From contig JAUXZG010000226.1 of the NCBI GenBank assembly GCA_030694005.1, positions 1 to 32,171 on the forward strand: a DNA stretch of 32,171 bases, in the 5' to 3' direction. The translations under genes and the position numbers were made by a program. The notes beneath the pieces are model-generated. The model was not told where the DNA came from, searched no databases, and saw only the letters and a list, made by a program, of their open reading frames with translations. Positions within the stretch are counted from its first letter, which is position 1; every line of letters starts with the position of its first letter. Of the stretch, positions 1-32,171 are shown one piece after another. This DNA is from Desulfobaccales bacterium. GTDB lineage: Bacteria; Desulfobacterota; Desulfobaccia; Desulfobaccales; 0-14-0-80-60-11.

Positions 1-197
1 AAGACGATCTTACCCTTGGTAGGTTCCAGGATCAGGCTGGTGCAAAGCAACATCGTGGTCTTGCCCGAGCCGCTGGGTCCCAGGAGGGCCAACAAATCCC
101 CGGCAGACACCGAGAGAGAAACGTCCGCCAAAGCTCGCGCCGCCAAACGGCCCGAGCCGAAAACTTTGGTTAGGCCTTCGATGCTGAGGACTTCCAT
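1..197 (-). CDS. ABC transporter ATP-binding protein (MacB/LolD/DevA-like), 3' part truncated by window edge
   Basis: Reverse strand from ATG at 197 reads [65 protein letters not shown]; Walker [10 protein letters not shown]. Start overlaps the permease stop (ATGA). Confidence 0.9.
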
Positions 198-1396
198 CAA
201 TGCCCTCCCAACGCCATGGCGGGTTGGATCTTTAAGGCCTGCCAGAGACCTAAAATGCTGGCCAGGATACCGCCCCCGAAGGCCACCAAAAAGGTTAGCA
301 GGTCATCGCCGGGCACTCTCAAAATGGTCTTGGGAAAAAGCTGATAGGTGCTCTGGATCAGGGCCAGGCCTAATAAAAAGGCGCTGATGGTTAACAGCAG
401 GGACTGTTCCATGACCAGGCGCACGATGACCCCGTTGGGGGCGCCGATGAGTTTCATGACCGCGATGCTGCGGATTTTTTCCATAGTAAAGGTATAGATC
501 ACCAGGGAAACGATGACTACCGAGATGAGCGACAGCAGAGTGCGGAAGAGCAAGAGCTGCTTGGTCATGCCGGCCAGCCGCCCTTTCAACATTAACTGCA
601 CCTCTTCCTGGGTGGTGAACACGGAAAAATAGAGCCAGTTCTCAATGTGGCGCGCCACCGCGGCGCGATCCGCCCCGGGTTGCAACCGCACCAGGATAGC
701 ATTGATAATGTGGGTATCCGGCTGCAACTTGGGCAGCAATTTTTCCGACAGCGAGGGAAATAATTAGGCCTGGCCCGAGAGGGTGCGAAGCGATCGCTCC
801 CGCTGATTGCGCACCTCTTCATTGTCTTTTTGATAGAGAACTTCCTGGGCATCAGGCAAAGATAAGTATACCAAGGGCTCCCCGTTCGTATCGAGCGCCC
901 CCCGGGTGATACCTACTACCGTATAGGTGTGCAGGCCCAAGAGAAGCCTGTCTCCCAGGCGCACGCCCAATTTGGCGTCGGCCACCATTTCGTAATGGGC
1001 GCGCCCGATATTCCTCCCGGCATAGATCTTTTGCGGCCCTCCCAGCCCCCCGAAGACATCGTAGCCGATGATGCTGAAGTGCCGGCTCTGGCCCCCCACT
1101 TGCCTTTCTACGGTGTAATAAATGAAGGGACTGGCCTTCTCCACCCCAGGGACGGCCTTAACGCTATAATGGTAATACTCGGGCATGGAGGACTGCTCGT
1201 TGAAAGGCCCGCCCCGATAACGTTCCACCACCCAGAGGTCGGGGTTGGTAGCCTTAATGACTGCGGTGCCTTCGTAGATATTGCCGCGATAGAGGCCGTT
1301 CATGGCCAGGACGATGGTAAACAACAGGCCTACCCCGATCACCGTGGCGATAAACCGACCTTTGTGGAGCTTGAGGTCATAGACCGCTAAATCCAT
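197..1396 (-). pseudogene. ABC transporter permease (FtsX/DevC-like), about 400 codons, interrupted by an in-frame TAA at 764-766
   Basis: ORFs 764..1396 and 197..739 are in the same frame (1396-739 = 657 = 219 codons). The N-part has a TM plus extracytoplasmic domain; the C-part has three hydrophobic segments typical of FtsX-like permeases. Reading through TAA gives ...RTLSGQA*LFPSLSEKLLPKLQPDTHIINAILV... Confidence 0.75.
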
Positions 1397-2556
1397 CAGT
1401 CCTCCTGGGAGGCGATGGTCTTGACTTCCAGCCGGATTTTTTTACCGGGTATAATCCCGGAGGGGTTAATGACTACCAAATCCCCCTCCTGCAAGCCTTC
1501 CAATACCGCCGTCCTTTTCCCGTCTTGCAGCCCCAGGGAAATTTTTTGGAAGCGCACCAGGCCCTTATCCGCCACCAGGACGCCTTTGTGGCCGTTTCTG
1601 GTGGTGATGGCGGACAGAGGCACTGCCGCCGCGGTCTGGCCCCCGGTATTGATGTCCACTTCAGCCTCCTCGCCAATGACCAGGGGATCGGGCAGAGCGG
1701 CAAATTTCACGTTCACTTCCAATTCCCGGGTCACCGTGTCCGCTTCCTTATTGAGGCGGACGACCTCGCCTTGAAAGGACCTGCCGGAGCGCAGTTTAAT
1801 CTTGGCTTTTTGCCCTTCCCGTAGTTGGGCTACCAGGGTTTGGTCGATCCAGGCCGCCACCCAGATCTGGTCAAGGTCAACCATCTGGAAGATGGGGTTC
1901 CCCGGAGACACGGTGTTGCCCACTTCCGCCTTGCGCACGGTAATCAAGCCGTCCATGGGCGCCAGAATACGCGTGTAGTTATGAAGCGCCTCGGCCGCGT
2001 GGGTTTCGGATTGGGCCTGGGCCTGGGCCGCCTCCAGAGCCGCCACGGTGCCCCGGGTGGCCGCCACCTCGCTTTCTGCCACCTTTAGTTGGGCTTTGGT
2101 GGTGTCAAAGGCCGCCTGGGAGATATAGCCGGGTTTAAATACTTCCAGGTCCCGCTGGTAATTGCTTTGGGCGAGGGCCAAGTTTGCCTGGGACTTGGCC
2201 AAATCAGCCTGGGCCCGCGCCAGTTCTCGCTGGGCGCGGCTTTTAGCCGCGTGGGCCACGGCGGTGCGGGCTTTTAATTCCACGGAGTCAAGTTCTGCGA
2301 GGAGTTGGCCCTTCTGCACCCTATCACCTTGGTCTGCATAGAGCTTTTCTAAAATCCCGGTAATCTTGGTGCTTACCACTACCGATACCCTGGATTGCAC
2401 CGTGCCCGGCCCGTGGACTTGACCCTGGATTTCTAGCTGTTGCACTGCGACGACCGGCACCGGCGGGCAATACCAGAATAGCCTATAGCCCAATAATATG
2501 ATGATAAGAACGCCCCCCGCGGCTCCAACCGCCTTCTTGCCCCCAGGTATTTTCAC
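1396..2556 (-). CDS. Periplasmic adaptor / membrane fusion protein (HlyD/DevB-like)
   Basis: 386 aa; N-terminal TM, VVVSTKITGILEKLYADQGDRVQKGQLLAELDS lipoyl-like half motif, long coiled coil, beta-barrel region. Start/stop overlaps with neighbours. Confidence 0.9.
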   Translation of the reverse strand: MKIPGGKKAVGAAGGVLIIILLGYRLFWYCPPVPVVAVQQLEIQGQVHGPGTVQSRVSVVVSTKITGILEKLYADQGDRVQKGQLLAELDSVELKARTAVAHAAKSRAQRELARAQADLAKSQANLALAQSNYQRDLEVFKPGYISQAAFDTTKAQLKVAESEVAATRGTVAALEAAQAQAQSETHAAEALHNYTRILAPMDGLITVRKAEVGNTVSPGNPIFQMVDLDQIWVAAWIDQTLVAQLREGQKAKIKLRSGRSFQGEVVRLNKEADTVTRELEVNVKFAALPDPLVIGEEAEVDINTGGQTAAAVPLSAITTRNGHKGVLVADKGLVRFQKISLGLQDGKRTAVLEGLQEGDLVVINPSGIIPGKKIRLEVKTIASQED

Positions 2557-3935
2557 TTCTGCGCACCTCCCCGGTCGCCTTGTTGAGAAGCCTCCAATTG
2601 GCCGAAGCCGATTATTTGCTTGACCCGCGCCTTGCCGATCTCATAGGCCACGGCATATCTGATAAAGTTGAAGCGCGAACCGGTCAACTCCACCTGCGCC
2701 TGGAGCACGTCCAGACCGATGGCCTTGCCGTGCCGGTAAAGGGTTTGGGCGCTGGCATAGGCTTCTTCATTGGTGGTCAGGGTTTGCCGGGAGGTAACCA
2801 CCCCCTGGCGGGCATTTTCCTGGTCTTTCCAGGCGGCCGTCAAATCCACCTTGAGCCCATTGAGACGGTCCCGCTTTTTCTCCAGCAACTGCAGGTTTTG
2901 GGAAGAGGCCTTAGCCACCTGGGCCTTGGTTAAGCCACCCTCGAAAAAGGGAAACTCCATAAAGACTCCTGCCAGCCATTCCGGTTTAGTGCCTCCCAGG
3001 TCCCGGTGGCGCACATCGCTGCTGGCCTGGAGGCTGACTTCCGGGAAATAGCCCCCCCGGGCGGCTTTAATCAAGGCTTGACTTTGCGCCAGTTCAATAT
3101 CAAGTCTCTTAATCTCCGGGTTATCTTTTAGCGCTTTCTGCCACAACGATTCAATATCGGCAGCCGCGGCGAACTCTTGGGGTAAATGCCCTCTGATATC
3201 CACCTGAATCTGCTCCTTCAGCCCCAGGGTGCGGGCCAAAATCTCCCGCGCCAGGCTCACGGCGTTTTCCCCCTCCACCTTAGCCTGTGCTGCCTCGGAC
3301 ACCTGGGATTGGGCCCGAAAAGAATCCAGGTGGGTAACTTTGCCGGCTTTAAAAAAGCCCTCGGTGAGCTTGGCAAACCCCTGCCGTTGTTGCAAGGTTT
3401 CCCGGGCCACTTTCAGGTTCTCCCTGGCTTCAATAAAACGATAAAAGGCCTCAGTAACCGTAAATGCTACTTCTTCCGCAGTCCTTTGGACTTCCTCTTT
3501 CTGGGCCTTACTGCCGGTTTTGGCGGCCTGGGTATTATAGTAGGTCTTTAAGCCGTCAAATATTATTTGCTTCCCGGTAACGCCGGTATACCCCTCTCTT
3601 TTGAACAGTTCGATATTGGTGAGGCCGCCCCCGGAAGAAAATCGATTAGGCGGCTGTCTATCATAGTAGGATAACAGCACGAGCCGGGGGAAAAACTTGG
3701 ACCGGGCCGCCTGGTAGTCCGCCAGCAATTCCTGGATCTTCTCCCGGCTGGCGCCCAGGACCGGATTATACTGTCGGGCCAGGGCCAGGCAATCCTCCAG
3801 GCTCAGGGCCTGATAATCCTGGGCCCGCGCTGCGGGCCTCCCGGTCTGGAGAATAATCAAGACCCAGACCATCGCCACAAGCCCGCGGAGACACTTTGAT
3901 TTGAAGGGCATGATGACCTCCCAGGGGAGGGACAA
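2553..3935 (-). CDS. TolC family outer membrane efflux protein
   Basis: 460 aa; signal peptide, LSLEDCLALARQYNP..., repeated OEP coiled-coil pattern, C-terminal YRHGKAIGLDVLQAQVELTGSRFNFIRYAVAYEIGKARVKQIIG. Confidence 0.9.
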   Translation of the reverse strand: MSLPWEVIMPFKSKCLRGLVAMVWVLIILQTGRPAARAQDYQALSLEDCLALARQYNPVLGASREKIQELLADYQAARSKFFPRLVLLSYYDRQPPNRFSSGGGLTNIELFKREGYTGVTGKQIIFDGLKTYYNTQAAKTGSKAQKEEVQRTAEEVAFTVTEAFYRFIEARENLKVARETLQQRQGFAKLTEGFFKAGKVTHLDSFRAQSQVSEAAQAKVEGENAVSLAREILARTLGLKEQIQVDIRGHLPQEFAAAADIESLWQKALKDNPEIKRLDIELAQSQALIKAARGGYFPEVSLQASSDVRHRDLGGTKPEWLAGVFMEFPFFEGGLTKAQVAKASSQNLQLLEKKRDRLNGLKVDLTAAWKDQENARQGVVTSRQTLTTNEEAYASAQTLYRHGKAIGLDVLQAQVELTGSRFNFIRYAVAYEIGKARVKQIIGFGQLEASQQGDRGGAQK

Positions 3936-4022
3936 GGGGTTTGCGGATCCCTTAAAAGGTTGCGATAGAGGGGAGAACGGGTGTCACCTGCTCTCTACAG
4001 CCTCATCCAAAGGAAGGATGGT

Positions 4023-4064
4023 TGAAGGAGGGCCCAGGAGTCCAGGCCCCGGCACCCTCCTTCA
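4023..4064. other. Inverted repeat TGAAGGAGGG...CCCTCCTTCA between Spy-like gene and tolC
   Basis: 10-bp perfect arms (4023-4032 and 4055-4064), 22-nt loop, no T-tract on the minus strand. Confidence 0.6.
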
Positions 4065-4085
4065 GAAGGGGATATTAGTTTATTT

Positions 4086-4541
4086 TTACCAACCGCCACC
4101 GCGGCCCATACCGCCACCGGGACACATGGCCATGCCCATGCCACCGGGGCCGCCCATGCCCATACCGGCACCCTGACCTTTGCCCATGGGGCCTTGGGGA
4201 CAGATCTTCCTGGCCTGCATCTTGAAGGCCACGGCCTTCTCCTGCATCTGTTCTCTCAAAGCATTTAACTCTTTCTGCTTGGCCAGAATCTGCTTCTCGT
4301 CCGGATTCTCGGCCCGCCAGAGAGCCGCCAACTCGGTCCGCTTGAGCATCATTTCCTTACGCAGGCTGGCAGTGTCATTCAAAAACTTCTGTTTAAGGTC
4401 AAACAACTGGCCGGCCTGCTCCGTGGTAAGATTCATCGCCCCTGGCCCGCAGCCCCAGGGCCGCGCCCAGGAGGAGGCGGCCAAAGTCAGGCTCAAACTC
4501 AAAGCCAGCAGTAACACCAAAGATAACTTGCCTTTCTTCAT
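4086..4541 (-). CDS. Spy/CpxP/ZraP-like periplasmic protein with Gly/Met-rich C-terminus
   Basis: 151 aa; signal peptide MKKGKLSLVLLLALSLSLTLAASSWA; helical LTTEQAGQLFDLKQKFLNDTASLRKEMMLKRTELAALW; tail GMGMGGPGGMGMAMCPGGGMGRGGGW. Confidence 0.75.
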   Translation of the reverse strand: MKKGKLSLVLLLALSLSLTLAASSWARPWGCGPGAMNLTTEQAGQLFDLKQKFLNDTASLRKEMMLKRTELAALWRAENPDEKQILAKQKELNALREQMQEKAVAFKMQARKICPQGPMGKGQGAGMGMGGPGGMGMAMCPGGGMGRGGGW

Positions 4542-4644
4542 GTCAATTAACTCCTCATCTTAATTCTTTAGGATTTTAAGCCCGGGGTTTCCGGCCTTTA
4601 CCTAATAAAACCCCAAAATCCCCAGAACCCGGCGCGGGAGGTGG

Positions 4645-4862
4645 AAAAAATTGAGGGGAAGGTGGGGGAACGCAGTTCCCCCACCCTCCCCTCAAACTCC
4701 CCTCCCCACCCCCTTTAAGGGGGCCGGGGAAGGAGGGGCCTTTGGCCCCCACCTTCCCCGGCCTTTTTAAACCCATAAGGGATTGGGGGTGGGGGTGTGG
4801 GGGAGTTTTTTGTAAGGGTAAGGGCCTGCGGCCCTTAGCCCCCTCCCCCACTCTCCTCCTCA
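4645..4862. repeat. G/C-armed palindromic repeat, copy A (two modules)
   Basis: TTGAGGGGAAGGTGGGGGAACGCAGTTCCCCCACCCTCCCCTCAAACTCCCCTCC... followed by GGGATTGGGGGTGGGGGTGTGGGGGAGTTTTTTGTAAGGG...CCCTTAGCCCCCTCCCCCA; related sequences at 10186, 17742 and 24197. Confidence 0.85.
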
Positions 4863-5506
4863 AACAATAACGCGCCCAGTTCGGGCCAGCCTTTTACTTC
4901 GATAAAAGGGTGAGGTAGACGGTTCCAGGGTTGGGCAAAGAGGATGGGGGTGATGCCGTGCTGGGCCAGGGGCCAGCAGGTTTCCAGGCGGTCTTCCACG
5001 AAAAACTCAATGCCGTGGTCTTTAAGGTAGTGCAGTTTGGTGTCCGGGTCGCCGGTGGCCAGCACCCGGATAACTTCAGGCGGCACCGTCTCCAGGGTGC
5101 GGTGCAGCCAGGTGGTGATGGGCGTGGCCCGGTCCCGGGCGGTGACGAATAACAGGGGCGCCTCCTGGGCCAACCGGGTGAGCACCGGCACCGCGTGGGG
5201 GAAGGGTTCCACGGGCAGCTCATGGGGGCGGTCGATGAGTTCCCTGATAAGGGCGTCGATAATCCAGGGTTCCAGGTCCAGGCATTCTTCTAAATAAAAA
5301 GTGGTGATGTGCTCGTAGCGCAGGTGGTGGCCCTTATCGTAGCGCTGCCGGGCCAGGTTAAGAAAGGTGGTCATGATGTCCGCCACCACCCCGTCGATGT
5401 CGAAGGCCAGGCGGTCTTTGGGGATGCGGGGAATCCCTGGTCTTTTAGGGAGAAGACTCCTGTGAGGCTGGGGCCGGGAGGGCTTTTTGAATTTATTTTG
5501 GTTCAT
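4835..5506 (-). CDS. HAD superfamily hydrolase (nucleotidase-like)
   Basis: FDIDGVVADIMTTFLNLA (motif I), LLFVTARDR (motif II), EFFVEDRLETC (motif III). Confidence 0.8.
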   Translation of the reverse strand: MNQNKFKKPSRPQPHRSLLPKRPGIPRIPKDRLAFDIDGVVADIMTTFLNLARQRYDKGHHLRYEHITTFYLEECLDLEPWIIDALIRELIDRPHELPVEPFPHAVPVLTRLAQEAPLLFVTARDRATPITTWLHRTLETVPPEVIRVLATGDPDTKLHYLKDHGIEFFVEDRLETCWPLAQHGITPILFAQPWNRLPHPFIEVKGWPELGALLFEEESGGGG

Positions 5507-6191
5507 GGTTCCGCTTCGGCAAGGATTCCAAGATTTCCAGGACTTCTTCTTCGGTTAGATCATACCAATTCACGTAGGCGTCAGCCACCGCGAAGGACCA
5601 CCCGCCCCGGACATTGAGGCAGACGAGGCGGTCCATTAGGGGCAGGAGTTCCGCCGCGGTGCGGGCCGAGGCGGTGGGCACGGCCACGATGATTTCTCCG
5701 GGGTTCCGGCCTCTCAGAAACTTGATGGCCGCCCGCATGGTGTACCCCGAGGCCAGGCCGTCATCCACGATGAGGGTAGGCCGCCCGGCCAGGTCCGGGT
5801 AAGGCCGGCCGCCCCGGAGCCGGGCTTCCCGCTGCCTCAAGGCGGCCAGGGTTTTTTGTAACTGGGCCTCGATCTCCTGGGGGGAGAGGGGCACCCGGCG
5901 GAGCAATTCTTCGTTAAGGACGGCCTGGCCCGCCGGGTCCAGGGCACCGAAGCCGGCTTCCGTAGTCCAGGGAAGCTGAATCTTCCGCGCGATGACCAGG
6001 TCCAGGGGAACTTTTAAGACCCGGGCGATTTCTGCGCCCACCGGCACGCCGCCCGCCGGAATGGCAAAGAGATGAACCTCATGGCCATAGTATTCCAGCA
6101 GTCTGGCCGCCAGCCGGCGGCCGGCGTCAGTGCGGTCCTTAAAGACATAAAGGCGATCCCTTAAGCCAGGGTCTTCAACCAGTGTTCCCAT
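5493..6191 (-). CDS. Phosphoribosyltransferase family protein
   Basis: ORF 5493..6260, probable start MGTLVEDPGL at 6191; PRTase signature RPTLIVDDGLASGYTMRAA. Confidence 0.85.
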   Translation of the reverse strand: MGTLVEDPGLRDRLYVFKDRTDAGRRLAARLLEYYGHEVHLFAIPAGGVPVGAEIARVLKVPLDLVIARKIQLPWTTEAGFGALDPAGQAVLNEELLRRVPLSPQEIEAQLQKTLAALRQREARLRGGRPYPDLAGRPTLIVDDGLASGYTMRAAIKFLRGRNPGEIIVAVPTASARTAAELLPLMDRLVCLNVRGGWSFAVADAYVNWYDLTEEEVLEILESLPKRNHEPK

Positions 6192-6280
6192 TGTATTTCT
6201 TCTAAAGGCACGGCTCGCCGTGCCCCTGCCGGGTTCACCCCCACCCTGGCCCTCCCCCAAATCACTTTCTCAAAATCCTG

Positions 6281-7051
6281 TTAAGATTGTTCCCATTGGC
6301 GGTGGAAGTCCTCTTGTAGGGCGTTCACCCGCTGGCGGAATTCTTCCTGGCTGAGGCGGGCCCCGGCGAGGCCTCCTTTAAGATTGATCTCGGAAAGATA
6401 AACCTGGCCCTGGGGGCTTAAGAGCAGGTCCAGGATGGCGTAAGGAAATCTTCCCCGGGTCATGACCCGGCGGCAAAATTCCACCTGTTCCACATTTAGG
6501 GTGTTAGGGATGGCTGAGCCGCCCTGAAAGAGATTCTTCCGGAAGCTGTGGGGGTTGAGGCGTTCGTAGGACTCCAGGTAATCCCCCAATGCCACCACCC
6601 TCAAGTCCCGGGCCTCGGGCACAAGGGGTTGCACCACCAGGGGGTAGGGCAAACCTTGCAAAGCCGCCAGGCTGTAAAGGACTTCCAGAGAGGGCCACAG
6701 GCTCACGCCCAAGCCCAGGTTGGCCCGGTCCCTTTTGGTGACTACCTGTCCCATTTCCTGGGAGTGAAAGTCAGGCAGATGGGCGGCCAGGTCCGCCAGA
6801 ACGTAAGCCACAAAAGTGCCGGGGACCATGAATTCTCCCAGGACTTCGGCCTGGGCCGCCTTGGAGCGGCTTAAGTGCTGGGCCAAAGCCGCGGGGAAGC
6901 AGGCCACCCCCCGGTCCAGCAGATCCAGCAACTTGATCTCTTCGGCGGGACGCAGGGCCAGGGGGCCGATCACCGCGTCCCCGGCCTGAAGTTGCCGATA
7001 GTATTTGCGGAAATCAGTGATGGTGCGGACTATTATTCGGTCTCGCGACAT
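6281..7051 (-). CDS. ATP-grasp (RimK-like) family protein
   Basis: Probable start MSRDRIIVRT at 7051; QPLVPEARDLRVVALGDYLESYERL and ILDLLLSPQGQVYLSEINLKGGLAGAR fit the C-terminal region of ATP-grasp enzymes. Confidence 0.6.
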   Translation of the reverse strand: MSRDRIIVRTITDFRKYYRQLQAGDAVIGPLALRPAEEIKLLDLLDRGVACFPAALAQHLSRSKAAQAEVLGEFMVPGTFVAYVLADLAAHLPDFHSQEMGQVVTKRDRANLGLGVSLWPSLEVLYSLAALQGLPYPLVVQPLVPEARDLRVVALGDYLESYERLNPHSFRKNLFQGGSAIPNTLNVEQVEFCRRVMTRGRFPYAILDLLLSPQGQVYLSEINLKGGLAGARLSQEEFRQRVNALQEDFHRQWEQS

Positions 7052-7058
7052 TGCCGCC

Positions 7059-8660
7059 TCAGGGGGAGGCCAGTTTGAGCCGGGAGGGGGACGCCAGTTT
7101 AACCCTTGGCCGGGGGGCTGAGAGGTTACCTTTATCAGGTTTCGGCACGCGGTCCTGGCGGACATAAATGTCGTAATAATCAACCTGGGCAATGCGCCGC
7201 CAACCCCGCTTCAACAGGGCCGGGGAGTAAACCTGTTTGAATACCCCCTTCCCGAAGCATCCCAGGATCAACAGGTCGGCTCCCACCCGGTTGAAATCAT
7301 AAGGTTTCTGTCGCGGATTCAGCAACACTATCCGTTCCGGAGTGGACTCCACAAAGAAATACGGCGGCATCAAATGTATGCGATGGTCATCGTCTAAGAA
7401 GGCCAGTTCATATTCCGGAGTTTCGATGAGACAGTCCCGAGACACATGGGCCCGCAGGTAGTTCACCAGACGAGAAGGGGAATCGGCCCGGGATTTCAAG
7501 ATTTGGGCCAGATAATCCACCGCCGGCAGGGGGTATACCATCAGCAGGGCCAACAGCATCCCGGGGACCAGCCAGGCCGGGAGGCGGCGGCCCAAAGGGG
7601 CAGTGAGCCGCGCCATCGCCTGGCGGACGAAATGGGCGGCCAGCGGGCTGGCCAGGAATAAGGCCGGCAAGGCGAACCGGTGCCAATAAACCGCATTCAG
7701 ATAAAACAGGCTCCAGAGAAGAAAATTCCCTACCCAAAGTTTGGCCCCGAACGAGACGGCCTCTTTCTTCCAGAGCCAGCAGGCTCCTAAAATTCCCAGC
7801 CAGAAAAGGGGATGCCCCAACAGATAGGTGACGCTCTCCGGGTAGAGCCGGCCGATGGTAAAAGGCGTGAAAAACTCGTGGCACAAGAGCTTCTTCTGAA
7901 GGAAGAAATGTAGGATGGCGGCTTTAAGGCCCCCCAAAATGAACCATTTAAGGAGGACATAGGCCAAAAGCGGCAGGGCCAGCCCCAGGCTATAAGCCAG
8001 GAGCCGCTTTACCAATTGCCCTTTATCCCGCCAACTCTGTTGAGCCAACACCACCAGGGGGGGCAGGAAGGCCAGGCCGTAAAATTCTTTGGCGTCGAAG
8101 GCCAGCCCTAAGCAAAGCCCCCCCAGAAAGAGGGGGAGCAGGGAAACCTCCTCCAGGGCCTTGACTAAAAGCCAGGTGCCCAAGAGAAAGAGGGCCAGGC
8201 CGGGGATATCCCCCAGGACCGAGCGGCCCCAGTAAAAGGCATCGGTGCCCAAGAGGGCCAGGGCCACGGCTCCCAGGGCGGTAACCGGGCCCACCAGACG
8301 CCGGGCCCCCAGATATAAGGCCAGGAAGGCCAGGACCAGGTAAGCTCCGGCCACCAAGCGCCCGGGGACCAACCCCACCCCCAGGAGGCGGTAGGCCAGG
8401 GCCACCGGCAAGATCACCGCCGGCCCGGCGCTGATGCGGAAGTCCAGATCGTTCAATTGATCCGGACTTTGCACCGTAAAGGCATACCGCCCATGCTGCA
8501 CCAGATTGGCGGCGGTCTCAGAAAAAATGCCCTCATCCCACCAGATGGTGGGGTAATTGGCCAGGTTATAGAAGCTCCCCACCAACACCAGGACCGCCAA
8601 CAACAGCCCCACCCCAAAGGCTGGGGAAAAGAGGCGCATGCGAGGGTTACTGAGGTTCAC
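7059..8660 (-). CDS. Glycosyltransferase family 39 / ArnT-like integral membrane protein
   Basis: 533 aa, many TMs; NYPTIWWDEGIFSETAANLVQHGRYAF (acidic motif in first loop) and GRSVLGDIPGLALFLLGTWLL. Confidence 0.8.
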   Translation of the reverse strand: MNLSNPRMRLFSPAFGVGLLLAVLVLVGSFYNLANYPTIWWDEGIFSETAANLVQHGRYAFTVQSPDQLNDLDFRISAGPAVILPVALAYRLLGVGLVPGRLVAGAYLVLAFLALYLGARRLVGPVTALGAVALALLGTDAFYWGRSVLGDIPGLALFLLGTWLLVKALEEVSLLPLFLGGLCLGLAFDAKEFYGLAFLPPLVVLAQQSWRDKGQLVKRLLAYSLGLALPLLAYVLLKWFILGGLKAAILHFFLQKKLLCHEFFTPFTIGRLYPESVTYLLGHPLFWLGILGACWLWKKEAVSFGAKLWVGNFLLWSLFYLNAVYWHRFALPALFLASPLAAHFVRQAMARLTAPLGRRLPAWLVPGMLLALLMVYPLPAVDYLAQILKSRADSPSRLVNYLRAHVSRDCLIETPEYELAFLDDDHRIHLMPPYFFVESTPERIVLLNPRQKPYDFNRVGADLLILGCFGKGVFKQVYSPALLKRGWRRIAQVDYYDIYVRQDRVPKPDKGNLSAPRPRVKLASPSRLKLASP

Positions 8661-8779
8661 AGGCCTTCATTCCTTGGTGAGCGACAATTTGGTAAGTTCT
8701 AATGGACACATCCTTTCCTCATTATCACCAGGATGGCCCCAATGAATGGCTGACAATCCTCACGGCACCCACTCCAATC

Positions 8780-8812
8780 AAAAAGCCTGCCTTATTATAA
8801 GGCAGGCTTTAT
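8780..8812. terminator. Rho-independent terminator (bidirectional), probably for the U32 gene
   Basis: AAAAA GCCTGCCTTATTATAAGGCAGGC TTTATTTT; near-perfect stem 8785-8807 with T-rich flank on both strands. Confidence 0.85.
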
Positions 8813-8857
8813 TTTGTTTAAAAGAAAAATTATTCAGGCAACTGAGGGAGAAAGATA

Positions 8858-9886
8858 TCACAGGCCGACGATGTGCCGATGCAATTCCTTGGTCTTGGCC
8901 ATCCTGGCCTGGTCCCTGTCCTGGACCAAGGCCGTTAAGCGATCCTGGATGCGTTGATAAAAGGGGCCATTGATGTCTTCACCCCGCTGGTGGGCGTCAA
9001 TGAGCTGCCGGTAACAACAGATCATGCGGGAGATCATGGAGACCGCATACTCCCGACCCTGGACCTTGACGGTAGCCAGCCCCAGGTTAAGATAGGCCTT
9101 CAGTTCATCGCCCAGGATGGCAAAGGCCACATTGGGTTGCCGCCGGATCCGCTCGTTGATTTCGGCGATTTTATCTTCCGGATGGCCCCGCCGAAGGAGC
9201 AATTTGTGGCGTTGGGCCTCGCTCAAGAGGCAGAGGCGAAAACAACTGCCGCTGCGGTCCGGCCAGCCCTCGTATTCCACGATTTCATTGCCGTCCTCAT
9301 CGCGATAGACCTTGCGGATATAGGAATCGGCGATGAGTTCGTGGAACATGCAGTTACCCACCCCGCCGATACAGCGGTTGCCGTGGACCAGGACCTCGGT
9401 CTTCAGCCCCAGGGCATCCGCCTCCTGTTTAAAGCGGGCCAGCTTCTCCACCGTATTGATTTCGGTGGAGACCACCAGTTGCGTGGCCCCATAGGATTTA
9501 AACCGGGCCATCTCCTCGGCGGTCTGGATATTACAGCCAACGCTGGCGTGGATGACCAGCTCCGGAAACCGCCGGTTAACCTCTTGCATCACCGCCGGGG
9601 TTTTGACGATCACCCCTTCGATACCGAAGTGGGCGTACTTTTCTACCTTGGTAAGAACCAGGGAAAGTTTCTCCGGCGGGATCTCGGCGTTTAAGGCCAC
9701 CCGCACTTTCCCCTGGTAATCGGCGGCGATCCGAACGGCTTCACCGATCCGGCTATCTTCCAGCTCCCATTCGCATTTCCGGCGACTGAAACCCTTGGCC
9801 CCAACATAGACGGCGTTGGCGCCGTTTTTAAAAACCCCCTCCACCATTTCCAGGCTGCCGCCTGGAGCTAATAGTTCGTTAATCAT
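8858..9886 (-). CDS. Peptidase U32 family protein
   Basis: Start [36 protein letters not shown] at 9886 (SD GGGAGG upstream); [22 protein letters not shown]...[10 protein letters not shown] conserved Cys. Confidence 0.85.
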
Positions 9887-10044
9887 GATTGCCCACACCT
9901 CCCTGAGCCTTCCCAACAAAGGTTCCTAGGCTCTGCGAACTTCCTTACGCCAGTGCCTCTGGTAACCCCCAGGTATGGTGGGTTCCTGCCCCGCGCCGAC
10001 TTGCTGTCGGATAATCGGCACTTTGCCGAACTCCGGCAGGGAGA
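9887..10044 (-). ncRNA. Structured 5' leader / candidate cis-regulatory RNA upstream of the U32 gene (family not identified)
   Basis: P1 CCUGCC/GGCAGG (10035-10040 with 9985-9990) enclosing hairpins CGGCA-AAG-UGCCG (10016-10028) and CCGAC-AGCAA-GUCGG (9996-10010). The 5' end CUCCCUG (10037-10043) is also complementary to CAGGGAG (9899-9905), which overlaps the SD. Confidence 0.5.
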
Positions 10045-10051
10045 ACATATT

Positions 10052-10080
10052 TCTAGAATTGTGATTATATTTTATGTCAA
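10052..10080 (-). promoter_or_regulatory. Putative sigma70-type promoter for the structured leader/U32
   Basis: TTGACA at 10080-10075 on minus strand, AT-rich spacer, weak -10 candidates TCTAGA/TAGAAA 17-19 nt downstream, just before the leader. Confidence 0.45.
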
Positions 10081-10185
10081 GCACAATCTTTTTTCAATTC
10101 CTAATAATAAAAAATAACGTCAAATTTCACAAAATCAATAGTAAACCCACCTGATTAACCGATTGTTGCAAAAATGTAATGGTTA

Positions 10186-10380
10186 GTGGGGGGAGGGCCA
10201 GGAACTTTTTTGTAAGGGGTCCCTGCCCTCCCCCCACACCCCCCTCCCAACCCGTGTAAGGGGCCGGAAAAGGCTGAGCCTTCGGCTCCGACTTCTCCGG
10301 CCTAATCTTAAGGGATTGGGGGTGGGGGTTTGGGGGGGGGATTGTAAGTGGGGCCGCGCCCCTTAGCCCCCTCCCCCAAA
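10186..10380. repeat. G/C-armed palindromic repeat, copy B
   Basis: GGGGGGAGGGCCAGGAACTTTTTTGTAAGGGGTCCCTGCCCTCCCCCC... plus GGGATTGGGGGTGGGGG...ATTGTAAGTGGGGCCGCGCCCCTTAGCCCCCTCCCCC. Confidence 0.85.
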
Positions 10381-10396
10381 AGCCTTATCCCCCCAT

Positions 10397-10564
10397 CTAA
10401 CCCCGCAGGTAAGTGATGGCCAAAACGAAAGCCAGCCCCACTTCCACCGCCCAGGTGAGAAAGTAAATCAACAGCTCCATGCGGGAGCCGTAATCCGGCT
10501 CCAGCAGGATGCGGTTGGGATCCCTTAAGATATCCCAGGAAGTCAAGGGTTTCTGGGCAACCAT
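10397..10564 (-). CDS. 55-aa predicted single-TM protein, downstream of korB-like gene
   Basis: Not in ORF track. MVAQKPLTSWDILRDPNRILLEPDYGSRMELLIYFLTWAVEVGLAFVLAITYLRG*; SD AAAGGAGAAAATT-ATG; 13 nt after the beta-subunit stop. Confidence 0.7.
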   Translation of the reverse strand: MVAQKPLTSWDILRDPNRILLEPDYGSRMELLIYFLTWAVEVGLAFVLAITYLRG

Positions 10565-10577
10565 AATTTTCTCCTTT

Positions 10578-11432
10578 CTAAAAGAAGTCGGCCAGAAGCT
10601 GGTTTATAGGCCGGGTGGTTATCTGTGATGCTAAGGGGCCGGCCCTCAAGGCCGGGTGAGCTTCTTCCAGGGTGGGGCGAGTTTTCCGGTAAATCACCCC
10701 GATGGGGATGCGCTCCCCCCACTCCTTGGCCTTCTGATAGGCCCAAAGCTCGTTTTCCGGGTCATACCCCGGCTCTGCTTCCACCCGGTAGACCCGCTGC
10801 CGATACCACTCATAGGTGTTAACCTTGTTGAAAGAAACGCACGGCTGCAACACTTCCAGCAAGGAGAAGCCCTGGTGGGTGAGGGCTTGTTTATAAAGGC
10901 CGGTGAGATGTTCCCCATCTCCCGCAAAGCCTCGGCCCACCCAGGAGCCGTCCTGGGCCACGGCCAGGGCCAGGGCGTGCAGGGGCGGGTAAGGCACCCC
11001 GGCAGGCTGGAGCACGGTCTTGAAACCCTGGTCGCTGGTGGGGGAGGCCTGTCCCTTGGTCAGGCCGTAGACCTGGTTGTTGTGCACCACTAAAGTGAGG
11101 TCGGGATTGCGGCGCAAGGTGGCCAATAGGTGGTTGCCCCCCTCGCCGTAGCAATCCCCGTCCCCGGCCACCGCCACCACCTTGAGGGCCGGATTGGCCA
11201 GCCTGGCCCCGGTGGCCACCGGCAAAGTGCGGCCATGCAGGCCGTTGAAGGTGTGGCATTTGAGATAGTGGGGGAACTTGCCCGACTGGCCGATGCCCGA
11301 GACCAGCAGAAGCTCCTCCGGCCGGACTTCCAGTTCCGCCAGGGCTTGTTTGAAGGCCTTGAGCATGGGGAAATTGCCGCAGCCCGGACACCAGGCCGAC
11401 TCTATCCCGTTATATAACTCCAGCGGCAGCAT
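10578..11432 (-). CDS. korB: 2-oxoacid:ferredoxin oxidoreductase, beta subunit (KorB-like)
   Basis: SAWCPGCGNFPMLKAF, TPP motif AGDGDCYGEGGNHLLATLRRNPDLTLVVHNNQVYGLTKGQ. Confidence 0.85.
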   Translation of the reverse strand: MLPLELYNGIESAWCPGCGNFPMLKAFKQALAELEVRPEELLLVSGIGQSGKFPHYLKCHTFNGLHGRTLPVATGARLANPALKVVAVAGDGDCYGEGGNHLLATLRRNPDLTLVVHNNQVYGLTKGQASPTSDQGFKTVLQPAGVPYPPLHALALAVAQDGSWVGRGFAGDGEHLTGLYKQALTHQGFSLLEVLQPCVSFNKVNTYEWYRQRVYRVEAEPGYDPENELWAYQKAKEWGERIPIGVIYRKTRPTLEEAHPALRAGPLASQITTRPINQLLADFF

Positions 11433-11440
11433 GGTTTTCC

Positions 11441-13147
11441 TTAGATGTGCCCCTTTAGCTCCTTGAGGATATATTCCGGAGTAAAGGGAGTGCCGTCATA
11501 TTTCAGGACCAGGTGGTCCGCGGCCAGGCCGGTCTCCTGGCGCAGCAGGCGGTTCAGCTGGCCGGTGGCGTTCATCTCCACCAGCACCAGCTTTTTGGTC
11601 CCGCTCAAGGCGGCCGTGGCCACGGCCCGGGGGAAGGGCCACAGTTCGCTTAAGTGCACCAGCCGGGCCGGGGTGCCGCTCTCATTTAAGCGGTCCACCG
11701 CTTCGGCCACCGGCCCCAGGCTGGAGCCCCAACAGGCCAGGGTCAGGGGGGCATCGGCCGCCCCGACGGTGGTAATACCGTTAAGCTCCTGGACCAGGGT
11801 TTCAAGTTTGCGCAAGCGCTTGTCGTGCATCTTGACCCGCACCGTCAGGTCCTCGGTGAGATGGCCGTCCGGGGTGTGTTCGTCCGAGTCGGCCACCACC
11901 ACCTGAGGGCCGAACCCGGGCAGCCGCCGGGGGGAGATGCCGGACTCGGTAAAGGCATAACGCTCATATGGGTCTGAAGCCGGCCCGGACGCCGGGGCCG
12001 GCTGGGCCTGAACTTCCGGAAACTCCGAGGCCGTATGGGTAAACTGGGTATCGCCGAAATATTGGTCGGTGAGCAAAAACACCGGTATCTGATAGCGCTC
12101 CGCCAGGTGAAAGGCCTTGACCGCCAGGGCAAAGCCCTGGGCCGGAGTGCCCGGGGCCAACACCGCCCGGGGAGAATCGCCTTGCCCGGCGTAAAGCACA
12201 AAACTCAGGTCCCCCTGCTCGGTGCGGGTGGGCAAACCGGTACTGGGACCGGGGCGCATGGCCTCCACGATGACCAACGGCGTCTCGGTCATGGCCGCCA
12301 ACCCCAGGGCCTCGGTCATCAGGCAAAAACCGCCCCCGGAGGTGCCGGTCATGGCCCGGGCCCCGGCATAAGAGGCGCCGATGGCCATATTGATGGCGGC
12401 GATTTCGTCTTCCGCCTGCTCCACCACCACCCCCCAGCGGACCGCCCGCTGGCCGATGGTGTTCAGCACACTGGTCCAAGGGGTCATGGGATAGCCGCTG
12501 ATGAAGTTGAGTCCGGCCGCCAGGGCCCCCAGGGCCAGGGCTTCGTGGCCGCTGATCAACAGGCGCGGCTTGGAAGGCGGTGTCAGGTAGGCCAGAGAGA
12601 CCCGAAAGCCCTGGGTCTTGGCCAACTCATATCCCCGGGTGGCGGCCTTTAAATTCCACTCCACCACCTGGGCACCCTTATCCGCAAAGGTTTCTGTAAG
12701 GAGCGTTAACAGCGGGGCCAGGGAGGCCTTAAACAAACCCAGCACCGCGCCGCAGGCCCCGGCGTTCACCGCTATCTCCCCGGCCTGGGTCCCGGGCAGA
12801 AGAGCCTCATGGGTCAGAGCCACGGCGGGCCGGCCCGCGGGCAACTCCTTGACCCGAGCGGCGTCATAGATGATGACGCCCTCCGGCGAGAGTTCTGCCT
12901 GGTGGAGGGTGACGGTCTCCTGGTTCAGGGCCACGAGCAGGTCTACGCCCTCCCGGGAAGCCATCAGGGGCCGGTCCGCCACCCGGATCTGGTTAAAGAG
13001 ATGGCCCCCCCGGATGCGGGATTGATAGTCCTGAACAAACAGCACCTGGGCGCCCTGACGCACCAGGGCCTTGGCCAGGGGCAAGGTGATGGCGTGCACC
13101 CCCTGGCCCGCAGCCCCGCCTATCAAGATGTTCAGGTCAATAGCCAT
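11441..13147 (-). CDS. korA: 2-oxoacid:acceptor oxidoreductase, alpha subunit with N-terminal gamma domain (KorA-like)
   Basis: IGGAAGQGVHAITLPLAKALVRQG (gamma domain), GYPMTPWTSVLNTIGQ...VVEQAEDEIAAINMAIGASYAGARAMTGTSGGGFCLM (alpha domain). Confidence 0.85.
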   Translation of the reverse strand: MAIDLNILIGGAAGQGVHAITLPLAKALVRQGAQVLFVQDYQSRIRGGHLFNQIRVADRPLMASREGVDLLVALNQETVTLHQAELSPEGVIIYDAARVKELPAGRPAVALTHEALLPGTQAGEIAVNAGACGAVLGLFKASLAPLLTLLTETFADKGAQVVEWNLKAATRGYELAKTQGFRVSLAYLTPPSKPRLLISGHEALALGALAAGLNFISGYPMTPWTSVLNTIGQRAVRWGVVVEQAEDEIAAINMAIGASYAGARAMTGTSGGGFCLMTEALGLAAMTETPLVIVEAMRPGPSTGLPTRTEQGDLSFVLYAGQGDSPRAVLAPGTPAQGFALAVKAFHLAERYQIPVFLLTDQYFGDTQFTHTASEFPEVQAQPAPASGPASDPYERYAFTESGISPRRLPGFGPQVVVADSDEHTPDGHLTEDLTVRVKMHDKRLRKLETLVQELNGITTVGAADAPLTLACWGSSLGPVAEAVDRLNESGTPARLVHLSELWPFPRAVATAALSGTKKLVLVEMNATGQLNRLLRQETGLAADHLVLKYDGTPFTPEYILKELKGHI

Positions 13148-13261
13148 ATTTCTGCCTTTCCCGGCACAGACCGATCTGATTGTGAATAATTACTCAAAGA
13201 GAGGCGGTTGTCAATGAGAAAGGACTGGAAACCAGGAAAGCCGGCAAGCTAAACGGAGGAT

Positions 13262-13392
13262 TGGGTGGGAGAGGGGCTAAGGGGGAGTTTTGCATTCGGC
13301 GGTCAGCTTTCAGCTTTTTCCATAAATTAAACGCGTAAATTTCTTTTATTAGCTGATAGCTGAATGCTGGTTTTCCCTAGCCCTCCCCCGGT
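13262..13392. repeat. Nested palindromic repeat (GCATTCGGCGGTCAGC.../...GCTGATAGCTGAATGC inside G/C-armed element)
   Basis: GGGAGAGGGGCTAAGGGGGAGTTTT[GCATTCGGCGGTCAGCTTTCAGCTTTTT...TTAGCTGATAGCTGAATGC]TGGTTTTCCCTAGCCCTCCCCC. Confidence 0.7.
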
Positions 13393-13394
13393 GG

Positions 13395-14552
13395 TTAATT
13401 TTTATTATTCCAGCTTTTGACGGAGTTCCAGAGTTTCTGGAGCAGGCCCTCGTTTTCCGGGTTTGCCGTGGCTTGCACCGGCGACTCGGACTCTTCCTTG
13501 GCCAACTCGTTAAGCAGGTGCTGCTGCCGGGGCGTGAGGTGGCGGGGCACGATAACCTTTACCTCCACCAGCAGGTCGCCCCGGCTGGACCCCTTGGGAT
13601 AGGGCACTCCCTGACCACGCAGGCGGATGATCTCCCCCGGTTGGGTGCCGGGCGGGATGACCAGTTCCTGGGAATCCTTCAAGGTGGGGATGGTGAGGCG
13701 GGTGCCCAGAGTGGCCTGGGCCACGGAGATAGGCACCTGGAGGTAGAGGTCATAGCCGTCCCGGCGAAAAAGTTCGTGGGGCCTGACCGTTAGGACGATG
13801 TATAGATCCCCCGGCGGACCGCCGTTAAAGCCGTCATTGCCTTCCCCGGCCATGACCAGGTGGGTGCCTCGATCCACCCCGGGGGGAACCTTGACCTTGA
13901 GCTTTTTCTTTTCCCGCACGCGGCCCTCGCCACCACAGGTGGGGCAGGCCTCCGCGAAAAACTCTTTGCGCCCCTGGCAACGGGAACAGGTGGTGGTGAT
14001 CTGGAAGAAACCGTGGCTGCGGGACACCACCCCCCGGCCGCCGCATTGGGGGCAGGGGATTTTCCGGGTGCCGGGTTTGGCCCCCTCGCCGCCGCAAGTG
14101 CGGCAGTTGACCTCCCGGGGCACCTCCACCATGACCTCGGTGCCTAAGGCGGCGTCCAGAAAGCCCAGGGTCAGGTCGTACCTGAGGTCGCTGCCTGCCT
14201 GGGGCTGGGGATAAAGCCTCCCTCCCTGGTTGCCGAAACCGAAGATATCGCCAAAACCGAAAATATCGCTGAAGGCCCGGAAAATATCGGTGGCGTCCCT
14301 AAACCCGGTGAACCCGGTGGAGGACAGCCCTTCATGCCCGTAAAGATCGTACAGGCGGCGCTTTTCCGGGTCATGCAGGACTTCGTAGGCCTCGGCGGCT
14401 TCCTTGAATCTCTCCTCCGCCTCCTTGTTGCCGGGATTGCGGTCCGGGTGGTACTTGAGGGCTATCTGGCGATACTTCTTTTTGATCTCTTCGGTATCGG
14501 CATGGCGGGGCACCCCCAGGATGCGGTAATAATCCTTATGGTTAACAGGCAT
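13395..14552 (-). CDS. dnaJ: DnaJ chaperone
   Basis: [38 protein letters not shown] motif, G/F region, CxxCxGxG zinc modules. Confidence 0.95.
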
Positions 14553-14558
14553 AACTAG

Positions 14559-14858
14559 TTAAGTGAGGCGCGCTTTCACCGCCTTGGTTTTATCTCCCAA
14601 TTTTACTTCCTTATCCCGGCGATCGTCAATGGTGATGTGGGTCACGACCCGCTTAACCCCCCGACCGAAAGGCAGTTCATGCAGGGCCTGGGCCAGTTTC
14701 AGCAATTCCTGGGGATCTCCCTGGACCACCGTGCCCATATCGCTGAGATAATGGGGAATATCTTCTTTTTGCAAATACTTGATCAGTTCGGCGACATAAT
14801 CGCCCACGCTGGGGGAACCCAGACCCAGGGGAATGACGCTGATTTCCATGATGGCCAT
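14559..14858 (-). CDS. MTH1187 family thiamine-binding protein
   Basis: 99 aa: MEISVIPLGLGSPSVGDYVAELIKYLQKEDIPHYLSDMGTVVQGDPQELLKLAQALHE... Confidence 0.8.
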   Translation of the reverse strand: MAIMEISVIPLGLGSPSVGDYVAELIKYLQKEDIPHYLSDMGTVVQGDPQELLKLAQALHELPFGRGVKRVVTHITIDDRRDKEVKLGDKTKAVKARLT

Positions 14859-14932
14859 GTATTCCTCCGACCGGCAGCCAGTTGGGTTTAATTGTAGTCT
14901 ATCCGGAAGGCCGACACCCCTTAAAAAAAATT

Positions 14933-15024
14933 AGGGGAAAAAGGTGAAAGGGGGAAGCGGCGAAAGGGGGTATTTCGCTTTTTTTACCCTTTTCGCCCTT
15001 TACCCTTTTACCCTTTTCCCCCAA
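14933..15024. repeat. Intergenic G/A-rich to C/T-rich imperfect palindrome
   Basis: GGGGAAAAAGGTGAAAGGGGGAAGCGGCGAAAGGGGG...TTTTTACCCTTTTCGCCCTTTACCCTTTTACCCTTTTCCCCC. Confidence 0.65.
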
Positions 15025-15030
15025 AAGTAT

Positions 15031-15381
15031 TTATGACGCCACCAGGCGGCGCACCGCTTCTTTGAGACGACGCAGGTCGTAGGACTTGGCGACAAAGTCA
15101 TCGCCACCCCAGGTGGACAGGTTGGGGGGAGGGAGACAATGGGAATAAAAAATTATCCGGGTATCCCTTTTCGAACCCTTAATGATCCTGCCGGTTTCCA
15201 GCCCGGACATATCCTTGAGCAGGAATTCTAAAATGACCACATCAGGCTTAAAGGAATCCACCAGGCGCGCCACTTCCGCGCCCTCGCCGGTGTCTTCCAC
15301 CTCATAGCCCTCATCCTGCAGTTCTTCCCGGCAGAGCTGCCGGATGTGGGGTTCGCTGTCCGCCACCAGGATTCGCGACAT
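15031..15381 (-). CDS. Response regulator, receiver domain only
   Basis: MSRILVADSEPHIRQLCREELQDEGYEV...KPDVVILEFLLKDMSGLE...DDFVAKSYDLRRLKEAV. Confidence 0.8.
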   Translation of the reverse strand: MSRILVADSEPHIRQLCREELQDEGYEVEDTGEGAEVARLVDSFKPDVVILEFLLKDMSGLETGRIIKGSKRDTRIIFYSHCLPPPNLSTWGGDDFVAKSYDLRRLKEAVRRLVAS

Positions 15382-15429
15382 GGCTTGGCACCTCCTGCGT
15401 GCCGCGGTGCTCCCCCAATTGACAATTTT

Positions 15430-15458
15430 AATATAAGTCTTGTTTCCCCTCTTGTCCA
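15430..15458 (-). promoter_or_regulatory. Sigma70-type promoter for the response regulator
   Basis: TGGACA - 17 nt - TATATT on the minus strand upstream of 15381. Confidence 0.55.
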
Positions 15459-15593
15459 GTTACCCAATATAAGGTGCAAGCGCTTTTAAGACTTTCCGGC
15501 GAAGCGAGCCAACCATCAGCCTCTTAAAAGACTGGGGCAGCAGGGAAGGGAAGATTGGCAGCGGTTATTGAGGGCACGGTCCCACTACTTTTT

Positions 15594-16940
15594 TCAGCCT
15601 TCCTCTTCTTCCGGCTCCCCTGGGCCGGATGGCAGTCCTTTACCCCGGCAGGCCCGCCAGCGGGCCACTAATTCCTTTTCCTGGCCTTCTTCGCCAGGCT
15701 CATAAAAGGGTTCGGCGGCCACCTCCTCCGGCAGGTAGTCCTGGGCCACATAGTGGCCGGGGAAATCGTGGGGATATTTATAACCCGCCCCATGCCCCAG
15801 CGCCTTAGCGTCCCGGTGGGTATCTTGCAAGGGAGCGGGCACCCGAATAACGCCCTTTTCCTCCAGAGTCGCCTGGGCCTTAAAATAGGCCTGGGTGGAG
15901 TTGCTTTTGGGGGCCAGGGCCAGATACATGGTGGCCTGGGCCAGGTGATATACCGCTTCCGGCAGACCCACCCAGGTTAAAGCCTGGGCCGCCGCGGCCA
16001 CCTGCACCAGGGCCTGGGGGTCGGCCAGCCCCACATCCTCCGAGGCCAGGATAAAAAGCCGGCGCATGATGAGGCGGGGGTCTTCCCCGGCCTTGAGCAG
16101 CCGGGCCAGCCAGTAGAGGGCCGCGTCCACGTCAGAACCCCGCACGCTTTTGATGAACGCGGACAGGGTATCGTAATGAGCGTCCCCCTCTTTGTCATAA
16201 ATTAATTCCCGCCGGGGCAGGCACTCCCGGGCCACCTCCAGACCCACCCGGATCTTGCCTGCCTCTCCCGGCTCTGTGCTCAGAACCGCCAGCTCCAGGG
16301 CGTTCAAAGCCCGCCGGGCGTCCCCGCCGGCCATCCGGGCCAGGTAATTAAGGGCCTCTTCGGCGACCTCAGTGGCCACCGCCCCCAGGCCCTGTTCCCG
16401 GTCGGTGAGGGCACGGTTAAGAATGGCGCGGATCTCTTCTTCCTTGAGCGGCTCGAAGATGAAGACCCGGGCCCGGGACAATAACGGCCCGATTACTTCA
16501 AAATAGGGGTTCTCCGTGGTGGCCCCGATGAGGGTAATCAGCCCTTCTTCCACATGGGGCAACAGGGCGTCCTGCTGGGCTTTGTTAAACCGGTGGATTT
16601 CGTCGATGAGCACCACCGTGCGGCGTCCCCGGGCTTGCTCTTTTTTGGCCTCCTCCACCAACCGGCGCAGGTCCGCGACGCCGGACATGACCGCGCTTAA
16701 GTTAAAAAACTGGCAGTCCAGGGTGCGGGCCATCACCCGGGCTAAGGTGGTTTTGCCGGTCCCGGGTGGACCCCAAAAGATCATGGAGGAAAACAGCCGG
16801 CCGGCCTTAAGCGCCCGCCACAGCAAACGCCCTTCGCCCACCAGATGCTGCTGGCCGACAAACTCCGCCAGCGTCCGGGGCCTGAGCCGGGCCGCCAGCG
16901 GCTGGGGCGGCGCAAATAAGGGGGCGGTTTTCTGGTCCAT
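15594..16940 (-). CDS. rarA: Replication-associated recombination protein A (RarA/MgsA)
   Basis: Start MDQKTAPLFAPPQPLAARLRPRTLAEFVGQQHLVGEGRLL at 16940; Walker A GPPGTGKTTLA, DEIHRFNKAQQDALLPHVE, TENPYFEV. Confidence 0.93.
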   Translation of the reverse strand: MDQKTAPLFAPPQPLAARLRPRTLAEFVGQQHLVGEGRLLWRALKAGRLFSSMIFWGPPGTGKTTLARVMARTLDCQFFNLSAVMSGVADLRRLVEEAKKEQARGRRTVVLIDEIHRFNKAQQDALLPHVEEGLITLIGATTENPYFEVIGPLLSRARVFIFEPLKEEEIRAILNRALTDREQGLGAVATEVAEEALNYLARMAGGDARRALNALELAVLSTEPGEAGKIRVGLEVARECLPRRELIYDKEGDAHYDTLSAFIKSVRGSDVDAALYWLARLLKAGEDPRLIMRRLFILASEDVGLADPQALVQVAAAAQALTWVGLPEAVYHLAQATMYLALAPKSNSTQAYFKAQATLEEKGVIRVPAPLQDTHRDAKALGHGAGYKYPHDFPGHYVAQDYLPEEVAAEPFYEPGEEGQEKELVARWRACRGKGLPSGPGEPEEEEG

Positions 16941-16951
16941 AGACTTGGGAT

Positions 16952-17002
16952 ATTGGGGGGAGGGCAGGAACCACTTATAAAAAAGTCCCTGGCCCTCCCC
17001 CC
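16952..17002. repeat. G/C-armed palindromic repeat, copy E, just upstream of rarA start
   Basis: GGGGGGAGGGCAGGAACCACTTATAAAAAAGTCCCTGGCCCTCCCCCC. Confidence 0.85.
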
Positions 17003-17120
17003 ACACTCATTCTTCAAATCCCCAGCTAATTACCTTTGAAAATCCTCGGGATATATTGTGATTACAGTAGATTTTGTGATATAGTAACAAAAAACTACGC
17101 AGTAACCAAGAGGCGCCGCC

Positions 17121-17405
17121 ATGTTCGGTTATAGTTGGGGAACTCTTCTCATCATTTTGGTCATTGTTTTATTGCTTTTCGGCCCGAAACGCCTGCCTGA
17201 ACTGGGCGAAAGCATCGGCAAGGCCATCAAAAGCTTCAAAAAGGCCCACGACGAAGGGCCCGAGGTCCTGCCTCCCAAAGAAGGCACCCCAGGCGCCACC
17301 GCGTCCCCGGCCCCCCCCCAGGCGGCCACCTGTCCCCAGTGTCATAAAGACCTTTCCGGGGAATTCGCCTTCTGTCCCCACTGCGGCCACCGCCTGAAGG
17401 CCTGA
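17121..17405 (+). CDS. TatA-like twin-arginine translocase subunit with C-terminal zinc ribbon
   Basis: MFGYSWGTLLIILVIVLLLFGPKRLPELGESIGKAIKSFKKA then CPQCHKDLSGEFAFCPHCGHRLKA. Confidence 0.85.
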   Translation: MFGYSWGTLLIILVIVLLLFGPKRLPELGESIGKAIKSFKKAHDEGPEVLPPKEGTPGATASPAPPQAATCPQCHKDLSGEFAFCPHCGHRLKA

Positions 17406-17422
17406 ATCTAGGGGGTTGAGCT

Positions 17423-17734
17423 TTGTTCGTCTCCTTTGAGCAGTTGGTCCTGCTGCTGCTCCTGGCCTTTATTCTCTTCGGTCCCGAAAAACTCCCGGAA
17501 TACGCCAAAAAACTGGGCCGGCTGGTGGCTCGCCTGCGACAGGCCAGCTCGGAGATGACCCAACAGGTGCAGCAACCTTTGAAAAATCTTCAAGATCATC
17601 TTGAGTCCCCTAAAATATACCCTGACATAACCTGTCCCCAATGCCGGCAAACCCTGGATCATGATTTTATCTTCTGCCCCCACTGCGGCCACCGCCTGAA
17701 AGAGGGGCCAGGCCCCCAGCAGCTGGGGGGCTGA
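17423..17734 (+). CDS. Second TatA/TatB-like subunit with C-terminal zinc ribbon (TTG start)
   Basis: MFVSFEQLVLLLLLAFILFGPEKLPEYAKKLGRLVARLRQ (FGP hinge, amphipathic helix) then CPQCRQTLDHDFIFCPHCGHRLKE. Confidence 0.8.
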   Translation: MFVSFEQLVLLLLLAFILFGPEKLPEYAKKLGRLVARLRQASSEMTQQVQQPLKNLQDHLESPKIYPDITCPQCRQTLDHDFIFCPHCGHRLKEGPGPQQLGG

Positions 17735-17741
17735 GATTTTG

Positions 17742-17858
17742 TTGAGGGGAGGGTCGGGGGAACGCGGTTCCCCCGACCTCCCCTCAAACTCCCCTCCCAA
17801 CCCCCTTTAAAGGGGCTGGGGAAGGCGGGGCCGATGGCCCCGACTCCCCCCCCCCCAA
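17742..17858. repeat. G/C-armed palindromic repeat, copy C
   Basis: TGAGGGGAGGGTCGGGGGAACGCGGTTCCCCCGACCTCCCCTCAAACTCCCCTCCCAACCCCCTTTAAAGGGGCTGGGGAAGGCGGGGCC...; same module as the 5' half of copy A. Confidence 0.85.
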
Positions 17859-17886
17859 CCATTCCAGTGCCAACGGAGGCGCAGCC

Positions 17887-18387
17887 GTGATTAGGTCCGT
17901 AAGGGATGATGAGGTAGAGGAAGTTCTGGACATCATCAATGATGCCGCCCTGGCCTATAAAGGGGTGATCCCTCCGGATTGCTGGCACGAACCGTACATG
18001 TCCAGGGAAGAGTTGTGGGCAGAAATCGACGCCGGCGTAAAATTTTGGAGTTATGAACTAGAATGCCGATCAGTAGGAGTGATGGGGCGCCAAGAGCTTC
18101 AGAAAGTGACCCTGATCCGGCATGCCTATGTCCGGACCGGCGCCCAGCTGCGGGGGATCGGGGCCGGATTATTGGCTCATCTGCGCCAGGGGGTCCCTCA
18201 GCCCATCCTGGTGGGTACCTGGGCCGCGGCCTGGTGGGCTATCCGCTTTTATGAGAAACACGGCTTTAAGTTGGTGTCAACTGAGGAGAAAGACCGGCTG
18301 CTCTCTACCTACTGGTCCATTTCCCCACGCCAGATCGAGACCTCGGTAGTCCTGGCGGATGAGAGATGGTTCGGTCGAGCCTTGTGA
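17887..18387 (+). CDS. GNAT family N-acetyltransferase
   Basis: IRSVRDDEVEEVLDIINDAALAYKGVIPPDCWHEPYMS...HAYVRTGAQLRGIGAGLLAHL...AWWAIRFYEKHGFKLV; GTG start. Confidence 0.8.
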   Translation: MIRSVRDDEVEEVLDIINDAALAYKGVIPPDCWHEPYMSREELWAEIDAGVKFWSYELECRSVGVMGRQELQKVTLIRHAYVRTGAQLRGIGAGLLAHLRQGVPQPILVGTWAAAWWAIRFYEKHGFKLVSTEEKDRLLSTYWSISPRQIETSVVLADERWFGRAL

Positions 18388-18424
18388 TGTGTCTATCAAT
18401 TAATATGATTTGCTCTTAGGCCAC

Positions 18425-18488
18425 TGTCATTCTGAACGGAGCGCAGCGGAGTGAAGAATCTAGATTCTTCGCTGCGCTCAGAATGACA
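18425..18488. repeat. TGTCATTCTGA...TCAGAATGACA palindromic repeat
   Basis: TGTCATTCTGAACGGAGCGCAGCGGAGTGAAGAATCTAGATTCTTCGCTGCGCTCAGAATGACA; inverted arms visible. Confidence 0.8.
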
Positions 18489-18548
18489 TTTTTCAGACAT
18501 ATTATTTATGGAACGCATCACTACTTTCCCGAAAGAAGACCAACAGCC

Positions 18549-18800
18549 GTGAAGAAATGTCCATATTGTGGTGAGGAAATTAAGAGGGAGTTAATTAGAT
18601 GTTATTATTGCCACGAATGGCTGCCGGTAGAGGCAAAAGAGCCCGCGAATATTGCCCCAAAGGAACAGTCATCGCTTAAATTCATTGCCAAGCATTATTA
18701 GTTTATCATTAACTGCATAATATTTGGGTTTATCATATATCTGGCCGGCACCTATATTCTTGATATTCTCGCTCAAAAACCTGATATCACCTTTTTTTAA
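18549..18800 (+). pseudogene. Small zinc-ribbon + TM protein interrupted by in-frame TAG (18699-18701)
   Basis: GTG start: VKKCPYCGEEIKRELIRCYYCHEWLPVEAKEPANIAPKEQSSLKFIAKHY*FIINCIIFGFIIYLAGTYILDILAQKPDITFF*; the TM segment follows the TAG in the same frame. Confidence 0.5.
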
Positions 18801-18872
18801 TAATGACCCCGGTGTGGGCCATATTAATAGTGCTTTATTGGTTTTTACTGATGTAATCTTCTTTCAGTCTCC

Positions 18873-19676
18873 TCATAACTCAACTACTTCCGAATTGACC
18901 GGCTGGCCCATAAAGAGACCGGCCAGTTGCTGAAAACGGGGAGTGAGGTCGGTGGTGAGATAGCGCCGCTGGCCGCCCCGGCTCAGGCGGCCCTCCATCT
19001 CGGGATGACGCCGCAAATAATCCACCAGTTTGGCCGCGGTCACCTGCCCGGAACAGATCAACTCCCGCCCATTCCCCATAATGCCTCGGATCTGGTCCTT
19101 CAATATGGAATAATGGGTGCAACCCAATATCAAGGTATCCACCCGAGCCGCCTTAAGCGGCGCCAAATAACGCCGCAAAATCATGGCGGTGCCTTCCCAG
19201 TCTTGCTCTCCCGCCTCAATCAAAGGCACCAGTAACGGGCAGGCCTGCTGGATCACCTCCACCGTGGGGTCCAGTTTTTTTAGTTCCAGTTCGAATGATT
19301 GGGACGCCACCGTGCCCTCAGTGCCGATGACCCCGATGCGTTTGCTGCGACTTTTGGCCAGAGCTTCCTCCACCGTGGGAATCACCACCCCCAACACCCG
19401 ATTCTCGTGGTAATGAACCGGTAAATAGACCTGCTGAATGGTCCGCAAGGCCTTGGCCGAGGCCGTGTGACAGGCCAGGATGATCAAGCGGCAGCCCTGA
19501 CGGAACAGGTAATCCACCGCCTGCTCCGTGAACCTGAGCACCACCCGGTCCGACCGGGTGCCATAGGGAATCCTGGCATTGTCCCCTAAATATAAATAAT
19601 CATACCCCGGCAGAAGCTGCAAAAACTCCCGCAGGACCACCAAACCCCCAAAACCCGAATCAAAGACGCCGATCAT
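18873..19676 (-). CDS. murI: Glutamate racemase
   Basis: Start MIGVFDSGFGGLVVLREFLQLLPGYDYLYLGDNARIPYGTRS at 19676; ILACHTASA and LILGCTHYSIL catalytic Cys motifs. Confidence 0.93.
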   Translation of the reverse strand: MIGVFDSGFGGLVVLREFLQLLPGYDYLYLGDNARIPYGTRSDRVVLRFTEQAVDYLFRQGCRLIILACHTASAKALRTIQQVYLPVHYHENRVLGVVIPTVEEALAKSRSKRIGVIGTEGTVASQSFELELKKLDPTVEVIQQACPLLVPLIEAGEQDWEGTAMILRRYLAPLKAARVDTLILGCTHYSILKDQIRGIMGNGRELICSGQVTAAKLVDYLRRHPEMEGRLSRGGQRRYLTTDLTPRFQQLAGLFMGQPVNSEVVEL

Positions 19677-19692
19677 GATGTATAGGTGTAGG

Positions 19693-19745
19693 TTTTGGGG
19701 GAGGCAGGGACCCCTTACAAAAAAGGTCCCTGGCCCTCCCCCCAA
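19693..19745. repeat. G/C-armed palindromic repeat, copy F, just upstream of murI start
   Basis: TTGGGGGAGGCAGGGACCCCTTACAAAAAAGGTCCCTGGCCCTCCCCCC. Confidence 0.85.
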
Positions 19746-19750
19746 TAGCC

Positions 19751-20545
19751 TTACTCCGACAGCCTCAGCAAAGTGCCCCGTTTAAGGGCGTTTTTCAGCG
19801 TTTGGTAGAGCAGAGCGTAGCTGATGAAGATGTATATCACACTTTGCAAGAAGCCGTAAAGCAGGGGGTGTGCGGAGGCCAGGGGAAAGCCGTAGAAGTG
19901 TCGGAAGTAGTCCAGAAAATAGGTGAGGGGAATAAGTTGCGCCAGTTGGCGGGCGCCGGGGGGAAGGACGCTTACCGGGTAATAAAGTCCGCACAACAGC
20001 AGAATGAGGTAAGAGAAGGCCCAGGCCGCCACTTCAGCCCGTTGGCCAAAACGCAGCACCAGGGCCAGGACCAGCGCCCCGATAATAAAGGCATTCAGAA
20101 ATATCCCCAAAAGGAAGAGGATCAGCCCGGCAACTCCCGGGCGCCCCAACTCCATATCGAAAAGCCAGGTGCTCAAAAACCCCATGAGGACAAAGACCAA
20201 CAGTCCCCGCACCAACCCCACCAGACCGGAGCCCAACAGGATATGGGACAGCCGGATGGGAGCCATAAATTCGTGTTTCAGGCTCTTGGCCCAGACGGAG
20301 TAAAGGAGGGCGTAAGACAGGTCCAGTTGGGCGATCTGGATGGTGTTCATGGACACCGCGCCGATGAGGATGAAGGTCACGGTAGCCACGTCCAGTTGGA
20401 GAAAGCGGGTGAGCAGGCCCACGGAAAAAATGGCCACCCCGGGCCAGAAAAACATCTCAAACACCGCAAAGACATTGCGCCGGTTCACCAGGGCGCTGCG
20501 CACCGCGAAGCCCCAGATTTTATTTAAGTCAGTGGGTAATTTCAC
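19751..20545 (-). CDS. ABC-2 type transporter permease
   Basis: 264 aa, multiple TMs, VALVLRFGQRAEVAAWAFSYLILLLCGLYYPVSVLPPGARQLAQLIPLTYFLDYFR. Confidence 0.85.
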   Translation of the reverse strand: MKLPTDLNKIWGFAVRSALVNRRNVFAVFEMFFWPGVAIFSVGLLTRFLQLDVATVTFILIGAVSMNTIQIAQLDLSYALLYSVWAKSLKHEFMAPIRLSHILLGSGLVGLVRGLLVFVLMGFLSTWLFDMELGRPGVAGLILFLLGIFLNAFIIGALVLALVLRFGQRAEVAAWAFSYLILLLCGLYYPVSVLPPGARQLAQLIPLTYFLDYFRHFYGFPLASAHPLLYGFLQSVIYIFISYALLYQTLKNALKRGTLLRLSE

Positions 20546-21467
20546 GGTAAATCTCTTCCAGGTCTACTTCCTGAAGGTGCACTTCGGCGACCGGTTTCTG
20601 GGTTTGGGCAATGGCCTCCAGGATGGGAGCCAGTCTTACTTCCGCCCGATCCACTCTTAGGTCCACCCGGCCAGGTTGCACTTTGAAGCTCAACACCCCG
20701 GGAAGGCGGCCATAGTCAAGCGGGGCCGGGCTGTCCGGGAATATCAGGCTAATCCGGTCCCCCAGCCTCAACCGCTGCTGCAATTCGGCAAGGCCCCCCC
20801 GGGCCAGCAAACGGCCTTCTTTTAAGAAAGCCACCTCGCCGCAAAGCATCTCCGCCTCCCGTAAATTGTGGGTGGTAAGCAGGATGGTCAGGCCGGTCTG
20901 CCGGTTGAGGCGCAGGATTTCCTCCCTAAGATGCTGGGCCATCTCCGGGTCCAAACCGGTGGTGGGTTCGTCCAAAAAAAGCAGCTCCGGAGTATTGATC
21001 AGGGCCTTGGCCAGGCCCAGTCGCTGCTTGAGGCCGGTGGACAGCCGTTCAAAGGTCACCCGGCGGTGGCTGGTCAAGTCGAAAAGCTCTAAAAGCTCTT
21101 CAATCCTGGCGGCCAAAGTCCGGCCGCCCAAACCATAGAGGCGGCCGTAAAACCGCAAATTTTCCTCCGCGGTGAGACACCATAAGAAATGGGCGCCGCT
21201 GGCCGCCAGATTGATTCGCTCCCTAAGAAGGGTGGCCTGCCTGACCACATCCAACCCCAGGACTTGGGCCTGACCGGCGTCCGGGAGCAGCAAACCGGCC
21301 AAAATGGAAATAAAGGTGGTCTTCCCCGCGCCATTGGGCCCCAAGATGCCGAAAATGGCCCCGGCCCCTACCTCCAGATCCACCTCCCGCAATACCGGCT
21401 TTAACGGCCCCCACAGCCGCTCCCGAAACGACTTAACAATCCCCTGCGCTAGAATCGCGGTTTGCAT
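20529..21467 (-). CDS. ABC transporter ATP-binding protein (ABC-2 exporter)
   Basis: Start MQTAILAQGIVKSFRE at 21467; GPNGAGKTTFIS, LSTGLKQRLGLAKALINTPELLFLDEPTTGLDP. Confidence 0.92.
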   Translation of the reverse strand: MQTAILAQGIVKSFRERLWGPLKPVLREVDLEVGAGAIFGILGPNGAGKTTFISILAGLLLPDAGQAQVLGLDVVRQATLLRERINLAASGAHFLWCLTAEENLRFYGRLYGLGGRTLAARIEELLELFDLTSHRRVTFERLSTGLKQRLGLAKALINTPELLFLDEPTTGLDPEMAQHLREEILRLNRQTGLTILLTTHNLREAEMLCGEVAFLKEGRLLARGGLAELQQRLRLGDRISLIFPDSPAPLDYGRLPGVLSFKVQPGRVDLRVDRAEVRLAPILEAIAQTQKPVAEVHLQEVDLEEIYREITH

Positions 21468-21479
21468 GGTTGTTAGGTG

Positions 21480-21525
21480 GTTGGGGGGAGGGCCAGGGAC
21501 CTGAGGTCCCTGCCCTCCCCCAAGA
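21480..21525. repeat. G/C-armed palindromic repeat, copy G, just upstream of ABC ATPase start
   Basis: TTGGGGGGAGGGCCAGGGACCTGAGGTCCCTGCCCTCCCCCAA. Confidence 0.85.
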
Positions 21526-21617
21526 AGTTTACCAAATCCCCGCGCCCCGGCCAAGGTTTTCTGGGGGTGGGGGGGGTGGCTTGCAAACTTGTGTGGGTTG
21601 CGGTAGATTAGCAAGCA

Positions 21618-22643
21618 ATGGACCAGGAAGAGAGGATCGTCAATCCCCGGCGGCAGATGGAGGATTTGGGGCTGGAGGTGGGGTTAAGGCCCCGCACCCT
21701 GTCCGAGTTTGTGGGCCAGGAGGAGCTGCGCCGCAACCTGGAAATCGCCATGATTGCGGCCCGGGCCCGGGGCGAGGCGGTGGACCACATCCTGGTGCAC
21801 GGCCCCCCGGGTTTGGGGAAGACCACTTTGGCTTATATCATTGCCAACGAGATGGGGGGCGGAATTAAGACCACTTCCGGGCCGGTGGTGGAGCGGGCCG
21901 GAGACCTGGCAGCCCTGCTCACCAACTTGCAGCCCCGGGATGTGCTGTTTATTGATGAAGTCCACCGTTTGCCCACGGTGGTGGAGGAAATCCTTTACCC
22001 GGCCATGGAGGATTTCCGCCTGGATTTGATTATCGGCCAGGGGCCCGGGGCCCGCTCCCTGAAGCTGGAACTGCCCCACTTCACCCTGGTGGGGGCCACC
22101 ACCCGGGCGGGCCTGTTGACCCCGGCCTTGAGGGACCGTTTCGGCTTGATGCTCCGGGTAGATTTCTACAGTCCGGAGGAGTTGGTTCACATCACCCGGC
22201 GGGCCGCCCAGGTGTTGGGGGTGGAAGTTGACAACGAAGGGGCCTGGGAAATCGCCCGGCGCGCCCGGGGCACCCCCCGCATTGCCAACCGGCTGCTCAA
22301 AAGGGTGCGGGACTACGCCCAGGTGCACGGCGACGGGCGCGTCAACCGGGAAGTGGCCGACGCCGCCCTCACTATGCTGGAAGTGGACCAACTGGGCCTG
22401 GACCGCATGGACCGCCAGATTCTCCTCACTATCTTAGAAAAATATGACGGCGGCCCGGTGGGCCTGGGCACCCTGGCCGCGGCCCTGTGCGAGGAGGAAG
22501 ACACCTTGGAAGATGTGTATGAACCCTTCCTGATCCAGAGCGGTTTTCTGCAACGCACCCCCCGGGGCCGCATGGTCACCAGCCGGACTATGGAATATTT
22601 CGACAAAGTTCCCCCAAAAGGCTCTTATCGCAAGTTGTTTTAA
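21618..22643 (+). CDS. ruvB: Holliday junction branch migration helicase RuvB
   Basis: [64 protein letters not shown], winged-helix C-terminus. Confidence 0.97.
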
Positions 22644-22703
22644 GACAATTGGGTCAAATTATTAATTGGGGTATCAAATAGGTTCCACTGGCTATAAACC
22701 TTT

Positions 22704-22806
22704 CTAGAGGAAAAATCCCCTCTAACCCCCCTTTAAAGCAGGGGGGAACACATTGGAAAAGTTAAAAAGTCCCCCTTTTCTAAAGGGGGATTTAGGGGGA
22801 TTTTTA
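22704..22806. repeat. TCCCCCTTTAGAAAAGGGGGA / AAATCCCCCTAAATCCCCC-type palindromic repeat
   Basis: AAAAATCCCCTCTAACCCCCCTTTAAAGCAGGGGGG...AAAAAGTCCCCCTTTTCTAAAGGGGGATTTAGGGGGATTTTT. Confidence 0.8.
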
Positions 22807-22872
22807 AACGGTCTTCCATTGCAAAATGTAATTTATTTTATGCACTGATTAATAATTAAGTGTTGCATTCAC

Positions 22873-23976
22873 TTGGCCCCCTGCCGCCATTGTAGTCGTA
22901 CTGACCGGATCGTCTCCCCCCGCCTGGGCTATTGTGCATCTTGTATCCGCGCTAATTTCCGCGAGGTGTGGCCCCAGATTGAGGCTCTGCATCAGGAGAG
23001 CCGCCGGGCCTTTGGCTTGCCCCTCTCTCCGCCTCAAGATCCCCAGGGCAAAAGTTGCACCCTGTGTTTCCATGCCTGCCGCATTCCGGAAGGGGGGTAT
23101 GGTTTTTGCGGGGCCAGAAGGGTGGAAGGTGGGCATTTAAAGGGCGGCAACCCGACCGGCGCGGGTTTAAGCTACTATTACGACCCCCTGCCCACCAACT
23201 GCGTGGCCGACTGGTTCTGTCCCGGGGGCACTGGGCGGGGCTACCCTAAATACGCCTGCCGGGACGGCCCGGAGCGGGGCTATACCAACCTGGCGGTCTT
23301 TTACCACGCCTGCAATTTCAACTGCCTTTTTTGCCAGAACTGGACCTTTAAGAAAGCCACATTCAAAGGGGAAAAGGTTTCGGCTCAGGAACTGGCGGGC
23401 GCGGTCAGGAAGAACACCGCCTGCATCTGTTATTTCGGGGGCGACCCCACGCCCCAGTTGCCCCACGCCCTGGCCACGGCCCGGCTGGCCCTGGCCGCGG
23501 CAAACCAAGCCGGGCGTATTCTGCGCATCTGCTGGGAAACCAACGGGGCCATGCAGGCCCAGTGGCTGAAGCCCCTGGTGGAAAGGTCCTTAGAAAACGG
23601 CGGGATCATCAAGTTTGACTTGAAGGCCTTCAGCGAGGAAGTACATAAGGCCCTGTGCGGGGTGTCCAACGCCCAGACCCTGAAGAACTTCGCGCTCCTG
23701 GCGGCCCGGCTAGGGGAGCGTCCGGAAGTGCCTTTGTTGACCGCCAGCACCCTGTTGGTGCCGGGCTATGTGGACTTAGACGAAATTCACGGCCTGGCCC
23801 GCTTCATCGCCGCGCTTAACCCGGACATCCCTTACAGCCTGCTGGGCTTCTACCCAAACTTTTTCATGGGGGACCTGCCCGTCACCTCTCGAAATTTTGC
23901 CTTGCAAGCCAAACAGGTGGCCGAGGAGGCCGGGGTGCGGCAGGTGCACCTGGGGAATGTGCATTTGTTATATTAG
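22873..23976 (+). CDS. Radical SAM protein (pyruvate formate-lyase activase-like)
   Basis: CNFNCLFCQNWTFKK radical SAM CxxxCxxC, plus Cys-rich N-terminus (CRHC...GYCASC, CTLCFHACRI...GFCGARR); TTG start. Confidence 0.8.
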   Translation: MAPCRHCSRTDRIVSPRLGYCASCIRANFREVWPQIEALHQESRRAFGLPLSPPQDPQGKSCTLCFHACRIPEGGYGFCGARRVEGGHLKGGNPTGAGLSYYYDPLPTNCVADWFCPGGTGRGYPKYACRDGPERGYTNLAVFYHACNFNCLFCQNWTFKKATFKGEKVSAQELAGAVRKNTACICYFGGDPTPQLPHALATARLALAAANQAGRILRICWETNGAMQAQWLKPLVERSLENGGIIKFDLKAFSEEVHKALCGVSNAQTLKNFALLAARLGERPEVPLLTASTLLVPGYVDLDEIHGLARFIAALNPDIPYSLLGFYPNFFMGDLPVTSRNFALQAKQVAEEAGVRQVHLGNVHLLY

Positions 23977-24002
23977 CTAGCTGTGGGAAGGAAAAAGTAA
24001 TA

Positions 24003-24146
24003 ATGGTGGGCAGTGCCCACCCTACATTTCTGTAAGTGGACAACCCAGAGCAAGGAGAAGGTAATTAAGGGTGGGGGCGCACAGGCGAGACGCCTGTGCC
24101 ACTTGATTTATTGCCTACGGCGGGCACGGAGGCCTGCCCCACTGAT
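24003..24146. repeat. Cluster of short palindromes (GGTGGGCAGTGCCCACC; GCACAGGCGAGACGCCTGTGCCAC; CGGGCACGGAGGCCTGCCCC)
   Basis: Second element recurs at about 31769-31793 (GCACAGGCGAGACGCCTGTGCCAC); a partial version occurs near 31590. Confidence 0.75.
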
Positions 24147-24196
24147 GCCAAAGAAATGAAGAGGGAGGGCCGGTGGCCTTCCCTTTCTTTGTCATA

Positions 24197-24273
24197 TGGG
24201 GTTGGGGGTGGGGGTTTGGGGGAGTTTTTTGTAAGGGCAGGGGGCCACTGCCCCCTGGCCCCCTCCCCCTAGC
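24197..24273. repeat. G/C-armed palindromic repeat, copy D
   Basis: GGGGTTGGGGGTGGGGGTTTGGGGGAGTTTTTTGTAAGGGCAGGGGGCCACTGCCCCCTGGCCCCCTCCCCCT. Confidence 0.85.
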
Positions 24274-24283
24274 ACACGTCGCT

Positions 24284-24745
24284 CTATCCCGCGCTGGCTT
24301 TGGGTTGTTTGGCCAGCCAGGCGGCCCGGGCCTGGTGATTCACCGGGCTGGGGCCCAGTTTATAGACCCGCTCGGTCATTTCCTTGGCAATGGCCGCGAA
24401 CTTCGGCCCTTCCGAGGACGACAGGTTGAACATCTCCAGCCGTTCCGGCTCCAGGCCCATGGCGATAAAGTCCTTTTTTACTTTATGCACCCGTTTCTTA
24501 GCCCGGATATTGCCGCTCAAGTAATGGCATTCGCCCTCCAGGCAGCCGGCCACAAAGACCGCGTCGGCCCCGCCCTCAAAGGCCTTGAGCAAATGGATGA
24601 TGTCCACCCGGCCGGTGCAGGGCATCAGGAGGATTTTGATATCCGGGGGATATTGCAGTCGCATCGAACCTGCCAGGTCCGCGGCGCTGTAAGCTCAGTA
24701 GCGGCAACAAAACCCGATGATTTTGGGTGCGAATTCGCTAGTCAT
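24284..24745 (-). CDS. mvhD: MvhD/FrhD-like hydrogenase iron-sulfur subunit; probable selenoprotein with Sec encoded by TGA at 24695-24697
   Basis: From ATG 24745: MTSEFAPKIIGFCCRY-U-AYSAADLAGSMRLQYPPDIKILLMPCTGRVDIIHLLKAFEGGADAVFVAGCLEGECHYLSGNIRAKKRV...; TGA replaces the third Cys of the FCCxxCxYxxAD motif. The ORF track lists only 24284..24664. Confidence 0.88.
24660..24686 (-). promoter_or_regulatory. Putative bacterial SECIS hairpin downstream of the TGA
   Basis: CGC CG CGGACCU-GGC-AGGUUCG AU GCG: 7-bp apical stem, 3-nt loop starting with G, 20 nt from UGA to loop. Confidence 0.65.
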
Positions 24746-24759
24746 GGCTTCTCCTTTCC

Positions 24760-27700
24760 TTAACCCGCGGCCAGGGCCAGTTCCTGGGCGATGATCTGGG
24801 CATCGGTGAAGTGCTTCAGGGTAATGGCCTTGGCCGGGCATTCCGAGACGCACACGCCGCAACCTTGACACTTGGCCGGGTCGATATAGGCGGCATCCAC
24901 CTGGTAATCAATGACTGGCACATTATAGGGACAGGCGCGCACGCAGGTGAGGCACACGGCGCATTTGTCCTGATCCACCTCAGCCACCACGCCGCCCACG
25001 GACACGGTGTCCTGGGCCAGGAAGGTGGCGGCCCGGCCCGCGGCGGCCTTGGCCTGGGTGATGGACTCGTCAATGGGCTTGGGATAGTGGGCCAGCCCGG
25101 CCAGGAAGATGCCGTCCGTGGGGAAATCCACCGGCCGCAGCTTGGCGTGGGCCTCGTTAAAGAAGCCTTCGGCGTTTCTGGGCAACTTGAAGATCTCGCC
25201 CAACTCATCCGTGGGGTTGGGCAGCACCGCAGAGGCCAGGGTGAGCAGGTCCGGTTTCAAAATTACAGGCATTCCTAAGATGGGGTCGGTCACCGTTACC
25301 TGGATGCCGCCTTCCGGGGTCTTGTCCACCTGGGGCTTGCCTTCCAGGTCGAAGCGGATGAACACCACCCCCAGCTCCCGGGCCTCTTTGTAGAGCAGCT
25401 CTTTTTCGCCATAGGTGCGCAGGTCCCGGTAGAGGATAAAGACATCCAGGTCCGGGTTGAGCTTTTTGAGTTCAATGGCGCTTTCCACCGAATGGGTGCA
25501 GCACAGGCGGCTGCAGTAAGGGCGCTCCGGCTCCCGGCTGCCCACGCACTGGATGAACACGGCCTGCCCGGCCTGGTTCAGCCGGGGATCCTTGTCGACA
25601 ATGGCCTTATCCAGTTCCAGCGAGGTCATGACATTGGGGTGCTGGCCGTAGAGGTATTCGTCAGGCGACAGGCCGTAACCGCCCGTGGCCATGATGGTCA
25701 CCCCGTGTTCCAGGTCCCGCTCGCCCGCCGGAGTGGTGACGATGGTCTTGAAATTGCCGACGAAGCCCCTGGTGTCCTTGATGGCCGAGTTGAACAGGAC
25801 TTCGATATTCGGGTGATTTTCTACAGTTTTGATCAGGTCTTCCAGATAGCCCCGATAATTGTAACCCCGGGAGCTGACCACCAGGTTCCAGGCGTTGCCG
25901 CCCAGGCGGTCGGTTTTCTCCACCAGGTAGGCCTGAAAGCCCATATCGGCGAGGGAGCGGGCCGCTTCCAGGCCGGCCACCCCGCCGCCGATGACGATGC
26001 CGGATTTGGACACCGGGAACTGCATTTTGTGGAGCGGCTCCAGTTTGACCAGCCGCGCGGCCACGCCCCGCACCAGGTCCTTGGCCTTCTCCAGGGCCTT
26101 TTCGGGCTCATGCATGTGCACCCAGGAATCCTGGTCCCGAATGTTGGCCATCTCAAAGAGGTAGGGGTTCAGCCCCACCTGGCGGATGGTCTCCATGAAC
26201 ATGGGGGCGTGGGTGCGGGGGCTGCAGGAGGCCACCAGGACCCGGTTCAGTTTGTGTTCTTCAATGGCCTGCAGGATTTTATCCTGGGTGTCTGCCGAGC
26301 AGGTGAACAGGTTCTGGTCGGCAAAGACCACGTTAGGCAGGGTGGCGGCATATTCCGTCAGAGTGGGGACATCGATCACCCCGCCGATGTTGATGCCGCA
26401 GTTGCAGACAAAGACGCCGATCCTGGGCTCCTCGCCGCTGACATCTCTTTCCGGCGGCAGGACCTGGACCTTGATGTCCTGGTTGCGGGCTGCAGCCAGC
26501 AGTTCCCCGGCCACCGCCGCGGCGGCGGAGGCCTCCATGACGGATTGGGGAATGTCCTTGGGGGCCTGGAAAACGCCGCAGGTATAGATACCCGGCTTGC
26601 TGGTGCTCACCGGGGTAAAGGGCGACGTAGCGGCAAAGCGGGTCTCCAGCTTGACGTCGATCCCCAGGGTGGCGGCCACCTGCAAGGCGTCCTTGGAGGT
26701 CTCCAGGCCCACAGAGAGCACCACCATGTCAAAGTCTTCCACCTTGATCTCCCCGGTTTCCGTGAGATAGCGGATGCGCACATTGTCAGATTCCGGAATT
26801 GGGTCGATGGTGTGGATGCGGGAGCGGATGAAGCGCACGCCGTGTTCCTGCTCCGCCCGCCAGTAATATTTCTCGAAGTCCTTGCCGTGGGTGCGCATGT
26901 CCATGAAGAAGACGGCGGTGTCCAGGGGATCCTTGCTGTGTTCTTTGGCAATCACCGTCTGCTTGATGGCGTACATGCAACACACCGCGGAGCAGTAGCT
27001 GTTGTCGCAATGGTTCAGGTCCCGGGAGCCCACGCACTGGAGCCAGGCGATCTTCTTGGGCTCTTCATGGTCCGAGGGCCGGATGAGATGGCCCATGAAA
27101 GGGCCGGAAGCGGACAGAATGCGCTCGAACTCTAGGCCGGTCACCACATTAGGAAATTTGGCATAATGGTATGCGTCATACTTGGTGGGGTCAAAGGCGC
27201 TAAAGCCGGCGGCCAGCACCACCGCGCCCACGTTGAGCTCCACGGTCTGGGGTTCCTGGTCGTGGGCCACGGCGCCGGCCTGGCAGGCGATGGCGCACTG
27301 CATGCATTCGGAGCACACCCCGCAGTTGATGCAGCGGCCCGCCTCAGCCACGGCGTCGGCTTCCTCAAAGCCCAGGTTGGTCTCTTTAAAGCTCTTGGTC
27401 CACTCCTTAACCGGCAGGGTGGGCATGGCGGCCCGGGGCTGCTTCTCCCCTTTCGGGATGGGGTTCCAATTGCCGTCTTTGATGGGCCGCAACGGGAACT
27501 GACGGTCAGCCTTGAGGTCCTGGCCGCTCAAATAGCGGTCGATGGAGACGGCCGCTTCCCGGCCGGCGGCCACCGCGGCGATGGCAATATAGGGGCCGGA
27601 GACCACGTCGCCCCCGGCAAACACTTCCTTGCGGCTGGTGGCCAGGGTGTCCGGGTCGGCTTTAATCAAGCCCCGGGGGGTAATCTCGATGCTGTCGGCC

Positions 27701-29229
27701 GCGGTGATAAATTTCAGGTTGGTCTTCTGGCCGATGGAAAAAATGACTACATCGGCTTGACGGGTGCTCACTCGGTCTTCAAAATAAGTGGGGGCAAACC
27801 GGCCTTGGTCGTCAAACACCCTTTCCACCGCCTTGAGTTCGAGGCCGGTCACCTTACCGCCTTTGGCCAACACCTCCTTGACACCCAGGCGGTGGACAAT
27901 GTCGATGCCTTCGTGTTCGGCCTCTTCCACTTCCCAGGGGGAGGCGGGCATCTCTTCGCGAGTTTCCAGGGCGATCATGGTGACCGAGGCGGCCTTTTGG
28001 CGCCGGGCGGTGCGGGCCACGTCGATGGCCACGTTGCCGCCGCCGATGACCAGCACCTTTTTGCCGGCCAGCGGGTTGGGCGCGCCCATTTTCACATCCT
28101 TGAGGTATTCCACCCCCCAGAGCACCCCCTGGGCCTCGGTGCCGGGCACCGGCAGGCGCAGGGAATCCTGGGCCCCCACACCGATGAAGACTGCCGCGAA
28201 CCCGTCCCGGGTCAAAAGGTCATTGATGCTCTGCTTGGGGCCGATGGGCGAGTTATATTTGATGTCCACGCCCAGGCGCTTGATATAATTGATTTCCCGG
28301 TCCAAAACGTCCTGGGGCAGGCGGTAATCGGGAATCCCCCACCTGAGCCAGCCGCCGGCCTTGGGCCCGGCCTCAAAGATCACCGGGTGGTAGCCCTTGA
28401 GGGCCAGGTGATAGGCGCAGCTTAACCCCGATGGGCCGGCGCCCACAATGGCCACCGCTTCCGAACGCTTGTCCACCTCGGGCACCGGCAGGGCGTCCCA
28501 GTCCGCCTGGTCCGCCACAAAACGCTTCAGAGAGCAGATGGCAATGGGCTCGTCCATTTCCTGGCGGCGGCAGTCGCTCTCACACGGGTGCGGACAGACC
28601 CGGCCGATGGTGCCGGGCAGGGGCAGGTGCTCCATAATCAAGGAGAGGGATTCGGGGAATTTGCCCGCCTTGATCAACTGCACATACCCCTGGGCGGTCA
28701 AGTTGGCCGGGCAGGCCCTGACACATGGGGCCCGATCGAATTTCTTGATGGCGAAAGTGGAGGGGATGGCTTGAGGGTAGAGGCGATAAATGGCCTTGGC
28801 TTCCGAGAGTCCCAGATTAAAGTCATCTGAGACGCCCACCGGGCATACTTCCGTACAGGCCCCGCAGCCGGTACATTTGGCCGGATCGATATAGCGGGCC
28901 TGCTTCGCCAAAGTCACCTTAAAATTACCCGGTTTCCCGGAGATTTCTTTAACTTCGGAGAGAGTATTGATTTCAATGTTCAGGTGACGGCCGCATTCCA
29001 CCAGCTTGGGGGAGATGATGCACATGGAACAGTCGTTGGTGGGGAAGGTCTTGTCTAGTTGCGCCATGACCCCGCCGATGGCCGACTTCTTTTCCACCAA
29101 GTGGACATAAAAACCGGCATTGGCCAGGTCCAGGGCCGCCTGAACCCCGGCGATGCCGGCGCCCACCACCATTACTTTACCTACCGGGTTTTGGACCCGC
29201 GCCTCTTTTGCCATAAAATTACCTTTCAT
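24760..29229 (-). CDS. hdrA: HdrA-like protein: HdrA + internal GltD/NfnB-like NAD(P)H oxidoreductase module + second HdrA-like module + C-terminal ferredoxin domain
   Basis: 1489 aa; VVGAGIAGVQAALDLANAGF...GGVMAQLDKTFPTNDCSMCIISPKLVECGRH; insert FDRAPCVRACPANLTAQGYV...AVAIVGAGPSGLSCAYHLALKGY...KKVLVIGGGNVAIDVARTARR; second GIVIGGGVAGLEAARSLADMGF; C-term CAVCLTCVRACPYNVP...CQGCGVCVSECPAKAI. Confidence 0.9.
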   Translation of the reverse strand: MKGNFMAKEARVQNPVGKVMVVGAGIAGVQAALDLANAGFYVHLVEKKSAIGGVMAQLDKTFPTNDCSMCIISPKLVECGRHLNIEINTLSEVKEISGKPGNFKVTLAKQARYIDPAKCTGCGACTEVCPVGVSDDFNLGLSEAKAIYRLYPQAIPSTFAIKKFDRAPCVRACPANLTAQGYVQLIKAGKFPESLSLIMEHLPLPGTIGRVCPHPCESDCRRQEMDEPIAICSLKRFVADQADWDALPVPEVDKRSEAVAIVGAGPSGLSCAYHLALKGYHPVIFEAGPKAGGWLRWGIPDYRLPQDVLDREINYIKRLGVDIKYNSPIGPKQSINDLLTRDGFAAVFIGVGAQDSLRLPVPGTEAQGVLWGVEYLKDVKMGAPNPLAGKKVLVIGGGNVAIDVARTARRQKAASVTMIALETREEMPASPWEVEEAEHEGIDIVHRLGVKEVLAKGGKVTGLELKAVERVFDDQGRFAPTYFEDRVSTRQADVVIFSIGQKTNLKFITAADSIEITPRGLIKADPDTLATSRKEVFAGGDVVSGPYIAIAAVAAGREAAVSIDRYLSGQDLKADRQFPLRPIKDGNWNPIPKGEKQPRAAMPTLPVKEWTKSFKETNLGFEEADAVAEAGRCINCGVCSECMQCAIACQAGAVAHDQEPQTVELNVGAVVLAAGFSAFDPTKYDAYHYAKFPNVVTGLEFERILSASGPFMGHLIRPSDHEEPKKIAWLQCVGSRDLNHCDNSYCSAVCCMYAIKQTVIAKEHSKDPLDTAVFFMDMRTHGKDFEKYYWRAEQEHGVRFIRSRIHTIDPIPESDNVRIRYLTETGEIKVEDFDMVVLSVGLETSKDALQVAATLGIDVKLETRFAATSPFTPVSTSKPGIYTCGVFQAPKDIPQSVMEASAAAAVAGELLAAARNQDIKVQVLPPERDVSGEEPRIGVFVCNCGINIGGVIDVPTLTEYAATLPNVVFADQNLFTCSADTQDKILQAIEEHKLNRVLVASCSPRTHAPMFMETIRQVGLNPYLFEMANIRDQDSWVHMHEPEKALEKAKDLVRGVAARLVKLEPLHKMQFPVSKSGIVIGGGVAGLEAARSLADMGFQAYLVEKTDRLGGNAWNLVVSSRGYNYRGYLEDLIKTVENHPNIEVLFNSAIKDTRGFVGNFKTIVTTPAGERDLEHGVTIMATGGYGLSPDEYLYGQHPNVMTSLELDKAIVDKDPRLNQAGQAVFIQCVGSREPERPYCSRLCCTHSVESAIELKKLNPDLDVFILYRDLRTYGEKELLYKEARELGVVFIRFDLEGKPQVDKTPEGGIQVTVTDPILGMPVILKPDLLTLASAVLPNPTDELGEIFKLPRNAEGFFNEAHAKLRPVDFPTDGIFLAGLAHYPKPIDESITQAKAAAGRAATFLAQDTVSVGGVVAEVDQDKCAVCLTCVRACPYNVPVIDYQVDAAYIDPAKCQGCGVCVSECPAKAITLKHFTDAQIIAQELALAAG

Positions 29230-29570
29230 GACTCGGGAAATTTATATAAATTATTTTGGCCAGGATTTGTGAAAATCCCCACTAGCGCATTTTACAAAAA
29301 GACTTTCTTAGAAGTCAAGGATGAATCCAAAATGGGAAGAAAAGCCACGCTCAGGTCTGGTGATGATGGGTAATTTTGACCATGATTAATAAAATAACTA
29401 ATTATCTCAAAGATATAACCTTGTAATTTGTTGGCCTATTTTTACCCTTAGAAAGTATTTTCAGATAAATGGGGGAAGGCCCTGGGGTTTGGTTTCCCCC
29501 CTTCTTAGCCATTCAACCTAAACCCATAGCTAAGTCCAAGATTTCATAAATATGGTAACCTTGTTAAACA

Positions 29571-29714
29571 GCCCCCCTCACCCCAACCCTCTCCCCCCGC
29601 CGGCGGGGGGAGAGGGGGTTATTAGTTTCTCCCGGTTATCAAGGGTCGCATTAGAGGTCCAGCTTTATCCCCTCTCCCCCAATAGGGGAGAGGGCTAGGG
29701 TGAGGGGGAAGGTA
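29571..29714. repeat. CCCTCACCCCAACCCTCTCCC...GGGAGAGGGCTAGGGTGAGGG palindromic repeat
   Basis: CCCCCCTCACCCCAACCCTCTCCCCCCGCCGGCGGGGGGAGAGGGGG ... CCCCTCTCCCCCAATAGGGGAGAGGGCTAGGGTGAGGGGG. Confidence 0.85.
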
Positions 29715-29784
29715 ATCTCTTTTACGCTCCCAGTAATAAATACGTCATCGTATTTATGGAATTGACCACTAAGGAGTGAAATAT

Positions 29785-30618
29785 ATGTCAGGGATTGACC
29801 AGGGGCAGGTTCAAGGTTTCCTGGCGGCCCTGGGCTTGAAGGAAGAGCCCATGGGCATGTTTTACACGAACTCGGAGCCGGTGAAGGGATTTACCCCTAA
29901 ACCGGGGAATTTGCCCACCAAAGCCATGGAGGACCGGGGCGAAATCGACTGGCAGGCCACCTTCAGTTATTTTTCCTGCGTCCTAAGCAATATCTGGCTG
30001 GCCCGCCAGAAAAAGACCGCCGCCTATTTTGACCGGGAGCGCTACGGCTGCCTGGGAGGCGCTTTTTTCCTGGGCTTTGTCAAGCCGCAACTGGATTTTA
30101 TCACCTATTACGTCTCCACCGGCATCCCCGGGCAGATGGAGGGGGAGCGTTATCTCGAATCCCCCCAGGTCTGCCGCCACTTCTTTGACACCATCGCGCC
30201 GGAGCCGGCTCCGGCCCGTTTTTGTGTGTTCAAACCCGTCAGCCAGTTCGCCCCGAAGGAGCAACCGGCAGTGGTGATCTTCTTCGCCCGGGCCGAGATC
30301 GTCTGCGGCCTCAACCAGTTGGCCACCTTTGTGACCAACGACTTTGAGGCGGTTTACTCCCCCTTCGGCGCCGGGTGCGCCAATATCGTCACCTGGCCTT
30401 TGCGCTATCTGGCCCAGGGAAAGCTCAAGGCGGTCTTGGGCGGCTGGGACCCGTCAGACCGCAAATTCCTTAAACCCGACGAAATCACCTTTGCCGTGCC
30501 TTTTGAGATGTTTGACCGCATGGCGCAGCGCTGGCCGGAATCGTTTTTGACTACCGACACCTGGAACAACGTGAAGAAGAAAATCGCCCGCAGCTACCGG
30601 GTCTGGAAGGAAGACTAG
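29785..30618 (+). CDS. DUF169 family protein
   Basis: SD AAGGAG 8 nt before ATG 29785; LGLKEEPMGMFYTNSEP...RERYGCLGGAFFLGF...VIFFARAEIVCGLNQLATF...YSPFGAGCANIVTWPLRYL. Confidence 0.75.
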   Translation: MSGIDQGQVQGFLAALGLKEEPMGMFYTNSEPVKGFTPKPGNLPTKAMEDRGEIDWQATFSYFSCVLSNIWLARQKKTAAYFDRERYGCLGGAFFLGFVKPQLDFITYYVSTGIPGQMEGERYLESPQVCRHFFDTIAPEPAPARFCVFKPVSQFAPKEQPAVVIFFARAEIVCGLNQLATFVTNDFEAVYSPFGAGCANIVTWPLRYLAQGKLKAVLGGWDPSDRKFLKPDEITFAVPFEMFDRMAQRWPESFLTTDTWNNVKKKIARSYRVWKED

Positions 30619-30629
30619 GATGGGAGATT

Positions 30630-30770
30630 GTGGGGGGAGGGTCAGGGGAGATTAGCATTCAGCGTTCAGCTATCAGCTATCAGCTAAAAAAGACATCTAC
30701 GCCTCTAGCGATATAAAAAGCTGACCGCTAACCTGCCCCTGGGCCCCCTCCCCCACAACTCACCTCCCAA
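30630..30770. repeat. Nested palindromic repeat (ATTAGCATTCAGCGTTCAGCTATCAGC.../...GCTGACCGCTAAC inside G/C-armed element), copy H
   Basis: TGTGGGGGGAGGGTCAGGGG[AGATTAGCATTCAGCGTTCAGCTATCAGCTATCAGCTAAAAAAG...AAAAAGCTGACCGCTAAC]CTGCCCCTGGGCCCCCTCCCCCACA. Confidence 0.7.
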
Positions 30771-30905
30771 CTAAGCCCTTCCCGTGGCTTAGGGATATTG
30801 TTAAACTGAATCTACATCCCTTTAAACTGGTAATTTAGCCATGTAGGGTGCGCAGGGCGCCCCTACAAAGCTTTGTTTGGCTTATGAAAAAAACTAGGAG
30901 CCATC

Positions 30906-31565
30906 ATGAAGGACATAATTGCGCTGCTATGGCTAATATGCATTGTCGGGGTAACAATATATCTCCACGTGAACCACACTCTGGGCAAAGGCTCGATGAT
31001 AATTCTCTTTGCTGTGGCTATATTGGGTGGTCTATCCATCTCTAATTATGATTTGATTAAGAGTTTCGAAGGGTTAGGGCTCAAGGTTGAGACTGCTCGC
31101 AAAGAGATCGAAACAGCAAAAGGCAAAGCACTGTCTGAAATCGAAAAGGAAGTAGCAGAACATAAAGAATCCATAGCAATGCTCATACGAACAGGAAATA
31201 GCCTGAACGAGAAACTTGAGGACCAGAAGACTGTTGTTAACGCAATGATCAATAAAGCGGAGTCTATAGAAGCTCAGTTGAAGGATGATCAGAAGAAACT
31301 TGAATACATGAAGGATCAAGTCGTCCTTGCCCAACGAGATTCCCAAGCGATTTTCATTGCAATAAAGGAGCTTTCGGTAATCCTCACGCGTATTACGTAT
31401 ATTCAAGCCCAAACAAAGCACGAGTTTGGTCATTCACCTCGTTTGGAAAAAGCTGCGGAAATCATTGACAAAGACCTTAACAGAGTCCTTCAGCTGATGA
31501 TTCCAGACCAACAGGAACGAAGCGCATTTATTCAGGAACTGACAACTGCACTTCCTAAACAATAG
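30906..31565 (+). CDS. Membrane-anchored coiled-coil protein of unknown function
   Basis: 219 aa; two N-terminal TMs (IIALLWLICIVGVTIYL, MIILFAVAILGGLSI) then long charged heptad-like region. Confidence 0.65.
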   Translation: MKDIIALLWLICIVGVTIYLHVNHTLGKGSMIILFAVAILGGLSISNYDLIKSFEGLGLKVETARKEIETAKGKALSEIEKEVAEHKESIAMLIRTGNSLNEKLEDQKTVVNAMINKAESIEAQLKDDQKKLEYMKDQVVLAQRDSQAIFIAIKELSVILTRITYIQAQTKHEFGHSPRLEKAAEIIDKDLNRVLQLMIPDQQERSAFIQELTTALPKQ

Positions 31566-31645
31566 AACCAAGTGAGATCGAACCAGACGTGCACAGGCGA
31601 GGGTGCCTACGCTACATCTTCGTTGCTAAATTGAGGCATTTTTTC

Positions 31646-31793
31646 TGGTTCCCAAGCTGAGCTTGGGGCCTTCACCATGCCGAGCAAACCTTAGCGGCCA
31701 ATGGCGTCCCCAAGCCAAGCTTGGGGACGAGAAGAAAAACTGTAGCCGCAGGCTTTAGCCTGCGCCGCACAGGCGAGACGCCTGTGCCACTAA
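31646..31793. repeat. Cluster of short palindromes (TTCCCAAGCTGAGCTTGGGG; GTCCCCAAGCCAAGCTTGGGGAC; GTAGCCGCAGGCTTTAGCCTGCG; GCACAGGCGAGACGCCTGTGC)
   Basis: Inverted arms read directly; last element matches the one at about 24079. Confidence 0.75.
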
Positions 31794-31862
31794 TTTTTAT
31801 GGTCGGTTCCTCAGCAATTTCTTCCTTGCGGGGACTGCCTTAAAGGATTAAATTTATTTTTA

Positions 31863-31892
31863 GGGGATGAGGCAGGCTCAGGCTTCATCCCC
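31863..31892. other. Hairpin upstream of mrp-like gene
   Basis: GGGGATGAGGC-AGGCTCAG-GCTTCATCCCC, 11-bp stem with one G-U. Confidence 0.55.
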
Positions 31893-31936
31893 TGCCACAC
31901 GTTTTCACCCGATCAAAGTTGTGAGGAGTCACTATA

Positions 31937-32171
31937 ATGACTGAATGTCCCACCGGCGCGGACCCCAAGACCTGCGGGGTGGACCCCAAGTCCTGCCCCA
32001 GCTGTGACCCGGCGCATCAGGCCGACAAGGCCCAAGAGGACCAAAAACTCGCCCAGGCTCTTCAACAGATTCGCCACAAACTGCTGGTGATGAGCGGCAA
32101 AGGCGGGGTGGGCAAAAGCAGTGTGGCCGTGGGCCTGGCCCTGGGCCTGGCCCGCCGCGGTTATAAGGTGG
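31937..32171 (+). CDS. Mrp/NBP35 family P-loop ATPase with Cys-rich N-terminus, truncated by window end
   Basis: [33 protein letters not shown]...[30 protein letters not shown]; deviant Walker A. Confidence 0.9.

Follow-up and report, generated by a model that had tools for sequence, protein, structure and literature searches.

The gene of the mvhD/frhD type that lies directly downstream of an hdr gene on the minus strand of contig JAUXZG010000226.1 of a Desulfobaccales bacterium raises the question of where its protein begins. In the mechanical list of open reading frames for the window (the whole stretch of 32,171 nucleotides that was analysed), this gene starts at an ATG at 24664. The first-pass annotation had correctly noted that this start is internal, and proposed instead that the gene begins further upstream and contains an in-frame TGA encoding selenocysteine (Sec). 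As it had also rightly remarked, MvhD is already known as a Sec-containing family: 19 bacterial selenoproteins of the FrhD/MvhD type were recorded in 2006 (PMC1794560), mvhD1, 2, 3 and 5 of Desulfobacterium autotrophicum HRM2 were reported as Sec-containing in 2009 (PMC2702500), and a review lists the FrhD/MvhD/VhuD family with the motif CxxU and two Sec residues (PMC13188914). Functionally, MvhD is a [2Fe-2S] connector feeding electrons to the FAD of HdrA (PMC12350162, PMC2702500). Does the gene in the window belong with these selenoproteins, or does its UGA have another explanation?

On the minus strand, a frame of 153 codons (24284..24745) runs from an ATG at 24745 to a TAG ending at 24284, with a single in-frame TGA at 24697-24695; the TGA, the upstream ATG and the resulting extension of 27 residues had been placed correctly to the base in the first-pass annotation. 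This extension ahead of the internal Met at 24664 reads MTSEFAPKIIGFCCRY-U-AYSAADLAGS, and the upstream context on the same strand is ...GGGTTAAGGAAAGGAGAAGCC-ATG at 24745, with a Shine-Dalgarno sequence, AGGAG (24751..24755, minus strand), standing 5 nt before the ATG. In a Pfam search the read-through product matches the FlpD profile (PF02662, E = 1.1e-46) from residue 9 to 131 of 153 and along its entire length (1-123/123), i.e. it constitutes a complete FlpD/MvhD domain. Its nearest solved relatives in a sequence comparison with the PDB are MvhD/VhuD chains (best E = 8.6e-39), and this match to solved MvhD is decisive for the predicted fold.

These observations bear on the simplest alternative, in which the UGA is an ordinary stop codon terminating a short leader peptide, and the real protein is a 126-aa product initiated at the internal ATG (Met28; 24662..24664, minus strand). 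That codon, which adjoins the 3' arm of the upper stem of the hairpin discussed below, is exactly the start that an ordinary ORF caller chooses, and Met28 is conserved in orthologues. This conservation is no sign of a start, because Met28 is part of a protein motif, AGxMRL, common to close Cys-containing paralogues. On the contrary, the residues ahead of Met28 (FCCRY-U-AYSAADLAGS) are conserved as protein, the Pfam domain begins at residue 9, the ATG at 24745 has a good Shine-Dalgarno sequence ahead of it, and, of the five conserved Cys/Sec positions, the 126-aa product would miss two (C14 and residue 17). We therefore regard the leader-peptide explanation as very unlikely and favor translation of the entire frame through the UGA.

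The UGA (codon 17; 24695..24697, minus strand) falls in the motif F-C-C-R-Y-U, and upon alignment its column is seen to be Cys in MvhD/VhuD homologues, giving rise here to C14-x-x-U17 (CxxU). In chain 9sfi_K, a solved archaeal homologue, a non-standard residue (X) occupies both the TGA column and the second MvhD motif. The VhuD proteins of some methanogens contain two Sec residues, and from this knowledge we take the X residues of 9sfi_K to be Sec. A TGA at the same codon, one per gene, is present in 16/16 other orthologues from the same order (71-85% identity; the order being represented by 29 genomes, including the one under study), and it recurs in more distant orthologues as well as in homologues from G018, a single-contig genome; the order also has paralogues whose codon 17 is TGC or TGT. 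C14, C43 and C73 show essentially no variation across ~190 homologues. Column 17 has U in 169 and C in 22 of 191 homologues and no other residue, where the surplus of U arises by construction, as the search pattern demanded TGA, and only the restriction to C or U is free of this bias. Column 68, equally free of it, has C in 164 and U in 27, again with no other residue. The initial proposal that the TGA coincides with a conserved Cys/Sec column of MvhD is thus borne out, and the UGA of mvhD is almost certainly read as selenocysteine. The window does come from a fragmented draft assembly, in which a sequencing error, or a gene broken in one strain only, might be entertained; yet the same TGA recurs in every close orthologue from independently assembled genomes and in the homologues of the single-contig G018, and the frame past the TGA is intact and conserved, which leaves such an artifact a negligible probability.

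Further FlpD copies are encoded in the same genome. Two of these, C2:6162-6530 and C227:16348-16716, carry their TGA in the second motif (VCGU, GGU), which makes them candidates for additional selenoprotein genes; another, C171:52099-52467, has Cys at both motifs. With a TGA at the first motif in one copy and at the second in others, the genome therefore appears to place Sec at either of the two known positions, depending on the copy. Two Sec are present in archaeal VhuD and in some bacterial copies, whereas the gene under study has Sec at the first motif only. Separately, we observed tandem mvhD genes with TGA and Cys at codon 17 side by side in two genomes (L060/L083 on G006:C89 and L071 on G019:C159), each possibly a Sec/Cys isoform pair.

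In the phylum, 143 of the 395 genomes sampled contain a match to a codon-degenerate pattern for U-[AG]-Y-x-A-A-D-L-A-G, the reversed-pattern control giving 0 matches in the same 395; the pattern also recovered at least 118 stretches in the GTDB genome collection. The translations of all 165 unique matches listed are MvhD-like around the TGA. The GTDB matches listed are mostly from Desulfobacterota, along with Firmicutes, Acidobacteria, other MAGs and Lokiarchaeota. Sec-type MvhD is also seen, among the matches listed, in contigs labelled Eisenbacteria, Bacteroidetes, Methylomirabilota and Planctomycetota, as well as Acidobacteria, Dehalococcoidales, Aminicenantes and Chloroflexi; this reflects either a broad spread or binning errors in MAGs. 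Given that a UGA at codon 17 is so widespread in the phylum (143/395), it is likely that MvhD is often predicted in truncated form.

If the UGA is decoded as Sec, a bacterial SECIS element (bSECIS) would be expected close behind it. The first-pass annotation had described a hairpin with a 3-nt loop starting with G, 20 nt after the UGA, and we locate this element at 24660..24686 on the minus strand. Its upper part, CGGACCU / GGC / AGGUUCG (24681-24665), comprises a 7-bp stem (24681-24675 / 24671-24665) and the loop GGC (24674-24672), and below it lies a 3-bp stem, CGC/GCG. The bSECIS model prescribes a loop of 3-9 nt with a G in the first two loop positions, an upper stem of 4-16 bp, a distance of 16-37 nt from the UGA, and a minimum free energy at or below -7.5 kcal/mol (PMC13188914). 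The GGC loop, the 7-bp upper stem and the 20-nt spacing fall inside these published limits; the energy does so only with the lower stem included (-12.3 kcal/mol for the 28-nt element), the upper stem alone (-6.9 kcal/mol) being just short. Applied to the upper stem alone, this energy threshold is too strict, in that none of the A-type sequences (the bacterial sequences with ADLAGSM/E) reaches -7.5 kcal/mol on the upper stem alone, while all 90 share the loop and spacing. At gathering scores, Rfam gave no match anywhere in the window. For the single sequence, the folding energy of the region is modestly better than that of shuffles (z = -1.6), and the fold alone is thus weak evidence.

It is comparative evidence that carries the case for the predicted hairpin. 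Of 90 related sequences, 89 have a stem of at least 6 bp (6-7 bp) at precisely this register, as against 0.7% of synonymous recodings. The codons GCG GAC CTG GCA GGT are each identical in 88-89 of the 89 bacterial A-type sequences, and the homozygosity of these five hairpin codons is 0.98-1.0, versus a mean of 0.45 and a maximum of 0.65 at 30 other conserved columns; since these control columns come from the same genes in the same sequences, shared descent is ruled out as the cause of the codon freezing. In archaeal homologues with Sec at the same place (n = 8; Lokiarchaeota and one MAG labelled Euryarchaeota) there is no such freezing, hairpin-codon homozygosity being 0.49 versus 0.45, and a qualifying hairpin is lacking in 5/8. 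In the literature, archaeal SECIS elements are placed in the 3'UTR. The comparison supports a strong, bacteria-specific nucleotide constraint on the putative SECIS hairpin: codons that are frozen in bacteria but free in archaea, at the same Sec position, are a clear sign in the sequences of selection on an RNA hairpin and not just on the protein. The element thereby fits a bacterial SECIS, for which SelB binding and UGA read-through are predicted, and the initial description of its loop and spacing holds.

A second clade of MvhD (ADLAGVSR) mostly has another hairpin, with the loop GUU at 27 nt (43/65), and a smaller group within it has the loop GGCUG at 20 nt (7/65). Hence, elements of this kind have arisen at more than one register within the MvhD family, and the differing SECIS-like hairpin of this clade at the same UGA position hints at separate origins.

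The first-pass annotation had recommended a search for selA, selB, selC and selD, and regarded their absence from the genome as an argument against its reading. In profile searches, selA (605 bits) and selB (359 bits) are both complete and above the curated cut-offs, but the draft (2.62 Mb in 260 contigs, 94.7% complete) yielded neither selD nor, in a search that scored part of the first-look candidates, tRNA-Sec (selC). As selC and selD are missing from the draft, half of that argument applies. Own-genome matches to RF01852 were rejected as tRNA-Sec, being ordinary tRNAs by ARAGORN, as were matches to the selD profile, which are ThiL-, HypE- and PurM-like by sequence and neighbours. Relatives, on the other hand, have tRNA-Sec in 22/25 and SelD in 23/25 genomes, the SelD of these relatives itself carrying a TGA. 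In several of them selD is directly adjoined by tyrS, and in the genome under study 391 bp separate the 5' end of tyrS from where contig C107 (9533 bp) stops, which suggests that the site of selD is unassembled. This contig end is a likely explanation for the missing selD, albeit not a proof. As for tRNA-Sec, four relatives have it between a few and some tens of bases from the edge of a contig, and two have it in duplicate, so its absence from the draft is unsurprising.

Two alternatives draw on these missing genes. One is that the TGA is read as another amino acid, by code reassignment or by read-through with Trp or Cys, a notion to which the absence of selC and selD from the draft lends some color. 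Nevertheless, TGA is the stop codon of, at the least, murI (18873-19745) and a gene for an ABC transporter (20529-21614) elsewhere in the window, the other in-frame TGAs also fall at a known MvhD Sec position, the hairpin is constrained and selA and selB are present; we accord this notion hardly any weight. The other alternative is that mvhD used to work as a selenoprotein gene until the genome, very recently, lost selC and selD and with them the ability to decode Sec. Neither selD nor tRNA-Sec has a match in this genome, in contrast to nearly all relatives, but selA and selB are intact, as are, apart from their TGAs, all three TGA-bearing mvhD genes; furthermore, the site of selD is unassembled at the end of C107, and tRNA-Sec is at the extreme contig end in several relatives, as expected of a gene that breaks assemblies. 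A recent loss is thus highly improbable. The original interpretation of mvhD as a Sec gene with a bSECIS is, at the level of sequence, supported, and the case that it is a genuine added member of a selenoprotein family known for about twenty years, with the same PF02662 domain and CxxU motif as the FrhD/MvhD/VhuD selenoproteins, is well supported.

The presumed partner of this MvhD is encoded directly upstream (24760..29229, minus strand), its stop codon TAA (24762-24760) being followed by a 14-nt gap before the mvhD ATG. Although the initial annotation had this gap right, the gene is not a plain hdrA as it had supposed: the 1489-aa product has ferredoxin domains and HdrA halves into which a GltD-like NAD(P)H/FAD module is inserted. 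Such an HdrA/GltD-like fusion with mvhD directly downstream is the definition of HdrL (PMC2702500), and this gene order is kept in close orthologues from the same order (loci L055-L070). The arrangement is reminiscent of D. autotrophicum HRM2, a sulfate reducer, where every HdrL is paired with an MvhD and HdrA/GltD fusions are directly followed by mvhD genes, with Sec-containing MvhDs among them (PMC2702500). There are also differences: the hdrL1 unit of HRM2 is followed by dsrABC and its HdrL1 and HdrL3 are themselves selenoproteins (PMC2702500), whereas here no dsr genes follow and hdrL is without an in-frame TGA. The comparisons show a coding frame, a predicted Sec position, a constrained SECIS-like element and a kept gene order at the locus, which we consider very probably to be a unit of two genes, hdrL and mvhD, the latter coding for a selenoprotein.

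In the mechanism that we envisage, ribosomes would start at the ATG at 24745 and reach the UGA at codon 17, where SelB with Sec-tRNA(Sec) would bind the hairpin past the UGA and selenocysteine would be inserted, with translation then running on to the TAG at 24284. The resulting 153-aa MvhD, with a [2Fe-2S] cluster, would relay electrons between its partner and the FAD in the Hdr protein; both the cluster and this role as connector are taken from literature on relatives. Expression of the unit, Sec insertion in the organism and the redox partners are what we infer. Because an NAD(P)H-type module is built into HdrL, electrons probably pass through the unit among NAD(P)H, ferredoxin-type clusters and a disulfide/thiol acceptor; in this sulfate-reducer-type bacterium its task would probably be to shuttle electrons between NAD(P)H and a disulfide or thiol acceptor of the Hdr type.

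Apart from the truncation, the spread and the contrast in codon usage between bacteria and archaea, the finding is ordinary for the family. The truncation means that an ordinary ORF caller clips a core energy-metabolism gene by 27 residues, including two of its five conserved Cys/Sec positions. As to what the selenocysteine does, we tentatively raise the possibility, itself rather doubtful, that Sec17 of the HdrL-linked MvhD is a redox part of the connector, either by ligating the [2Fe-2S] cluster as a selenolate or by pairing with C14 or C68 in a selenenylsulfide. The mechanism by which two electrons bridge the long distance to the FAD of Hdr has been called unknown (PMC12350162); if Sec17 has such a role, it would help carry two electrons over this distance, and this would explain the strict keeping of Sec and of the hairpin across the phylum.
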